A stretch of DNA of 64,000 nt, taken from positions 372,001 to 436,000 of the forward strand of contig NZ_CP059491.1 in the NCBI RefSeq assembly GCF_014041935.1, written 5' to 3'. Under the pieces are notes generated by a model, which was given only the letters and a program-made list of their open reading frames with translations, did no database searches and had not been told where the DNA came from. Shown piece after piece: positions 1-64,000 of this stretch (position 1 is its first letter; every line of letters starts with the position of its first letter). Both the position numbers and the translations under genes were made by a program. Source of the DNA: Gordonia jinghuaiqii. GTDB lineage: Bacteria > Actinomycetota > Actinomycetes > Mycobacteriales > Mycobacteriaceae.

Positions 1-2
1 GG

Positions 3-128
3 GCTGCGGGACGGGATACCGTCGAGGTCTTCCGGGGCTCGGCGCCGTACGCCGGGGCGATGGTGGTCGTGGCGATCGTGTTCGTCCTGTGGCCCGAACT
101 GGTTCTCTGGTTGCCGAATCTGATGTGA
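3..128 (+). CDS. C-terminal end of a TRAP-type large permease (partial)
   Basis: The window opens inside a gene that ends at a TGA at 126-128. The visible 41 residues are a charged stretch (VEVFRG) followed by one hydrophobic helix and the ending WLPNLM. This arrangement is typical of the last transmembrane segment of DctM/SiaM-type TRAP transporter large subunits, which commonly end in a ...P..LWLP.LM-like motif. The role would be sodium-driven uptake of a carboxylate across the inner membrane. Only the tail is visible, so the family call rests on a short match and the substrate cannot be named. Confidence 0.5.
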   Translation, partial: AAGRDTVEVFRGSAPYAGAMVVVAIVFVLWPELVLWLPNLM

Positions 129-153
129 CGCGGCGGCACCCGTGGGTCCGGCA

Positions 154-2361
154 TCACCGCGGACCCACGGTGCCGTCGTCGAGGACCAGCCGCTGCGTCG
201 CGCGTGTCATCGCCACGTACCGGTCGACGGCGCCTTCGATGCCGCGACCGAACGACTGCGGGGCGACGAGCACCACGAGATCGAATTCGAGTCCCTTGGC
301 GAGGGTCGGGGTCAAGGAGCGGACGCGGTCGTTTCCCGTGAAACCAGGCTCGCCGATGACGCACGCGGTCCCCTCCGGGTTGCCCGCCGCCCACTCGTCG
401 ACGATCGCGTCGAGATCGGACCGCTGTCCGTACCGGACCGCGATCCCCGTACTCCTGACCGACGTCGGCACGTTCGCGTCCGGCAGCGCGGTCCGGATGA
501 CGGGCTCGGCCACCGCCATGATCTCTTCGGGTGTCCGGTAGTTGATCGTCAGTCCGGCAAGGGTGACGTCGTCGAAGCCGATGCGTCGGAGCCGTTCCGC
601 CCATGACTCGGTGAATCCGTGACGTGCCTGAGCGCGATCGCCGACGACGGTGAAACTCTTCGACGGGCAGCGACTCAGCAGCATTCGCCACTGCGCGTCG
701 GTCAGCTCCTGCGCTTCGTCGACGATGATGTGCGCGAACGGCCCGGCGAGCCGGTCGGGTCCGGCAGCCTCGACCACCGCACCGTCGTCGAGGGTGTTGC
801 GCAGGTCTTCGCCGCGGAGCATGGTCATCAGCCCCTCGCCGTCATCGTGCACCTCCGCGGCGATCAGGTCCTCGACGACCTGGTCCATCCGCTCGTGCTC
901 GGCGCCGAGGGTGACGCGCTGCCGCTGCCGGAGGGCAGAGGCCCGTGGGTCCCCGATTCGACGGTGAGCGGCGTCCAGGATCGGCAGGTCGGCGTCGGTC
1001 CAGGCGTCGGTGGTCTCACGCTGCAGTGTGCGTATCTCGCCGGGTGTCAGCCATGGTGCGCACATGCGCAGATAGGCGGGCACCGACCACAGGTCGCCGA
1101 CGATGTCGGTGGCGTCGAGCGTGGGCCACGCTCGCGAGAATGCCGTCGTGAGGTCCTCGTTGGTCGCCAGGGCCCGTCGTAGCGGTTCGAGTGGCACATC
1201 GTCGTCGTGCCTGGAGGCGATGATCGACACCAGCTCCTCCCACACCTCGTCGCGGCCGTCGTTGTGCGGGGTGCCCGGCTCCGGGAGGTCGAAGGCCTCT
1301 GCCCAGTCGGTCGGCGTGAGAGTGACCTCTGCCCAGGGGGTTTCGACGACGAGACGGGTTGCCGGGGGTTGTTCGTAGAAGCGCACGGCCGGTTCGACCG
1401 CGTCGACCATCCGCGCGGAGGACTTGAGCCGCGCGACGGCTGTATCGGTTTCGGGTGTCGCCGAATCACTTTCGACGACGAGGTCGGGCAGAGTGCAGGT
1501 CTGCACGCTCTCCTCGCCCAGGCTCGGCAATACGTCGGCGACATAGGACAGGTAGGGCCGGTGCGGCCCGACCACGAGCAGTCCGCCGCGATTGCCGGCC
1601 AGTCGCGGGTCGGCGTAGACCAGATAGGCCGCACGGTGCAGTGCCACCACCGTCTTGCCCGTCCCGGGGCCACCGTCGACCACCAGTGCGCCGTGCGAAC
1701 CGGCGCGGATGATCGCGTCCTGGTCGGCGGCGATGGTGCCCAACACATCTCGCATGCGTGCGGACCGGCTCGCCCCCAGGTCGGCGATGAAGGCCGACTG
1801 CTCGTCGAGCGCCGCATGCCGGGCGAGGGTCGCCGGGTCGTCGACGAACACCTCGTCCCAGTAGTCGGTGATCCGTCCCCTGGTCCAGCGGTAGCGGCGC
1901 CGGCTCAGGAGGCCCATGGGTTCACGGTGCGTCGCGGCGAAGAACGGCGCGGCGAGCGGTGTGCGCCAGTCGACCAGCATGGTCGCGCCCTCGGGGTCGG
2001 TCAGTCCGAGCCGGCCGATGTAGGTGATCTCGCCGTCCTGCCGGACGAGGCGACCAAGGCAGAGGTCGAGGCTGAACCTCTGGAGCGTCCGGATGCGCGA
2101 GGTGAGTTGGTGGATCTCCATGTCGCGGTCCATCGCCCGGCGACCCTTGCCGCCCTCTGCCCGGCGTACCGCATCGAGCCGATCGGTCGCGGTGCCCACC
2201 GCGTGCCGCAGGCTCGTGGTGATCACGGCGAAGTGGCGTTCGTCGTCGGCGATGAGCGTGGGGTCGGTCTTGGCGGCGAGGCGGCCGGGGAGGTCGAAGA
2301 CGGTGACGGGGGATGTGAGAGGAGGGGACGTGAGGGCACGGGAGTTGGGGGTGGGCATCAC
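154..2361 (-). CDS. helR: HelR, RNA polymerase-recycling helicase-like ATPase (rifamycin tolerance)
   Basis: A 735-residue superfamily 1 (UvrD/HelD-like) ATPase. A helical N-terminal region (about residues 20-110) precedes a Walker A motif GGPGTGKT at about 230-237. A DExQ-type Walker B (VDEAQ) lies near 547 and a C-terminal helicase-like domain follows with a TMTRATQRL-type end. The N-terminal pattern VFDLPGRLAAK...AL and LQRFSLDLCLGR, plus the length, match the HelR branch of actinobacterial HelD proteins. HelR binds RNA polymerase, removes stalled or rifamycin-bound enzyme from DNA and gives rifamycin tolerance. The start is GTG at 2361 or ATG at 2358. An RAE lies about 72 bp upstream, the regulatory site known for helR genes, which strongly supports this call over a generic UvrD helicase. 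Confidence 0.88.
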   Translation of the reverse strand: MMPTPNSRALTSPPLTSPVTVFDLPGRLAAKTDPTLIADDERHFAVITTSLRHAVGTATDRLDAVRRAEGGKGRRAMDRDMEIHQLTSRIRTLQRFSLDLCLGRLVRQDGEITYIGRLGLTDPEGATMLVDWRTPLAAPFFAATHREPMGLLSRRRYRWTRGRITDYWDEVFVDDPATLARHAALDEQSAFIADLGASRSARMRDVLGTIAADQDAIIRAGSHGALVVDGGPGTGKTVVALHRAAYLVYADPRLAGNRGGLLVVGPHRPYLSYVADVLPSLGEESVQTCTLPDLVVESDSATPETDTAVARLKSSARMVDAVEPAVRFYEQPPATRLVVETPWAEVTLTPTDWAEAFDLPEPGTPHNDGRDEVWEELVSIIASRHDDDVPLEPLRRALATNEDLTTAFSRAWPTLDATDIVGDLWSVPAYLRMCAPWLTPGEIRTLQRETTDAWTDADLPILDAAHRRIGDPRASALRQRQRVTLGAEHERMDQVVEDLIAAEVHDDGEGLMTMLRGEDLRNTLDDGAVVEAAGPDRLAGPFAHIIVDEAQELTDAQWRMLLSRCPSKSFTVVGDRAQARHGFTESWAERLRRIGFDDVTLAGLTINYRTPEEIMAVAEPVIRTALPDANVPTSVRSTGIAVRYGQRSDLDAIVDEWAAGNPEGTACVIGEPGFTGNDRVRSLTPTLAKGLEFDLVVLVAPQSFGRGIEGAVDRYVAMTRATQRLVLDDGTVGPR

Positions 2362-2432
2362 AGACGGGACTCCGAATTGGGCTGGCAGCGGGGCGATCTC
2401 GGCGGGAGAAGTGCGATTCTGCCCCCGGGTGG

Positions 2433-2451
2433 GGGTCTTGCGGCAAGCCCC
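2433..2451 (-). promoter_or_regulatory. Rifamycin-associated element (RAE)
   Basis: On the minus strand the 19-mer reads GGGGCTTGCCGCAAGACCC. The inverted-repeat RAE known from actinomycete rifamycin-resistance genes has the consensus GGGGCTTGCGGCAAGGCCC, so 17 of 19 positions agree. It lies between helR and any upstream gene, 72 bp before the helR start. It should mediate induction of helR by rifamycins. The motif comparison is from memory of the published consensus. Confidence 0.82.
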
Positions 2452-2566
2452 CCTCCAGGGCTTATGGTGAAAGGGGAACAGAGATCGGCAGGCGCGCAGG
2501 CTAAACGGACCCCGGTCCTACTTGAAGAAATCGTGACATCAGCGGTTGCAGCGAGCCGTCCGGTAT

Positions 2567-2969
2567 GTGAAGCTTTTTCGAGTTCACCTGGGTGAACGAC
2601 TCGGTGGGGCCTGGTCAGGGGGCTGCCGCCCCCGTAGATGGGGGTGGGGCGGCAGCGCGGCCGGGCCGACCCTGTGCGGCCCCCGCGTCATCGGCCCGGC
2701 CGTCGCCGACCGCAAGGGATTGTAGCCCGCACTGATCATCGTCGTTGTCGCGCTTGTGGTGTCGTTCATCCACCGGACTCCCGCAGGGCTGCACCGGGAT
2801 TCTCGTTCCTCAACTTCTGGGCGCACCATCACGCCGATCTCGGCCTCGGTCGGCGATGGTGGTCATCACCGCATTCGCAGTGGGTTCCGGTGTGTCGCTG
2901 CTGGCGATGCTCGAGCGGATCGATCTGCAGGGGAAGCACCGCTCGGCGCGTCGGGAAAGCCGCCTCTGA
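2567..2969 (+). pseudogene. Decayed membrane-protein gene
   Basis: No intact gene is seen between helR and the MmpS-like gene. From a GTG at 2567 one frame reads VKLFRVHLGE and continues to a GPRVIGPAVADRKGL segment, then hits an in-frame TAG at 2723-2725. The same frame resumes with a strongly hydrophobic stretch (ALIIVVVALVVSFIH). Another frame then carries a second hydrophobic segment (AMVVITAFAVGSGVSLL) and a charged tail ending at a TGA at 2967-2969. Membrane-like segments split by a stop and frame changes suggest a multi-spanning transport protein in decay. The family is not identifiable, and a chance assembly of hydrophobic stretches is possible. Confidence 0.35.
2622..2656. repeat. 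Perfect 11-bp inverted repeat
   Basis: GCTGCCGCCCC at 2622-2632 is perfectly complementary to GGGGCGGCAGC at 2646-2656, with a 13-nt loop. A separate palindrome, GTTCACC-TG-GGTGAAC, sits at 2582-2597. Neither is followed by a T-run, so a terminator is not supported. Both lie inside the decayed gene region. Confidence 0.5.
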
Positions 2970-3126
2970 GCCGGGCCCCGCGCGCAACCTACGCCTTCTC
3001 GACGGCTGCGGGTACAGCTCTCGGGGCGGGCCGTAAGGTCGAAGGTGAAGACGCGGCCGCCGCGTCGGACGGCACCGGCCCGACGCGGCGTCGCAGTCGA
3101 TGACGACAGAACACCGGAGGCCGAGG

Positions 3127-3924
3127 ATGGGACAGCCGTACGACGGGTCCGACCCGGACGTCCGCGACCCGGGGCGCCGCGATGACCGGCGCGCACCGTA
3201 CCCGCAGGCCCACGGGAGCCGGCGACCGGGCTCACCCGATCCGTACGGTCAACCCAATTCGCTCGGCCTCTACCCGCCGCTCGGCTACGCCCCCGACGGC
3301 ACGGCGTTGTTCCGGCCCGGTCAACCCACGAACACCGAGCTCAACCTCGCCGAACGGGCCGAACGTGAGGCCCGCGACGCCGAAGCGCGTGCCGAGGCGG
3401 CCGCGGACAGCACGTCCGGTTCCCGCATCCCGAAGGTGTCGACCTCGACGCTGATGGTCGGCCTGGGTGTCGTGGTCCTGGTGGTCATCGCGTTCGTCGG
3501 CCTCAGCGGGCTCCGGAACAGCGCGCCCGAGCGACCCGTCGCCGAGCCGCCCCTGATCACCGACACCATGCCCGACCCGCGCACCTTCGAGCCGCCTCGT
3601 CTGACCCCGCCGGAGCCGGGCACGCCCTCGCCCGGGCAGCCGGGCGGACGGGTCGACGCCGAGAACAAGCCGGTGACCTACGAAGCGACCATCGACGGTC
3701 AGGCCACCATCCTCTACGTCGACGATGCCGGGCTGCGCTCCGAGTTCGCGCCGTCGAACCCCTGGACAGTCGAGTTCACCGGTGGGGTGAACCCGTTGCG
3801 GCTGCTCGTGATTGCCGGAACCGGCAGCGGTGCGCGCTGCTCGATCAGCGTCGACGGGGAAGTGGTCGTGCAGGACACCGTCAGCTCGTCGTCGGCGCGT
3901 CGAACCGCATCCTGCATCGCCTGA
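3127..3924 (+). CDS. MmpS-like membrane-anchored protein
   Basis: A 265-residue protein. A proline-, arginine- and glutamate-rich cytoplasmic N-terminus of about 110 residues leads to one transmembrane helix (LMVGLGVVVLVVIAFVGL). A proline-rich linker follows, then a periplasmic domain starting VTYEATIDGQATILYVD and ending ARCSISVDGEVVVQD...TASCIA. The paired cysteines and the late beta-rich domain resemble MmpS-family accessory proteins of mycobacterial MmpL lipid or drug exporters. No mmpL gene is adjacent, so its partner must be elsewhere if it has one. The start at 3127 is preferred over 3100 because GGAGG at 3116-3120 sits 6 nt upstream. The long cytoplasmic tail is longer than in classic MmpS proteins. 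Confidence 0.65.
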   Translation: MGQPYDGSDPDVRDPGRRDDRRAPYPQAHGSRRPGSPDPYGQPNSLGLYPPLGYAPDGTALFRPGQPTNTELNLAERAEREARDAEARAEAAADSTSGSRIPKVSTSTLMVGLGVVVLVVIAFVGLSGLRNSAPERPVAEPPLITDTMPDPRTFEPPRLTPPEPGTPSPGQPGGRVDAENKPVTYEATIDGQATILYVDDAGLRSEFAPSNPWTVEFTGGVNPLRLLVIAGTGSGARCSISVDGEVVVQDTVSSSSARRTASCIA

Positions 3925-4007
3925 CCGGCACCTCCGCCGGGGTGCGTTCGGGGACCGACCAGGCCGTCCGATGTGTGATCGGCGGTCGACCTCGCTACCT
4001 TGGTCAG

Positions 4008-4625
4008 GTGAGTTCCCCGCAAACAGCCCCCGACAGCGGGCAGGTTTCAGCCTCCGCCGACGAGTTCAAGACGATGCTCACGTGGCGTGGCGAAGAGTGC
4101 GACCGACTCGAGCAGGTCCGCCTGGTCGTGTCCGGTGCGCGCATCAAGGCCTATGGCCGCATCATCGCGGCAGCGACAGACGACCACGAGGCGTTCTCCG
4201 CGTCGTATGAGCTGCAGACCACCGATGCGGGCGTCGTCAAGCGCCTGACCGTGCATCTGGTCCGCACCAACGGCGAGACCCAGTTCGGCATCACCCGTGA
4301 CGACGAGGGCACCTGGCTGATCCGCCGGCCGGACGGTGAGACCACCCGCGCGGACTTCGGTGGTGCCGAAGACGTCGATCTCGCACTGTCACCGATGTTC
4401 AACGCGCTGCCGATCCGACGCCGCAACCTGCAGTCGACGACCGGGACAGTCGAGGTTCCGGTGGCCTACATGTACCTGCCCAGTGGTGAGGTGAAGGCCG
4501 CGACGATGTCGTACACCGCGGAGAAGGGCGGCTTCAGCCTGGTCTCGCCGCTGGCGACCACCACCATCACCGTCGACGACAACGGTTTCGTCATCGATTA
4601 CCCCGGGCTCGCCCGACGCGTCTGA
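4008..4625 (+). CDS. Putative glycolipid-binding protein (DUF1089-type)
   Basis: The protein has about 205 residues. The pattern TWRGEECDRLEQVRL, YELQTTDAG, TVHLVR and a closing VIDYPGLARRV is typical of the putative glycolipid-binding family (PF06475). These proteins form a predicted beta-barrel-like fold and their ligand is not well established. There is no signal peptide, so it should be cytoplasmic. The GTG at 4008 is chosen because a TACCTT -10-like box lies just upstream and no ribosome site is visible, which fits a leaderless transcript. An in-frame ATG at 3942 would add an unlike N-terminus. It stands alone, converging on tyrA. Confidence 0.72.
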   Translation: MSSPQTAPDSGQVSASADEFKTMLTWRGEECDRLEQVRLVVSGARIKAYGRIIAAATDDHEAFSASYELQTTDAGVVKRLTVHLVRTNGETQFGITRDDEGTWLIRRPDGETTRADFGGAEDVDLALSPMFNALPIRRRNLQSTTGTVEVPVAYMYLPSGEVKAATMSYTAEKGGFSLVSPLATTTITVDDNGFVIDYPGLARRV

Positions 4626-4634
4626 GGCGGCCGT

Positions 4635-5609
4635 TCAGCCCACCCACACCCGGCCCTGGTGGGCCTGGCGTCGTAGTTCCTGCTGCCAGCCGGCGTTGCC
4701 GACCCTCACCCCGGTGATCGTCTCGGCGGCGCCGGAGTGCAGCTGCTCATACGCCGACCGCGCGCGATGCCCGTCGTCGACCAGCACTTCGACGGTCCCG
4801 CGGTCGCGGAGGTCGTCGCGTGCCGCGATGAGCCGGTCGATGGTCTCGCTCAGGACGTTGAGGACGGCGATGCCGTTGGCCTCGATCATGGCGCGCTGCA
4901 GCGCAGGGGCGGTGCCGGCCACGCGGGTGCCGTCGCGGAAGCTGCCCGCGGCCAGACGCAGCGCGAGTCCGCTCTCGCCGCCGCCGACCGAGGCCGTGGC
5001 CGCGGCGGTCAGATGAGGCAGATGTGAGATGGCCGCGACGGCCCGGTCGTGTGCGTCGGGAGCCACCGGGACCACCCGGGACCCGACCATCAGCGCCAAC
5101 GACGCCACCGCGAGCCAGTCGTCAGCGGGGGTCTCGTCGGTCGTGGTGACCGCCCACATCGCGCCGTCGAAAAGGGTGGCGTCGGTTGCCGACCAACCGG
5201 AGTGACTCGTGCCGGCCATCGGATGCCCGCCCACGTACCGCCCGGCGGGATGGAGCCGGGTGATGACCCGCTCGACCTCTTGTTTGACGCTGATCACGTC
5301 GGTGACCAGGACGTCCGGCGCATGCTCGACGATCGACGACACCAGGGTTTCGATCGTCGTGACCGGCGTCGCCAGGACGATCACCGCATCGGTGTCGGCG
5401 ACACGGCGAAGTGTCGCAACGAGATCCGACGACGCGTCATAACCGTCGGCGGTTGCCGCGTCGACCGTGGCGGCCGAACGGTTGTAGCCGAACGTCTCGT
5501 GTCCGGCGTCGTGCAGGGCGCGCATCAGCGACCCCCCGATGAGACCGAGACCCAGCACGCACACCGGCCTCGTGAGGGTGGGAGGAGTTGATGGCAGGTC
5601 GGCGGTCAC
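4635..5609 (-). CDS. tyrA: Prephenate dehydrogenase
   Basis: A 324-residue NAD(P)-dependent enzyme that oxidatively decarboxylates prephenate to 4-hydroxyphenylpyruvate in tyrosine synthesis. The Rossmann motif GLGLIGGS is near residue 20. The catalytic-region motif GGHPMAGTSHSGW, with its conserved histidine, is near residue 150. The segment AAISHLPHLTAAA belongs to the helical dimerisation domain. There is no chorismate mutase or ACT domain, as usual for the mycobacterial form. The start is GTG at 5609. The tadA pair is divergent with only about 80 bp between, an arrangement also common in mycobacteria and relatives. Confidence 0.93.
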   Translation of the reverse strand: MTADLPSTPPTLTRPVCVLGLGLIGGSLMRALHDAGHETFGYNRSAATVDAATADGYDASSDLVATLRRVADTDAVIVLATPVTTIETLVSSIVEHAPDVLVTDVISVKQEVERVITRLHPAGRYVGGHPMAGTSHSGWSATDATLFDGAMWAVTTTDETPADDWLAVASLALMVGSRVVPVAPDAHDRAVAAISHLPHLTAAATASVGGGESGLALRLAAGSFRDGTRVAGTAPALQRAMIEANGIAVLNVLSETIDRLIAARDDLRDRGTVEVLVDDGHRARSAYEQLHSGAAETITGVRVGNAGWQQELRRQAHQGRVWVG

Positions 5610-5687
5610 CCTGACACGTTCCCATACCGGTCGCGACCGGTGTACCGGGACTTGGGGCTACCGGTGATAAGGGTTACGGTTTGCTGC

Positions 5688-6230
5688 ATGGCAGGTGCCG
5701 GATTTGGGAAGTCGGGGTCGAACGCGCAGGACGTGGACGACGACATTGACGGTTTTGCCGTGGCTGTGGTCCGCGACGAGGGCGGTTGGAAGGTCACCGC
5801 GTTGACGCCGTCGGCGCTCTCCGATCTCGAGGACGCCGAGACCCAGTTGCTCCAGCTGCGCTCCGCGGGTGCGGTGTTCGGTCTCCTCGACGTCGACGAC
5901 GAGTTCTTCATCATCTTGCGCCCCTCGCCTTCGGGTGCGCGGCTGCTGATCTCCGACGCCACCGCCTCGGTCGACTACGACATCGCCGTGGACGCCCTCG
6001 ACGCGCTCAACGTCGAGGTCCCCGACATCGATCCGGACGAACTCGACCAGGTTGATCCGTGGGAAGAGGGCGATCTGGGCCTGCTGGCCGACCTCGGGTT
6101 GCCCGACGCCGTCATGAGCATCATCGTCGGTGACACCGACCTCTACGCCGACGAACAGCTCGGCATGATCGCCGCCAGGCTCGGCTTCGCCGACGAGTTG
6201 AGCAAGGTCCTCGACTCTCTCGGCCACTGA
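5688..6230 (+). CDS. tRNA adenosine deaminase-associated protein
   Basis: A 180-residue acidic protein with the conserved opening DGFAVAVVRDEGGWKVTAL. A beta-rich middle (VFGLLDVDDEFFIILRPSPSG) is followed by an Asp/Glu-rich stretch (VPDIDPDELDQVDPWEEGD). It matches the conserved actinobacterial family that sits immediately upstream of tadA. The molecular function is not established; association with TadA is assigned from gene order. The ATG at 5688 is chosen because homologues begin close to the DGFAVAV motif and a TACGGT -10-like box lies 10-15 nt upstream, which suggests a leaderless mRNA. It ends 22 bp before tadA, so the two are probably co-transcribed. Confidence 0.82.
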   Translation: MAGAGFGKSGSNAQDVDDDIDGFAVAVVRDEGGWKVTALTPSALSDLEDAETQLLQLRSAGAVFGLLDVDDEFFIILRPSPSGARLLISDATASVDYDIAVDALDALNVEVPDIDPDELDQVDPWEEGDLGLLADLGLPDAVMSIIVGDTDLYADEQLGMIAARLGFADELSKVLDSLGH

Positions 6231-6252
6231 CCGAGTAGATCGCCGACGCCCG

Positions 6253-6717
6253 ATGAGTGCGCCTGCCTGGGAGTCCATGATGCGCGCGGCGCTCGACGCG
6301 GCGACGCTCTCCGGCACCGACGACGTCCCCATCGGCGCGGTCGTCTTCGATCCCGAGGGCATCGAACTCGCACGCGCCGCCAATCGGCGCGAGGCCGACG
6401 GCGATCCCACCGCGCACGCCGAAGTCCTCGCCCTGCGGGCCGCCGCCCGGGCGTTCGGTGACGGCTGGCGGCTGCCGGGTTGCACCATCGCGGTGACGGT
6501 CGAGCCGTGCACGATGTGCGCAGGGGCGATCACGCTGTCGCGGGTGGACGCTCTGGTGTTCGGGGCGTGGGAGCCCAAGACCGGCGCTGTGGGGTCGCTG
6601 TGGGACGTCGTACGGGACCCACGGCTGTCGCACCGACCTCAGGTCAAGGGCGGGGTGCTCGAAGACGAGTGCCGTTCGCTGATGGTCGACTTCTTCACGG
6701 CGCGCCGGCAACCGTGA
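6253..6717 (+). CDS. tadA: tRNA-specific adenosine deaminase
   Basis: A 154-residue zinc-dependent cytidine-deaminase-fold enzyme that converts A34 to inosine in the tRNA-Arg(ACG) anticodon. The catalytic set is complete: H55-A-E57 (in TAHAEVLALR) supplies a zinc ligand and the proton shuttle, and P85-C-T-M-C89 supplies the two cysteine ligands. VPIGAVVFD is the substrate-side strand. Length is normal for bacterial TadA. It follows the TadA-associated gene by 22 bp. Confidence 0.93.
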   Translation: MSAPAWESMMRAALDAATLSGTDDVPIGAVVFDPEGIELARAANRREADGDPTAHAEVLALRAAARAFGDGWRLPGCTIAVTVEPCTMCAGAITLSRVDALVFGAWEPKTGAVGSLWDVVRDPRLSHRPQVKGGVLEDECRSLMVDFFTARRQP

Positions 6718-6841
6718 CCCGGCCGGGTTCGGGTTGGGGCTGTGGTGAAGATCGGTGAGATCTCAGGGTCGTGACCGATGGTCGACTCCCGGACGTTCTG
6801 GCAGATTGGACACCAGAGATCCCGACCCCCGAGGAGAAGTC

Positions 6842-7111
6842 ATGTCCGACCCGACCGACAAGGTGAACGCGGCCTTCGACACCGCGAAAGCCAAGATCAA
6901 CGAGTTCGCCGAGAGCGGCAAGGTGCAAGAAGCCCTCGGCACCGCGCGCGACAAGATCGAAGAGGTCGTGGAGAGCAAGCAGGTCCAGGACGCCCTCGGT
7001 ACCGCCAAGGTCAAGCTCGGCGAACTGGCGGAGAACGACAAGGTCCAGGAGGCGTTCGCGACGGCCAAAGACAAGCTCAACGAGGTCTCCCAGAAGTTCA
7101 ACAACCGCTGA
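6842..7111 (+). CDS. Small repeat-containing amphipathic protein
   Basis: An 89-residue highly charged, helix-favouring protein with no cysteine and no membrane segment. It is built from about three imperfect 25-residue repeats, each of the type (K/S)(K/Q)VQ(E/D)ALGTA(R/K)(D/V)K(I/L)xE. The periodic alanine and leucine positions and Lys/Glu pairs predict long amphipathic helices resembling LEA or apolipoprotein-like stress proteins. The strong site GAGGAGAAGTC precedes ATG 6842. It sits 168 bp upstream of a CsbD gene, which suggests a shared stress or desiccation role. No named family is recognised with certainty. Confidence 0.7.
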   Translation: MSDPTDKVNAAFDTAKAKINEFAESGKVQEALGTARDKIEEVVESKQVQDALGTAKVKLGELAENDKVQEAFATAKDKLNEVSQKFNNR

Positions 7112-7237
7112 TCCGGTCGCTGACCTGCGGTTCTGCAGGCTGGTGCGCGGTATGGCACGGTAGAACGCAGGAGTCAGCTCCTGCACGACGGCATCGGCGT
7201 CGAGTACCCGGCTTTGGTGTCGTCGAGTTCTTCCACT

Positions 7238-7260
7238 CCGGCCGGCGGTCTGCCGGCCGG
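7238..7260 (+). promoter_or_regulatory. GC hairpin in the CsbD leader
   Basis: CCGGCCGGC (7238-7246), a GGTCT loop, and GCCGGCCGG (7252-7260) form a perfect 9-bp stem. It ends about 10 nt before the AGAGGAGG ribosome site of the CsbD gene. There is no T-run, so it is not a classic terminator. It could stabilise the mRNA or control translation of the next gene. Confidence 0.5.
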
Positions 7261-7279
7261 ACCTTCCAGAGGAGGCTTC

Positions 7280-7489
7280 ATGGGAACCACTGACGACGCA
7301 CAGAACAAGGCCGAAGAGCTGAAGGGCCGCGGCAAGGAAGCCGCAGGCAGCCTCACCAACGACGACGACCTCAAGAACGAGGGCAAGGGTGACCAGGCTC
7401 AGGCCAAGGGCAAGCAGAAGGTCGCCGACGCCGCCGACGCCGTCAAGGGCACGGTCGACAACGTCAAGAACAAACTGACCGGGCACTGA
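7280..7489 (+). CDS. CsbD family stress protein
   Basis: A 69-residue hydrophilic protein with the CsbD pattern NKAEELKGRGKEAAGSLT followed by NEGKGDQAQAKGKQKVADAADAVKGTVDNVKNKL. Members are general-stress proteins (sigma-B regulon in Bacillus) of unknown biochemical role and natively extended or helical. Length is normal. AGAGGAGG lies at good spacing before ATG 7280. Together with the preceding repeat protein it makes a pair of small, charged, probably stress-induced proteins. Confidence 0.9.
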   Translation: MGTTDDAQNKAEELKGRGKEAAGSLTNDDDLKNEGKGDQAQAKGKQKVADAADAVKGTVDNVKNKLTGH

Positions 7490-7566
7490 TCCGGTCCTGC
7501 ACCCGATTTTGCCGTTCTGACCAGCCAATTTAAGGCTGACCGGTCGACTGCGGTACAGTCTTCCGC

Positions 7567-7657
7567 GGTGGCGTGTCCGAGCGGCCGAAGGTGCAGCACT
7601 CGAAATGCTGTGTGCGGTAACCCCGTACCGAGGGTTCAAATCCCTCCGCCACCGCCA
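7567..7657 (+). tRNA. tRNA-Ser (CGA)
   Basis: A 91-nt tRNA whose acceptor arms GGTGGCG (7567-7573) and CGCCACC (7647-7653) pair perfectly. Discriminator G and an encoded CCA follow at 7655-7657. The anticodon stem CAGCA/TGCTG encloses loop CTCGAAA, giving anticodon CGA, which reads UCG. The T-arm carries GGTTCAAATCC. The long variable arm is as expected for a class II serine tRNA. Confidence 0.96.
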
Positions 7658-7660
7658 GAG

Positions 7661-7696
7661 AATGGCCTCCCGTCTTCGCGGACGGGGGGCCATTTT
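7661..7696 (+). terminator. Intrinsic terminator after tRNA-Ser
   Basis: GGCCTCCCGTC pairs with GACGGGGGGCC (one G-T pair) around a TTCGCG loop. The stem is extended by AATG/CATT and ends in TTTT. It begins 3 nt after the tRNA CCA end. Confidence 0.88.
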
Positions 7697-7956
7697 CGCG
7701 TTCGGGGCCGAGCGCACCGACGGACCTCATCTCGACTGCCAGACTTCGATCGAGGTCTGGCGGTCGAGTTGGCGTCTGCCGGTCGGAGGGCGACGGAGCG
7801 GCCCTGACCACCGAAGACCCGTCCCTGTTGTCCTCCGAGCACAAACCCCTGCCGGAAGTCTGGCCTCGTGGACCGTTCCGCATCCCTGGTCGAGTCCATA
7901 GTGTTCTGGATCACATCATCGAGATCATTCCGGACACCATCACGGAGGCCTGACCA

Positions 7957-9423
7957 GTGACCAGCACGTACTTCGCCTGGGATCTGACCCACCGCGCATC
8001 CGCACCGTGTGTGCGCGACGACGCGACCACTCTCGACTACGCCGCATTCGCCGGGCGCGTCGAAGCCGTGGCCGAGCAGCTCGACACCCTCGGGGTCCGC
8101 CCCGGTGAGGTGGTGGCGACCTTCCTGCCCAACCGCGTGGAACTGCTGATCACGCTCATGGCCGCCTGGCGGCTCGGCGCGATCGCCACACCGGTCAACC
8201 CGGCATTCACCCCCGACGAAGCCGAGTACCAGCTCGACGACTCGGGCGCCCGGATCGTCGTCGGCGTCACTGCCGGTGGCACGGAACAGAATCGGGATTT
8301 CCTCTCGGTCGACGACCTTGCGACCACACCCGGGGATCACTGGACTGCACCACCGCCGCCGGCTGCCGGCGACGACGCTCTTCTCATCTACACCTCGGGC
8401 TCCACCGGCCGCCCCAAGGGTGTCCGGCTGACCCACAACAACCTCCACTACATGGGATCGGCCATGGTTCAGCGCTTTTCGCTCACCGAGGACGATCACG
8501 CACTTCTGGTGCTGCCGCTGTTCCATGTGAACGCGATCTGTGTCAGCTTCCTCGCTCCGATCCTCGCCGGTGGTCAGCTGAGCATCACCGGCAAGTTCTC
8601 TCCCGGCCGCTTTCTCGACGACGTGACCCGACTGCGACCCACCTACTTCTCGGCGGTGCCGACCATCTACGCGATCCTGGTCTCGCAACCCGGGCTGAAT
8701 CCGGAAGCGGTTGCGTCCCTGCGCTTTGCGATCTGCGGCGCGGCGCCCATCTCCAAAGAGCTGCTCGACCGCGCCGAATCCGCCTTCGCCATCCCGATCG
8801 TCGAGGGATACGGACTCACCGAGGGCACCTGCGCGTCGGCCTGCAACCCGGTGGACGGGGTGCGCAAACTCGGCACTGTCGGACCCGCGCTTCCCGGACA
8901 GCGCATCGCCATCGTCGACGCCGAGGGCGCCGAACTTCCCATGGGCGAGGTCGGTGAGGTGGTGATCAGCGGCCCGAATGTCATGCGCGGCTATCTCAAT
9001 CGGCCCGAGGCCACCGCGTCGACCATCGTCGACGGACGCCTGCACACCGGCGACGTCGGACGTCTCGACGAGGACGGCTACCTCACTCTCGTCGACCGCA
9101 TCAAGGACATGATCATCCGCGGTGGGGAGAACATCTATCCCAAGGAGATCGAGAACGCCCTGGCCACCCACCCCGATGTCCTCGAATGCGCGGTCGTCGG
9201 CGCGCCCGACGAACTCTACGGGGAGCTGCCCGTCGCCTTCGTCGTCTCCTACCCGGACCGGGCGGTCACCGCGGACGATCTGGCCGGTCATCTCGCCGGC
9301 AGACTGGCGAAGATCAAGCTGCCCAGCGTCATCCACGTCGTCGACGAGCTGCCCCGCAACCCGGTCGGCAAGATCGACAAACCGTCCCTGAGATCGGGAT
9401 TACGCAGCCCGCAACCGATCTGA
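7957..9423 (+). CDS. Class I adenylate-forming enzyme (acyl-CoA synthetase)
   Basis: A 488-residue ANL-superfamily ligase that would activate a carboxylic acid with ATP and transfer it to CoA. Motif A3 is YTSGSTGRPKGV, A5 is VEGYGLTEG, A7 is LHTGDVGRLDEDGYL, A8 is DRIKDMIIRGGENIYPKEIE and A10 ends NPVGKIDK with the catalytic lysine. The length fits medium- or long-chain, or aromatic, acyl-CoA synthetases; the substrate cannot be read from the sequence. The start is GTG 7957 with GGAGG 8 nt upstream. It precedes the DUF3556/oxidoreductase/PucR set in the same direction, with 194 bp containing a tandem repeat between, so a shared catabolic role is possible. Confidence 0.85.
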   Translation: MTSTYFAWDLTHRASAPCVRDDATTLDYAAFAGRVEAVAEQLDTLGVRPGEVVATFLPNRVELLITLMAAWRLGAIATPVNPAFTPDEAEYQLDDSGARIVVGVTAGGTEQNRDFLSVDDLATTPGDHWTAPPPPAAGDDALLIYTSGSTGRPKGVRLTHNNLHYMGSAMVQRFSLTEDDHALLVLPLFHVNAICVSFLAPILAGGQLSITGKFSPGRFLDDVTRLRPTYFSAVPTIYAILVSQPGLNPEAVASLRFAICGAAPISKELLDRAESAFAIPIVEGYGLTEGTCASACNPVDGVRKLGTVGPALPGQRIAIVDAEGAELPMGEVGEVVISGPNVMRGYLNRPEATASTIVDGRLHTGDVGRLDEDGYLTLVDRIKDMIIRGGENIYPKEIENALATHPDVLECAVVGAPDELYGELPVAFVVSYPDRAVTADDLAGHLAGRLAKIKLPSVIHVVDELPRNPVGKIDKPSLRSGLRSPQPI

Positions 9424-9452
9424 CCGGCACGACCGCCCACCCCGCAGTCCCA

Positions 9453-9527
9453 CCCCGCAACCGAAGACCCCGCAACCGAAGACCCCGCAACCGAAGACCC
9501 CGCAACCGAAGACCCCGCAACCGAAGC
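9453..9527 (+). repeat. 15-bp tandem repeat, five copies
   Basis: The unit CCCCGCAACCGAAGA is repeated five times head to tail, the last copy ending in C instead of A. It begins 30 bp after the acyl-CoA synthetase stop codon and ends about 90 bp before the DUF3556 start. The copies are almost identical, which implies recent slippage expansion. Unit length is a multiple of three, but the region does not belong to a convincing gene. Confidence 0.93.
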
Positions 9528-9617
9528 CCCGCAGCCGACGACCCGGCTGTGGAGGCGATGGCACCTGCCCCGACCCGCAATCACCCACCACACCATCTCC
9601 AGAAGGAGTGCACACCA

Positions 9618-11474
9618 ATGGGACTCACCCAACCCGACTTCCCGCAAGTCGATCCGGAGACCTTCCTCCAGAGACCGTTCTTCGACCGCATCCGGGTGCT
9701 CGGCGCCCACTGGGCCGACTACGGATTCGGCACGCAGAAGATGGTCCACATCATCTACCTGATGAAGGTCTTCGTCTTCTACGGAGGAGTGGGCATCGCA
9801 CTGGCGACTCTGACCTCCGGTCTCAACCCGCTCCACGTCACCGAGTGGTGGAACCAGCCCATCGTGTACCAGAAGTTGATCCTCTGGACGGTGCTGGTGG
9901 AGGTGCTCGGCATCGGCGGCTCCTGGGGTCCGCTGGCCGGCCACTTCAAGCCGATGACCGGCGGCTTCCTGTACTGGCTACGGCCCCAGACCATCCGGCT
10001 CCCACCGTGGCCGGACAAGGTGCCGTTCACCAAGGGGGACACGCGGACCCCGTTCGACATCGCGGTCTACGCCCTCATCCTGGTGAATCTGGTGGTCGCG
10101 ATCATCCTTCCGGGCGTGGCGTCGAGCTCTCTGGACACCGTCGTCGCCGACAACCAGGGACTGGTCAACCCCGTGCTGATGTACCCGCTCATCGCGCTGT
10201 TCGTGGTGATCGGCCTGCGCGACAAGGTCATCTTCATCGCGGCGCGATCCGAGCAGTACCTGCCGGCGATGATCTTCTTCGGCGTGCTGCCGTTCGTCGA
10301 CATGATCCTCGCGCTCAAGCTGCTCATCGTCTCGGTCTGGATCGGGGCAGGCGTCTCCAAGATGGGGCACCACTTCTCGATGGTGATCGCGCCGATGCTG
10401 TCGAACACGCCGTGGCTGCCGAGCAAGAAGATCAAGCGCGCGCACTACCGCAACTTCCCCGAGGACATGCGGCCGTCGAAGCTGGCCGGTGGCGTCGGGC
10501 ACGTGCTGGGCACCATCGTCGAGATCGTGACGCCGCTGGTGTTGCTGTTCTCGACCAACAAGACACTCACCCTGGCCGCGGTGGTGCTGATGGTGTGCTT
10601 CCACTTCTTCATCCTGTCGACATTCCCGCTGGCCGTGCCGCTGGAATGGAACCTGCTGTTCGCCTACGCCTCGGTGTTCCTGTTCCTGGGCTTCCCGGTC
10701 TGGAACGGTTACGCGCTCACCGACACCTCCATGCCCTGGGGGCTGGCCCTGATCGCGGTCGCGCTGTGCTTCTTCCCGATCCTGGGCAACCTGCGGCCCG
10801 ACCTCGTGTCGTTCCTGCCGTCGATGCGTCAGTACGCAGGCAACTGGGCGTCGGCGACCTGGGCCTTCGCGCCCGGTGCCGAGGAGAAGCTCGACCAGCA
10901 TGTGGTGCGGCCCGCCAAGAACACCCGCACGCAGCTGCTCAGCATGTACCCCGCGGAGGTCGCCGACATCGTGATGCATCAGCTCCTCGCCTGGCGATCG
11001 ATGCACAGCCAGGGTCGCGCGTTGTACTCGCTGATGATGCGCCACCTGGGCGACGACATCGACACCTACACCCTGCGGGAGGCGGAGTTCTCCTGTAACT
11101 CGTTGGTGGCGTTCAACTTCGGCGACGGCCATCTGCACGACGAGCGGCTCATCGCGGCACTTCAACGACGCTGCAACTTCGCGCCAGGGGAGTTCACCGT
11201 GGCCTGGATCGAGTCCCAGCCGATCCACAAGGGAACACAGCAGTTCAAGGTGATCGACGCCGCTCTCGGGGTGATCGAAACCGGAACGTACCGGGTGTCC
11301 GACGCGATCAACGAGCAGCCCTGGCTGCCCAACGGGCCCATCCCGTTCCAGGTCGACTGGACCCTCGACGTTGACGCCCGCCGGGCGGTCACCGATCCTG
11401 AGGTGGTGCATGAACCGAAGATGCGTTCCAGCGACGGACCCGCGACGGCGGTCCCGTTGAGCGACCAGGCATGA
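9618..11474 (+). CDS. DUF3556 transmembrane protein (copy 1)
   Basis: A 618-residue polytopic membrane protein. The opening FFDRIRVLGAHWADYGFGTQK leads to repeated hydrophobic helices (VFVFYGGVGIALATL, LILWTVLVEVLGIGG, IALFVVIGLRDKVIF and others). A soluble C-terminal third follows, containing FSCNSLVAFNFGDGHLHDE and LQRRCNFAPGE. This matches DUF3556 proteins of mycobacteria and relatives, whose function is unknown. ATG 9618 follows AAGGAG at good spacing and aligns with the start of the second copy at 18.6 kb. Its stop overlaps the next start (ATGA), so it should be co-translated with the FAD oxidoreductase, suggesting a membrane-linked redox or lipid reaction. Confidence 0.85.
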   Translation: MGLTQPDFPQVDPETFLQRPFFDRIRVLGAHWADYGFGTQKMVHIIYLMKVFVFYGGVGIALATLTSGLNPLHVTEWWNQPIVYQKLILWTVLVEVLGIGGSWGPLAGHFKPMTGGFLYWLRPQTIRLPPWPDKVPFTKGDTRTPFDIAVYALILVNLVVAIILPGVASSSLDTVVADNQGLVNPVLMYPLIALFVVIGLRDKVIFIAARSEQYLPAMIFFGVLPFVDMILALKLLIVSVWIGAGVSKMGHHFSMVIAPMLSNTPWLPSKKIKRAHYRNFPEDMRPSKLAGGVGHVLGTIVEIVTPLVLLFSTNKTLTLAAVVLMVCFHFFILSTFPLAVPLEWNLLFAYASVFLFLGFPVWNGYALTDTSMPWGLALIAVALCFFPILGNLRPDLVSFLPSMRQYAGNWASATWAFAPGAEEKLDQHVVRPAKNTRTQLLSMYPAEVADIVMHQLLAWRSMHSQGRALYSLMMRHLGDDIDTYTLREAEFSCNSLVAFNFGDGHLHDERLIAALQRRCNFAPGEFTVAWIESQPIHKGTQQFKVIDAALGVIETGTYRVSDAINEQPWLPNGPIPFQVDWTLDVDARRAVTDPEVVHEPKMRSSDGPATAVPLSDQA

Positions 11475-12907
11475 CAACTGCCGTCGTGGTCGGCGGCGGG
11501 CCCAACGGGCTCGCCGCCGCCCTGCACCTGGCCCGCAACGGCGTCGACGTGCAGGTGCTCGAGGCCGCGGACACCGTAGGGGGAGGCGCGCGGTCGGGTG
11601 AGCTCACCGTCCCCGGCGTCGTTCACGATCACTGTTCGGCGTTCCACCCGTTGGGTGTGGGGTCGCCGTTCTGGGCGGAGGTCGGTCTCGAGCGGTACGG
11701 CCTGACGTGGAAGTGGCCCGAGATCGACTGTGCGCATCCGCTCGATTCGGGTGATGCCGGGCTGCTCTATCAGTCGGTCGAGGCGACCGCCCGCGCCCTG
11801 GGCGACGACGGAAAACGCTGGAGCGCGATGTTCGCCGACCTCGGCGAACACTTCGACGACCTCGGCGACGACCTCCTCGGGCCGATCCTTCGGGTCCCCT
11901 CGCACCCGATCCGACTGGCGGCGTTCGGTCCTCGTGCCGTTCTGCCCGCCACCCTGCTGGCGCGGTGGTTCCGCACCGAGCGGGCGCGGGCGCTGTACGG
12001 CGGGATAGCCGCGCATCTGTTCTCCCGCTTCGACCGCCCGCTGACCGCGGCACTGGGGTTGATGATCGCGGCGAGCGGCCACCGTTACGGCTGGCCCGTC
12101 GCCGAAGGCGGGTCGGGCGCCATCATCGCAGCCGTCGTGGCCGCGTTGGGGGAGTCGGGCGGCAAGATCGAGACCGGGGTGCGCGTCAGCACGCGCGCCG
12201 ACATCCCTCCCGCCGACCTTGTTCTGCTGGACCTGTCTCCTGCACAGGTGTTGTCGATCTACGGTGATGCGATGCCCGCTCGCGTACGCCGCTCCTACCA
12301 GCGGTACCGGGTCGGGTCGTCGGCGTTCAAGGTCGATTTCGCGATCGACGGTGACATCCCGTGGACAAATCCCGATTGCGTGCGCGCCGGGACCGTGCAC
12401 CTGGGCGGCAGCTTCGACGAGGTCTCTTACACGGAGAAGCAGCGGGCGTCGGGGGTGATGGTGGAACGGCCGTTCGTCCTCCTCGGTCAGCAGTACGTCG
12501 CCGACCCCACCCGTAGTGCCGGCACCATCAATCCGATCTACGCCTACGCGCACGTTCCCCGTGGCTTCGACGGCGATGCCACCGAGCAGATCGTCACGCA
12601 GATCGAGAGATTCGCCCCCGGCTTCCGCGATCGCATCATCGCCACCACGAGCGCCGGCACCGAACAGTTGCACGCCTACAACGCCAACTTCGCGGCAGGG
12701 GACATCATCGGCGGCGCCAACGACGGTCTGCAGACAGTACTGCGGCCGCGGCTCGCACTCGACCCGTACGCGATCGGCGTTCCGGGCGTGTACATCTGCT
12801 CGCAGGCCAGCCCGCCGGGCGCCGGTGTGCACGGCCTGTGTGGATATCGTGCTGCCGAATCCGCGCTGCGCTTTGATCGAACACGTCACGGGCCCGCCGA
12901 TCGATGA
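11471..12907 (+). CDS. FAD-dependent oxidoreductase, phytoene desaturase-like
   Basis: A 478-residue flavoprotein with the N-terminal dinucleotide-binding motif VVVGGGPNGLAAALHLARNG. An acidic residue ends the second strand (VLEAADTVGGGARSGE). A typical C-terminal FAD motif follows (PGAGVHGLCGYRAAESAL). The layout matches the phytoene desaturase/NAD(P)-FAD oxidoreductase group that includes many mycobacterial proteins of unknown substrate. It is coupled by ATGA overlaps to DUF3556 upstream and to the PucR regulator downstream. The three genes therefore form a tight unit in which a membrane protein may present or receive a lipophilic substrate. No carotenoid genes are nearby, so carotenoid work is not implied. 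Confidence 0.83.
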   Translation: MTTAVVVGGGPNGLAAALHLARNGVDVQVLEAADTVGGGARSGELTVPGVVHDHCSAFHPLGVGSPFWAEVGLERYGLTWKWPEIDCAHPLDSGDAGLLYQSVEATARALGDDGKRWSAMFADLGEHFDDLGDDLLGPILRVPSHPIRLAAFGPRAVLPATLLARWFRTERARALYGGIAAHLFSRFDRPLTAALGLMIAASGHRYGWPVAEGGSGAIIAAVVAALGESGGKIETGVRVSTRADIPPADLVLLDLSPAQVLSIYGDAMPARVRRSYQRYRVGSSAFKVDFAIDGDIPWTNPDCVRAGTVHLGGSFDEVSYTEKQRASGVMVERPFVLLGQQYVADPTRSAGTINPIYAYAHVPRGFDGDATEQIVTQIERFAPGFRDRIIATTSAGTEQLHAYNANFAAGDIIGGANDGLQTVLRPRLALDPYAIGVPGVYICSQASPPGAGVHGLCGYRAAESALRFDRTRHGPADR

Positions 12908-14235
12908 CCGGTTCGCATGCCTACCAGTCGATGTCGACGGCCGCGGGTGATGCCGCCCGTGACCGGCTGGCAGGCGTGCCCGCCCGGGCAGACTCCACGC
13001 TGCTCGAGCATGCCGCGATCATCGCGAAGATGCTGCAGGACAATGTGTCCGAGGTGGTCTCCGAACTGAGTGCGATGATGGCCCGGGAAATCGATCAGCT
13101 CGACTCCGATCCCAAGCTCGTGGAACTCCTCGAGGCCAGTGTGTACGGCAACGTCTCGACGATCATCCACGTACTGGCCAACGATATTCCCGTCGAACAC
13201 CTCCAGCCGACCACCGCCGCAGTGGAATACGCGCTCCGTCTGGCCCAGCGCGACGTGCCGTCGAACTCCCTTGTGCGGGCCTATCACCTGGGTCAGAACA
13301 GCGTGATGCGGCAGTGCTACCTGATGGTCGAGGACCTCGACCTCGACGCCGAGGACTCGATGGCCCTGACCCGGCACATCTCCGACGTGCTCTTCGGTTA
13401 CATCGACTGGATCACGCTCTATGTGTTCCAAGCCTATGAAGACGAACGACGACGCTGGCTGGGCGCCGAGGCCAATGTGCAATCGGCGGCCATCCACTCC
13501 TTCCTCGCCGCAGGGGCCGACGAGTCGGCGGGACGCGTCTTCGAGAGCGAAACCGGTTATCGCCTCGATCGGTGTCATGTCGCGGCGATCCTGTGGTCGG
13601 AGCGGGACGACCCGCGTGAACTCAGCGTGCTCGACCGGGCAGCGCGCGATGTGGCGGGCACGATCGGCGGCGGGACACCACCGATCGTGACCGCCATCGA
13701 TCGGTCGACGGTGTGGGTCTGGGTGCCGCTGGTGGGGCGGGACCAGAGTGTCGATCCCGTGGACGTCGTCGGCGATGCGAACATTCCCCCGAGAGTTCGT
13801 GTCGCGGTGGGGTTGCCGGCGGCGGGACCGCGCGGATTCCGCCGGACGCACGAGCAGGCACGAGCCGCATACTCGGTCGCGACGATGCCGGGGAGTTCAT
13901 CTGCTCAGGTCGTCGGTTTCGGCGACCGGGGTGTCGCGGTGGTGTCGTTGCTCGCGCAGGATCTCGAGTCGACGCGCGCGTGGGTCACCGAGGTGCTCGG
14001 CAGCCTCGCTCACGACACCGCCAACGCGGCGACGCTGCGCGAAACCCTGTCGGTCTACTTCGCCACCAAGGAAAGCCACCTACACACCGCCGAACGGCTG
14101 AACCTGCACCGCAACACCGTGAAATACCGGGTGGGCAAGGCTCTCGCCGAGGTGCCCGACGACCGCGACCGCCTCGATCTCGCGCTCGCGCTGACGGTGT
14201 GCGAGTTCCTCGGTCCGGTGGTGCTGGCCGACTGA
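12904..14235 (+). CDS. PucR family transcriptional regulator
   Basis: A 443-residue regulator. An N-terminal helical region (about 1-180) is followed by a degenerate GGDEF/CdaR-like middle domain and a C-terminal PucR helix-turn-helix. The last contains KESHLHTAERLNLHRNTVKYRVGKALAEV, the diagnostic DNA-binding segment. Regulators of this class often respond to metabolites and control adjacent catabolic genes. It overlaps the oxidoreductase stop by 4 bp (ATGA), so it is produced with the genes it probably regulates. Confidence 0.9.
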   Translation: MTGSHAYQSMSTAAGDAARDRLAGVPARADSTLLEHAAIIAKMLQDNVSEVVSELSAMMAREIDQLDSDPKLVELLEASVYGNVSTIIHVLANDIPVEHLQPTTAAVEYALRLAQRDVPSNSLVRAYHLGQNSVMRQCYLMVEDLDLDAEDSMALTRHISDVLFGYIDWITLYVFQAYEDERRRWLGAEANVQSAAIHSFLAAGADESAGRVFESETGYRLDRCHVAAILWSERDDPRELSVLDRAARDVAGTIGGGTPPIVTAIDRSTVWVWVPLVGRDQSVDPVDVVGDANIPPRVRVAVGLPAAGPRGFRRTHEQARAAYSVATMPGSSSAQVVGFGDRGVAVVSLLAQDLESTRAWVTEVLGSLAHDTANAATLRETLSVYFATKESHLHTAERLNLHRNTVKYRVGKALAEVPDDRDRLDLALALTVCEFLGPVVLAD

Positions 14236-14299
14236 CCTCGGTGCCCAGATGTCACTGCGTCGAGGAAGCGGTAGATGCGCCGAGCCGGCCGCGGCCGGG

Positions 14300-14698
14300 T
14301 CAGGCGTCGTCACAGGCGGTGGCCGAGGATGCGTCCCGCAACGGTGCGATCTCCTTCTCGATCCGTTCGGTGATCGTCGATCCGACGATCCAGCGCATCC
14401 CGGTCGACCGGGAGCTGCAGGGGGAGCCGGTCGTCGGATGAGACGATCCGGTAGATGAACGCCGCCCCCTTCACCGGGTCGCCCAGCTGCGTGTGGTTGG
14501 TCTCGTCGGCCCAGTCGAGCGTCGCATGTGCGGGCGTTCCGTCGTACGCGGCGATCCGGTTGGCGGGGAGCTGTCGCGAACTGGCGTCGAGGAAGTCGGT
14601 GCGGAACACCCCGGGTTCGACGACGGTGCTCTGGATTCCGAACGGCTCCAGTTCGCCGGCGAGGGATTCGCTGACGCCTGCCACCGCAACAGGCCCGG
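14300..14698 (-). pseudogene. Truncated and frameshifted short-chain dehydrogenase
   Basis: Only the C-terminal half of an SDR is present. It begins just after where the catalytic Tyr-x-x-x-Lys should be (AGVSESLAGELEPFGI, then VVEPGVFRTDFLD). The Rossmann half, including the NAD-binding glycines, is missing, with a stop just upstream. Near 14385 the frame is lost: the continuing frame gives an Arg-rich tail, while the shifted frame yields TERIEKEIAPLRDASSATA before a stop at 14300-14302, as expected for SDR C-termini. So there are two lesions, truncation and a frameshift. The remnant was probably an oxidoreductase of the SDR type without further assignment. Confidence 0.7.
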
Positions 14699-15220
14699 TC
14701 AGGTTGTCGCTACGTGAGCGTCACCGCTGCGCGTCCACTTCTCGGGGTGCGCGCACACCGGTGAGAGGGCCAGGGCGATGGTTCCGGTCACCACGAGGTG
14801 CCGGGGGAGTTCGGCGTGCAGTGTCCGACGATGCCGGGACAGGTCGACGACGGTGATGTCAGCCGACTGTGCACCGGCGAGCTCGGTTCCGGGAAAGGCG
14901 ACATCGAGAACCGAGGAATGCAGGGGGAGGACGGCGTCAACGGCGACGACCGCCCGTCCGTGCGCGACGGTCACCGCGGTCATTCGGGTGACCAGCGTCG
15001 GAAACCATGCCGACGACGGGCACAGCGACTGGCACACGGGAAGTCCGTCGGCGTCGAGGTAGAAGGCGATCTTGCGGTGCAGCGACTCCTCGCGCAGCGA
15101 GATCTCGCCGGCGACGATGTCGGCGCCGACGGCGCGGAGATCGGTGCCCCATGTGGCGGCGTCGAATGTCCTGGTCACGGTGACCCCTTTCAGGGAAGGC
15201 AACAGATCGAACAGTGTCAC
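14699..15220 (-). CDS. Conserved hypothetical protein
   Basis: A 173-residue protein beginning MTLFDLLPSLKGVTVTRTFD. It is mixed alpha/beta with no signal peptide and no membrane helix. Segments such as LREESLHRKIAFYLDADGLPVC suggest a structured domain with a few cysteines, but no catalytic motif is seen and the family is not recognised. It abuts the broken SDR gene: its stop region coincides with where the SDR N-terminus was lost, so this gene may lie at the deletion or insertion join. Its own C-terminus might therefore be altered. Confidence 0.5.
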   Translation of the reverse strand: MTLFDLLPSLKGVTVTRTFDAATWGTDLRAVGADIVAGEISLREESLHRKIAFYLDADGLPVCQSLCPSSAWFPTLVTRMTAVTVAHGRAVVAVDAVLPLHSSVLDVAFPGTELAGAQSADITVVDLSRHRRTLHAELPRHLVVTGTIALALSPVCAHPEKWTRSGDAHVATT

Positions 15221-15268
15221 CGGACCAGATCTACTCCGCGTTGTGTTGCGGCGGAATGCTTCTGGCCG

Positions 15269-15862
15269 CTAAGACTTCGTCAATTCGGTGGCGAGCAGGT
15301 CGAGGGCGGTGCCGCGTGCGATGTCAAAGGCCGCGGGGGCGACGCCCATTCCGGCGCTGACCATTGCGCCCTCGTGGAGGATGAGCAGGAGCTGCGCCAG
15401 ATCCTGCGGCGACGCGGCGCCCGCATCGCCCGCGATCGAGGCGAAGAGCTCGAGTAGTTCCTTTTTCTGGCCCACGATGATCTCGTACGCGGGATGGCTG
15501 GGATCGCTGATCTCGGCGTGCGCGTTGATCATGGCGCAGCCCTTGTGCCCGCGTTCGGCCGACCAATCGCGCGTGGCGTCGAACAGCGCTCCGAGTCGTG
15601 CGCTCGGCGACGTGCCGGCGGCGTCGAGCCGCTCCTGCAGATACGCCTTCCACCTGTCGTTGCGGGCGCGCAGGTACTCGACGACCAACTGCTCCTTGGA
15701 ACCGAAGCGATCGTAGAGCGTGCGTTTGGTGACTCCGGCATGAGTGGCGATCGTGTCGACGCCGACCGCGTGGATACCGCGGTCGTAGAACAACTCCGAC
15801 GCGGCGTCGAGGATCATCCGCGCTTTCGGCGTCCAGTCCACCTGTGCGTTCGGAGTAGTCAC
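15269..15862 (-). CDS. TetR/AcrR family repressor
   Basis: A 197-residue TetR regulator. The DNA-binding domain is at about 10-60 (ARMILDAASELFYDRGIHAVGVDTIATHAGVTKRTLYDRFGSKE, a near-canonical TetR HTH), followed by a variable ligand-binding domain. The start is GTG 15862. It is divergent from a DMT exporter with only 36 bp between the starts and a 10-bp palindrome in that gap. It therefore probably represses both itself and the exporter until an effector binds. Confidence 0.92.
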   Translation of the reverse strand: MTTPNAQVDWTPKARMILDAASELFYDRGIHAVGVDTIATHAGVTKRTLYDRFGSKEQLVVEYLRARNDRWKAYLQERLDAAGTSPSARLGALFDATRDWSAERGHKGCAMINAHAEISDPSHPAYEIIVGQKKELLELFASIAGDAGAASPQDLAQLLLILHEGAMVSAGMGVAPAAFDIARGTALDLLATELTKS

Positions 15863-15876
15863 ATGACAAACACTAC

Positions 15877-15886
15877 ACCGATCGGT
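15877..15886. promoter_or_regulatory. Candidate TetR operator
   Basis: ACCGATCGGT is a perfect 10-bp palindrome centred between the divergent TetR (start 15862) and DMT (start 15899) genes. Related half-sites (GGTCGGTC at 15889-15896, AGATCGGTATACC just inside the DMT gene) flank it. The position would block both promoters. Confidence 0.55.
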
Positions 15887-15898
15887 AAGGTCGGTCGC

Positions 15899-16855
15899 AT
15901 GCGGACTTCACAGATCGGTATACCGGAGCGGTGGCTGACCGTCGTGATGTCGGCAGTATTCGTGGTCTGTTGGTCGTCGGGCTTCATCGGCGCCAAACTC
16001 GGTGCGGCGGAAGCGTCGGTGCTCACCATCCTCATGTGGCGGTTTCTCGTCATCGCCATCGTGCTCGGCGGTGTGATCGGGGTGATGTGGCGACGGCAGC
16101 AGGTTCCGTCGATGACCCGCGGGCAGTTCGGCCTGCAGCTCGTCATCGGCGTGCTGTCGCAGTGCGGCTACACGGTGACGGTGTACTGGGCGATCTCACT
16201 GGGGGTGAGCACCGGCACCACGGCGCTCATCGACGGCGTGCAGCCGCTCGTGGTCGCCGCGCTCGCGGGACCCCTGCTCGGTGCGGTCACGCACGGAAAG
16301 CAGTGGCTGGGCCTCGCGGTGGGCGCGGCCGGTGTCGTGCTGGTGACGTGGTCGGATGCCACATCGTCGGCCGGAGCGCCCTGGTGGGCCTACCTGGTGC
16401 CGCTGCTCGGCATGGCGAGCCTGGTGGTCGCGACGTTCCTGGAGCGACGTGTGACCGACGCCCCGCCGCCGACGGTGATCCTCACCATCCACTGCGGTGC
16501 CTCCGCGGTGATCTTCACCGCGGCAAGCGTTGCCGCCGGTGTCGCGGTGCCACCCGCGGCGGGCGCATTCTGGTTGTCGATCGCGTGGCTGACGGTTCTG
16601 TCAACGCTCGGAGGATATGGGCTGTATTGGGTGTTGCTCCGACGGTCAGGCGTCACCTCGGTGAACTCGCTGATGTTCCTGATGCCTCCGGTGACCGCGG
16701 TGTGGGGTACGGCGATGTACGGCGAACCGTTCACCTGGGCTACGGCTCTCGGTCTCGCCATGGCATGCGGTGCGACGTGGGTGGTGAATCGTGAGGCAGC
16801 GCCGCCGGATGCGACGCCGTCGATCTCGAAGGAGCGGGTCGTCGCCGCGCCCTGA
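15899..16855 (+). CDS. DMT superfamily (EamA-type) transporter
   Basis: A 318-residue protein with about ten hydrophobic helices arranged as two EamA repeats. The first carries WSSGFIGAKLGAAEASVLTILMWRF and the second LVVATFLERRV to MFLMPPVTAVWGTAMYGEPFT. Members export metabolites or drugs across the inner membrane. ATG 15899 places the TetR operator in the promoter. An in-frame ATG at 15863 would put the operator inside the coding region and is less likely. The divergent TetR gene implies substrate-induced expression. The substrate is unknown. Confidence 0.85.
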   Translation: MRTSQIGIPERWLTVVMSAVFVVCWSSGFIGAKLGAAEASVLTILMWRFLVIAIVLGGVIGVMWRRQQVPSMTRGQFGLQLVIGVLSQCGYTVTVYWAISLGVSTGTTALIDGVQPLVVAALAGPLLGAVTHGKQWLGLAVGAAGVVLVTWSDATSSAGAPWWAYLVPLLGMASLVVATFLERRVTDAPPPTVILTIHCGASAVIFTAASVAAGVAVPPAAGAFWLSIAWLTVLSTLGGYGLYWVLLRRSGVTSVNSLMFLMPPVTAVWGTAMYGEPFTWATALGLAMACGATWVVNREAAPPDATPSISKERVVAAP

Positions 16856-16890
16856 GCCGACTCGGCCCTGAGGCCGACGGCTGGTCGATC

Positions 16891-18636
16891 TCACAGGCAG
16901 CCGGGATCTCGGCCGTCGGTGCGCCACGTCACGGTCACCGGAACCTCGTCGTCCCAGGGTTGGCGGGTGACGAGGTCGGCGACCCGGACGAATCCGCGCT
17001 CGAACTCTCCGACCGCCGGGTCGATCAACCGGTACTGCTGTGTCTGGCGATGGATCGGCTGAGCGTCGAGTAGGACGATGCGTACCTCGCCGGGCTCGAA
17101 ATGGCAACGGCTCTGCAGGGATTCGATGAGCTGCTCATTCGAGAGGTGCCCGTCGCCGAAGTTCCAGCCCATCGCGGTGCTGCAGATGCGCTCGCCGTCG
17201 GTCAGGACGTACTGGTTCTCGGGAACGCCCGACATCGCCCTGTGCGCCAGCGTGAACAGTGCCCGGCCGTGACTGTTGAACGAGCGGAACGCATATCCCA
17301 TGAACAGCGGGATCTGAGCGGCTTCGGGGCTGCCGTAGAACCGTTCGAGTTGCGCGGCGGGCATCGAGGCGATGGCCACGATGCCCTGCTCGATCTTCGC
17401 CGACGCCGACGGCTTGATGCACCAGAGCCCGGTGTCCCAGTTGCCGGCGTAGTACCGCATGCCGGGCAGGAACGACACCTTGCGCGGGAACAGATTTCCG
17501 ATGACGACGGTCGTGGCCGACACCGCGAACAGCACGACGGGCCAAGGTGATTCGAGGTCGGCCAGCCCGATGCCGGGATGCCCGACGAAGACGGCGAGGA
17601 TGCCGAACATCATGAAGACATTCCACTCCAGCGGCACGCCCATCGGGATCGACGAGAGGATCCCGAAGTGGAAGACGAGCATGATCGCCGCGGCGATGCC
17701 GCCGACCCATCCGCCGTGCGAGAAGAACAGCACGATGGGTACGAGTCCTTCCACGGCGGTGGAGACGTGGGCGATCCATCGTGAACGACGCCCTGGGCGC
17801 AGGTCGTCGGGGAAGTTCTCGAAGAACTTGCGTTTGATCTTCGGGGACCGCCAGATCGGGTTGTTCGACATCATCGTCGCGATGACGAAGGGAAAGTGCC
17901 GGTTCAACTTCGACGTCGCGGCTCCCAGCCAGATGCACAGGAACATCAGCTTGGCGGCGATGATCATGTCGACGCCGGTGAACAGGAACGTCACGGTGAG
18001 CGCGCCGTACACCTCGCCGCGGGCGGCGAGGAAGATCGTCTTGTCGCGCAGGCCGACTGCGGCGAGCAGGCCGAGGATCGTCCAGATCTGCCAGACCGGC
18101 AGGACGCCGACGGTGGTGTCGAGTTCAGGGATCGCACCCGACCCGGGACTGAACAGGGCGATCAGCACGACGACGATCAGCGCGCCGTAGAGCGCGACGT
18201 CGACGGGACCTCGGGAATCACCTGCGGTCAGCGGGATGCGCGGCCACGGTGGTTGCCGGATCGTCTTCGGCCGTAGCCAGTACAGGATCGAACCCATCGG
18301 CGGGAAGAACCGATTGTTGAGCGGTCCGAACCCGCATCCGAGGCCGACGACCTCGAACAGCATCGTGTACAACACGACCTTCTGGAAGACGATCGGTTCG
18401 TTGTACCAGGCGGTGACGTCGAAGATGCCGTCGATACCGGGCGTCGTGATGACGACCGCCCACCCGATGAGGATGAATGCGACGATCTTGCCGACGTAGA
18501 ACAGGTGCAAAGCCACCGGCGTGCCGAATCCGACCTCGGCCCAGTGCTGCGCCATCGGCCGGATCTTCTCCGCGCGCGTGCCCTGACTCCAGGTGGGGAA
18601 GTCGATCTCCGGGGTGGTCTGTTTGAGGAATCCCAT
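16891..18636 (-). CDS. DUF3556 transmembrane protein (copy 2)
   Basis: A 581-residue paralogue of the protein at 9618-11474. They share the N-terminal AQHWAEVGFGTP (copy 1 has GAHWADYGFGTQ), the loop YWLRPKTIRQPPWP, the motif FLPGMRYYAGNWD and the C-terminal CSTAMGWNFGDGHLSNEQ with SRCHFEPGE. It has multiple transmembrane helices and a soluble C-terminal domain; function is unknown. ATG 18636 (MGFLKQTTPEIDFP) matches the start of copy 1. It is monocistronic and sits behind a palindromic operator at 18656-18671. Confidence 0.85.
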   Translation of the reverse strand: MGFLKQTTPEIDFPTWSQGTRAEKIRPMAQHWAEVGFGTPVALHLFYVGKIVAFILIGWAVVITTPGIDGIFDVTAWYNEPIVFQKVVLYTMLFEVVGLGCGFGPLNNRFFPPMGSILYWLRPKTIRQPPWPRIPLTAGDSRGPVDVALYGALIVVVLIALFSPGSGAIPELDTTVGVLPVWQIWTILGLLAAVGLRDKTIFLAARGEVYGALTVTFLFTGVDMIIAAKLMFLCIWLGAATSKLNRHFPFVIATMMSNNPIWRSPKIKRKFFENFPDDLRPGRRSRWIAHVSTAVEGLVPIVLFFSHGGWVGGIAAAIMLVFHFGILSSIPMGVPLEWNVFMMFGILAVFVGHPGIGLADLESPWPVVLFAVSATTVVIGNLFPRKVSFLPGMRYYAGNWDTGLWCIKPSASAKIEQGIVAIASMPAAQLERFYGSPEAAQIPLFMGYAFRSFNSHGRALFTLAHRAMSGVPENQYVLTDGERICSTAMGWNFGDGHLSNEQLIESLQSRCHFEPGEVRIVLLDAQPIHRQTQQYRLIDPAVGEFERGFVRVADLVTRQPWDDEVPVTVTWRTDGRDPGCL

Positions 18637-18655
18637 CGTCGGTGAACGTAACAAA

Positions 18656-18671
18656 CCAAGCGATTGCTTGG
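18656..18671. promoter_or_regulatory. Palindromic operator before DUF3556 copy 2
   Basis: CCAAGC-GATT-GCTTGG is a perfect 6-bp inverted repeat with a 4-nt spacer, 20 bp upstream of the DUF3556 start. It has the form of mycobacterial TetR-family operators. The KstR2 site has a shorter spacer, so that specific regulator is not supported. Confidence 0.6.
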
Positions 18672-18768
18672 GCCGGATTCGGGGGCACTCCCCGCACCCT
18701 GTGGACAACCCCGACCCACCCAGAACTCGGTGGACATCACCCACCCCCTGTCACCGGCCTGGCCTAGC

Positions 18769-19369
18769 CTCGTCGTGGGGCCCTGTTCGATCACCTTTCC
18801 CCAGCGGAGCTCTTTCTGCTGTCCGGCTTCGACCCCGGCGCGATCGAACGTGGCGCCATCTATGCAGGGCAGCGCCGTGTGGTGGTGACGGGCTGGGACC
18901 CGAACCGCTTGCATGCTGTCGCGATCTGCCGCGGTTCTGAGCCGACTCCGTACTCCGTCCAGGCGAGCTTCGCCGACAACGGCGGTGCTCACCTTGTCGT
19001 GCAGGACACGGACTGCACGTGCCCCGTTGGTTATCGGTGCAAGCACGGCGTCGCGCTGGTGCTGACGGTGAGCCGGTCGGGTCACCTGCGGAGGGCGCAG
19101 CACAGTGCGCCACCCGCGTCGTTGCCGTGGCGCACCGTGCTCGGTGATCTCGTCGGCCGTCCGACCGTGCGCACCGTATCGGGCAGACTCGCCCGGTCAC
19201 GGTCTACCGGCTGGTGTCGGCGAACACGATCGAGGAGAAGGTGGTTGCGCTGCAGGAACGTAAGCGGGAGTTGTTCAACGCGGTGATCGATGATGGTGAC
19301 CTCTTCGGTGCCGCGATCAGTGCCGACGACATCCGGGAGTTGCTCGGCGGAACCCCAACCGGTTCCTGA
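18769..19369 (+). pseudogene. SNF2-family SWIM helicase gene with internal deletion
   Basis: The first part (18783 to about 19165) encodes FDHLSPAELFLLSGFDPGAIERG followed by a SWIM zinc-binding segment with DCTCPVGYRCKHGVAL (CxC...CxH), the N-terminus of actinobacterial SNF2 helicases. The last part (about 19163-19369), in another frame, reads DRAHRIGQTRPVTVYRL and NTIEEKVVALQERKRELF to a TGA. That is helicase motif VI and the C-terminal end. The whole ATPase core with motifs I-V, roughly 2 kb or more, is missing, and the join shifts frame. No good in-frame start is seen at the 5' end (TAG at 18765). It is therefore a deletion remnant, not a small protein. Confidence 0.85.
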
Positions 19370-19489
19370 GTCGGCACCCGCCCGTCGTAGGCCGCAACCA
19401 CCGCCGGCCGTGACCGAGCCCGCCGCCTGGCGCGGGCTGACCAGCGCAGAACAGACCTCCACGTCGATGCATCGTGCTGTACTGGATGA

Positions 19490-20473
19490 ATGGTCCAGCT
19501 CATCGCGATAGCCGTCTTTGTGGTGGTGGTCGTGGTGGCGCTGGTGCTGCTGGTGTCGATGGCTGCCGGCGCGTTCTCCGCCATGTTCAGCGGTATGAGG
19601 AGCGACTTCCTGCGTCGGCGGTCCACTCGGGAAGGCAAGCGACCCGATACGTCCGCTGAGCCCGAAACCGCCCAGTCACCGACCGACGTCCTCGGGGATC
19701 TCGCCGACGTGATGCGCGTAGCCCAGTCCCGACGATGGTCGTCGTGCCGATCGATCCAGACGCACATCGAGGAATCGGAGGCTGAGTCCGACAAGCCGGT
19801 CGAGGGGACCAGCGGGTACGTCGTGATGGCATTCGACCTGTGGACCGGAAGGTCGTTCGACGACCGAGCCGGCGGACCCGACGACCCGGTCCAGGTTCGC
19901 GCCGAACGTCGATTTCGGCTCGGTCGCGGCGATCGTAAGGAGCTCGAGAGGTTCGGCAAGGACCAGGTCGGACAGATCGCCCTGACCACGGCACTCGTCG
20001 CCGAGCGCATCAGCCGCTACCCGGCCTGGCAACTCGACTTCTTCGACCGGCATGGAGTCCGCGTCGACCTCGTCGGTGAGGTCACCGCCCTCGCGACCGC
20101 GGCGGCCGCACTCCGTGACCAACTCGCCATCCTCGGCGACACGCCGGAAGGGCACCTCGGCGCCGACGACGAGGTCATCGCCACCTTCGTCGAGAAGTCC
20201 CGGCTGCTGTCCACGCGCCTCGACGGGCTGGTTCGACGGTTGGAGGCCTTTGCTGACTACGGGCAGATCGTCGAGAGGATCCAGCGGCGTCGCGAGAAGC
20301 AGGACTGGCTCGACCGAGTCAGCGCGATCGACGAGTTCGAGCACGTCGTCGACGCGGAGTGGGATCGTGCCGAAGGCGATCGCTTGCGGAACATGGCCGA
20401 CGAATCAGACGTGCTCGCCTCCATCTACCTGGATGAGATTGCGCCACTGGCGAAGTCGCTGAGGCAGAGCTGA
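19490..20473 (+). CDS. Membrane-anchored helical protein of unknown function
   Basis: A 327-residue protein. One N-terminal transmembrane helix (LIAIAVFVVVVVVALVLLVSM) is followed by a charged linker and a long mostly helical cytoplasmic domain with repeated Arg/Glu/Asp and Leu spacing (LRDQLAILGDTPEGH, LEAFADYGQIVERIQRRREKQ). It ends YLDEIAPLAKSLRQS. Coiled-coil character is likely in the last 120 residues. No family is recognised. The SNF2 remnant lies upstream and an HNH gene converges from downstream. Confidence 0.6.
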   Translation: MVQLIAIAVFVVVVVVALVLLVSMAAGAFSAMFSGMRSDFLRRRSTREGKRPDTSAEPETAQSPTDVLGDLADVMRVAQSRRWSSCRSIQTHIEESEAESDKPVEGTSGYVVMAFDLWTGRSFDDRAGGPDDPVQVRAERRFRLGRGDRKELERFGKDQVGQIALTTALVAERISRYPAWQLDFFDRHGVRVDLVGEVTALATAAAALRDQLAILGDTPEGHLGADDEVIATFVEKSRLLSTRLDGLVRRLEAFADYGQIVERIQRRREKQDWLDRVSAIDEFEHVVDAEWDRAEGDRLRNMADESDVLASIYLDEIAPLAKSLRQS

Positions 20474-20654
20474 TACCGGTTGTATTCGTCCACCGCTCGC
20501 CCGCGATCAGCGTCAAGGGGTGGTCGTAGAGAAGGTGTTCGGTGCTGTGACACAGCGCGCTCGATGCGTGGAATGCGAGGTGCCGAATGCGGGGGTGTGG
20601 AGTGCGGGGCACCGAGAGTGATGCTGTGTACGGGTCTCGGCTCGTCGGTGATGA

Positions 20655-21725
20655 CTAGGTGAACCAGTTGATGTCGGCGCGCGAGAGCACCGAGATGTCG
20701 TTGCGGCCCTGCCAGATCGGGGCGTTGGACGGTTGTGTCGCGTACAGTCCGTGTCCCGCGGCGACGACCCGGCCGTATTGGCTCGGCCAATTGATCTCCG
20801 CGGCGACGGCGTCGAGTGTCGGTTGTCCACGATCCAGGGCACGTCGGACATGGGCGGGTGCTGGCAGTCGGTCGGACTTGTCGGTGTTGCACGCCCGGCA
20901 CGCCAGAACGAGATTGGTGAGTCCGTCGATGCCGACCCGCGACCAGGGGAGTACGTGGTCGACGTGTCGGCGGCCACCGCCGACTGTGGTGTCGCAGTAG
21001 AAGCACGACGACCCGAACCGATCTTCGAGCGCGTCGCCGGCCCGTTGCAGCGACACCCTGTCGGCGCCGAACAAGTGGTGTGCCAGGTCTGGCCCGTCGT
21101 CGAGGACGGCTTTGTTCATCCGCCGGACATCGTCAGCCCATGCCAGTTGGAATGTCGGCTTCAGCAGCGGTGCCAGACGTGCGAGAGTGACGCAGACGCC
21201 GGGGAACAGAGTGAGCTTGCTGCCGTGCTCAGCGATCACCTTGAGTGAGTCGGTTCCCATCCAGGAGTCGTCGTAGAGGAAGCGCTCGTTGATGTCGCCA
21301 GAAGTCAGATTCTGCAACAACTTCAGCGGATACCTCACGAGAGTTCGCTTCACAGTCCTGTGTGCCTCCTGGTAGGCCTCGGAGTTCCGCGACATGACAA
21401 TGTCGAAGCCGGGGAGGCGTGGTGTCGCCACCGCTGGTCGCAAACCGGCGACGGCAGCGAAGATGACACCTCGACCATCTGTGGACTGGCGCAGCTGATG
21501 GCCGTCGAGTGGGCGCAGCTGTCGCCAGTAGAGCTCGATGACGCGGTCGGTGAGCTCGTCGAGATCGATGTCGACTTCGGCGTCGGGGTCGTCGGGGACC
21601 GACTCGATGGCGAGGTCGAGCAGCGCCATCAGTACGGCCAGCTTGTATGTTGCCGTCCGGCGCCCGCCTTCGATGATGGCGACGAGCTTCTGGCCGAGGG
21701 TCAGCGGGTCTACGGGCAGCGGCAC
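20655..21725 (-). CDS. HNH endonuclease family protein
   Basis: A 356-residue protein. The N-terminal about 230 residues are helical (KLVAIIEGGRRTATYKLAVLMALLDLAIE, DLDELTDRVIELYWRQLRPL). A C-terminal HNH domain carries CFYCDTTVGGGRRHVDHVLPWSRVG, then NLVLACRACNTDKSDRLP. The CxxC pairs hold structural zinc and H-V-D-H supplies the metal-binding nuclease histidine. The N-terminal domain is typical of a widespread HNH group linked to phage defence or restriction. GTG 21725 is preferred to TTG 21731 because a TAGACT -10-like box lies just upstream, consistent with a leaderless message. The region 20474-20654 downstream has no gene seen. Confidence 0.8.
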   Translation of the reverse strand: MPLPVDPLTLGQKLVAIIEGGRRTATYKLAVLMALLDLAIESVPDDPDAEVDIDLDELTDRVIELYWRQLRPLDGHQLRQSTDGRGVIFAAVAGLRPAVATPRLPGFDIVMSRNSEAYQEAHRTVKRTLVRYPLKLLQNLTSGDINERFLYDDSWMGTDSLKVIAEHGSKLTLFPGVCVTLARLAPLLKPTFQLAWADDVRRMNKAVLDDGPDLAHHLFGADRVSLQRAGDALEDRFGSSCFYCDTTVGGGRRHVDHVLPWSRVGIDGLTNLVLACRACNTDKSDRLPAPAHVRRALDRGQPTLDAVAAEINWPSQYGRVVAAGHGLYATQPSNAPIWQGRNDISVLSRADINWFT

Positions 21726-21787
21726 GAGCAAAGTCTACGACCGAGCCGGCCGTCGAATGTGCCGGACACCAGGGGCCGCCGCGGCGT

Positions 21788-23056
21788 TCAGTCCCGACGA
21801 CCACGCTTGCGGTTGGCTCGGTGATATGACGCTCGCATCTCCTTCGACGCGAACTCACTACCGAGTGCGCCTGCGTTGATGCCGAGTTCGTCGAGTGCGT
21901 TGATCTCGTCGGTGATGGCGCCACGGTCTTCGGGCAGCGCTGTCTCCATGGCGAACTTCAACTTGTCTCGGGACCGCGCGAGGTGGATCGTGCCGCTGTC
22001 GATGTCTCCCGACTCGTAGGCGCGCGAGGCTTTCAGCTTGTGTTGTTGGCCTTCCTGATACAGCTTCTCCGAGTGAACCCTCGGGTTGCAGACGCGTCCG
22101 GCGGCTTCGTCTCCGGGGACCACGTTGACCGAGATCGGCAGCGTCACCGTGTGCTCGGTGAGCGTTGCAGTCTCGACGTAGCGCAGCTCCAGCGTGGCCA
22201 ACTGGGTCAGGCCGAGTGTCGCCATCGCAGCGACCTTCATGCGCAGCAGTAGTTTTCGGCACTCTAGTGCGTGGAGATCGCCGAGCTCGATCATCACTTC
22301 GCCGTCACCGGTCTGGTGGGCGGGTAGATCGTTGTACAGCGTGAGTTCCTGAACGCGCTGGTCGTAGTGGACTGTCAGTGTGATCGCTTGCGCAGCCTTG
22401 GTCAGGAGTCCGTCGACCTCGCCCGCGATAGCAGCACCCGCGGCGTCCGGGTTGTCGGCGAAGACGTGGTTCCCGTTGCCGGCGCGCGACATTGCCGATA
22501 GGAGGGTCTCGTCGTAGCCGCGGCCGTAGCCGAGGGTCGACGTGACAATGCCTTGGGATGCGGCCTGGGTTGTGATCCCGGCGAGTTCGTCGGCGTCCCG
22601 GATGCCACTGTTGACGTGACCGTCGCTGATGACCAGGACTGTGCCGCCGCGGATTCCGGCGGTCCGACCTGCGCGTCGTAGTTCCTGCAGGCCGCGCAGG
22701 TAGCCGGACGACAAGTCGGTGCGCCCGCCGGTGTCGATGTCGGTGATCGCGTCGAGGGCGTGCTGCTTGTCGGTCAGCACGGCTGCCGGCAGAGCGACCT
22801 GAGCGGTGTCGTCGAAGGTGACGATGCCGAAGACATCGTTTGGATCGAGTGCGGCAACAACCCCGGACAGTGCCTTCTTCGCGCCGTCGAGGGGTGCCCC
22901 GGACATGGACCCGCTGCGGTCCAGAACCACCTGCAAGGCGGACGGGGGCCGGTCGGTTGCCGGTGCCTCCGGCGCCTGGAGTTCGACGAGCACCGTCACC
23001 TCCTCGGCGGTTTCCAGAGCGACGACATCGACATCGAGTAGGGCAGAGGGCTTCAT
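21788..23056 (-). CDS. VWA domain protein
   Basis: A 422-residue protein with an N-terminal beta-strand region and a von Willebrand A domain. The MIDAS motif DRSGSMSG is at about residue 46. GGRTDLSSGYLRGLQEL supplies the conserved threonine, and ISDGHVNSGIRDADEL carries the distal Asp. A C-terminal helical region follows (KLKASRAYESGDIDSGTIHLARSRDKLKFAME). There is no signal peptide or transmembrane helix, so it is cytoplasmic, unlike secreted VWA adhesins. AAGGAG before ATG 23056 decides the start. It is divergent from a NUDIX-type regulator over a repeat-rich intergenic region. Confidence 0.87.
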   Translation of the reverse strand: MKPSALLDVDVVALETAEEVTVLVELQAPEAPATDRPPSALQVVLDRSGSMSGAPLDGAKKALSGVVAALDPNDVFGIVTFDDTAQVALPAAVLTDKQHALDAITDIDTGGRTDLSSGYLRGLQELRRAGRTAGIRGGTVLVISDGHVNSGIRDADELAGITTQAASQGIVTSTLGYGRGYDETLLSAMSRAGNGNHVFADNPDAAGAAIAGEVDGLLTKAAQAITLTVHYDQRVQELTLYNDLPAHQTGDGEVMIELGDLHALECRKLLLRMKVAAMATLGLTQLATLELRYVETATLTEHTVTLPISVNVVPGDEAAGRVCNPRVHSEKLYQEGQQHKLKASRAYESGDIDSGTIHLARSRDKLKFAMETALPEDRGAITDEINALDELGINAGALGSEFASKEMRASYHRANRKRGRRD

Positions 23057-23140
23057 GGTGGCTCCTTCAGACGGTTGGCTGCTGCCGACACGGCGCCCGG
23101 TGGGCAATCGCCGACGAGGCGTTGATCGGAGAGGGGAGAC

Positions 23141-23204
23141 GCGCAAGACCTTTGCGCGAATATGCGCTTAGAACTTTGCGCGTTGTGTCGCATAGTGTCA
23201 AGGG
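23141..23204. promoter_or_regulatory. Repeat-rich control region between VWA and NUDIX genes
   Basis: GCGCAA-GACCT-TTGCGC (23141-23157) is a palindrome. TTTGCGCG recurs as a direct repeat at 23151-23158 and 23175-23182. TATGCG (23161) is matched by CGCATA (23190), and TAGTGTCA, resembling an NrtR half-site, sits beside the NUDIX gene start. These are candidate binding sites for the NUDIX-type regulator. Confidence 0.5.
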
Positions 23205-23942
23205 GTGGCTTCGGAATCCTCTGATCGGCTGACTGACTATCCGCGACCGAACGTCGCTGTGGACATCGCGGTGCTGACCGTGGTGGCCGGCGCTTTGCGC
23301 GTCGTTGTGCAGCGCGATATCGCCACGGGTCGCGCGGCGCTGCCGGGACGGTTCGTACGTGAGCGGCGCAGTACGGACGAGACGGTGCGCGAGGTCCTCG
23401 AACTGAAGCTGGGGCTCTCGCCCGACCACGTTCGGCCGCATCTGTTGGCGGTCTTCAGTGATCCAGACCGAGATCCCCGTGGGTGGACGATCTCGATCGC
23501 GCATGTCGTCGCGCTGCCTGCCGACGAACTCGGTGGGGTGGTCGGAGAGCTTGCCGAGGTGACCCCGGAGGGCCGACTCGCGTCAGGAGAACGGTTGCTC
23601 TATGACCATGACGCGATTCTTGCAGCAGCCACTGACAATCTGCGCGACCGCTACGAAGACCGGCCCGATCCGGACAACCTTCTGCGACCGCCGTACACCC
23701 TCACCGAACTGCGTGAGCTGCACGAGGCGATCCTGGGGCGCAGACTCATGCGGGATTCGTTCAACCGGCGGGTGCAACCGCTGCTCTCGCCGCGGATCGA
23801 CCGTGCCGGTAATCCGCAGACACGTGTAGCGGGCGGGCGGCCGGCCAAACTGTTCGCCAAACAGGCCGCCCCGACAACGACCTTCGGATGGCGGTTGCCG
23901 ACAGCCGGGGACAAAGGGAGGCCCCGCAAGGGGAGTGAGTGA
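23205..23942 (+). CDS. NUDIX-domain transcriptional regulator (NrtR-like)
   Basis: A 245-residue protein. The N-terminal domain (about 15-150) has the NUDIX fold layout (VDIAVLTVVAGALRVVVQRD, ALPGRFVRERRSTDETVREVLELKLGL). The catalytic GX5EX7REUXEEXGU box is degenerate: it lacks the REXXEE glutamates, so it is probably a ligand sensor, not a hydrolase. The C-terminal about 90 residues (YTLTELRELHEAILGRRLMRDSFNRRVQPLL) form the winged helix of NrtR-type regulators, which sense ADP-ribose-like nucleotides. GTG 23205 follows AAGGGG. It is divergent from the VWA gene, its likely target. Confidence 0.82.
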   Translation: MASESSDRLTDYPRPNVAVDIAVLTVVAGALRVVVQRDIATGRAALPGRFVRERRSTDETVREVLELKLGLSPDHVRPHLLAVFSDPDRDPRGWTISIAHVVALPADELGGVVGELAEVTPEGRLASGERLLYDHDAILAAATDNLRDRYEDRPDPDNLLRPPYTLTELRELHEAILGRRLMRDSFNRRVQPLLSPRIDRAGNPQTRVAGGRPAKLFAKQAAPTTTFGWRLPTAGDKGRPRKGSE

Positions 23943-23961
23943 AGAGCCGGTTCGCCGGCGG

Positions 23962-24201
23962 CTACCAGGAGATCTCGATCTCGATCTCGGACTTCTCGCC
24001 GCGTTCGAACTCTACTTTCAGCTTCACCTGGGCCGGGATGTCGATCCGGATGGTCTTGTTGTTCTCGACGTAGGACACCTCGTTGTGGCGGGCGATCGCA
24101 TCGGCGAGGTCGTGCAGCCGCTGTGCCGCCTCTTCGCGGGTCAGCGTGGTCTTGGTCTCGTGCTCGAACAGTTCGTCACCCATCCGTCCATCTGAGCCCA
24201 T
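23962..24201 (-). CDS. Amphi-Trp domain protein
   Basis: A 79-residue protein: HETKTTLTREEAAQRLHDLADAIARHNEV, then a beta-rich half IRIDIPAQVKLKVEFERGEKSEIEIEISW ending in the diagnostic tryptophan. This is the amphi-Trp domain, an amphipathic module of unknown function. The start is ATG 24201 or 24183; neither has a convincing ribosome site. It is a complete single-domain form of normal length. Confidence 0.8.
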   Translation of the reverse strand: MGSDGRMGDELFEHETKTTLTREEAAQRLHDLADAIARHNEVSYVENNKTIRIDIPAQVKLKVEFERGEKSEIEIEISW

Positions 24202-24394
24202 GGACACCGAACGGTCAAGTATGGGCACGGGGCCGTCGAGCTCGGTATCGGGTTCGACGAGCCTCGTGCGGTACTCCCGTCTCGGTTCGTCTGAACGGAC
24301 GATCAATCGCGATCCGTTGTCGGCGAGTGCTTCTGGGCCATACCGTCGATTCCGATCAGTACATGTCACCACTGAGGAAGCGAGTCGAGAATGC

Positions 24395-24700
24395 GTGTAC
24401 GGAGATTGTTGGCCGTCCACCTCGACACCCGCACCACCGCCGCGACCCGCGACGACCACCACGCGGCAAGTGTCGATCATGCCCGATGTCGTGTGCATGA
24501 ACTTGCAGGCGGCGCAGAACGCCATCCAGGCCGCCGGGGTGTTCTTTTCGCGCAGCACCGATGCGAGCGGTGAGGGACGATCGCAGCTCGTGGACAGCAA
24601 CTGGGTCGTCGTGGCTCAGACACCCGGTCCCAGTACACCGTTCGACGAGGGGGAAGCAGTCCTCTCGGCTGTCAAGATCGGTGAGCCGAGCCCCTGCTAG
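24395..24700 (+). CDS. PASTA-domain protein, probably a damaged lipoprotein
   Basis: The frame ending at TAG 24698-24700 carries a Pro/Thr-rich linker (STPAPPPRPATTTT). One PASTA domain follows (MPDVVCMNLQAAQNAIQAAG, then NWVVVAQTPGPSTPFDEGE). PASTA domains bind cell-wall fragments or beta-lactams. Homologues are short lipoproteins with an N-terminal signal and Cys. Here ATG 24391 in a different frame gives MRVRRLLAV, the expected beginning of such a signal, and then the frame is lost. The signal peptide therefore seems deleted and frameshifted. Translation of the PASTA part could begin at GTG 24395 or ATG 24479, giving a cytoplasmic product. Confidence 0.6.
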   Translation: MYGDCWPSTSTPAPPPRPATTTTRQVSIMPDVVCMNLQAAQNAIQAAGVFFSRSTDASGEGRSQLVDSNWVVVAQTPGPSTPFDEGEAVLSAVKIGEPSPC

Positions 24701-24791
24701 CGGCTCGACATTGCGGCTGAGAACATGGCTTCGAGCGGTTCGCTCGCTGTGACAGAGGCACGGCTGATTCCGGTGGTCGCGACCGCGCAGG

Positions 24792-26564
24792 TCAATTGGT
24801 CAGCGGGCGCAGGAACTCGCCCGTGACCTGCACGGCCGGACCCGACGATCCGCCCCCGACAACCAGAGTGGCAAAGGCGAGGTCACCGGTGATGCCGGCG
24901 AACCAGCCGTGCGGGTTCTTGTTGTCGCCGTACTCGGCGGTGCCGGTCTTGCCGCCGAGGCCGGGCACGTCGCGCAGTGCTGTTGCGGTGCCGCGAGTGA
25001 CGGTGTCGCGCATCATGCTCCGTAGGGCGCGGGTGACGTTGTCGGGGATCGGTTGTGGCTCGGTGTCACCGGTGGTGGGCTCACCGGTGACGAGTGTGGG
25101 TGTCACCGTCTCGCCGCGCGCCAGACTGGCCTCGGCCAACGCCAACCCGAACGGACTGACCGTCACCGTCCCCTGGCCGATGCCGTTCTCCACGCGCAGA
25201 GCGGGAGTGTCGGCGGGCGGCACGGACCCGGTGACGGTCGTGAGACCGGGGATCACGTAGTCGGCGCCGATTCCGAAGCTGCGTGCCATCGACGTCAACG
25301 CCTCCGGCGGCAACTTGTTGGCCAGCGCACCCATCGTGGTGTTGCACGAGCGGGCAAACGCGGTCGGCAACGCGACTGTACCCAGGTCGAAACCGTCCTC
25401 GTTGGGGATCGTCCGGCCTTCGATCGTCGCCCGTCCGGGACAGTTCACCGTGGAATCCGGCTGCACCACAGATGATTTCAGCGCGGCGGCGGTGGTTATC
25501 GTCTTGAAGGTCGATCCCGGCGGGTACAGGCCGGTGAGCGCGGCCGGTCCGGACTTGTCCGCGGCGTCGTTCTGCGCGACCGCGACGATCCCGCCGGTCG
25601 ACGGTCGGATGGCCACGATCATGGCGGGGCGTCGTTCGCCGTCGACCGCCTTCTGTGCCTGCGTCTGGATGTCACGATCGAGCGACGTCTGGATGGGTGC
25701 GGTCGGTTGCGTTTGTGCGGAATCGACGAGATGGGTCGGTGTGCCGTCTGCGTCGACGATCTGCATCGACCAGCCGGCGGTCGCGTCGATTCTCTTCCGC
25801 CAGATCTCCTCGAGCCCGGACATGGCGGGGGAGTGGAGCTGCTTGGTGGCGCTGAGCAATGCGCCCTGTTCCGTCACGCTGACGCCGGGGATGGCCTTGA
25901 CCCGCTGTTCGACGCGCTCGAGGTCGGGTTCGCGCAAGCGGATCGCCGTCTGCTGGGCGGCGTTGTTGCCGTCGAAGAGCGCCCGGATGCTGGCGGCGGT
26001 CATCGAGGACTCCACGGGCTTGAGTGCGCGGGCGAGAGCCTCGGCCGAGTTGAGCTGTGCGCGTTGCAGATTTATCAGTGACACGGCTTGCCATGTCATG
26101 AGTGGACGGTCGCTGGCGTCGTTCACCGGCGTCCGATAGGCGCGATCGTCGCTGTAGGAGAACGACTCGCCGGCCTGTAACTGCCGATGCAGAACCGTGG
26201 GCCGCCATCGCACACGCCATCCGGCGTCGGTGTCGACGAGTTCGGCCGCGGTCTGATATTCGACGGTGCTGCCGCGGATCTGCCACCGATGGTCGAGGGT
26301 TGCGCTGACCTCCTTGTCATCGACGAGGTCGCCGGTGACGGACAGCTTCGGGGTGCGGCCCACTCCGTCGAACATCGCGGTGATCGCTGTGCGGGCGGCG
26401 GCAGGGTCGTCGGTGAGATCGGCGGCGGCCACGGCGTCGCCGCCCTGCAGCTTCTCCGCGAACGACCGTAGGGCGTCCTCCGGAGAGTCCGAACGCAGGA
26501 AGCACCCGGACAGTGTCCCGATGAGTACCGCACACAGACCCAGGATCGCCAGCCGCCGTCGCAT
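24792..26564 (-). CDS. Penicillin-binding lipoprotein, class B-like transpeptidase
   Basis: A 590-residue cell-wall enzyme. A lipoprotein signal (RRRLAILGLCAVLIG) ends at lipobox LSGC with Cys 21. A MecA_N/NTF2-like domain (about 25-130) is followed by a PBP dimerisation region. The transpeptidase domain has S351-T-F-K (in PPGSTFKTI), S406-C-N and K539-T-G, all three active-site motifs intact. It resembles the mycobacterial penicillin-binding lipoprotein Rv2864c. ATG 26564 is chosen so that the signal peptide has normal length. A class A beta-lactamase-like gene follows upstream in the same direction, a plausible wall/beta-lactam functional pair. Confidence 0.9.
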   Translation of the reverse strand: MRRRLAILGLCAVLIGTLSGCFLRSDSPEDALRSFAEKLQGGDAVAAADLTDDPAAARTAITAMFDGVGRTPKLSVTGDLVDDKEVSATLDHRWQIRGSTVEYQTAAELVDTDAGWRVRWRPTVLHRQLQAGESFSYSDDRAYRTPVNDASDRPLMTWQAVSLINLQRAQLNSAEALARALKPVESSMTAASIRALFDGNNAAQQTAIRLREPDLERVEQRVKAIPGVSVTEQGALLSATKQLHSPAMSGLEEIWRKRIDATAGWSMQIVDADGTPTHLVDSAQTQPTAPIQTSLDRDIQTQAQKAVDGERRPAMIVAIRPSTGGIVAVAQNDAADKSGPAALTGLYPPGSTFKTITTAAALKSSVVQPDSTVNCPGRATIEGRTIPNEDGFDLGTVALPTAFARSCNTTMGALANKLPPEALTSMARSFGIGADYVIPGLTTVTGSVPPADTPALRVENGIGQGTVTVSPFGLALAEASLARGETVTPTLVTGEPTTGDTEPQPIPDNVTRALRSMMRDTVTRGTATALRDVPGLGGKTGTAEYGDNKNPHGWFAGITGDLAFATLVVGGGSSGPAVQVTGEFLRPLTN

Positions 26565-26665
26565 ATCGAGCACACAACCGGTCATGGGGCGAAGATGCAA
26601 GGTCGCGCCGCGCACTGGGGCGATAGCAAACTACTATCGGCGCATGTCAGAGGACACACTCTGCG

Positions 26666-27595
26666 TCAATCCCGGGGATCGCGGAGTTCGGTGACGATGA
26701 CGCGGGCGGCGAGTCCGATGGCTCGGTCCACCTCGGGGAGAGCCATCTCCGACCGTGCGCTGGTGGTGAAGACCGCCACCGAAACCGGGTGCTCGCCGGG
26801 GAACTCCACGACGCCGATCTCGTTGCGGATCGCGACGAGGGTGCCGGTCTTGCCTGCCACCGACACGTTCCGCCACGGGAAGCCCGACGCCAGCCGGCCG
26901 GTGAAGATCTGCTTGCGCATGGTCTGCCGAATGAAGTCGCACATCGATGGTGAGGCGGCGCGGTCCTGCCAGACGGCGGCGAGCATTGCGGTGCAGTCCC
27001 GGGGCGTCGATGCGCTGGAGTACGCGGCATCGTAGGCGGTGACGGCGCTATCGAGGTCAGGGTCGGTGAGGGCGGCAAACGCTTCTTGTACTGTGCTCGC
27101 GCCGGTTTCGCGTCGAAGACGATCATGGAGTTCGGCGACACCGCCGACAATTCGTGTCTCGGTGAGACCCAGTTCGGCGAGATCGTCGAGGACAGTGTCC
27201 AATCCGATCTCGGTGAGGAGGACGTCGGCGGCCACGTTGTCGGAGACGGTCATCATCGAGGTGGCGAGGTCGCGCCGGCTCAGGGTGATCGGATCGTGCA
27301 GCGCTGCCAGTCCGGTGGGTCCGTCGGCCCACAGCGTCGGGTCGACGGTGACGGTGGCCGACAGGTCGATATCTCCGCGATCTGCTTTGCGGCACAACGA
27401 GATCAGCACCGCCAGCTTGTAGACGGACGCGAGCACGACGGGTGCATCGGCATCGAAGTCGTATTCGGTGCCCGACGGTCCCAACGAACGCGCGTGTATC
27501 CAACCGGAACACCCTGCGTCGTTGAAGATCTCGACGACCTTCTGGTCCAGCGATCGACGGACGGTCTGGGCGATGGTCGTCGAATCGTCGGTCAC
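26666..27595 (-). CDS. Class A beta-lactamase-like serine hydrolase
   Basis: A 309-residue PF13354-type serine hydrolase. The active-site motifs are S57-V-Y-K60, S118-D-N120 and K249-T-G251. There is no signal peptide, so it is predicted cytoplasmic, unusual for a true beta-lactamase. A clear E166-type omega-loop glutamate is not recognised, so beta-lactam hydrolysis is uncertain and a peptidase or esterase role is possible. GTG 27595 overlaps the LysR stop (GTGA), meaning translational coupling. A segment at 27101-27291 recurs as a copied fragment at 32293-32483. Confidence 0.8.
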   Translation of the reverse strand: MTDDSTTIAQTVRRSLDQKVVEIFNDAGCSGWIHARSLGPSGTEYDFDADAPVVLASVYKLAVLISLCRKADRGDIDLSATVTVDPTLWADGPTGLAALHDPITLSRRDLATSMMTVSDNVAADVLLTEIGLDTVLDDLAELGLTETRIVGGVAELHDRLRRETGASTVQEAFAALTDPDLDSAVTAYDAAYSSASTPRDCTAMLAAVWQDRAASPSMCDFIRQTMRKQIFTGRLASGFPWRNVSVAGKTGTLVAIRNEIGVVEFPGEHPVSVAVFTTSARSEMALPEVDRAIGLAARVIVTELRDPRD

Positions 27596-28472
27596 GAGCG
27601 TGCCTTGGCGAACTTCCACAGCTCGTCGGTGACGAGCTCGGCGATCGGTGCCATCTCGGGTGCGCGGAACACGACGCGCAGTCGCAGCGCGGTGGCGTCC
27701 CGCGACAGCGACAGGCATCGCACCTCGTCCAGCCCGGCGAGGCGATCCGGGTCGGCGGTCACGGTGAATGCCGCACCGCCGGCGACACGTGCGACGGCTT
27801 CGTCGGGCGAGGAGACCGGGAGGGTCTGCGGACCGAGGCCTGCCTCTCCCAGGAGGTCGAGTAGTTGGTCGTAGGCGGGAGGATTGGCTGCCCGCGGTGG
27901 ATGCACAACTCGAGTCCGGCGAGCTGACGCAGACGGGGGCGGGCCGCGGTGGCCACCGGATGCGCAGCGGGCACGACGACGCTGCGACGAAGCATGACGA
28001 TCGGGCCGGTCTGCAGTGTCCCCGTCACGCACGGAACATCGACGATGGCCAGGTCGAGAGCGCCTCCGCTCACCTGCTCGACGAGACTCACCGCGGATGC
28101 GCTGACCATGTCCTGGCCAGGCGCGGCGCCGGCAAGACGGCCGGCGACCTTCGCGGTCACGGTGGTCCCGGCCAGTGACACCGTGCCCCAGCGCAACACC
28201 TCGGTCTGCTCGCGGAGTCGACGGGCCTCGCCGAGGAACCGTGCGGCGTCGGCGAGGAGCAGGCGGGCGCGGGGGAGGAGGTCGCGGCCGGCGTCGGTGA
28301 GTTCGGCACCGCGCGACGTGCGACGGATCAGTGGGGTGCCGAGCTCATTTTCGAGGCGACGCAATCCCTGCGAGACCGGTGGTTGCGTCATCTCGAGTCG
28401 TGCGGCCGCTTCACCGAAATGGCCTTCCTCGGCGACGGCGACGAAGAACTGCAGGTGCCTGAGAAGATCCAC
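27592..28472 (-). pseudogene. LysR family regulator gene, frameshifted
   Basis: The N-terminal part from GTG 28472 encodes a good LysR HTH (LRHLQFFVAVAEEGHFGEAAARL, QPPVSQGLRRLENELGTPLIRR) and most of the effector domain to LAGLELCIH. Near 27885-27900 the frame is lost. The continuation, in the next frame, reads NPPAYDQLLDLLGEAG and VARVAGGAAFTV to a stop at 27592. Both halves are good LysR sequence, so a single indel splits one gene. This could be a real mutation or a base error in the assembly. The original stop overlaps the serine hydrolase start (GTGA), suggesting the pair formed a unit. Confidence 0.8.
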
Positions 28473-28594
28473 GGGTTCCAGGATGGCACTAGTGCTCCGC
28501 CCACCCCCCCGCACAGCCACCGATGGACATGTCGACAGCGCGGGCCCGGGTTCATATCATCGTTGTCGCCGGTTACGGCAGGAGCGAGGACCCG

Positions 28595-29203
28595 CTACCT
28601 GCGATCTTCAGCCGGCTGAAGGGCCTGAAGTTCGGCTTCGAGGTTGCGGCGGGCTCGCAACTCCCAATTCTTGTGTCCGAACTCGGTGTGAAACAGGCGC
28701 TCGTGGAGCAGTAAACGCTCGAGTATCTGCCTCCGTCCTGCGCAGTAGAGGCTGTCCTCGAAACGAGAGTACTCGTCTCTGACGTCGGCGCAGTATTTGG
28801 AGTACTGTGGCGGATCGCTTGCCAGTATCGACAAGTCGGCGTCGCAGAGTGCTGACGCGTTCAGGTCGGCGAGTGTGATGTTGTGATCTGCTGTGGCACG
28901 AACCAGCCGTGCGACTTCCGTCGCGCACGGTCGGCCCGTCAACATCTTCTCGGCAAGAACCGCGGACCGTTCCTCGTTGTCGGGTGCCCCGATTTCGTAT
29001 ATCGCATCGTGGAACCAAGCCGCGAGTGTCACGGCTTCGTCGTCGAACATGGTGCCTGCAGATCGCAACGTGTCCAGTGCGGACAATACAGTGCTTAGAT
29101 GGTCGAGATCGTGGTAACGACGGTGTGGTTCAAGCCATCTGGAGACGAGGCGTTCTCGTTCGTCTTCGATGAGATAGGGCGTTCGGAGCGACACGTCAAG
29201 CAT
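28595..29203 (-). CDS. HD-domain metal-dependent phosphohydrolase
   Basis: A 202-residue predicted HD-superfamily hydrolase. The motifs are RRYHDLDHL (histidine ligand), WFHDAIYE (the HD pair) and LCDADLSIL (distal Asp). It has the size and order of the conserved bacterial family of HD hydrolases with unknown substrate, likely nucleotides. ATG 29203 overlaps the stop of the preceding small gene by 8 bp. It is the last gene of the WXG-like operon, so it may be a hitchhiker or an effector-related enzyme. Confidence 0.8.
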   Translation of the reverse strand: MLDVSLRTPYLIEDERERLVSRWLEPHRRYHDLDHLSTVLSALDTLRSAGTMFDDEAVTLAAWFHDAIYEIGAPDNEERSAVLAEKMLTGRPCATEVARLVRATADHNITLADLNASALCDADLSILASDPPQYSKYCADVRDEYSRFEDSLYCAGRRQILERLLLHERLFHTEFGHKNWELRARRNLEAELQALQPAEDRR

Positions 29204-29486
29204 GGAACTCGCCCTTAGGGAGTCGCGGTCGCGCGGACGATGGCCAGCCTTCTGGGGGCGTTGTTACCGTCCAGTTGTCCGGTACTCGGCTGAAGTCCAT
29301 CCACCGGCCGTGCCCGAGGTACAACGAATACGCCTCCTCGTCAGGAAAGTTCCCCATCCGGATGTAGATGGCGGTACCTGCCGCGTGGCCGACATACCAC
29401 GAGCGGTCCTCTGGATCCGCTACGAAATCGATGCGTGCGGAGAGTGCTTGCTCGAGATCGGTGACAACGGAGTTTCGGTTGACCAA
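29196..29486 (-). CDS. Small hypothetical protein in the WXG-like operon
   Basis: A 96-residue protein (LEQALSARIDFVADPEDRSWYVGHAAG, IYIRMGNFPDEEAYSLYLGH). It is compact and beta-rich, with no signal or membrane helix. No family is recognised. A TTG start at 29486 is supported by GAGGAGG 4 nt upstream. The length and its place between an LpqN-like gene and an HD hydrolase would fit an immunity or chaperone protein, which is only inference. Confidence 0.55.
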   Translation of the reverse strand: MVNRNSVVTDLEQALSARIDFVADPEDRSWYVGHAAGTAIYIRMGNFPDEEAYSLYLGHGRWMDFSRVPDNWTVTTPPEGWPSSARPRLPKGEFHA

Positions 29487-29495
29487 TTTTCCTCC

Positions 29496-30035
29496 TCAGT
29501 CGTCGAATCGAACTGAACTCACCGCATCGATGAGTGTGGACCATGTGGAGATGTCCTGGGAAACCGTTGTGCCGGTGCATTGCAGGAGATACGCAACATT
29601 TGCACGCTGGTATACCTCGTATTTGTTCACCGTGTACAACCAGCGCCCAGCCGAGTCGCGATAATTACCTGCCTGGACGCTTGCGCCTTGGGTTCGCGAC
29701 GTGATCGGGTACCGATCGGCGCGTTGTTCGCTCCAGCCGGCGAGTGACCGTGCCTCGACGAAGGCGTGGTCGAACAAGTCGTTGACATCAACTGTCGAGT
29801 CGACGATAAACCTGGTCAGCACGATGGCCACGTTGTCTTTGAAATCGGGCTCGATACCCTGAACTGCCGTGAACAGGACGTACATCCCCAATTGAGAACC
29901 AGACGGGTCGGGTCGGAACCCGGCGGGTTCGATGTCCAGCCGAACGTCACCAGCAACAGTTCGTGGATCGGTCACGCGGGCGTGGGACACAGCCATTCGA
30001 TGAAGACGCTCGTAGAGGGACCACTCGTTACTCAA
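29496..30035 (-). CDS. LpqN/LpqT-like protein without a signal peptide
   Basis: A 179-residue protein with the LpqN pattern: DVRLDIEPAGFRPDPSGSQ, then NVAIVLTRFIVDSTVDV and AFVEARSLAGWSEQRADRY, ending LIDAVSSVRFDD. Known LpqN proteins are mycobacterial lipoproteins linked to lipid trafficking and host interaction. Here there is no lipobox or signal, so the domain should stay in the cytoplasm. The TTG start at 30035 overlaps the previous stop (TTGA), implying coupling to the WXG/glycine-zipper gene. That makes it a candidate partner, chaperone or immunity factor for it. Confidence 0.7.
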   Translation of the reverse strand: MSNEWSLYERLHRMAVSHARVTDPRTVAGDVRLDIEPAGFRPDPSGSQLGMYVLFTAVQGIEPDFKDNVAIVLTRFIVDSTVDVNDLFDHAFVEARSLAGWSEQRADRYPITSRTQGASVQAGNYRDSAGRWLYTVNKYEVYQRANVAYLLQCTGTTVSQDISTWSTLIDAVSSVRFDD

Positions 30036-31329
30036 TCGAACCAACCGCCTATCTGCTTCCCGAAGCTACCGCCGATTATCCCGCCGGCAACGCCGCCGAC
30101 CACCGCGCCGATTCCGATACCCACCGGACCGCCGAAGGTGCCGGCCAACGCGCCGTACTCGGCTCCTGCCCAGGCGCCGCCGACAGCGCCGATGCCGCTA
30201 CCTGCGGCCTCAGGAACGCTCGCTTCGCCTGAACTCACCTTGTCGTAGCCGTTGTACACCTCGAAGGCTAGTGCAGCGGGGAGGGCGACTTTCGCAGCCA
30301 TCCTGGTTGCGGTGCCTCCGAAATGTTCGGGCGCGACTTCCACTGGCCCTGCTCTTGGAGAAGCTCTGGACTCGACCTCCTCGAGGTTCGGTAAGACCGG
30401 CTTGTCCGGGTCGATCCCCAAGCTGGTGTTCACTGAGCCTCGACTGGTTGACGAGGATCGAATGATGTCTTCGAGTGCTTGCTCTCGCGTCATCCCATAC
30501 TTCTGGGACTTGTGTTCCACGAGCTGCTCCATCGTCTTGTTCGGCTCGGTACGGAAAAGTTCCGCTGCACGCACCTGATCAGCCATGAGGGTCCTGGCTT
30601 GGTGCGAATCTCGTTCCGGAGTTCTTGAGCAATGAGGGCCCGCTGTTCCGTGGGCATGTCGGACTTCGCCAAGGTGTCGTTCAACACCCTGAGTCGCTTC
30701 TCCGCCTCCGCGTAATAGTTGCGGGTCTCCGCATCCGTCAGCGATGCATCGGGATAGTTCGGTAACCCCAGAGAGGCAATTCCGAAAACCCCGGCGTAGG
30801 TTCCGTCGAAGGCGCCAGGCGGGATCAACTCCGGCTTCAGCTCGCCATCCGAGGCCCTGATTGCCACCGCCAAGTCATCATCGGCAGCTTCAGCATTGAT
30901 CAGAAGTTGATTCACGCGGAGCTGGAGAGCGATTCGGTTGCCTTCTCTTTTCTCAATATCCTCCTTCGACATCACTGTCTGAAGGGTCGATTCAACGGTT
31001 CCGTCGTCGTCGATGGCGAAGTGATCAATGAATGCATCGATACGAATCTTTGCGAGTACTTCTTTGATCGTTTCGATGTTCTGCGCAGCCGCCCGCGCCG
31101 CGTGGGCGATGGCCGAAACCTGGTTGCCATGAACGTCGAAGTCGACCCGCGTCCGTCCTACTGATCGCCTGGCTGCGGCCGCGGCATCTCCGTCCCACGT
31201 GGAGAAGGTGTCGAGATTCTTGAGGTTGGAGGATTGGGCGCTGCAGTGATCGGCTTGGTCTGCGCAGACACGGAACACCGCCTCGATGTCTGCGACATTC
31301 CAGCGGTCGATGTCGGCGATCGAGATCAC
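30032..31329 (-). pseudogene. Type VII-secretion-like protein with WXG N-terminus and glycine-zipper C-terminus, frameshifted
   Basis: The 5' part (31329 to about 30600) starts GTG and encodes a WXG100-like helical domain with W-D-G (NLDTFSTWDGDAAAAARR). A mixed helical middle ends AQELRNEIRTK. One frame over, the 3' part continues ARTLMADQVRAAELFRTEP and ends in a glycine-rich repeat region (GSGIGAVGGAWAGAEYGALAG) with small-xxx-small helices able to insert in membranes. A single missing G near 30598-30600 separates the halves. An ATG at 30586 could start the second part alone, but its site is weak. The order resembles T7SS secreted effectors. It may be a broken gene or a base error. Confidence 0.68.
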
Positions 31330-31679
31330 AGATTGAGGAGACGACGTTCATCACCATCGTCAGGGCTCGTTGGCGTGGCATTTCGCGCGTTCAACCACGC
31401 GCCGGCTTCAGTGTCGTGCGCATCGAAGGAGTCAGCGGCGGTGACGAACCCCGACGCATTCGCACCGAGCCTGGCCGTCACAGTCTGAGCAGAGGCTTGC
31501 AGGGTATCCAATTTCTCGGCGAGCGCTCTGGCTGAGGCGCCCACCCAGCCACTCTCGGTTGCCTCGGCCACCCGGCGCAAGCCCCGGTCGAAGGTGTGAG
31601 AGGTCTCCACATGCCAACTACCGAGTTGATGGCCGCCGTACCGCAACTCGACGAGATCAACCGATACCTTGTCGCTCAC
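31326..31679 (-). CDS. WXG100-like protein
   Basis: A 117-residue helical protein (ELRYGGHQLGSWHVETSHTFDRGLRRV) with the central turn motif W-V-G in ATESGWVGASARALAEKLDTL. It ends FDAHDTEAGAWLNAR. Size and the helix-WXG-helix layout match ESX/WXG100 superfamily partners of type VII secretion. GTG 31679 is the chosen start. Its stop overlaps the start of the larger WXG protein (GTGA), as for co-secreted heterodimer pairs. No secretion machine (EccC or similar) is in this window. Confidence 0.7.
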   Translation of the reverse strand: MSDKVSVDLVELRYGGHQLGSWHVETSHTFDRGLRRVAEATESGWVGASARALAEKLDTLQASAQTVTARLGANASGFVTAADSFDAHDTEAGAWLNARNATPTSPDDGDERRLLNL

Positions 31680-31835
31680 AATCCCCCCGATGCTGGTGCG
31701 TTCCTCACTAAAGACTGAGCCCGAAGTGATCATAGGCACTCGCGACAGCGCTTGGAGCGGCGACGCACTTCCTGTGGATGAGTTGCACACTCATGTCGGA
31801 TGGCCTCGACGATTCAGGGTTTCGGCATAGGTCGG

Positions 31836-32293
31836 GCGGAGGAACCACGCCGCGGCGTCGGCGAGATCCAACAGCGGTTGCGGGAAGACGCCGAGCACCA
31901 CTGTGGCCAACGTGCACAGTGCAATGCCCGACGTCGTGAGGATGCTGGGCTTCACCACGTGCGGCGCGGCGTGGACGGGGACCTCGTCGAAGAACATGGC
32001 CACGATGATGCGGATGTAGACGTAGGCCGCGATCGCGCTGCTGATCACACCGACCACCACCAGCACGCCACCGCCGCTACCGGCCACGGCGGCGAAGACG
32101 TCGAACTTCGCGATGAAGCCACTGGTCAGCGGAATCCCCGCGAAAGACAGCAGGTAGACCGCGAACATGGCCCCCACCAACGGGTATCGCCGTCCCAGCC
32201 CGGACCACTGCGTGAGATCGGTTGCCTCGCGCCCGCTGAGATGTGGGTTGCGGACTCCTGCGGTGGAACCCCGGATCGCCGTGGTGCGCGCGG
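31836..32293. repeat. Copied 3' fragment of nuoN (copy of 34175-34632)
   Basis: Its 458 bp align without gaps to 34175-34632, the last about 150 codons of nuoN, with 7 differences counted by eye. The copy begins exactly at the last sense codon of nuoN and lacks its stop. It lacks the upstream two-thirds of the gene, so it is a non-functional fragment on the minus strand. It joins directly to a beta-lactamase-like fragment at 32293. Confidence 0.95.
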
Positions 32294-32483
32294 CCGGTTT
32301 CGCGTCGGAGACGATCATGGAGTTCGGCGACCCCGCCGACAATTCGTGTCTCGGTGAGACCCAGTTCGGCGAGATCGTCGATCACGGTGTCCAGCCCGAT
32401 CTCGGTGAGGAGGACGTCGGCGGCGACGTTGTCGGAGACGGTCATCATCGAGGTGGCGAGGTCGCGCCGGCTCAGGGTGACCG
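32293..32483. repeat. Copied fragment of the serine hydrolase gene (copy of 27101-27291)
   Basis: This 191-bp stretch aligns without gaps to 27101-27291 of the beta-lactamase-like gene, with about 9 differences. It covers the region around the S-D-N motif. No start or end of that gene is present, so it is a gene fragment. Its lower identity than the adjoining nuoN copy suggests a different source or age. Confidence 0.92.
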
Positions 32484-32724
32484 GCTTCTGCTGCTTGCCG
32501 GCGGTGGCCCGATGGAGTGATTTCTGACTTTCTTTCTCCGATTTGATTGAGCGGAGCGCGCTCAGGTTCGGACGTTTTCGTGGTGCAGTTGTGAACTACG
32601 GTGACAAAATGGGTGAGCGGGAAGGAAATCAGACCGCGGGAACGAAGTCGAGATATGCTGTCAGTCAGTGGATTACGCACGAACCGGGGTGGCGGTCGCC
32701 AGGATGTTCGAGTAGCTTGGTGTC

Positions 32725-33969
32725 ATGCCAGATCTCAGCCATCTTCTCGACTCTCTCATCGAGTTGGAATTGCCCGCGGACGACTTCACCGGTCGCGCGA
32801 CGTGCGTCGAGCTGGACGCATTGCGGTTGATGCGCAACGCGATCGATCACCAGATAATCACGCGCGCAGCGGAACTCGAACGACTCCGCGTTGCTGAACG
32901 TAGTCATTCCACACTGTCGAGACTGTTGATCGAGATGGGATTCGCACCCGCCGTCGCCGCACGGATCGTGCGGAGCGTCGACGGACTGGGTCGGTTGCCG
33001 AAGGTCGCCGGTCACGCCGCCGACGGACGATTCTCGGCCGAGATCGTCGACGCCATTGTCCGCGGCGTCACGCACATCGATAAACGTTCTCCCGCTCAGC
33101 TTTCCGACGACGAGATATCGGCCTTCGAGACCGAACTCCTCACCCAGGCGCTGTCGGGTGCCACGCCCGCCGAAGTCAAGGCGCAAGCACACACGTTGGG
33201 CAATATCGTCGCCGAGGCCGACGGTGGCATCCCTGCCGCCGAGGACCGCTCACTCAACAGCGTCTCTCACACCCTCACCGACGACGGTCGCGTCGAGATT
33301 GCTGCCGACGTCACCAAGGTCATCGGCGAGAAGTTCATCGCCATGATCGACGAACGCTCCACACCCCGACCCGAACCCGACGGCGCCGATGACCGACGCA
33401 GCACCGGGGAGCGTCTCGCCGATGCCTTCGAACAGATCCTCGACGATGCCGCCATCGGCGCCACGGTTTCCACCGCCGGTGCGCCACGCACCCAGCTGAT
33501 CCTGACCATCCCCGCCGACGCCACAGACATGAGCGCGTTGCCGTGGACCGGGATCATCACCGATGCCACCGCGAGAGCGCTCTCCTGTGACGGGACTCTG
33601 ACCGAAGTGATCATCGACGGCGACACCGTGCCGCTGCAGATGGGACATGAGAAACGGATCTTCCCGCCTCACCTTCGGAAGGCTGTCGTCATCCGGGACG
33701 GGTGTTGCATCAAATGTGGTGCGCCCCCGTCACATACGCAGGTGCACCATCTGCGGCATTGGGCCGACGACGGGGAAACGTCCCTGGACAACGGATGTCT
33801 GCTCTGCCAGCGTTGCCACACCCAGGTCCACCACAACGGCTGGGACGTCGTCCTGGGTTTCGACCGCCACCCCTGGCTGATCCCGCCCGTTGAGATCGAC
33901 CCACAACGAAGGCCGCTGCCCGCCTACAACCGCCGCACCATGCGACTCGACGACGACGCCGCCGCCTGA
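32725..33969 (+). CDS. 13E12/DUF222 HNH endonuclease
   Basis: A 414-residue protein. The DUF222 region (about 1-300) carries LRLMRNAIDHQIITRAAELERL and the segment ADGRFSAEIVDAIVRGVTHID. A C-terminal HNH domain has CCIKCGAPPSHTQVHHLRHW and LCQRCHTQVHHNGWDV. The CxxC pairs and VHH supply zinc and metal ligands. This is the actinobacterial REP13E12 family, multi-copy and often linked to genome rearrangement; no certain function is known. It sits between the copied fragments (31836-32483) and the real nuoN. The 241 bp upstream and the 202 bp after it hold no gene seen. Confidence 0.9.
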   Translation: MPDLSHLLDSLIELELPADDFTGRATCVELDALRLMRNAIDHQIITRAAELERLRVAERSHSTLSRLLIEMGFAPAVAARIVRSVDGLGRLPKVAGHAADGRFSAEIVDAIVRGVTHIDKRSPAQLSDDEISAFETELLTQALSGATPAEVKAQAHTLGNIVAEADGGIPAAEDRSLNSVSHTLTDDGRVEIAADVTKVIGEKFIAMIDERSTPRPEPDGADDRRSTGERLADAFEQILDDAAIGATVSTAGAPRTQLILTIPADATDMSALPWTGIITDATARALSCDGTLTEVIIDGDTVPLQMGHEKRIFPPHLRKAVVIRDGCCIKCGAPPSHTQVHHLRHWADDGETSLDNGCLLCQRCHTQVHHNGWDVVLGFDRHPWLIPPVEIDPQRRPLPAYNRRTMRLDDDAAA

Positions 33970-34171
33970 CCACCACCCCGATCTTGGGGCAGTTGCGCCG
34001 CATACCGGAGACGACTGCCCTGACAGCAGGCGGTCCGAAACGTCGGACCGTGCACGAACATTGACAACTCCATGGTGTGTACCTCCTCGGGAGCTGCGGG
34101 CCTCTCGAAGGGCGCCCACCGAGCGCCACCCGGCTTCGGCCCGGCTCAACTCGCCTCCACAAGAGGGCCCA

Positions 34172-35980
34172 TCAGCGGAGGAACGACGCCGCGGCGTCGG
34201 CGAGATCCAACAGCGGTTGCGGGAAGACGCCGAGCACCACTGTGGCCAACGTGCACAGTGCAATGCCCGACGTCGTGAGGATGCTGGGCTTCACCACGTG
34301 CGGCGCGGCGTGGACGGGGACCTCGTCGAAGAACATGGCCACGATGATGCGGATGTAGACGTAGGCCGCGATTGCGCTGCTGATCACACCGACCACCACC
34401 AGCACGCCACCGCCGCTACCGGCCACGGCGGCGAAGACGTCGAACTTCGCGATGAAGCCACTGGTCAGGGGTATCCCCGCGAAAGACAGCAGGTAGACCG
34501 CGAACATGGCCCCCACCAACGGGTATCGTCGTCCCAGCCCGGACCACTGCGTGAGATCGGTTGCCTCGCGCCCGCTGAGATGTGGGTTGCGGACTGCTGC
34601 GGTGGAACCCTGGATCGCCGTGGTGCGCGCGGAAGTCTGCGCGGAAACCGACGCGGAAACCGTGGTGTCCGTATCGGGTTCGCGGATCACCGCGACCGTG
34701 GCGAACGCGCCGAGCGTGGTGAAGGCGTAGGCGGCGAGGTAGAACAGTGTCGCGCCGAGGCCTGCGGCGTCGAACGCGATGACGCCGAGCAGGATGAAGC
34801 CGGTATGCGCGATCGAGGAGTACGCGAGCATGCGTTTGACGTCGTTCTGCGTCACCGCCATCACCGATGCGATCACCATCGACGCGATCGCCACCGCCCA
34901 GAGTGCTGGTTCCCAGTCATCGCGCAGGGCGTCGAAGCCGACGTAGAAGACGCGCAACAGTGCACCGAAAGCGGCGACCTTGGTGGCGGCGGCCATGAAA
35001 GCGGTGACCGGCGTCGGAGATCCCTGGTACACATCGGGAATCCACGAATGGAAGGGCACCGCACCAACCTTGAACAGCAACCCCACCGCCAGCAGGCCCA
35101 GGCCGAGCAGGGCGAGTGTGGTGTCCCCACCGGTGTCGGCGGCCTCGGTGATCGACGCGCCGATGGTCGAGAGGTTCAGCGAACCCGTTGCGCCGTAGAC
35201 GAAGGCGGCTCCGAACAGGAAGAACGCCGACGAGAAGGATCCCAGCAGGAAGTACTTGAGTGAGGCCTCCTGCGAGATCAGCCGCCGACGCCGTGCCAGG
35301 CCGCACAAGAGGTAGAGCGGAAGCGAGAACACCTCCAGCGCAACGAACATGGTGAGCAGGTCACCGCAGGCGGGGAACAGCATCATTCCGCCGATCGCCA
35401 GCAGGGTGAGCGGGAAGACCTCGGTGGTGACCGCGCCGGCTCGGGTGGCCTCGAACTCGGCGTCGGTGTTCGGCACCGACGCCCCGGACGGGGTGAACAT
35501 GTCGGCGTCGACGCCACCGCCGTTGAATCCGGTGCGCCCGGACTGATCGTCGCCGGCACCGCCACCGCCACCGGAACCGGCGTGCGCACGAAGGGAGACC
35601 GGTGCGACGACCCGTTCGAGGCGACGTTCCGCCATGAGGCCCACACCGATGAGACCGATGACGAGCAGCAGGCCCTGGAGGTAGAGCGTCGGGCGGTCCA
35701 TCACGACGGCCCCCGAGACCGCGAACTGCCCGTTCGCGCCGTCCGCGGTCTGTGCCACGGCGACGGTGATCAGGGCGGCCGACGCGACGACCAGACCGCC
35801 CAGCGAGAGACCCAGTTGCAGCGGGTAGCGCAGCCTGCGTGGGGCGAACGCCTCGACGAGGACGCCGACGACACCCACACCGAACACGATGAGCATCGGT
35901 GACAGCGCGGCATATTCGACGCTGGGGGTCTCGAGCGCGGCGAGGGTGGTCGTGCCGGGGGTGAGCGTCGTCGGGGTCAT
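34172..35980 (-). CDS. nuoN: NADH-quinone oxidoreductase subunit N
   Basis: A 602-residue antiporter-like membrane subunit of complex I, which pumps protons driven by NADH oxidation. The transmembrane core carries FPLTLLAIGGMMLFPACGDLL, then AVPFHSWIPDVYQGSPTPVTAF and the conserved MLAYSSIAHTGF. It is longer than usual (about 480-530) because of a Gly/Ser-rich insertion near 140-185 (GSGGGGGAGDD) and a second Ser/Thr-rich linker near 435. ATG 35980 overlaps the nuoM stop (ATGA). Its 3' end is the source, or the sister, of the fragment at 31836-32293. It is the last gene of the operon. Confidence 0.95.
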   Translation of the reverse strand: MTPTTLTPGTTTLAALETPSVEYAALSPMLIVFGVGVVGVLVEAFAPRRLRYPLQLGLSLGGLVVASAALITVAVAQTADGANGQFAVSGAVVMDRPTLYLQGLLLVIGLIGVGLMAERRLERVVAPVSLRAHAGSGGGGGAGDDQSGRTGFNGGGVDADMFTPSGASVPNTDAEFEATRAGAVTTEVFPLTLLAIGGMMLFPACGDLLTMFVALEVFSLPLYLLCGLARRRRLISQEASLKYFLLGSFSSAFFLFGAAFVYGATGSLNLSTIGASITEAADTGGDTTLALLGLGLLAVGLLFKVGAVPFHSWIPDVYQGSPTPVTAFMAAATKVAAFGALLRVFYVGFDALRDDWEPALWAVAIASMVIASVMAVTQNDVKRMLAYSSIAHTGFILLGVIAFDAAGLGATLFYLAAYAFTTLGAFATVAVIREPDTDTTVSASVSAQTSARTTAIQGSTAAVRNPHLSGREATDLTQWSGLGRRYPLVGAMFAVYLLSFAGIPLTSGFIAKFDVFAAVAGSGGGVLVVVGVISSAIAAYVYIRIIVAMFFDEVPVHAAPHVVKPSILTTSGIALCTLATVVLGVFPQPLLDLADAAASFLR

Positions 35981-37698
35981 CGGTGGCCCTCCGCTTCGGT
36001 GCCGGCTGTCGGTGTGTCCGCGATCGGTGTGGCCCCGTGCTGCCCGTCCTCGTGTTCGCCGTCCCCGTGTTCTTCGCGGCCGGGGAGTTTCTCGGCGGCA
36101 GGGACGGTGATGGTGTTGTCCACCGCGGGTGCGGGATCGGTGACACCGACGGTGGTGAGGGTGCTCTGGACGGCGGGGTCGATCAGGTCGATCATCGGTT
36201 TGGGATACACCCCGAGCACGATGAGCAGCGCGATGAGCGGCGCCACCACCGCCAGCTCGCGGCCGCTGAGGTCGCGCATCGACGACGAGCGGACGTCGCT
36301 GAGCTTCGGCGGTCCGCCGAACATGCGCTGGTAGGTCCACAGGATGTAGATCGCCGAGAGGACCAGGGCCGATGACGCGATGACCGCGGCGATCGGGTAC
36401 CGGGTGAATGTGCCGATGAGGACGAGGAACTCGCTGATGAACGGCGCGAGACCCGGCAACGACAGCGTGGCGAGTCCGGCGACGAGGAAGGTACCGGCCA
36501 GGACCGGTGCCACTTTCTGGACGCCGCCGTAGTCGGCGATCAGCCTGCTGCCCCGTCGCGACACCAGGAAACCGGCGAGAAGGAACAGTGCGGCCGTGGA
36601 GATCCCGTGGTTGACCATGTACAGCGCCGAACCGGTCTGGCCTTGGTTCGTCAGCGCGAAGATGCCGAGAATGATGAAACCGAAGTGGGAGATCGACGTG
36701 TAGGCGATCAGTCGCATCACATCGGTCTGGCCGATCGCGAGGATGGCGCCGTAGACGATGCTGACGACCGCGAGCGCACAGATCAGCGGTGCGAAGTACT
36801 GCGAGGCGTCGGGGAACAGCTGCAGGCAGAACCGCAGCATCGCGAAGGTGCCGACTTTGTCGATCACCGCCATCATCAACACCGCCGATGTCGGGGTGGC
36901 CGCGACAGCGGCGTCGGGCAACCATGAATGCAGGGGCCACAGTGGTGCTTTGACCGCGAAGGCGAACATGAAGCCGAGGAACAGCAGTTTGGCGAGGCCG
37001 GTGGAGTCGTCGATCTGCCCGCTGGACACCGCGGCCACGATGTCCTGCAGAGCGAAGGTTCCGGCCCCGTCGGCGCTGACGCCGTTCTGCGCGGTCACGA
37101 CGTACAGTCCGACGACGGCTGCGAGCAGGAGAAGACCGCCGAAGAGGTTGTACAGCAGGAACTTCACCGCGGCGCCCGAGCGGTTGGGCCCGTTGCCGAA
37201 TCCACCGATGAGGAAGTACATCGGGATGAGCATCGCCTCGAAGAAGATGTAGAACAGCAGAACGTCGAGTGCGACAAAGCTCATCAGCACCATGCCCTCG
37301 GTGGCGAGGAACAGTGCCAGGTAGATGTGCGGTCCCTTCTGCGCGCGACCACCCGATCGGTCCAGCGACCCGGAGGTGTCGGCGTCGTGCCAACCCGCCA
37401 GCAACAACAACGGCAGCAATGCGGCGGTCAGCAGGATGAGCACCAGTCCGATGCCGTCGAGCCCGAGGGCGTACCGGGTGCCGAGAGCCGGTATCCAGCT
37501 GAGGTCTTCGACGAACTGGTAGCGCTCACCTGCCGGGTCGAAGCCGATGGTGAGTCCGACGGCGAGGACGAGCACACCCACGGACACCGCGAACGCGAAC
37601 CACTTGGCGGCCGCGGGACGGTTCGCGGGGACCGCCAGGACCAGCGCCGCGCCGACGGCGGGTGCGAGCCAGAGGATTGTCAACCAGGGGACGCTCAC
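35977..37698 (-). CDS. nuoM: NADH-quinone oxidoreductase subunit M
   Basis: A 573-residue antiporter-like subunit of the complex I membrane arm. The conserved signature is [22 protein letters not shown], with [23 protein letters not shown] (the key Glu) and [21 protein letters not shown] [32 protein letters not shown] is the discontinuous-helix region. The C-terminus has an acidic/His-rich extension ([12 protein letters not shown]). GTG 37698 overlaps the nuoL stop (GTGA). It is predicted with about 14 transmembrane helices. Confidence 0.95.
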
Positions 37699-39608
37699 AG
37701 CGCGTTCACCGCCATCACGAGCGCGACGATCACGGTGGTGCCCGCGAACATCGACAGCGCATAGGACCGCACATAGCCGTTCTGCCAGCCACGTATCCGA
37801 CGCGACGTGCGGGTGACCGCTTCGCCGATGCCACTGGTCAGGCCGTCGACGCCGTCGGTCTCGACGGCGACGAGTCCGGCGGTCACCCGTTGACCGGGAC
37901 GCATGAGGAGCTCTTCGTTCACCGCATCGCCGTACAGATCTCGACGGGCGGCGGCGGTGAGCACCGAGACATCCTCCGGCGCGACGACCGGCAACGGCCG
38001 CGTCGCGTACTGCCGGTAGGCGACGCCGACGCCGATGGCGACCACCACCAGGATGATCGCCGTCATCGCCCACACCGGTATCAGGTGGTGCGCAGTATGT
38101 TCTCCCACAACAGGTTCGAGCCAGGTCTCGAGGGAACCCCCGATGGCGAGGAGGCCGCCCGAGGCGACCGATCCCACCGCGATGAGAACCATCGGGCCGG
38201 TCATGACCCCGGGGGATTCGTGCGGATGAGGGGCCGGGCCGCTGGTGCCGTCATGCCAGCGCTTCTCGCCGAAGAAGGTCAGAAGCATCACGCGCGTCAT
38301 GTAGAACGCGGTGATGCCCGCACCGAGAAGGGCTGCGCCGCCGAGGATGAGGCCCTTGGCGCCACCGGAACCGAAGGCCGCTTCGATGATGTGATCCTTG
38401 GAGTAGAACCCCGCGAACGGCGGCACGCCGATGATCGCGAGGTATCCGACGCCGAAGGTGACGAACGTGATCGGCATCAGCGTTCGCAGGCCGCCGTACC
38501 GTCGCATGTCGGTCTCGTCGTTCATTCCGTGCATCACCGAGCCGGCACCGAGGAACAGTCCGGCTTTGAAGAATCCGTGGGTGAGCAGATGAAGGATGGC
38601 GAAGGCATAACCGGCGGGTCCGAGTCCGGCGGCGAGGACCATGTAACCGATCTGGCTCATCGTCGACGCGGCGAGTGCCTTCTTGATGTCGTCCTTGGCG
38701 CAGCCGATGATCGCGCCGAACAGCAGGGTCACCGCGCCGACCACGACGACACCCACCTGGGCGGCCGGCGCGAGGTCGAAGATGGGGCCGGACCGCACGA
38801 TGAGGTAGACCCCGGCGGTCACCATCGTCGCCGCGTGGATCAGCGCCGACACCGGGGTCGGGCCCTCCATCGCATCCCCGAGCCACGACTGCAACGGCAC
38901 CTGTGCCGACTTGCCGCACGCGGCGAGCAGAAGCATGAAACCCAGTGCGGTGAGGGTGGTCTCACCGGCCTGCGACGCACCGTCGAAGACCGCCGTGAAC
39001 GACACCGCGCCGAAAGTGGCGAACATGATCATCAACGCGACGGCGAGCCCGATGTCGCCGACCCGGTTGACCACGAACGCCTTCTTGGCCGCGGTCGCCG
39101 CGGACGGTTTGTGCTGCCAGAACCCGATCAGCAGGTAGGACGCCAGGCCGACGCCCTCCCAGCCGAGGTAGAGACCGAGGTAGTTGTCAGCGAGGACCAG
39201 CACGAGCATCGCCGCGAGAAACAGGTTGAGATAGGCGAAGAACCGTCGACGATCGGGGTCGTCGGCCATGTAACCGATCGAGTAGACGTGGATCAGTGAG
39301 CCCACGCCGGTGATCAGCAGGACGAAGCACATGGAGAGTTGATCGAGGCGGAAACCGAAGTCCACCTGCAACTCTCCGACGGGTATCCAGCTGAATAGGG
39401 TGTCGGAGACGGCCCGGTCGTCGGCGGAGCGCGACACCATGGACGTGAACATGATCAGACCCACCGCGAATGACGCGACGGCAAGTCCGGTTCCGAGGAG
39501 GTGGCCCCACCGGTCCGTGGCGTGGCCCCCGAGGAGGAGGATCGCAGCACCCACGAGGGGCAGTGCGGGGATCAACCAGAGCAGTGACGCAGTCAGTTCG
39601 GCGCTCAC
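37695..39608 (-). CDS. nuoL: NADH-quinone oxidoreductase subunit L
   Basis: A 637-residue distal proton-pumping subunit. The core runs [71 protein letters not shown] and [20 protein letters not shown]. It ends with the lateral amphipathic helix region and a final transmembrane helix ([15 protein letters not shown]). GTG 39608 is chosen because AGGAGG lies 4 nt upstream; the TTG at 39611 would be too close. It follows nuoK by 10 bp. Confidence 0.95.
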
Positions 39609-39618
39609 CAATCCTCCT

Positions 39619-39918
39619 CTACCGCTTCAGCAGATCCGCGTCGTCGACCGACGCCGAGCGGCGCGATCGGAAGATGGTCATGATGATCGCCAGCCCCACC
39701 ACCACTTCGGCGGCAGCGACGACCATCGTGAAGAAGGCGATCACCTGACCGTCGAAGGATTGGTTCATCCGGGCGAACGTCACGAACGCGAGATTCGCCG
39801 CGTTCAGCATCAGCTCGATGCACATGAACACGACGATCGCGTTACGCCGCAGCAGGACGCCCGCGGCGCCGATCGTGAACAACAGCGCCGAGAGGTAGAG
39901 GTAGTTCTCGGGGTTCAT
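39619..39918 (-). CDS. nuoK: NADH-quinone oxidoreductase subunit K
   Basis: A 99-residue small membrane subunit with three helices: [38 protein letters not shown] (with the essential buried Glu in CIELM), and [16 protein letters not shown] carrying a second Glu. Both are part of the proton path. Length is normal. ATG 39918 overlaps the nuoJ stop (ATGA). Confidence 0.96.
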
Positions 39919-40700
39919 CGGTCGTCTCCGCGGTTTCGGGGCTTGCGGAGGGTTCGTGCGGCGAGGATGGCGTTCACCGACAGGTCCGATGGAGAGCCGT
40001 CGGGGAGCCGGGCCGGGACGTCGACCGCGTTGTGTCGCGCGTACACACCCGGGGTGGGCAGCGGTGTCAGGTTGACGCCACTGCGGAACCGGGCCTGTGA
40101 CAGTTCCTTCTGCGTGAGACGCGGACCGAACCGTTCGCGGTGCGCGAGGACCATCGCACCGAGCGTCGCGGCGATGAGCAACGCGCCGGTGAGTTCGAAG
40201 GCCCACAGGTAGCGGACGAAGATGAGTTCGGCAATGGCCTCGATCGCCGAGTTGCTGTCGGCGGCCAGCGCTCCCGGTGCCGTCGCCCCGGCGACGATCT
40301 GGACCGTGGCGGTGCCGATTCCGGCGATGAGCAGCACACCGAACCCGATACCGATGAGCGCGGCGGACAGACGTTGGCCGCGCAACGTCTCCTTCAGTGA
40401 GTCCGACGAGTCGACACCGATCAGCATGATGACGAACAGGAACAGCATCATCACCGCACCGGTGTAGACCACCACCTGCACCACACCGAGGAACAACGCG
40501 CCCTGCGCGACGTAGAAGGCGGCGAGGACGATCATCGTCGTCGCCAGGAAGATCGCCGAATACACTGCCTTGGTGGCGAAGACGACGCCGAGCGCGCCGG
40601 CCACCGCGACCGCGCCGAGAATCCAGAACTGCACCGCCTCGCCGGTGGAGGTGCGCACCACCTCGTCGGCGAGGGCAAGGGTGGTGAGTGCGTCGGTCAT
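39915..40700 (-). CDS. nuoJ: NADH-quinone oxidoreductase subunit J
   Basis: A 261-residue membrane subunit of complex I. Five helices include [64 protein letters not shown] (the conserved pi-bulge helix with the [13 protein letters not shown] signature) and [15 protein letters not shown]. The C-terminal cytoplasmic tail is extended, as common in Actinobacteria. Its stop overlaps nuoK and its start overlaps nuoI by 4 bp. Confidence 0.95.
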
Positions 40701-41266
40701 GGCCGGGACTCCGGGCCATCATCGACGCGCACGGTAGGTGTGGGGAGCATGACGCGTCCGTCTGCGGTCACCTCGCCGCGGTAGTAGTTCTCCTCGGTCG
40801 ACCCCGCCGCCATGGCATGCGGTGGTGCTTCGACACCGTGCTGGAGCGGCGCCAGCAGGCGGTCCTTCTCATAGATGAGGTCGGCGCGGTTGTCGTCGGC
40901 GAGTTCGTAGTCGTTGGTCATGGTGAGTGCCCGGGTGGGACACGCCTCGATGCAGAGCCCGCATCCGATGCAGCGCAGGTAGTTGATCTGGTAGACGCGG
41001 CCGTACCGCTCGCCCGGGGAGTATCGCTCGTCGGGGGTGTTGTCGGCGCCCTCGACGTAGATGGCATCGGCGGGGCACGCCCACGCGCACAGTTCGCAAC
41101 CGATGCATTTCTCGAGACCGTCGGGATGCCGATTGAGCTGGTGACGGCCGTGGTAGCGCGGCGCGGTCGGCCGTTTCTGTTCCGGGTACTGCTCGGTGAT
41201 CGTCGGCTGGAACATGCCACCGAAGGTGACGCGTAAACCGCTGACCGGCTTCAGGAAGTCAGGCAT
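40697..41266 (-). CDS. nuoI: NADH-quinone oxidoreductase subunit I
   Basis: A 189-residue ferredoxin-like subunit holding clusters N6a and N6b. The first 4Fe-4S motif C54-C57-C60 with C64 is [12 protein letters not shown]. The second, C99-C102-C105 with C109, is [12 protein letters not shown]. It transfers electrons towards NuoB. ATG 41266 overlaps the nuoH stop by 8 bp. Confidence 0.96.
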
Positions 41267-42608
41267 CGGTGGTCTCCCTGCTCGCTGTCGGGTCCTCGGA
41301 CGTGTCGGACGGGACGGGTGGGTTCTCGGGACGGATGAGCCTGCCGGGCATCGGCGGGACGGGGAAGCCGCCCGCCATCGGGTCCCGATCCGGGGTGGGC
41401 GAGCCTGGCTCCGCGGTGTCATCCGGTAGGTCGGGGATGCGCATCAGGCGCCAGATCGCATACGCGATCAGTCCGGTGACCACCAGACCGGCGCCCGCCG
41501 ACACCAGCGCCCGGATGAGGTCGGCGTTGTCGCCGCCGATCGATGCGCGGATGATCGCCACCACCATCACCCAGCCCAGCGAGATCGGGATCAGGACCTT
41601 CCAGCCGAGGTTCATGAACTGGTCGTAACGCAGACGCGGCAGGCTGGTGCGGAGCCAGATGAAGACGAACAGGAACGCCCACACCTTGAGGGTGAACCAC
41701 ACGATCGGCCACCACCCGGAGTTGGCCCAGTCGAAGGCACTCAACGGCCACGGTGCCTGCCAGCCGCCGAGGAACAGCGTGGTGGCCAGCGCCGAGACGG
41801 TCACCATGTTGATGTACTCGGCCAGCATGAACATCGCGAACTTCAGTGACGAGTACTCGGTGTGGAAGCCGCCGACCAGTTCGCCCTCGGCCTCGGGCAG
41901 GTCGAACGGTGCCCGGTTGGTCTCGCCGACCATCGAGATCGCGTAGATGACGAACGACGGCAGGAGAAGGAGTATGTACCAGTGATGTTCCTGTGCGGCA
42001 ACGATCCCCGATGTCGACATGGTGCCGGCGTCGAGGAACACCGCCGCGAAGGTGAGTCCCATCGCGATCTCGTAGGAGATCACCTGGGCGGTGGAGCGCA
42101 GGCCACCGAGCAGGGGGTAGGTGGAACCCGACGACCACCCGGCGAGCACGATGCCGTAGACCCCGACCGACGTCACGGCGAGGACATACAACACACCCAC
42201 GGGTAAATCGGTGAGCTGCAACGGAGTTTGATGACCGAACACCGACACCATCGGACCGAAGGGGATGACCGCGAAGGCCATCACGGCAGGGACCACCGCG
42301 ATGATCGGGGCCAGAAGGTAGATCACCTTGTCGACCCCGCTGGGGATGATCCCCTCCTTCAGCGCGAGTTTCACGCCGTCGGCCACGCTTTGCAGGATGC
42401 CCTTGGGGCCCACGCGGTTGGGGCCGAGCCGTGATTGCATGCGCGCCATGATCTTGCGTTCGAGCAGGATGGCGACGAGCGGATTGGCGACCAGGAAGGC
42501 GAACACCGCAACAGCTTTGACGACGATGAGCCAGATCGGGTCATGTCCGAAGTCGCCGAGTGTCGGATAATCGATGGCGAGTGACTCAGCGGGATGGTGG
42601 ACGGTCAT
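41259..42608 (-). CDS. nuoH: NADH-quinone oxidoreductase subunit H
   Basis: A 449-residue polytopic subunit that forms the quinone entry channel with NuoB and NuoD. Signatures include [31 protein letters not shown] and the loop [30 protein letters not shown]. The C-terminal about 60 residues form a proline-rich cytoplasmic extension ([15 protein letters not shown]) that is longer than in E. coli. ATG 42608 overlaps the nuoG stop (ATGA). Confidence 0.96.
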
Positions 42609-45040
42609 CGCTGATCACCTCCACTGTCGGCGGGGGCGGGCGACAGGGCCACCAGATCTCCGGCCTGGGCGCGAAGCGCGGAGTGAACGTGCGAGCCCGG
42701 CGAGTACAGCGGCACCCACACGACGCGGTCGGGCATGTCGACGATCTCGACCGGCAGGCGGATCTCGCCGTCGGCGGTGCTCACCCGCAGGCGGTCCACT
42801 GTGCCCGCGGCCGAACCGCCGTTCTCGGGGGCGATGCCGGCCTCCACGGCGGTGGCGAGGGAGAGACGGGCAACGGGTCGTCGAGCGGTTCCGGCCAGAT
42901 GCGGTTCGCCGTCCTGCAGCCGACCGTCGTCGAGCAGCATGTGCCACGTCGCGAGCACCGCCTGCCCGGCCGCCGGCGCACGCCGCGGCAGCGTGTGCGG
43001 GCCGACGGCGGGCCGGTCACCCGACCAGGCACCGATGCGTCGCAGGTCGATGGAAATGGTCTGCGCGGCATCGCACCGGAGCTCGACGCCCATCTGCCGT
43101 GCGAGCGCGTCGAGCACCCGATGATCGGGGAGGTGACCGGAGTCGGTGAGGGCTGTGGTGAAGCTGCGCGGTCGACCCTCCCAGTCGACGAAGGTCCCCT
43201 CCTTCTCCGCAGCCGCCGCCACCGGGAACACCACGTCGGCATGGGAGGTGACGGTGCTGTGGCGCTGTTCGAGGCTGACGACGAACGGTGCGCCGGCGAG
43301 CGCCTCGCCGGCGGCCGCGGGGTCGGGCAGATCGTCGAGGTCGACGCCGGCGACGACGAGAGCGAGGCCGTGATAACGGGCGGCGTCGATGATTGCCGCG
43401 GTGTCGCGACCGGGCCCAGAACCGATCTCGGCTCCCCAGACCTCGGCGACGGCAGCGCGGGCCGTGGCATCGGCGACCGGTCGGCCACCGGGCAGGAGAT
43501 TGGGCAGCGCACCGACTTCCAGGGCGCCGCGCTCACCCGCACGACGCGGAATCCAGGCCAGGCGCGCGCCGGTACGGTCGGCCAGTTCGACGGCGGCGAC
43601 CAGCGCGCCGGGGCTGGTCGCGAGTCGTTCGCCGACGACGAGGACCGCTCCGGGCGCGTCGAGGTGGGCGGCAACCTGCTCGGAGGCCAGGACCTCTGCC
43701 TCGGAGCCGGGGATGGCCGGGAACAGCCGGGCGTCGAGCTTCTGGGCGCCGCGGCTCGCATAGGGCGCGATGGTCGCGACGCGCTGACCCCCGGACCGTA
43801 CGGCACGACGCAGCCGGAGGAAGACGATCGGCGACTCCTCCTCGGGTTCGAAACCGACAAGCAGCACCGCAGGGGCAGCAGACAGATCGTCGTAGGTGGT
43901 CTCGAGGCCGCGGCCGGCGACGCGGGCGGCCAGGAAATCGGCCTCCTCGGCGCTGTGGCTGCGCGCACGGAAGTCGATGTCGTTGGTGTGCAGTACGGTT
44001 CGGGCAAAACGCGAATACGCGTAGGCGTCTTCGACGGTGAGCCGTCCACCGGTGAGGACGCCGACACCGCCGTTCGCCGCTGCCAGACCGTCGGCGGCAG
44101 CGCGCAGGGCGTGCGCCCAGGACACCGCGTGCAGCTCGCCGTGTCGATCGCGCACCAGCGGCGAGGCGATCCGGTCGGCGGCGGTGGTGTAGGTGAACGC
44201 CCAACGTCCCTTGTCGCAGTTCCATTCGGAGTTGACCTCGGGATCGTCCCCGGCCAGGCGCCGGAGGACCTTGCCGCGACGGTGGTCGGTGCGCTGGGCG
44301 CATCCGCTCGCACAGTGCTCGCAGACACTCGGCGTGGAGACGAGGTCGAATGGGCGCGCCCGGAACCGATACTGGGCGCCGGTCAGCGCCCCGACGGGAC
44401 AGATCTGCACCGTGTTGCCGGAGAAGTAGGAGTCGAACGGCTCATCGGCGTAGATGCTGACCTGTTGCAGCGCACCACGATCGGCGAGTTCGATGAGCGG
44501 GTCGCCCGCGATCTGCGTGGAGAAGCGCGTACACCGTGCGCAGAGTACGCATCGTTCCCGGTCGAGCAGGACCTCCGAGGACAACGGGACGGGTTTGGTG
44601 AACGTGCGTTTGATGCCGTCGAACCGGGACTCGCTGCGCCCCGTGGACATCGCCTGGTTCTGGAGGGGACATTCGCCGCCCTTGTCGCAGACCGGGCAGT
44701 CCAGGGGGTGGTTGATGAGGAGGAGTTCCATCACACCGCGCTGGGCGTCGGCGGCGATCTCGGAACTCAGTTGGGTCGCGACGACCATCCCGTCGGTGGC
44801 CACGGTCGTGCACGAGGCCAGGGGCTTGCGTTGACCCTCCACCTCGACCAGGCACTGACGGCACGCGCCGACCGGGTCGAGAAGCGGATGGTCGCAGAAC
44901 CGCGGGATGGTGATCCCGATCTCCTCGGCGGCCCGAATCAGCAGGGTGCCCTTCGGAACTCGTATCTCACGCCCGTCGATGGTGATGCCGACCAGGTTGT
45001 CGCCCTCGGTGGCGGGATCGCTTCCGTGGGTCAGCGTCAT
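42605..45040 (-). CDS. nuoG: NADH-quinone oxidoreductase subunit G
   Basis: An 811-residue iron-sulphur subunit. The N-terminal 2Fe-2S domain has [17 protein letters not shown]. The motif [13 protein letters not shown], the C-x-x-C cluster in [12 protein letters not shown] and the [11 protein letters not shown] site bind further clusters. A molybdopterin-oxidoreductase-like domain follows without a visible cofactor-binding set. ATG 45040 ([15 protein letters not shown]) overlaps the stop of nuoEF (ATGA). Confidence 0.95.
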
Positions 45041-47094
45041 CGCGCACCTCCCGGCTGGTCGAGGACGGTCGCGAGTGAGTGATCGAACGGGCACCCGTGA
45101 TCGAGGTGGGACAGATACTCATCGCGGAAGTACTTGAGCGAGGAGATGATCGGACTGCCCGCGCCGTCGCCGAGTGCACAGAACGACTTACCGACGACGC
45201 TGTTGGTGACATCGGCCAGGGTGTCGAGATCGGCAGCGGTGCCACCCTCGTGTTCGAGGCGGTGCAGCAACTGCACCAGCCAGTAGGTTCCCTCCCTGCA
45301 GGGCGTGCACTTGCCGCACGATTCGTGTTCGTAGAACTCCGTCCACCGCAGCACCGCGCCGACGACGCACGTCGTCTCGTCGAAGATCTGTAATGCCTTG
45401 GTGCCCAGCATCGATCCGGCGGCGCCGACGCCTTCGTAATCGAGGGGGACGTCGAGATGTTCGGGGGTCAGGATCGGCGTGGACGATCCGCCCGGCGTCC
45501 AGAACTTCAGCTCGTGGCCGGCTCGGACCCCGCCGGCGCGCTCGAGGAGCTGCCGCAGCGTCACGCCGAGGGGCGCTTCGTACTGGCCGGGGCGCGTGAC
45601 GTGCCCGGACAACGAGTACAGGGTGAAACCCGGTGACTTCTCGGTACCCATCGAACGGAACCAGTCGACGCCGTTGCGGATGATCGACGGGACACTGGCG
45701 ATCGATTCGACGTTGTTGACCACGGTGGGGCTCGCGTACAGGCCGGCGACCGCCGGGAACGGCGGGCGCAGACGGGGCTGGCCGCGTCGGCCTTCCAGGG
45801 AGTCCAGCAGCGCGGTCTCCTCGCCACAGATGTAGGCGCCCGCACCGGCGTGCACGACGAGCTCGAGATCGAAGCCGGACCCGAGGATGTCTGTGCCGAG
45901 ATAGCCTGCGCGGTAGGCCTCGTCGACGGCTGTGCGGAGTCTGCGGATCACCGACGCGACTTCCCCGCGGACGTAGATGAACGCATGATGCGCACGGATC
46001 GCATACGCCGCGATGATCACACCTTCCACCAGCGTGTGCGGCGAGGCCAGCATCAGCGGCATGTCCTTGCAGGTACCCGGCTCGGACTCGTCGGCGTTGA
46101 CCACGAGGTAGTGGGGGATCGCCGGATCGGCTTGGGGAGAGTCGTCTTGCGGGATGAACGACCATTTCATGCCGACCGGGAACCCGGCGCCGCCACGTCC
46201 GCGGAGGCCGGAGGCCTTGATCATCTCGATGATGTCGTCGGGAGGTGTTCCCAGCGCGGTGGCCATCGCGCGATAACCGTTGTGCCGCAAGTAGTTCGTC
46301 AGGGACCACGACTCTGGCTCATCCCAGTGGCGGGACAGTACCGGTGTTTCCGGCGGGTCGGGTTCGGGCGGTTCGGGGGTGGTTCCGACCCGGCTCCTCG
46401 CTGCGCTCGTCGCCTGCTCGACCAGCGAGGGTGCGGCGCCGGCGAGCTCGCGCTCGGTCTGGCGGAAAGAACACACCGCACCGCTGCCGCGAGCGGGCCG
46501 GACCGCGACACCCGCCCGGAGATCCTCGATCAGTTCCACCGTCGACTCCGGTGTCTGGTTGTCGAAGAACTCCCAGTTGACCATCACGACGGGAGCGAAG
46601 TCGCAGGCGGCATTGCATTCGACGTGTTCGACGGTGATGCGGTGATCGGCGGTGGTGTCGCCGGGTTCGACGCCGAGGTGATCGCAGACGGCGCGCAGGA
46701 TCTCGTCGCCGCCGAGGGTGGCGCACAACGTGTTGGTACAGACGCCGACGAGAAACTCGCCGGTGGGCGTGCGCCGGTACATCGTGTAGAAGGTGGCCAC
46801 CGAAGCGACCTGCGCCGGGGTGAGATCCAGTTGGGCCGCGCAGAATTCGATACCCGCACGGGTCAGGTACCCGTCCTCGGACTGCACCAGATGCAGCAGC
46901 GGCAACAGTGCCGAGCGTGCCTGCGGATACCGCTCGATGATGGGCGCGGCGTCGGCGGCCAGCCGTTCGGCGACGCCGTCGGGGTAGGCGGCCGGGCCGT
47001 CGAAGGTGATCGTCGGGACCGGCATGGCGTGTGCCGGCGCCGCGCCCTCCGGCGGCGGTGAGGTGCTCAGGTCCACGAACACGGGATCGGTCAT
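45037..47094 (-). CDS. nuoEF: NADH-quinone oxidoreductase, fused subunits E and F
   Basis: One uninterrupted 685-codon frame encodes both subunits. NuoE is about residues 1-235, with 2Fe-2S cysteines C119, C124, C160 and C164 ([15 protein letters not shown]). After a Pro/Glu linker ([13 protein letters not shown]), NuoF begins at about 252 with [15 protein letters not shown]. It has the NADH-binding [13 protein letters not shown] and the 4Fe-4S motif [15 protein letters not shown]. No stop codon and no ATG/GTG start with a ribosome site separates them. In relatives they are usually separate overlapping genes. The fusion would hold the NADH-oxidising module in a fixed 1:1 ratio. Confidence 0.88.
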
Positions 47095-48422
47095 CGGTCC
47101 ACGCCTCCCATCACCGGGTCGATGCTGGCCACGGCCGTGATCACGTCGGCGACCATCCCGCCCTCGCACATCGCCGCCACCGCTTGCAGATTCGTGAACG
47201 ACGGGTCGCGGAAGTGCACCCGGTACGGTCGGGTGCCGCCGTCGCTGACCATGTGGACGCCGAGCTCGCCGCGCGGGGATTCCACGGCCACGTAGCACTG
47301 CCCGGCCGGGACCCGCATGCCCTCGGTGACCAGCTTGAAGTGATGGATGAGGGCCTCCATCGAGGTGCCCATGATCCTCGCGATGTGCTCGGGGGAGTTA
47401 CCCAGCCCGTCGGGACCGAGGGCGAGGTCGGCGGGCCAGGCCAGCTTTCGGTCGGCGACCATGACCGGGCCCGGGCGCAGCCGCTCCAGGCATTGCTCGA
47501 CGATCCGGATCGACTCGCGCATCTCCTTGACCCGGATGAGGTAGCGCCCGTACGAGTCGCACGTGTCGTCGGTGATGACGTCGAACTCGTAGGTGTCGTA
47601 ACCGCAGTACGGTTCGGTCCTGCGGAGGTCGTGCGGGTAGCCCGTCGAACGCAGCACCGGTCCGGTGATCCCCAGCGCCATGCACCCGGTGAGGTCGAGA
47701 TAGCCGACGCCCTGCGTGCGTGCCTTCCAGATGTAATTGTCGGTCAACAGATCTCCGAGCTCATCGAGTCGCCCGGGTAGCAACCCGATGACCTCGGCGA
47801 CTCGCTCGATCCCGTCGGGCGGCAGGTCCTGGGCCACTCCGCCCGGCCGGATGTAGGCGTGATTCATCCGCAGACCGGTGATGAGTTCGAACAGATCGAG
47901 GATCATCTCGCGTTCGCGGAAACCCAGGAACATCGCGGTGACCGCACCGAGCTCCATCCCGCCGGTCGCCAGTGCGACGAGGTGGCTGGAGATGCGGTTG
48001 AGTTCCATCAGCATCACGCGGATCACGGTGGCCCGCTCGGGGATGTCGTCGGTGATGCCCAGCAGCTTCTCCACGCCGAGGCAGTACGCGGTCTCGTTGA
48101 AGAACGGCGACAGATAGTCCATCCGGGTCACGAAGGTGACGCCCTGAATCCAGTTGCGGTACTCGAGGTTCTTCTCGATGCCGGTGTGCAGGTAGCCGAT
48201 TCCGCAGCGCGCCTCGGTGACCGTCTCACCCTCGATCTCGAGGATCAGGCGCAGCACGCCGTGGGTCGAGGGATGTTGCGGCCCCATGTTGACGACGATG
48301 CGTTCGTCGCCGGGCTGTTGTTCGGCGCGGGTGCGGACGTCGGAGACGATCGCATCCCAATCCTGGCCGGAGACGGTGTAGGTGCGGGCGGGTTTCGACG
48401 ACCCGGTGGTCGTGTCGGTCAT
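47091..48422 (-). CDS. nuoD: NADH-quinone oxidoreductase subunit D
   Basis: A 443-residue 49-kDa-type subunit forming the quinone pocket. Signatures are [24 protein letters not shown] (with the quinone-facing His) and [15 protein letters not shown]. The later motif is [19 protein letters not shown] 48422 overlaps nuoC by 1 bp and its stop overlaps nuoEF (ATGA). Confidence 0.96.
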
Positions 48423-49204
48423 CAGCTGTACGACCTCCTCCGGTCCGGCGGGTCGACGCGGGTTCCCTTGTACTCGACGGGAACTCCGCCGAGCGGATAG
48501 TCCTTGCGTTGTGGGTGGCCCTCCCAGTCGTCGGGCATCTCGATGCGGGTCAGCGATCGGTGACCGTCGAAGATGATGCCGAAGAAGTCATAGGTCTCGC
48601 GTTCATGCCAGTCATTGGTGGGATAGATGTCGCAGATGCTGGGGATGTGGGGATCGGTGCCCGGAGCCGACACCTCCAAACGCAGCCGGCGGTTGTGTGT
48701 CAGCGACGCGAGCGGGTACACGGCGTGGAGTTCGCGGCCCGTGTCGCCGGGGTAGTGGACACCGTTGACGCCCAGGCACAGTTCGAATCGGAGGTCCTCC
48801 GCATTGCGCAGCGTCAGCGCGACCGACGGCAGGTACTCGCGTGCCACATGGATGGTCATCTCGTCGCGGAAGACGACGATCTTCTCGACGGCCGCGTCGT
48901 AGGTGTCACCGAGGGCGGCGGCCAGGGCGTCGTCGACGTCGTCGAAGTAGCCCCCGAACGGCCGAGAGGAGCTGGGCGGCAGCGTGACCGGCTTGACCAG
49001 GCCGCCGTAGCCCGAGGTGTCGCCGGTACCGGGAGGTCCGAAGAGTCCGTGGCGGACTCCGATCACCTCGGGGTCGGGGAGGTCGGCCCGGTGTGACGAG
49101 GCCGGGCCGTGTGCGGGGGTTTCCCCGTGTTCGGGAGTATCCCTGTGTGCTGGAGTATCTCCGTGTGCTGGAGTCTCGCCGTGCGGCGACGGGCCGGTGC
49201 TCAT
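48422..49204 (-). CDS. nuoC: NADH-quinone oxidoreductase subunit C
   Basis: A 260-residue 30-kDa-type subunit. The conserved core has [34 protein letters not shown] and the signature [40 protein letters not shown]. The first about 35 residues are a low-complexity His/Pro/Thr repeat ([20 protein letters not shown]), absent from most homologues. ATG 49204 overlaps the nuoB stop (ATGA). The C and D genes are separate here, unlike the E. coli nuoCD fusion. Confidence 0.95.
49107..49190. repeat. 18-nt tandem repeat encoding the NuoC N-terminus
   Basis: About four imperfect 18-nt units encode [18 protein letters not shown] and TPAHGP near the start of NuoC. They keep the frame. Such an expandable repeat could vary the tail length between strains. 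Confidence 0.75.
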
Positions 49205-49755
49205 CGCAGCAGGCCCTTCATCTCGAAGGTCGGAGTCGCCTGCAATGCGGCGCGCTCGGCGGCCCAGATCGCCTCGTCGCGGTTGACGCCGAGCGGCATC
49301 TCCTGGATCTTCTCGTGCAGCTTGAGGATCGCGTGCAGCAGCATCTCCGGTCGCGGGGGACATCCCGGCAGGTAGATGTCCACGGGTACCACGTGATCGA
49401 CGCCCTGGACGATCGCGTAGTTGTTGAACATGCCGCCCGACGACGCGCAGACACCCATCGCCAGAACCCATTTGGGCTCGGGCATCTGATCGTAGATCTG
49501 GCGTAGCACCGGTGCCATCTTCTGGCTGACCCGTCCGGCCACGATCATCAGATCCGCCTGCCGCGGAGATGCACGGAACGCCTCCATGCCGAATCGGGCC
49601 AGGTCGTACCGGCCCGAGGTGGTGGACATCATCTCGATTGCGCAGCAGGCGAGTCCGAACGTCGCGGGCCACAGCGACCCCTTGCGCATGAAGCCCGCCA
49701 GATCCTCGACGGTGCTCAGCAGGAATCCGCTGGGGAGTCGTTCCTCGAGTCCCAT
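49201..49755 (-). CDS. nuoB: NADH-quinone oxidoreductase subunit B
   Basis: A 184-residue subunit carrying terminal cluster N2, which reduces quinone. The cysteines are C37-C38 (LACCAIEMM, the unusual tandem pair), one in [15 protein letters not shown] and one in [10 protein letters not shown]. The motif [24 protein letters not shown] is conserved. It lies 52 bp after nuoA and overlaps nuoC by 4 bp. Confidence 0.96.
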
Positions 49756-49807
49756 CTCCTGACCTCCTCGCAGTGGTGAAATCTCGCCGGTGAACGTTGA
49801 AAGGTGC

Positions 49808-50200
49808 TCAGTCCCAACTCAGTCCGCCGCGCCGCCATTCGTAGGCGTAGGCGACGGAGACGTTGACGATGAACAGGAGCATGGCCATGAGTCCGAACCA
49901 GCCGAGCGAGTCGAAGGCGACAGCCCATGGATAGAGGAAGACGATCTCGATGTCGAAGATGATGAAGAGCATTGCGGTGAGGTAGTACTTCACCGGTACG
50001 CGCTGGACCGAGCCGGTTGCCACCGCGCCGGCGCGTGGCGACAGCAGGCTCTGCTCGACCGGCTCGATGCCGCACTCGTAGGGCTCCAGTTTGGCGCGGT
50101 TGTACCGTTTCGGCCCGATCGCGGTGCCGACGAAGACACTGAAAACGGCAAACGCCACGCCGATTGCCCCGAGGATCATGATCGGGACGTAGGCGTTCAA
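49808..50200 (-). CDS. nuoA: NADH-quinone oxidoreductase subunit A
   Basis: A 130-residue subunit with three helices: [42 protein letters not shown] (the conserved FDIE segment) and [19 protein letters not shown]. The motif [11 protein letters not shown] is diagnostic, with the redox-sensing Cys in its loop. A TTG start at 50200 (LNAYVPIM) is the best fit to family length. It is the first gene of the 13-ORF complex I operon. Confidence 0.92.
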
Positions 50201-50361
50201 AGCGCGGACCCCTCCTCGCTTGTGGCAGCCGGATCGCACCTGTTGGGTGGTGCCGGCTCGGGTTTCGTCCTACTCGTGCCGCCGGTCCGATCTGGGCCCG
50301 CCAGTACGAATGTGAGCTACAACACAAGCCTAGGTGAGCGGCTGGCGGGAGTCACTGTTTT

Positions 50362-50769
50362 CTAGAGTTCGGCGTTTCTGACCATGTCGACGAAGGCGCG
50401 CGGCAGGGCGATGGGATCGACCGGCAGGGTGGCCACTGCGTCGGCGCGGGACCAGTCGGCGAGCCAGCGGTCGTCGGCGCGACCGAGGAGGACCAGGACC
50501 GGGGGGCTGGGGTCGAGCTCGTCCTTCATCTGCTTGGCCACGCCCATGCCACCCGCCGGAGAGGACTCGCCGTCGGCGATCACGACGTCGATGACGCCGG
50601 CATCGAGTTGCGCGAAGACCATTGGCGCGGTGGCGACCTCGATGAAACTGAGGACCGGGATGGCGGGATCGGGACGGGTGCCGAGCGTGTTGATGACCTG
50701 TGCGCGCGTCTCGGAATCGTCGGAGTAGACCAGTACACGCAGCGCCCGGGCAGCCTGGGGGTCGGTCAC
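50362..50769 (-). CDS. Atypical response-regulator receiver protein (Rv3143-like)
   Basis: A 135-residue stand-alone receiver-like protein. It has LRVLVYSDDSETRAQVINTL with an Asp pair at the acidic pocket, VIDVVIADGESSPAGGMGVAK with the candidate phosphoacceptor Asp, and LLGRADDRWLADW. There is no output domain. M. tuberculosis Rv3143 lies near nuoA and is reported to interact with complex I. This gene is likewise just upstream of nuoA and in the same direction. It probably modulates complex I by protein contact. Confidence 0.8.
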   Translation of the reverse strand: MTDPQAARALRVLVYSDDSETRAQVINTLGTRPDPAIPVLSFIEVATAPMVFAQLDAGVIDVVIADGESSPAGGMGVAKQMKDELDPSPPVLVLLGRADDRWLADWSRADAVATLPVDPIALPRAFVDMVRNAEL

Positions 50770-50954
50770 GGTTGCGATGCTACCGCCGGGGGTGGCGGGG
50801 TTTGGGGGGTTTGTGCGACCTGACGGGTGGCGGTCTGGTGTCCCGGCGCGGTGGCCGGTGGAAAGTCGGTGTGGCGGTGCGTGTTCTGAGGCCGGGCGCT
50901 GATCCTCCGAAACTCGGACGGGCCACGATGTGGGTCAAATGTACGAAATGTCGG

Positions 50955-51016
50955 GGTTTGCATTGCGCTCCGACGCTCTCTAGGGTGAGCCTAGCCTTAG
51001 TTAGGCAATGCAAACC
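50955..51016. promoter_or_regulatory. Iron-box-like site inside a perfect 12-bp inverted repeat
   Basis: GGTTTGCATTGC (50955-50966) and GCAATGCAAACC (51005-51016) are exact inverted copies. Between them, 50981-50999 reads TAGGGTGAGCCTAGCCTTA, matching about 13 of 19 positions of the DtxR/IdeR box TTAGGTTAGGCTAACCTAA. TTAGTTAGGC follows directly. It ends 22 bp before the binding-protein gene, so it probably contains its promoter and operator. Confidence 0.65.
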
Positions 51017-51038
51017 TGAATAGAGAGTTGTTGCCGAG

Positions 51039-52694
51039 ATGTCGTACACCCACACGAGGGCGCGGCGGTCTGTTGCCGCCTTGTCGCTGTGCCTCGTCCC
51101 CGTACTCGCCCTGACCGCGTGCGGCGGCGGCGATTCTGACGCCGACCGCGCCGCCGGGCCGGAGACCGCCACGACGCTGACCGTCGCGACCAACAAGGAC
51201 GCCGGACCGCTGAACATCTTCGCCGGTCAGACCGACCAGATGACCGAGCTGGTGTACGACAAGCTGCTCGCGCCGTCGCCATATGTGGCGGAGCCGCAGC
51301 CGTGGCTGGCGACTTCCGTCGAACAGGTCGACGCGAAGACGTGGGAGGTCGGCCTGCGGGACGACGTGAAGTGGCACGACGGCGAGAAGTTCACCGCCGA
51401 CGACGTCATGTTCAGTTTCCACTTCATGCATGCCGCGCCCACCGGCCGGTTCACCCACCACATCAACGACACCCCGTCGATCTCGACCGTCGTCCCCACC
51501 GACGACGGCGGCGTCCGCTTCGTCTGTGACTACGCGTGCCCCGAGCTGGGTACCGTCACCCTCGCCGATCTCCCGATCCTGCCCGAACACGTGTGGTCGG
51601 CGGTCGACCCCGCCGACGTCAAGCAGGTCACCGACCTGCCGATCGGCACCGGGCCGTTCAAGCTCGTCGACTACAGCCCGACGTCGGGCTACCGCTTCGA
51701 GGCCAACACGGAGTACTTCGCGGGCAAGCCGACCGTCGACGAACTGAAGATGCCGGTGATCCCCGATGCGTCGGCCACCTTCACCGCGCTGCGTTCGGGC
51801 GAGATCGATGCGACCACTCGCCCGCTGAATCCCGAACTGGTCGACCAGTTCAAGTCGACGCCCGACATCGGTGTCATCGAGGCCGCGCCGCTGCAGTACC
51901 CGGAGCTCAAGCTGAACTTCCTCGAGGAGCCCTTCGCCGAGGCCCGCTTCCGTACCGCGGTCAGCCGTGCGGTCGACCGTGACCAGCTGCTCGACGTCGT
52001 CGCGCTCGGCCGCGGGCGTCCCGCGACGCAGGGTTACGTCCACCCCGACGCGCCGTACGCGAAGCCGGACACCAACACCCCCTACGACGCCGACGAGGCG
52101 CGCACCATCCTCGACGAACTCGGGTACCGCGACGTCGACGGTGACGGCAAGCGTGAGAAGCCCAACGGTGAGAAGCTGCCGCTGACGCTCTACGTCGACG
52201 GCGGGCTCGCCCCCGACGTCCGGGCCGCCGAACTCCTGCAGGAGGACTTCGCCGCCGTCGGGATCGACGTCTCGATCAAGGCGCTCGACGCCGGGTCCAT
52301 CTCGGAGGTCAGCTCCGACAAGTCCTACGACATGCTGATCACCACGAATTCGCCGCACGCCGTTGCCGATTCGACGCAGTTCATCATGTCGCACCGCTCC
52401 GGCAACCTGTGGAAGCACCCGAGCCTTCCCTACCCGGAGTTCGACGCCCTCTACGAGGAGTGGAAGGCCACCGAGACCAACGAGGACCGGATCAACGCGC
52501 TGTACAAGATCCAGGACGTCTTCAACAAGCAGCCGACGGCCATCGGCCTGTACTACCCCGAGGAGTACTGGGGCTACCGGTCGGACAAGTTCGGCGGCTG
52601 GGTCGTGACACCCGGCTACGGCATCGTCCAGAAGTGGTCGTTCCTGCCCCGTGACGTCGCCGAGAAGGCGCACGCGATAGCTCCGAACGACTGA
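51039..52694 (+). CDS. ABC transporter family 5 substrate-binding lipoprotein
   Basis: A 551-residue lipoprotein. The signal ends at lipobox LTAC (Cys near 28) before a GGGDSD spacer. The family 5 (DppA/OppA/NikA) domain has the region WEVGLRDDVKWHDGEKFTADDVMFSF. These proteins bind peptides, nickel or metal-chelator complexes. The iron-box-like site upstream suggests a metal or metallophore ligand, not ordinary peptides. It is the first gene of a plus-strand operon with all transport parts following. Confidence 0.88.
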   Translation: MSYTHTRARRSVAALSLCLVPVLALTACGGGDSDADRAAGPETATTLTVATNKDAGPLNIFAGQTDQMTELVYDKLLAPSPYVAEPQPWLATSVEQVDAKTWEVGLRDDVKWHDGEKFTADDVMFSFHFMHAAPTGRFTHHINDTPSISTVVPTDDGGVRFVCDYACPELGTVTLADLPILPEHVWSAVDPADVKQVTDLPIGTGPFKLVDYSPTSGYRFEANTEYFAGKPTVDELKMPVIPDASATFTALRSGEIDATTRPLNPELVDQFKSTPDIGVIEAAPLQYPELKLNFLEEPFAEARFRTAVSRAVDRDQLLDVVALGRGRPATQGYVHPDAPYAKPDTNTPYDADEARTILDELGYRDVDGDGKREKPNGEKLPLTLYVDGGLAPDVRAAELLQEDFAAVGIDVSIKALDAGSISEVSSDKSYDMLITTNSPHAVADSTQFIMSHRSGNLWKHPSLPYPEFDALYEEWKATETNEDRINALYKIQDVFNKQPTAIGLYYPEEYWGYRSDKFGGWVVTPGYGIVQKWSFLPRDVAEKAHAIAPND

Positions 52695-52695
52695 G

Positions 52696-53718
52696 ATGTC
52701 CGCTGACCGACTGCGGTCGCTCGCCCGGCGAGTCGGCCAGTATCTGCTGGTGCTGTGGGCGGCGGTGACCCTCAACTTCGCGCTGCCGCACCTGGCGCCG
52801 GGAGATCCGGTCGTCTATCTGTACGGCGGCGCCGAGGGAAACCTCGCGCCCGAGTACGTCGCCCGGATTCGTGCCGAATACGGCCTCGACCAGAGCATCC
52901 CGGAGCAGTACCTGTCCTTCTGGGCGGGCCTGCTCCGGGGCGACCTGGGCATGTCGGTGTCGATGAACCGGCCGGTGTTCGACGTGCTGATGGACAAACT
53001 GCCGTGGACGGTGGCGCTGGTCGGCCTCGGCATGTTGTTCGCCGCGGTGCTCGGCACCCTCCTCGGAACCTGGGCGGCGTGGCGTCGTGGGACCAAGCGG
53101 GAGACCGCGACCCTGACCGCGACGCTCGCGGTCGACTCGATGCCGGGCTTCTGGGTCGGCATGATCCTCATCGCGATCTTCTCCGTCGGGCTCGGCTGGT
53201 TCCCGTCGTACGGCGCCGCGACCATCGGTGCCGAGGGCTGGGCCTGGTTCGGCGAGGTCATCGCGCGGCTTGTGCTTCCGGTCGCCACCCTGACGATCGC
53301 CAGCATCGGCGGCTTCTTCCTGCTGTCCCGGGCGTCGACGGTGGTCGTGCTCGACGAGCCGTACATCCGTCTCGCCCGGGCCAAGGGCCTGCGCGAACGG
53401 CAGGTCGCCATGGGGCACGCGATGCGCAACGCTCTGCTACCGGTCTTCACCACTCTCACCCTCGCCGTGGGCACCATGCTGTCGGGGGCAGTGGTCGTCG
53501 AGACCGTCTTCTCCTACCCCGGGCTGGGCAAGCTGACCTACGACGCGGTGACCACCCGCGACTATCCGCTGCTCCAGGGCGCGTTCCTCCTGGCGACGAT
53601 CGGCATCATCGCGGCCAACATCGTCGCCGACCTCACCTATCCACTGATCGATCCGCGGGTCCGGCGCCGGCGCGCCGAGACGGCCGAACCGTCTCCACAG
53701 GAAGCGGTTTCGTCATGA
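52696..53718 (+). CDS. ABC transporter permease (DppB/OppB-like)
   Basis: A 340-residue permease with about six helices. The conserved permease segment is RLARAKGLRERQVAMGHAMRNALLPV (the EAA loop), and TVVVLDEPYIRLARAKG precedes it. MLSGAVVVETVFSYPGLGKLTYDAVTTRDYPLLQG is a family hallmark. It begins 1 bp after the binding protein and overlaps the fused permease-ATPase gene by 4 bp (ATGA). Confidence 0.92.
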   Translation: MSADRLRSLARRVGQYLLVLWAAVTLNFALPHLAPGDPVVYLYGGAEGNLAPEYVARIRAEYGLDQSIPEQYLSFWAGLLRGDLGMSVSMNRPVFDVLMDKLPWTVALVGLGMLFAAVLGTLLGTWAAWRRGTKRETATLTATLAVDSMPGFWVGMILIAIFSVGLGWFPSYGAATIGAEGWAWFGEVIARLVLPVATLTIASIGGFFLLSRASTVVVLDEPYIRLARAKGLRERQVAMGHAMRNALLPVFTTLTLAVGTMLSGAVVVETVFSYPGLGKLTYDAVTTRDYPLLQGAFLLATIGIIAANIVADLTYPLIDPRVRRRRAETAEPSPQEAVSS

Positions 53719-55436
53719 AACGGGCAACCGATGTGCAACGGGGCGGGCCCACCGTCTCGTCGAGATCGCGGACCAGCGCCATCGTCGGCGCGAGCATTCT
53801 CGGTGTCCTGGCGGTGTGTGCGATCTTCGCACCGTGGATCTCGCCCCACGATCCCGGCGAGCGCGTCACCCGGCCGTTCGCGCGACCCTCCGGCGACCAC
53901 TGGCTCGGATCCGACGACGCAGGCCACGACCTGCTGTCGATGCTGCTGCACGGCGCGAAGATCTCGTTGACGGTCGGCATCATCGCGGGGCTGGCGGCCA
54001 CCGTGATCGGCGCACTGGTCGGCATCATCGCCGGCTACTGCCGCGGGACGATCGACGCGGTACTGATGCGCATCACCGATGTGGTGCTGTCCCTGCCGGT
54101 CCTGCCGCTGACGATCGTGATCGGGGTGTTCATCGGTCCCGGTCTGACCACGCAGATCCTGGTGATCTCCGCGGTCCTGTGGGCGGGCCTGGCCCGCGAA
54201 CTGCGTTCGCAGGTGCTGTCCCTGCGTGAGCGCGATCATCTGCAGGCGCTGCGGTCGATGGGCGCAACCACACCGTATGTCCTTCGACGCCATGTCTTTC
54301 CGGCGGTGGTCCCGCTGGTGGTCCCGCAGTTCATTCTCGCCACCAAGACGGCGGTGCTCCTCGAGGCGTCGTTGTCGTTCCTCGGCCTCGGCGACATCTC
54401 GGCACCCAGCTGGGGATCGATGTTGTCCCTGGCGCATCAGCGCAGCGCGTTCCTCACCGACGCCTGGATGTGGTGGGTGGTGCCGCCGGGTATCGCGATC
54501 GCCGCGACCGTGCTGGGTTTCGCCCTGATCGGCAACGCGCTGGAGGAGCGGTCACGCCCGATGCTGGTGCGACGGAAGAAGTTGTCGAGAAGGTCTGTGC
54601 CCCAGCGGATCGTCGCCGGTATGCCCGATGCCGACGCACCTCCCCTGCGGATCTCGCACCTCTCGGTCTCCTACAGCGAGGACGGGCGTCCGACGGTCGA
54701 CGATGTGAGCCTGACCGCGAAGGCGGGCGAGATCGTGGCCGTGGTCGGCGAATCCGGCAGCGGCAAGTCCACTGTCGCCGCGGTCACCGTCGGGCTGCTG
54801 TCGCCGGCGGGAGAGATCACCGCGGGATCGGTGGAGATCTGCGGACGGGACGTCGCCGCCATGCGGCCCGGAGAACTCCGGGCCATGCGCGGCAACGACA
54901 TCGCCCTCATCCCCCAGGAGGCCATGAGTGCGCTCGATCCCGTGCAACGCATCGGTGACCAGCTGATCGAGGCCATCTGCGTCCACCGTGATGCAACGCG
55001 CGAAGAGGCACGTGCCCGCGCGGTCGAGCTCCTCGGACTGGTCGGGATCGACGCCGGCCGGATCGGGGCCTACCCGCACGAACTCTCCGGCGGCATGCGT
55101 CAGCGCGTCGTGATCGCCATCGCCCTGGCCAACGATCCGACCGTCCTCGTCGCCGACGAACCGACCAGCGGCCTCGACGTGCTCGTCGAGGTGGAGGTGC
55201 TCGATCTCCTGGCCCGTCTCCGCGACGAGCTGGGTCTCACCGTGCTGCTCGTGTCGCACAACCTGGCCGCGGTCGAGCGGATCGCCGACACCATCGCGGT
55301 GATGTACGACGGGCGGATCATCGAGTCCGGACCGACGGCCGCGCTGATGGCCGACCCGCAGCAGGAACACACCCGCGATCTGCTCGGCGCACTACTCCGT
55401 CTGCAGCCGGCCGCAACGGAACTGGTGGGCTCATGA
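53715..55436 (+). CDS. Fused ABC permease-ATPase (DppC-DppD-like)
   Basis: A 573-residue fusion. Residues 1-280 are a DppC-type permease (HWLGSDDAGHDLLSMLLHGAKISLTVG, the EAA loop LQALRSMGATTPYVLRRH). After a basic linker, residues 310-573 form an ATPase. Walker A is G345-ESGSGKST353, the signature is LSGGMRQRV and Walker B is VLVADEPTSGLD. In most Dpp/Opp systems these are two genes. The single frame is continuous from ATG 53715. Confidence 0.92.
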   Translation: MKRATDVQRGGPTVSSRSRTSAIVGASILGVLAVCAIFAPWISPHDPGERVTRPFARPSGDHWLGSDDAGHDLLSMLLHGAKISLTVGIIAGLAATVIGALVGIIAGYCRGTIDAVLMRITDVVLSLPVLPLTIVIGVFIGPGLTTQILVISAVLWAGLARELRSQVLSLRERDHLQALRSMGATTPYVLRRHVFPAVVPLVVPQFILATKTAVLLEASLSFLGLGDISAPSWGSMLSLAHQRSAFLTDAWMWWVVPPGIAIAATVLGFALIGNALEERSRPMLVRRKKLSRRSVPQRIVAGMPDADAPPLRISHLSVSYSEDGRPTVDDVSLTAKAGEIVAVVGESGSGKSTVAAVTVGLLSPAGEITAGSVEICGRDVAAMRPGELRAMRGNDIALIPQEAMSALDPVQRIGDQLIEAICVHRDATREEARARAVELLGLVGIDAGRIGAYPHELSGGMRQRVVIAIALANDPTVLVADEPTSGLDVLVEVEVLDLLARLRDELGLTVLLVSHNLAAVERIADTIAVMYDGRIIESGPTAALMADPQQEHTRDLLGALLRLQPAATELVGS

Positions 55437-56197
55437 GCCTTCTCGAGATCTCCGGACTGTCCGTCGAATTCCGTGGACACACCGCGGTCGACGACGTGGA
55501 TCTGCGCGTCGACGCCGGTGAATCCGTGGCCCTGGTGGGAGGTTCGGGCGCAGGTAAGTCGACGGTCGCGAAAGTGGTCGCCGGCCTCGTCGCCCCCTCC
55601 GCGGGTGCGGTGACCTTCGACGGCGTCGATATCCTCTCGCTGTCCCGCCGCAAGGCCCGCCCACTGCGGCGCGACATCCACCTGGTGTTCCAGGACCCGT
55701 ACGCCTCGCTGCCGCCGACGCTGAGGGTCGCCGACATCGTCGCCGAGCCCTTGGTGATCCACGGAATCGGCAACCGGACCGAACAGTCGGATGCGGTGGC
55801 CCGCGCACTCGAAGCGGTGAATCTGACACCGGCGCAGGACTATCTGAACCGTTTCCAACATCAGCTGTCCGGTGGCGAACGGCAGCGCGTCGCATTCGCC
55901 CGGGCCGTGGTGGCACAACCGCGGCTGATCCTGGCCGACGAACCGACCAGCGGCCTCGACGCCTCCCTGCGGATGGAGATCATCGACCTGATGGACCGGC
56001 TGTGCCGCGTCGACGGCATCGCGATCGTCCACATCACCCACGATCTGGCTCTCGCACAACGCGGTTCGAGTCGCGTCGTGGTGATGCGCGCCGGGCGCGT
56101 CGTCGAATCAGGCCCGGTGGACGAAGTGCTGTCGGCACCCCGAGACCCCTACACTGCGCGACTCGTATCAGCCGCGAGTCGCCCGCGGGACAAGTGA
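55433..56197 (+). CDS. ABC transporter ATPase (DppF-like)
   Basis: A 254-residue ATPase. Walker A is GGSGAGKST near residue 36-44, the Q-loop region is LVFQDPYASLPP, the signature is LSGGERQRVAFARA and Walker B is ILADEPTSGLD. It overlaps the fusion by 4 bp (ATGA). It provides the second nucleotide-binding half of a heterodimeric importer. Confidence 0.92.
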   Translation: MSLLEISGLSVEFRGHTAVDDVDLRVDAGESVALVGGSGAGKSTVAKVVAGLVAPSAGAVTFDGVDILSLSRRKARPLRRDIHLVFQDPYASLPPTLRVADIVAEPLVIHGIGNRTEQSDAVARALEAVNLTPAQDYLNRFQHQLSGGERQRVAFARAVVAQPRLILADEPTSGLDASLRMEIIDLMDRLCRVDGIAIVHITHDLALAQRGSSRVVVMRAGRVVESGPVDEVLSAPRDPYTARLVSAASRPRDK

Positions 56198-56208
56198 GAG
56201 AAGGATTG

Positions 56209-57561
56209 ATGACAAAGTTCGCCATGGTGACGATGTACCCGACGGGGGAGGGCTCGCCCTTCGCCGAGGGGAAACTCGGCTTCGACGTCACCGGAATCGA
56301 CTGCTACGCCCTCGACGACGCCGCCCTCGCACCGTTCGACGTGCTGGTGTTCTCCTCGACCGTCGACCAGGAACACCTCGCCCGGAATCGCGATGTGATC
56401 CGTCGCTTCCTCGACGCCGGGAACGTGGTGGTCTTCGGCGGCCACCTGCACCGTGACTGGCTCCCCGGCACAAGGCCTTTCGAGCCGGCCATGCCGCAGC
56501 GCCGGGCCACCTACGAGGTCACCGAGGTCGCCGACCATCCGATCTTCGCCGGGGTGACGTCCCTCGACATGGACACCCGGCGCGGAGTGCGCGGCTTCTT
56601 CGCACGAGGCCATCACCCGGTACCCGAGGGCGCCGAAGTGCTGGTCCGGCTCGTCGGCGGACAGGCGACCACCTACATCGACCGGGTGTCGACCGCGGGC
56701 ACAATCCTCGTCCACGCCACCGCCGACCTGTTCGCCTATTCGTCGGGCATCGAGGACAGCACGGCCGCGCGTATCCCCGCGCAGCTCGCGCAGTGGGCGT
56801 GTGACGAGGTCGACGACCTGCGCGCCACCCCGCGACCGGCGGGCAACGCGCCGACGGAGCCGTGGGAGAAGCTGCCCGCAAGCCCTTCCACCGGAACGGG
56901 TTCGGGCGTCGCGGCCGTCTACGGCGGCAATGCGCATCACCACCGGGCGCTGACCATCGAGAAGTACGGCGAGCACGTCACCGGCGGCCTGCTGTACCTG
57001 CCCGAGCTCGCCGACACCGACCTGCGCGGGTACGACGCCCTCATCATCCCCGAGCGAATCCATCGCGGACACTTGAACGCGGCCGCACCCCGGATCCTCG
57101 AGTTCCTCGAATCCGGCGGCACCGTCATCGCTTTCAGCGGCGGCGAGCCGCTCGCCGAATTCCTGCCCGGTGTCCACTGGGCGCATCGTCCCACCAACTA
57201 CTGGTGGTGGCTCGAGGACGGTGCCGACATGGGCCTGCGTTCCCCGAACCCCGACCACTCCTTCTTCGAGCGCCTCGAACTGAAGGACTGCACATGGCAT
57301 TACCACGGCGTCGTCGAACCGCCCGCCGGTGCGCAGGCGCTGGTCGACCTGCCGACCGATGAGACACTGCTCTACGTCGACGAGGTGAGCACGCCGGGCA
57401 CACTGGTGATCTCCACCCTCGACCCGATGTCCCACTTCGGCGCCTATTTCATGCCCGCCACCGAACGCTTCCTCGACGGGTTCATGCCGTGGGTCCCCGA
57501 GTTCGCGTCCGCCCAGGCACGCAAGAAGCGCCCCCTCACCACACAGGAGTCGATCCGATGA
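56209..57561 (+). CDS. Duplicated amidotransferase/ThuA-like protein, unknown function
   Basis: A 450-residue cytoplasmic protein. Two halves share a pattern: FDVLVFSSTVDQEHLARNRDVIRRFLDAGN...VVFGG near 45-80 and YDALIIPERIHRGHLNAAAP...ILEFLESGGTVIAFSGG near 285-320. Each looks like a class I glutamine amidotransferase/ThuA-type Rossmann domain, including the GG-ending beta-strand, but the usual catalytic Cys-His set is not seen. FSSTVDQ and the conserved WWWLEDGADM region are likely substrate sites. It is in the ABC operon and coupled by 4 bp to the next gene. The role is inferred: processing or sensing of an imported ligand. Confidence 0.55.
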   Translation: MTKFAMVTMYPTGEGSPFAEGKLGFDVTGIDCYALDDAALAPFDVLVFSSTVDQEHLARNRDVIRRFLDAGNVVVFGGHLHRDWLPGTRPFEPAMPQRRATYEVTEVADHPIFAGVTSLDMDTRRGVRGFFARGHHPVPEGAEVLVRLVGGQATTYIDRVSTAGTILVHATADLFAYSSGIEDSTAARIPAQLAQWACDEVDDLRATPRPAGNAPTEPWEKLPASPSTGTGSGVAAVYGGNAHHHRALTIEKYGEHVTGGLLYLPELADTDLRGYDALIIPERIHRGHLNAAAPRILEFLESGGTVIAFSGGEPLAEFLPGVHWAHRPTNYWWWLEDGADMGLRSPNPDHSFFERLELKDCTWHYHGVVEPPAGAQALVDLPTDETLLYVDEVSTPGTLVISTLDPMSHFGAYFMPATERFLDGFMPWVPEFASAQARKKRPLTTQESIR

Positions 57562-58061
57562 CACTGAAGCTCGCCGACCAGGGAAAGATCCTGGCGTTCG
57601 ACATCGATGACGTGATGCTCTACCACGGGCCGGGCTTCCCCGGCGGCGTTGCGCACGCATACAAGGTGCTCGAGCGTGCCCTGCCGCTGCTCGGCGAGGA
57701 GGGGACCGTCGAGCGTCGCGACGTCCGCGTCGGCACCGCGCATCGCGGGCCCGGTGTGCGGGACACGATGGAGATGGTGCTACGCGCGGTCACCGAGGAC
57801 CGGTTCACCGTCGACTCCGCGCTCGAACGCACCGACCGCGGAGAAACATTGGAGCGCTATGTCTTCGAGCTCGGGTACCGCGACAATCTGGTCCGTCTCG
57901 AGATCCGCGAGGGGTTCGTCACCGACGAGTTCATCCAGCTGGGGCGCAAGGCGTCCCGCACCGACGCCGAGGACGTTCGCCTCACGGCACTCAAGCAGGA
58001 AATGGCCGACCGGCTGCTCGCCGCACCGGCCGACCAGGTCTACGACGTCGTCGGAGACTGA
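57558..58061 (+). CDS. FmdE-like small protein
   Basis: A 167-residue protein. The segment FDIDDVMLYHGPGFPGGVAHAYKVLERAL resembles the HGHxCPGxAxGY motif of FmdE-type (formylmethanofuran dehydrogenase subunit E-like) proteins, though the Cys is absent. DVRVGTAHRGPGVRDTMEMVL supplies a second conserved block. FmdE-family proteins may bind metal or cofactor, but functions differ. It is the last gene of the ABC operon, overlapping the previous stop by 4 bp (ATGA). The family call is moderate. Confidence 0.5.
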   Translation: MTLKLADQGKILAFDIDDVMLYHGPGFPGGVAHAYKVLERALPLLGEEGTVERRDVRVGTAHRGPGVRDTMEMVLRAVTEDRFTVDSALERTDRGETLERYVFELGYRDNLVRLEIREGFVTDEFIQLGRKASRTDAEDVRLTALKQEMADRLLAAPADQVYDVVGD

Positions 58062-58066
58062 AACGG

Positions 58067-59143
58067 TCAGTGCTCGGTGGAGAACCCGACGCGGCGTCGG
58101 TGCACCTCGAGCGCGAAAGTCACCAGCTGGTCGATGAGATCCGGGTAGGCGACGCCGCTGGCCTCCCAGAGCTTGGGGTACATCGAACCGGGGGTGAAGC
58201 CCGGGATGGTGTTCACCTCGTTGAGTAGCCAGCCACGCCCGGGCTCCTCGTAGAAGAAGTCCACCCGCGCCATGCCGGTGCACCGCATCGCGGTGAAGGT
58301 GCGGGCGGCGAGCTCGCGGACCTCGGCGGTCGCGGCATCGGAGACCTGCGCCGGGATGACCAGTTCGGCCGCGCCGGTGACGTACTTGTCCTCGTAGTCG
58401 TAGAACTCGCTGCCCGGCTTGATCTCGCCGGGCACCGAGGTCTCGGGTGCCGTGTCGCCGAGAACCGCCACCTCGATCTCACGTCCGGTCACGGCCTCCT
58501 CGATGATGACCACGTTGTCGTAACGCAGCGCGAGGTTGATGGCGGCATCTAGTTCGGGCTCGTCGTGGGCCTTGGTGATTCCGACCGAGGACCCGAGATT
58601 CGCAGGCTTGACGAACACCGGCAGACCGAGTTCGTCGATGGCGCGGGTCGTGATGGAGGTGGGGTCGTCGACGCCGTCGCGGAACTCGACCCAGCGGCAC
58701 TGCGGGATGCCTTCCTGCGCGGCGACGATCTTGGCCAGGGCCTTGTCCATGCAGACGGCCGACGACAGGACCCCGGCGCCCACGTAGGGCAGCTTGAACA
58801 GCTCGAGCATCCCCTGAATGGTGCCGTCCTCACCGTGGGGGCCGTGCAGCAACGGGAGGACGACCGTGATCGCCTCGTCCGCGTGACCACGCAGCTCGGT
58901 CAGCGGCTCCACCGCGGTTCCGTCAACCTCGAGCGCGTCGGGCAGCGGCGTGCCGTCGGTGATGGCGGCAATCGCCTTGTCGTTGCGCAGCCAGGTGCCG
59001 TCCTTCGCGATCCCGATGGGTACGAGGTCGTACTTGGTGCGGTCGGCAGCTGCGAGGACGTGCGCCGCGGTGACCCGGGACACATCGTGTTCGGCGGAGA
59101 CGCCACCGTAGAGAACCACCAGACGCAGCAGCCGAGAAGACAT
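58067..59143 (-). CDS. ddl: D-alanine--D-alanine ligase
   Basis: A 358-residue ATP-grasp ligase that makes D-Ala-D-Ala for peptidoglycan. The N-terminal motif LVVLYGGVSAEHDVSRVTAAHVL and the VLPLLHGPHGEDGTIQGMLELF motif are diagnostic. FVKPANLGSSVGI and the late GMARVDFFY-x-LNEVNTIPGFT are the ATP- and substrate-binding blocks. ATG 59143 is preferred over GTG 59152. It is convergent with the FmdE-like gene and divergent from murF. Confidence 0.95.
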   Translation of the reverse strand: MSSRLLRLVVLYGGVSAEHDVSRVTAAHVLAAADRTKYDLVPIGIAKDGTWLRNDKAIAAITDGTPLPDALEVDGTAVEPLTELRGHADEAITVVLPLLHGPHGEDGTIQGMLELFKLPYVGAGVLSSAVCMDKALAKIVAAQEGIPQCRWVEFRDGVDDPTSITTRAIDELGLPVFVKPANLGSSVGITKAHDEPELDAAINLALRYDNVVIIEEAVTGREIEVAVLGDTAPETSVPGEIKPGSEFYDYEDKYVTGAAELVIPAQVSDAATAEVRELAARTFTAMRCTGMARVDFFYEEPGRGWLLNEVNTIPGFTPGSMYPKLWEASGVAYPDLIDQLVTFALEVHRRRVGFSTEH

Positions 59144-59307
59144 GCCTGCCACGATACGGCCCCCCGCATTCGAGTTCTCTGTGTGTCGGGGTCCGTTCGG
59201 GGAGCTCGGGTGGCACGGGCCTCGATCGCGGCTGTCGTGTGGGGTCGGGCGTGCGGGGATGTATCCGCGACTCGGGGCGGTGGACGGGCGTCGACTAGCG
59301 TGGACCC

Positions 59308-60621
59308 GTGCATTTCAGAGCGAGCGAGGTCGCGGAGGCGGTGGGCGGTGAGCTGATCGGCCCCGACGTGCAGATCGACGGGGCGAGCATCGACTCGCGG
59401 AGCATCCGGCCGGGCCAGCTGTTCGTGCCGGTCGTGGCCGAACGCGACGGTCACGACTTCATCCCGGCTGCCCTCGAGAGCGGCGCGGCGGCGTACTTCA
59501 CCACGCAGGACGAGCCGGTCGGCGGCACCGCCATCCGGGTGCCCGACACCGCCCTCGCCCTGGCCGACCTCGGGCGAGCGGTACGCAGCCGCATCCCCGA
59601 CCGGGTGGTCGGGGTCACCGGGTCGGTCGGCAAGACGTCGACGAAAGATCTGCTCGCCGGGGTGCTCGGGACCACCTACCGCACCGCCGCGAGCGAGAAG
59701 TCCTTCAACAACGAGCTCGGTCTCCCGATCACGTTGGCCGGCGCGGACGACGACGTGGAAGCCGTGGTCCTGGAGATGGGTGCGCGCGGCATCGGGCACA
59801 TCGACCTGCTGTGTTCCATCGCTCGCCCGACCGTCGGGGTGATCACCCGCGTCGAGGGCGTGCACCTGGAGCTCTTCGGCGACATCGAGTCCGTCGCACG
59901 GGCGAAAGGTGAACTCGTCGAATGCCTTCCGGCCGACGGCATCGCCGTGCTGAACGCCGATCACCGCTACGTCGCGGCGATGGCCGACCGCACCTCGGCT
60001 CGGGTGCTGCGCTACGGATTGTCCCCGGATGCAGACGTGTACGCATCCGACATCGTCGTCGACGACGAGCTGCGGGCGTCGTTCCGCCTGCACACCCCGT
60101 GGGGATCGGCCGACGTCCGACTCGGTGCACGTGGTGAGCATCAGGTACCCAACGCGCTCGCGGCCGCCGCTGCCGGCGGTGGCCTCGGGGTGTCGGTTCA
60201 GGACATCGCAGCCGGGATGTCGTCGGCGCAACTGTCCGGTCTGCGAATGGAACTCGCACGATCGTCGTCGGGAGTCGTCGTCCTCAACGACGCCTACAAC
60301 GCGAACCCGACGTCGATGTCGGCGGCGCTGAAATCGCTTGCCGCGCTACCGGCATCGCGCCGGGTGGCGGTGCTGGGCACCATGGCCGAGCTCGGCGCCG
60401 ACTCGCCCGAGCAGCACCTTGCGATCGCCCTCGAGGCGCGTGACCTCGGCGTCGAGGTGGTCGCGGTCGCCGAGGAGGCCTATGGCGACACCGCCCGGCA
60501 CGTCGCCGGCGTCGACGACGCGGTCTCCCTTCTCTCCGACGTCGGTGACGGGGATGCCGTGCTGGTCAAGGGCAGTCGGGTTGCGGCGCTCGAGCGGGTG
60601 GCCCAGGCGCTGCTGGACTGA
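59308..60621 (+). CDS. murF: UDP-N-acetylmuramoyl-tripeptide--D-alanyl-D-alanine ligase
   Basis: A 437-residue Mur ligase that adds the D-Ala-D-Ala made by Ddl to the peptidoglycan precursor. The P-loop is VVGVTGSVGKTSTKD and the conserved block is TAASEKSFNNELGLPITL. VLEMGARGIGHI and LNDAYNANPTSM are typical of MurF. GTG 59308 has a TAGCGT -10-like box about 9 nt upstream and no ribosome site, suggesting a leaderless message. The end overlaps the AraC gene by 56 bp on the other strand. Confidence 0.95.
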   Translation: MHFRASEVAEAVGGELIGPDVQIDGASIDSRSIRPGQLFVPVVAERDGHDFIPAALESGAAAYFTTQDEPVGGTAIRVPDTALALADLGRAVRSRIPDRVVGVTGSVGKTSTKDLLAGVLGTTYRTAASEKSFNNELGLPITLAGADDDVEAVVLEMGARGIGHIDLLCSIARPTVGVITRVEGVHLELFGDIESVARAKGELVECLPADGIAVLNADHRYVAAMADRTSARVLRYGLSPDADVYASDIVVDDELRASFRLHTPWGSADVRLGARGEHQVPNALAAAAAGGGLGVSVQDIAAGMSSAQLSGLRMELARSSSGVVVLNDAYNANPTSMSAALKSLAALPASRRVAVLGTMAELGADSPEQHLAIALEARDLGVEVVAVAEEAYGDTARHVAGVDDAVSLLSDVGDGDAVLVKGSRVAALERVAQALLD

Positions 60622-61714
60622 TGTCGACGTGCCCGGTGGGTACGGGCCCGACCTCGCGCGTGGCGCGCACCGGGGTGGCCAGACTCCGGTCGCGGGTGGT
60701 GAGGCCGATGCCCTCCGATTGCCGGAACCGTGCCCGGTACTCACTCGGGCCGACGCCCAGCTCCGCGCGGAATCGGTTGCGCATGGTCGGGCTCGACGGA
60801 AAGCCCGACGCGCGTGCGACCTCGGTGACCGACATCTCCGGTCGTGTGCGCAGCAGTGCGCTGGCCGACTTCAGCCGGCGATCGGCGATCCGGCATGCCA
60901 ACGAGTCCTCGGTGTCCTCGAAGTGGCGGTACAGCTGTCGGCGGCTGATGTGGAGATGGCGCGCGATGGTGTCGGGGGAGAACGAGGGATCGCGATGATG
61001 TCGCTCGATGAGTTGCGTCACGGCCTCACGCACGAAGAGCGCGTTGTCGGTGAGCCGGCGATTGTCGAAGTCCAGCTGTCCGAGTGCCGCCCGGACGAGC
61101 TCGATCGCGGCCATCTCCGTGTCGTGATCGGGATCGGCCGCGGCGACCGCCGTGTCGGAGGCGAATTGCAGGATGAAGGCCGCTGTCGATCGTGCGAGAA
61201 GCGTGTGTGAGGCCACCGGGCGAATCGCCTGCTCGGCGATGCGTCGTTGATCGCCCAGTAACTCCAGCGGGATCACCAGTCCCGCAGGGTCGTTGATCTC
61301 ATACGTGCGTTCGGAGTACGGCGAGGCGTTGCTGACGAACGCGAGTTGTCCCGGACCGTAGGCGAAGTCGCGGCTACCCTGTTTGACCGTGTGCCGGCCA
61401 CGCATCGTGTGGACGCCGATCACGAGGTCCTCGGATGGCTGCTGTCTGATGAGCCTGGGGGTCCGTACGACCTGAAACGGCGTGTGCAGGCTGCAGAACG
61501 TCCCGATCACCGAGAGCTTGCGGATGTACATCACCGAGTCGAAGCTCTCGGGCTTGTCGGTGAGCACCTCGACATGCTGGCCGTAGCTCCGCAACCCGTC
61601 CTGTCCGCTGAGCCGGATGGATGGCGGATGTTCGGCTTCGGCGACCCCGATGCGTTGCTGCCAGGCGTCGACGACGTCCGACGGCAGGGCGGGTGCTGCG
61701 TCACGCGTGGTCAT
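60566..61714 (-). CDS. AraC family transcriptional regulator
   Basis: A 382-residue regulator. The N-terminal sensor domain is about 1-240. The C-terminal AraC HTH has FSPDTIARHLHISRRQLYRHFED and EMSVTEVARASGFPSSPTMRNRFRAELGVGPSEYR, the two HTH helices. It overlaps the membrane-protein gene (ATGA at 61711-61714), so it is the last gene of the gad unit. The last 56 bp overlap murF on the other strand. It is the likely regulator of gadB. Confidence 0.88.
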   Translation of the reverse strand: MTTRDAAPALPSDVVDAWQQRIGVAEAEHPPSIRLSGQDGLRSYGQHVEVLTDKPESFDSVMYIRKLSVIGTFCSLHTPFQVVRTPRLIRQQPSEDLVIGVHTMRGRHTVKQGSRDFAYGPGQLAFVSNASPYSERTYEINDPAGLVIPLELLGDQRRIAEQAIRPVASHTLLARSTAAFILQFASDTAVAAADPDHDTEMAAIELVRAALGQLDFDNRRLTDNALFVREAVTQLIERHHRDPSFSPDTIARHLHISRRQLYRHFEDTEDSLACRIADRRLKSASALLRTRPEMSVTEVARASGFPSSPTMRNRFRAELGVGPSEYRARFRQSEGIGLTTRDRSLATPVRATREVGPVPTGHVDISPAAPGPPARAPQPDCP

Positions 61715-62388
61715 GCCACGATCTCCGGATTGCTCCGATCCCAGCGGGGGAGCAGCAGGAACGCCGCGAGCAGGAAGCACAGTGCGCCGGCGAAGGTGCC
61801 CACGTTGGCGATCGCGGTGTCGACGGTGACTCCGGCGGCGGTGATGTACGCGCCGACCGCCGAGATCCCGAAGGCGATGCAGCCCAACAGATTGACAACG
61901 GCGGCCCACCAGGTCCGTGAGCCTGGGTCGACGAGCTGCCTGGCGTGCTTGTAGCCGAGGACGGCGAGGAACCCGCTGACGAGGAAGGCGATGGATCCGC
62001 CGGCGTCGGGAGACCAGACGAGATCGCGCTCAGCGGGGATCGAGTGCGCCGTCAGTGCGGCGGTGGTGCTCACGTTGAACAGCACCGTGCCCAGTGATTG
62101 TGTTGCGGCAGAGAGCCAGTCGGCTCGCACCATCACGCCGCTGCCATAGTCGACGCGGGTGGTGACCGGACCGGACAGCAGCAGCTGGATCAGTCCGGCG
62201 GCGGTGAAGAACCAGGCACCGATGAAGAAGCAGAGGTTGACGGTCGCCGGGCCGGCCAGACTGCCGAAGCCGGGCGCCGAACCCAGCGCGAACAGGGAGG
62301 ACCCGATCATGAATCCCCAGCATTGTTTCTGCAGGGTCGGAGTCAGGATCGTGCTCCGCGAGGGCGAAGCCGGGACAGCGACAGTCAT
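61711..62388 (-). CDS. Multi-spanning membrane protein, YrhK-like
   Basis: A 225-residue protein with about six hydrophobic helices (GFMIGSSLFALGSAPGFGSLAG, AVVNLLGCIAFGISAVGAYI, TFAGALCFLLAAFLLLPR). No transport motif was recognised. It is related in layout to YrhK-like proteins. It lies between gadB and the AraC gene, 81 bp downstream of gadB, so it may act in acid tolerance. The function is unknown. Confidence 0.62.
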   Translation of the reverse strand: MTVAVPASPSRSTILTPTLQKQCWGFMIGSSLFALGSAPGFGSLAGPATVNLCFFIGAWFFTAAGLIQLLLSGPVTTRVDYGSGVMVRADWLSAATQSLGTVLFNVSTTAALTAHSIPAERDLVWSPDAGGSIAFLVSGFLAVLGYKHARQLVDPGSRTWWAAVVNLLGCIAFGISAVGAYITAAGVTVDTAIANVGTFAGALCFLLAAFLLLPRWDRSNPEIVA

Positions 62389-62469
62389 CTCATACCTAGC
62401 TCTGGATCGAGGGGCCCCGGCCCGGACAGCGGCCGGGCCGGGGCCCCGATCACGGTGGGAGAACCGCGA

Positions 62470-63879
62470 TCAGTGGTGGAAGTGTGGCTGGTCGTCCTCC
62501 CGGGGCATGGGGCCCTCGAGACGATCGAGGAACTCGACCTCGGTTCGGATGTCGGCCAAGAGAGCCCGTGCCAGATCGTGACTCAGCCCGGCGCGCACCA
62601 CGATCCGCTGGACCGTCAGGTCCGCGAGGTCGTCGGCCATCGGGTATGCCGGCACCAGCCAACCCTTCATCCGGAGGCGATCGGACAGATCGTAGAGAGT
62701 CCAGTTGTCGGTGTGCCCGGACTTCAGGCGCCACGCGAACACCGGGATGGTGTCACCCCTGCTGACGAGTTCGAAGGCGTCGATCTCCCCGATCTGGGAC
62801 GACAACCACTGGGCCACATCGAGCGAACCCTGCTGGACCTGTCGGTAACCCTCACGGCCCAGACGCAGGAACATGTAGTACTGCAACAAGACCTGCGCAC
62901 CCGGGCGCGAGAAGTTCAGCGCGAGCGTGGGCATGTCGCCGCCGAGGTACGAGCAGTGGAACACCATGCTCTCCGGGAGGGTCTCGGTGGAACGCCACAC
63001 GATCCAGCCGACGCCGGGGTAGACCAGCCCGTACTTGTGGCCGGATGTGTTGATGGACACGACCCGCTCGACCCGGAAATCCCATTCGAGGTCGGGCTGG
63101 CAGAACGGGGCGATCATCGCGCCCGACGCGCCGTCGACGTGGATCTTGACGTCGAGTCCGGTGTCTGCCTGGATCTGGTCGAGCTTCGCGGCGATCTCCT
63201 TCACCGGCTCATACATGCCCGTGTAGGTCTGACCCATGATCGCGACGACGCCGATGGTGTTCTCGTCGACGTACTTCTCCAGTTCGTACCCGTCGAGAAC
63301 CATGTGCTCGGGGCTGATCGGAACCCAGCGGGGTTCGACCTCGAAGTAGTTGCAGAACTTCTCCCAACACACCTGCACGGCGGTCGAGAGCACCAGGTTG
63401 GGGGTTTCGGTGGACTTCCCCTCGGCCTTGCGGCGGGTCTGCCAGTGGCGCTTGAGCGCGAGTCCGCCGAGCATGCAGGCCTCGGAGGAGCCGATGGTCG
63501 ACGTGCCGATCGAGTTGTCGACGTCGGGGTTGTTCCACAGATCCGCGAGGATCCGCCAGCAGCGGTCCTCGATCGCGGCCGTCTGGGGGTATTCGTCCTT
63601 GTCGATCATGTTCTTGTCGGCGGTCTCGCTGTAGAGACGTTTGGCCTCGTCGTCCATCCAGGTGGAGACGAACGTCGCGAGGTTCAGTCGCGCGTTGCCG
63701 TCGAGCATGGCCTCGTCGTGGACGATCTGATAGGCAGTGTCGGGCAGGAGCATGTCGTCGTTGAGTGCGAACTTGGGCAGTTCGGTGGCCTCGCCCGCCC
63801 GGGTGAAGACGGTGCTCAGAGTCATGGAATCGCCGACGTTGGTTGTCGTGCGGGCTCTTGAATAGGGCTCGGATGACAT
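62470..63879 (-). CDS. gadB: Glutamate decarboxylase
   Basis: A 469-residue PLP-dependent enzyme that makes GABA and CO2 from glutamate, consuming a cytoplasmic proton. The motif IHVDGASGAM carries the Asp (249) that holds the PLP ring nitrogen, and SGHKYG has the Schiff-base lysine K282. The opening LDGNARLNLATFVSTWMDDEAKRLY and GSSEACMLGG are GAD signatures. ATG 63879 follows AGGAGG 5 nt upstream. The operon with a membrane protein and AraC regulator suggests acid-stress control. Confidence 0.95.
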   Translation of the reverse strand: MSSEPYSRARTTTNVGDSMTLSTVFTRAGEATELPKFALNDDMLLPDTAYQIVHDEAMLDGNARLNLATFVSTWMDDEAKRLYSETADKNMIDKDEYPQTAAIEDRCWRILADLWNNPDVDNSIGTSTIGSSEACMLGGLALKRHWQTRRKAEGKSTETPNLVLSTAVQVCWEKFCNYFEVEPRWVPISPEHMVLDGYELEKYVDENTIGVVAIMGQTYTGMYEPVKEIAAKLDQIQADTGLDVKIHVDGASGAMIAPFCQPDLEWDFRVERVVSINTSGHKYGLVYPGVGWIVWRSTETLPESMVFHCSYLGGDMPTLALNFSRPGAQVLLQYYMFLRLGREGYRQVQQGSLDVAQWLSSQIGEIDAFELVSRGDTIPVFAWRLKSGHTDNWTLYDLSDRLRMKGWLVPAYPMADDLADLTVQRIVVRAGLSHDLARALLADIRTEVEFLDRLEGPMPREDDQPHFHH

Positions 63880-63918
63880 GGGTTCCTCCTGGGGTGGTTG
63901 GTGAGGTGCCGGTTGATC

Positions 63919-63951
63919 AGCGCTCGGGGTATTGGGTGAGCGCTTGGGGTA
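63919..63951 (-). promoter_or_regulatory. Tandem direct repeat upstream of gadB, candidate AraC site
   Basis: AGCGCTCGGGGTA (63919-63931) and AGCGCTTGGGGTA (63939-63951) match at 12 of 13 positions with a 20-nt period, about two helical turns. AraC-family proteins commonly bind such same-face direct repeats. They lie about 40-70 bp upstream of the gadB start. Confidence 0.6.
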
Positions 63952-64000
63952 GGGGTGAAAGGACGGTTCGAGGTGATCTCGGACGGGACGGCCGCGCGGC

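Follow-up and report, generated by a model that had tools for sequence, protein, structure and literature searches.

Organization of the operon

The window (the whole 64 kb stretch of Gordonia jinghuaiqii DNA that was analysed) carries six reading frames at positions 51039-58061, each verified at the coordinates given below, and two predicted iron boxes directly upstream of them:

50981..50999, forward strand: IdeR/DtxR-like box 1 (TAGGGTGAGCCTAGCCTTA), 14 of 19 positions matching the consensus TTAGGTTAGGCTAACCTAA
51001..51019, forward strand: IdeR/DtxR-like box 2 (TTAGGCAATGCAAACCTGA), 14 of 19 positions matching TTAGGTTAGGCTAACCTAA, 20 bp from box 1
51039..52694, forward strand: family 5 substrate-binding lipoprotein (PF00496, SBP_bac_5, 258.5 bits)
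52696..53718, forward strand: ABC permease of the OppB/NikB type (PF00528 and PF19300)
53715..55436, forward strand: permease (OppC type)-ATPase (OppD type) fusion in a single frame (PF12911, PF00528, PF00005)
55433..56197, forward strand: second ABC ATPase, OppF type (PF00005)
56209..57561, forward strand: ThuN-ThuC, a tandem GATase1/ThuA-fold protein with no conserved catalytic Cys
57558..58061, forward strand: FmdE-fold protein without the usual metal-ligand motif

An earlier note on this DNA had described the six genes as coupled, and their spacing bears this out: a single base separates the lipoprotein gene from the first permease gene, 11 bases lie between the second ATPase gene and the ThuA-like gene, and the remaining junctions are ATGA overlaps, the starts of the permease-ATPase, second ATPase and FmdE-like genes each lying within the preceding stop. 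That note had not mentioned the fusion of permease and ATPase in the third gene. Together, an SBP_bac_5 protein (258.5 bits against a Pfam cut-off of 32.4), two BPD_transp_1 permeases and two ABC ATPases make up a predicted family 5 importer of the Opp/Dpp/Nik group, an identity that follows directly from the sequence families. The Peripla_BP_2 and FecCD proteins of siderophore-type importers are not found in the operon, being present in related clusters, and no siderophore synthesis gene is found among the six. An Rfam scan of positions 50300-58300 returned no match at E<=1, and a riboswitch explanation was therefore dropped; no sigma-70-like promoter was found within 50770-51060.

Predicted iron control

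The iron-box-like promoter site proposed in the earlier note is real and stronger than had been claimed, as there are two 14/19 boxes rather than one. These are the only sites in the 64 kb that match TTAGGTTAGGCTAACCTAA at 13 or more of 19 positions, and none of 2000 first-order simulations gave two such sites in the window promoter. The stricter core AGGNNAGNCTNNCCT, with one mismatch allowed, occurs twice in the window against 1.0 expected, which alone is not significant. Across the genome (5.18 Mb), box 1 is one of five places with at most three mismatches to TWAGGTWAGSCTWACCTWA (none in the control), the other four adjoining an NRPS gene, a DUF2470 gene, the sdh genes and a GMC oxidoreductase gene near aconitase. 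The genome encodes two DtxR-family proteins, and both components of an IdeR/DtxR regulon, a promoter box and a regulator of this family, are thus present. Control of the operon by iron through an IdeR/DtxR-type regulator, as predicted from these sites, is strongly supported and very probably correct.

Similar boxes precede related genes in other genomes. In 27 loci, that of the window among them, the promoter regions (10,158 bases) contain 30 box matches and the other 527,702 bases a single one, a ratio that is large rather than exact since some of the 30 are overlapping shifts of a single site; promoter positions, taken at the first gene of each operon, were chosen by us, some of them after the box matches were known, and the scan left out L019, L046, L047, L048 and L097. 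A box is present in 14 of the 17 loci that combine the cytosolic module with an importer and in only 2 of the 10 with an FmdE-like gene only. The same tandem arrangement of boxes 20 bp apart is shared by L013, L036, L040, L051, L017 and L052, and no box of at least 13/19 was found in L038 (best match 12/19), L054 or L098. Farther afield, the homologous operon of Paenibacillus starts with a Fur box (18/19), a Cupriavidus cluster with a TonB receptor has a Fur match (15/19) upstream, and the haloarchaeon locus has two DtxR-like palindromes (15/19 and 13/19), two kinds of box, DtxR-like and Fur, being found across four phyla. The best Fur matches in the alphaproteobacterial clusters (9-14/19) are mostly not above local background, L058 being the only one of these clusters whose locus-best match (14/19) lies before FecB.

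The cytosolic proteins

Searches of Pfam, NCBIfam and PDB sequences with the two cytosolic window proteins matched no named family above cut-off. Fold searches assign ThuN-ThuC to the GATase1/ThuA fold, its second half sharing the fold of 1t0b and 2gk3. At the sequence level, the match to ThuA (PF06283) is weak, made by the N-terminal half and below the cut-off (21.5 against a gathering score of 33.4), and only one of 32 alignment rows has a ThuA match at E<=0.1. The catalytic Cys of class I glutamine amidotransferases has no counterpart, there being no conserved Cys column in 19 ThuN and 20 ThuC rows, several of which have no Cys at all. The earlier description of this protein as amidotransferase-like therefore holds for its fold and fails for its catalytic residues. 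ThuN-ThuC differs further from ThuA and the amidotransferases in being duplicated, in being tied to importers and in the motifs carried by nearly all ThuC rows, which are common rather than universal (WWW in 25, WHxHG in 28 and DPxxH in 27 of 29 rows); the ThuC of L049, on a long branch, has neither WWW nor WHxHG. A PDB profile search with the ThuN/ThuC alignment gave no credible match, the best being to a nanobody at E 0.18.

The smaller protein (P0003) has, when searched alone, no FmdE (PF02663) match in Pfam. Weak FmdE matches at E<=0.1 appear in 12 of 34 alignment rows (best E 1.5e-4), and none of nine relatives scored singly exceeds the 22.9-bit cut-off (best 19.9). Fold searches nevertheless place its N-terminal domain in the FmdE fold, as in 2glz, 3d00 and 2gvi. 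Here again the label FmdE-like applies to the fold and not to the metal-binding residues: FHGHxC is replaced by YHGPGFPGG, keeping one His of the ligands His15, His17 and Cys19, and the position of the ligand Cys55 is, by eye, a Gly. The FmdE metal ligands are thus mostly lost. TAL-effector repeats returned by the FmdE-like PDB profile search were disregarded as repeat inflation, no single stretch being significant. According to a published survey, most PF02663 genes adjoin metal-ion transporters (PMC2954224).

Association with different importers

The 31 ThuN/ThuC loci that were read have four types of importer: FecBCD siderophore-type (17), Opp (12), SsuA/NMT1-type (1) and haloarchaeal type-I (1). 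L097, whose content is limited to a 43-residue ThuC match and an adjacent ATPase, is not in these counts. In the ThuC tree, the starred branches require the type of importer to have changed three times or more; the tree has 29 rows, the loci of swapped order L100 and L101 being counted as Fec loci and not placed in it, and the swapped-order rhizobial second copies (L057 4696-6057, L067 3365-4660) are in neither alignments nor tree. The lipoprotein of the window shares 39% identity with its counterpart in a Paracoccaceae module and at most 26% with its own-genome paralogues found by BLAST. The neighbourhoods of the two cytosolic families, proposed as a check in the earlier note, thus show repeated exchange between Opp-type and FecBCD-type importers. 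They also include TonB siderophore receptors, which adjoin the module in Methylocystis and Methylosinus; the receptor of the Cupriavidus cluster scores 187.4 bits with PF00593. ThuC and FmdE are fused in one frame in L045. FmdE-like genes stand without ThuN/ThuC in 9 of the 19 genomes searched, a further genome having a ThuC fragment only. Related clusters are also carried by plasmids of Rhizobium, Labrenzia, Proteus and Klebsiella.

Nature of the cargo

Because FecBCD importers replace the Opp-type one in related clusters, and because TonB siderophore receptors accompany some of them, the cargo is probably an iron chelate. The main rival is that a non-iron compound (an organophosphonate, organosulfonate, thiazole or peptide) is imported and broken down, with iron acting only as regulator, for instance where the compound stands in for another nutrient or chelates iron incidentally. 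C-P lyase genes share a cluster with FecBCD-FmdE and occur in 5 of the 14 FmdE-bearing plasmid loci examined (the loci examined being 14 of the 32 records that match P0002 and 14 of the 36 that match P0003), SsuA/NMT1-type importers accompany the divergent members L062, L070 and L068, and genes for a sulfonate-monooxygenase-like protein, hydroxyethylthiazole kinase and rhodanese lie near Rhodococcus members, as do ssuD/sfnG near the Methylocystis cluster. The haloarchaeal importer is likewise weakly nearest to 2-aminoethylphosphonate models, although its record names the permease an iron transporter. However, FecBCD is the commoner partner, siderophore receptors adjoin some clusters, the iron boxes of both kinds extend over four phyla, and the six genes of the window include none of these catabolic ones. 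We regard a non-iron cargo as unlikely.

Less likely still is heme import coupled to a new module for handling heme, in which the lipoprotein would bind heme like HbpA/DppA and the His-rich cytosolic proteins (ThuC and FmdE-like) would bind or open it. Structures of heme-binding protein A (3tpa, E 2.7e-21, and 3m8u) are among the sequence relatives of the lipoprotein, HemP adjoins L060, a hemin locus adjoins L068, and the FecB partners have weak scores with the heme-binding model IsdE. The best of these scores (68.9) is, however, far below the cut-off of 298.65, the solved structures scoring highest with the lipoprotein are peptide and nickel binders, and no heme oxygenase family is represented among the six proteins.

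The lipoprotein itself falls under the cut-off of all 11 NCBIfam models that it matches, which argues against import of nickel or cobalt metallophores in the manner of NikA or CntA. NikA (TIGR02294) is the top match, followed by Opp4A, Opp5A and CntA (NF047575), and the nickel ABC binding protein 5yhe, which we take to be CntA, ranks third among solved structures; yet the scores (163.7 bits against 393 for NikA, 125.8 against 800 for CntA) are insufficient and the control sites are iron boxes, and we consider this reading very improbable. Least likely of all is that the operon encodes a plain dipeptide importer and that the two cytosolic genes are unrelated passengers. This would fit the Opp-type architecture, but it can hardly explain the iron boxes, or why four types of importer, in several phyla, are accompanied by one or both of the cytosolic families.

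Proposed mechanism

The reading that best fits these observations overall, and a reasonably likely one, is that of an iron-starvation operon for import of an iron chelate and its processing in the cytosol. At low iron, an IdeR/DtxR-type repressor would come off both tandem boxes, allowing the six genes to be expressed; the lipoprotein would capture an iron chelate from outside the cell (a siderophore-like ligand obtained by scavenging), the Opp-type importer would bring it in whole, and ThuN-ThuC and the FmdE-like protein would dismantle it, freeing iron or salvaging the ligand. That this trio acts on the imported chelate is a view we favour by a little; we infer release in the cytosol from co-occurrence, the single ThuC-FmdE fusion and the conserved His and Trp residues. 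The earlier proposal of metal-chelate import and processing is partly upheld: partner exchange and TonB receptors support the association with chelate importers, and the chelate cargo and its processing are putative.

FecBCD/FhuBCD siderophore importers work with the cytosolic release enzymes Fes, SIP and FSR. The window system resembles them in its iron repression (here predicted), its lipoprotein and ABC importer and its cytosolic partner encoded alongside, and at 17 of the 31 loci read ThuN/ThuC is in fact accompanied by FecBCD. It differs from them in its Opp-type importer and in its FmdE-fold and GATase-fold partners, those of siderophore systems being an esterase, a flavin reductase or an Fe-S reductase. 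With NikABCDE and CntABCDF, which carry metal chelates, it shares the family 5 binding protein and Opp-type permeases and ATPases, and it is set apart from them by its scores far under their cut-offs, its additional cytosolic module and its iron box. According to the abstract of a paper on EDTA uptake in Chelativorans (EppA; PMC7312458), a chelator is likewise imported there through an ABC binding protein, for metabolism, the transported form being free EDTA and not metal-EDTA; unlike that system, the six window genes include no monooxygenase.

In a literature search of titles and abstract openings, with subscription journals mostly outside its scope, the module was not named anywhere. The match for FmdE and siderophore in that search concerned, as far as its abstract opening goes, the one-carbon metabolism of Pseudomonas putida. 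Methylphosphonate induces iron-uptake genes in Nodularia, in an account whose consulted portion does not mention the module (PMC5955973).

More speculatively, ThuN, ThuC and the FmdE-like protein could form an undescribed cytosolic machine that dismantles imported iron chelates without the reductive, esterase or heme-oxygenase routes, serving bacteria and haloarchaea with whichever importer suits the local ligand and, on some plasmids, coupled to C-P lyase so as to consume phosphonate-bearing chelators; this extension is tentative. To our knowledge, only a few chemistries have been described by which iron is released from a chelate after import, and two families with iron boxes that swap importers across phyla offer a testable candidate for another. 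Since some of the clusters have C-P lyase genes coupled to them, the related plasmid clusters may also tie iron to phosphonate nutrition.

Composition of the operon

The host genome is a single contig of 5,184,113 bases, on which the window occupies 372001-436000. The genes proposed to be coupled in the earlier note are indeed so arranged; they number six, and neighbours either overlap or lie no more than 11 bases apart:

51039-58061, + strand, operon of six genes, in order:
family 5 substrate-binding lipoprotein
permease
permease-ATPase fusion
second ATPase
56209-57561, + strand, 450-residue protein (halves ThuN and ThuC)
57558-58061, + strand, 167-residue FmdE-like protein

The importer is clearly identified by Pfam. 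The NCBIfam models nearest to its lipoprotein are NikA, Opp4A, Opp5A and CntA, and it scores far under the cut-off of each. It shares 39% identity with the lipoprotein of a Paracoccaceae module and at most 26% with the SBP5 paralogues found by BLAST in its own genome. Pfam and NCBIfam gave the 450-residue protein no more than a ThuA match below threshold, and gave no match for the 167-residue one; a PDB sequence search returned no credible relative for either, and Pfam detected no flavin, Fe-S or esterase domain among the six proteins. The features tested place the system outside the NikA, CntA, ThuA and GATase families; to FmdE it belongs only remotely, by fold. The operon is flanked by a 135-residue gene (50362-50769; sub-threshold HEAT_2 match only in Pfam) beside what we take to be the nuo operon, and by a presumably ddl-like gene (58067-59152).

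Iron boxes

The iron-box-like promoter site first noticed proves to be two sites, at 50981 and 51001, spaced by 20 bp and each matching the IdeR/DtxR consensus at 14/19 positions, with no further site of at least 13/19 in the 64 kb window. None of 2000 first-order simulations produced a promoter with two such sites (at least one site: 0.0005). Published DmdR1 sites of Streptomyces fit the consensus used (PMC7174319). A whole-genome scan with a degenerate consensus (at most 3 mismatches) found five places (control, zero), the first box and the following four:

in the gap separating an NRPS gene from an ABC ATPase gene
adjoining a DUF2470 gene and pheA
heading the sdh genes
upstream of a GMC oxidoreductase gene, with a TetR gene and aconitase adjoining

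Two DtxR-family proteins are encoded in this genome.

Across 27 loci including the window, matches of at least 13 number 30 in 10,158 promoter bases versus 1 in 527,702 others. Of the 17 loci that combine module and importer, 14 have at least one match, as do 2 of the 10 FmdE-only loci. The 20-bp tandem also precedes Opp-type operons L013, L036 and L040 and Fec-type operons L051, L017 and L052. In L095 (9256, 9342) and L096 (9990, 10076), where ThuN and the gene for the Opp lipoprotein point away from each other, the promoter region that they share holds two strong IdeR-like boxes (16/19 each). Clusters outside Actinomycetota carry sites too: in a Paenibacillus FmdE-ThuN-ThuC-Opp cluster, a Fur box of 18/19 starts 82 bases upstream of the first FmdE residue in the alignment (the frame as called extends across it), in Cupriavidus one of 15/19 is placed some 300 bases upstream of the start called for the TonB receptor heading FecBCD-ThuN-ThuC, and DtxR-like palindromes of 15/19 and 13/19 (L099, 5779-5836) stand just upstream of a haloarchaeal plasmid cluster, SBP-ThuN-ThuC-permease-ATPase, with permease and ATPase fused. 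Best Fur matches in alphaproteobacterial clusters (9-14/19) are mostly not above local background; as alphaproteobacteria often use other iron regulators, we read these as neutral.

Importer partners and distribution

The neighbourhood analysis proposed for both cytosolic families shows the module beside unrelated importers.

Importer partners of the 31 ThuN/ThuC loci read
Opp-type, 12/31: window, L013, L036, L037, L038, L040, L049, L095, L096, L098, L061, L064
FecBCD, 17/31: L017, L045, L051-L055, L057, L058, L060, L066, L067, L069, L100-L103
SsuA/NMT1-type, 1/31: L068
Type-I importer, 1/31: L099 (archaeon Natribaculum)

In L013, L036, L095 and L096, ThuN/ThuC is divergent or convergent relative to the importer genes, not in one operon with them. 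Opp and Fec rows interleave in the ThuC tree (29 rows), where parsimony requires four changes and the starred branches force three. TonB siderophore receptors surround the module in Methylocystis and Methylosinus, and in L045 a single reading frame comprises ThuC and the FmdE-like protein. Divergent copies in which ThuC precedes ThuN, each adjoined by a FecBCD importer, occur in L057 (4696-6057), L067 (3365-4660), L100 and L101.

ThuN/ThuC is sporadic, being found in 5/36 same-genus and 1/24 other same-order genomes (60 relatives), and in 4/396 genomes of the phylum sample, counting the window genome and one doubtful match (E 3.7e-4). FmdE-like genes occur in 14/397 genomes of the order sample; they lack a ThuN/ThuC match in 9 of 19 genomes searched, and one more (G287) has a fragment only. 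In L054 (18321-18634; genome G018) the FmdE-like match is split in two and skips about 55 residues of the query, which suggests that the gene may be broken.

Neighbouring pathways

Five plasmid loci, from Rhizobium, Labrenzia, Agrobacterium, Proteus and Klebsiella (L056 9083-16829, L058, L059, L063, L066), have a FecBCD-FmdE set followed by C-P lyase genes, and are C-P lyase sets coupled to a siderophore-type importer. PhnG, PhnH, PhnJ and two ATPases are present in all five (the Proteus stretch starts within the importer) and a LysR gene in four; PhnI is annotated in three, its position being a hypothetical gene in the Klebsiella record and not shown in that of Labrenzia. The E. coli plasmid pECOED (L062, 7995-11430) carries a divergent FmdE-like gene together with an importer of the SsuA/NMT1 type and a further small protein, also unknown. 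In Rhodococcus-group loci (L014 8992-13294, L015, L016, L018; L017; L036 1535-3205), the FmdE-like gene or module adjoins hydroxyethylthiazole kinase and alkanesulfonate-monooxygenase-like genes, in most cases also GntR and rhodanese genes, possibly forming a sulfur or thiazole pathway.

Proposed mechanism and cargo

When iron is low, the two boxes would be freed and the operon expressed, an iron dependence that the box evidence supports. The lipoprotein would then bind an external iron chelate, which the importer, Opp-type as its protein families establish, would carry inside; such a cargo is suggested by the exchange with FecBCD importers, by the TonB receptors and by the iron control. Linkage with unrelated importers and the ThuC-FmdE fusion suggest that ThuN-ThuC and the FmdE-like protein would handle the chelate in the cytosol, the candidate sites being a cluster of His and Trp residues in ThuC and, in the FmdE dimer, a groove described in PMC2954224. 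Between reductive and non-reductive release we commit to neither.

The operon would work in like manner to siderophore uptake and release systems, and at this level the concept is already known; the cytosolic pair did not appear in the portions of the literature that our search returned. The observation itself stands, and on firmer ground than a note made from the window could know. The largest doubt concerns the cargo: some relatives adjoin importers of the SsuA type or genes for C-P lyase, which means that the ligands served may be anionic compounds of a broader class.
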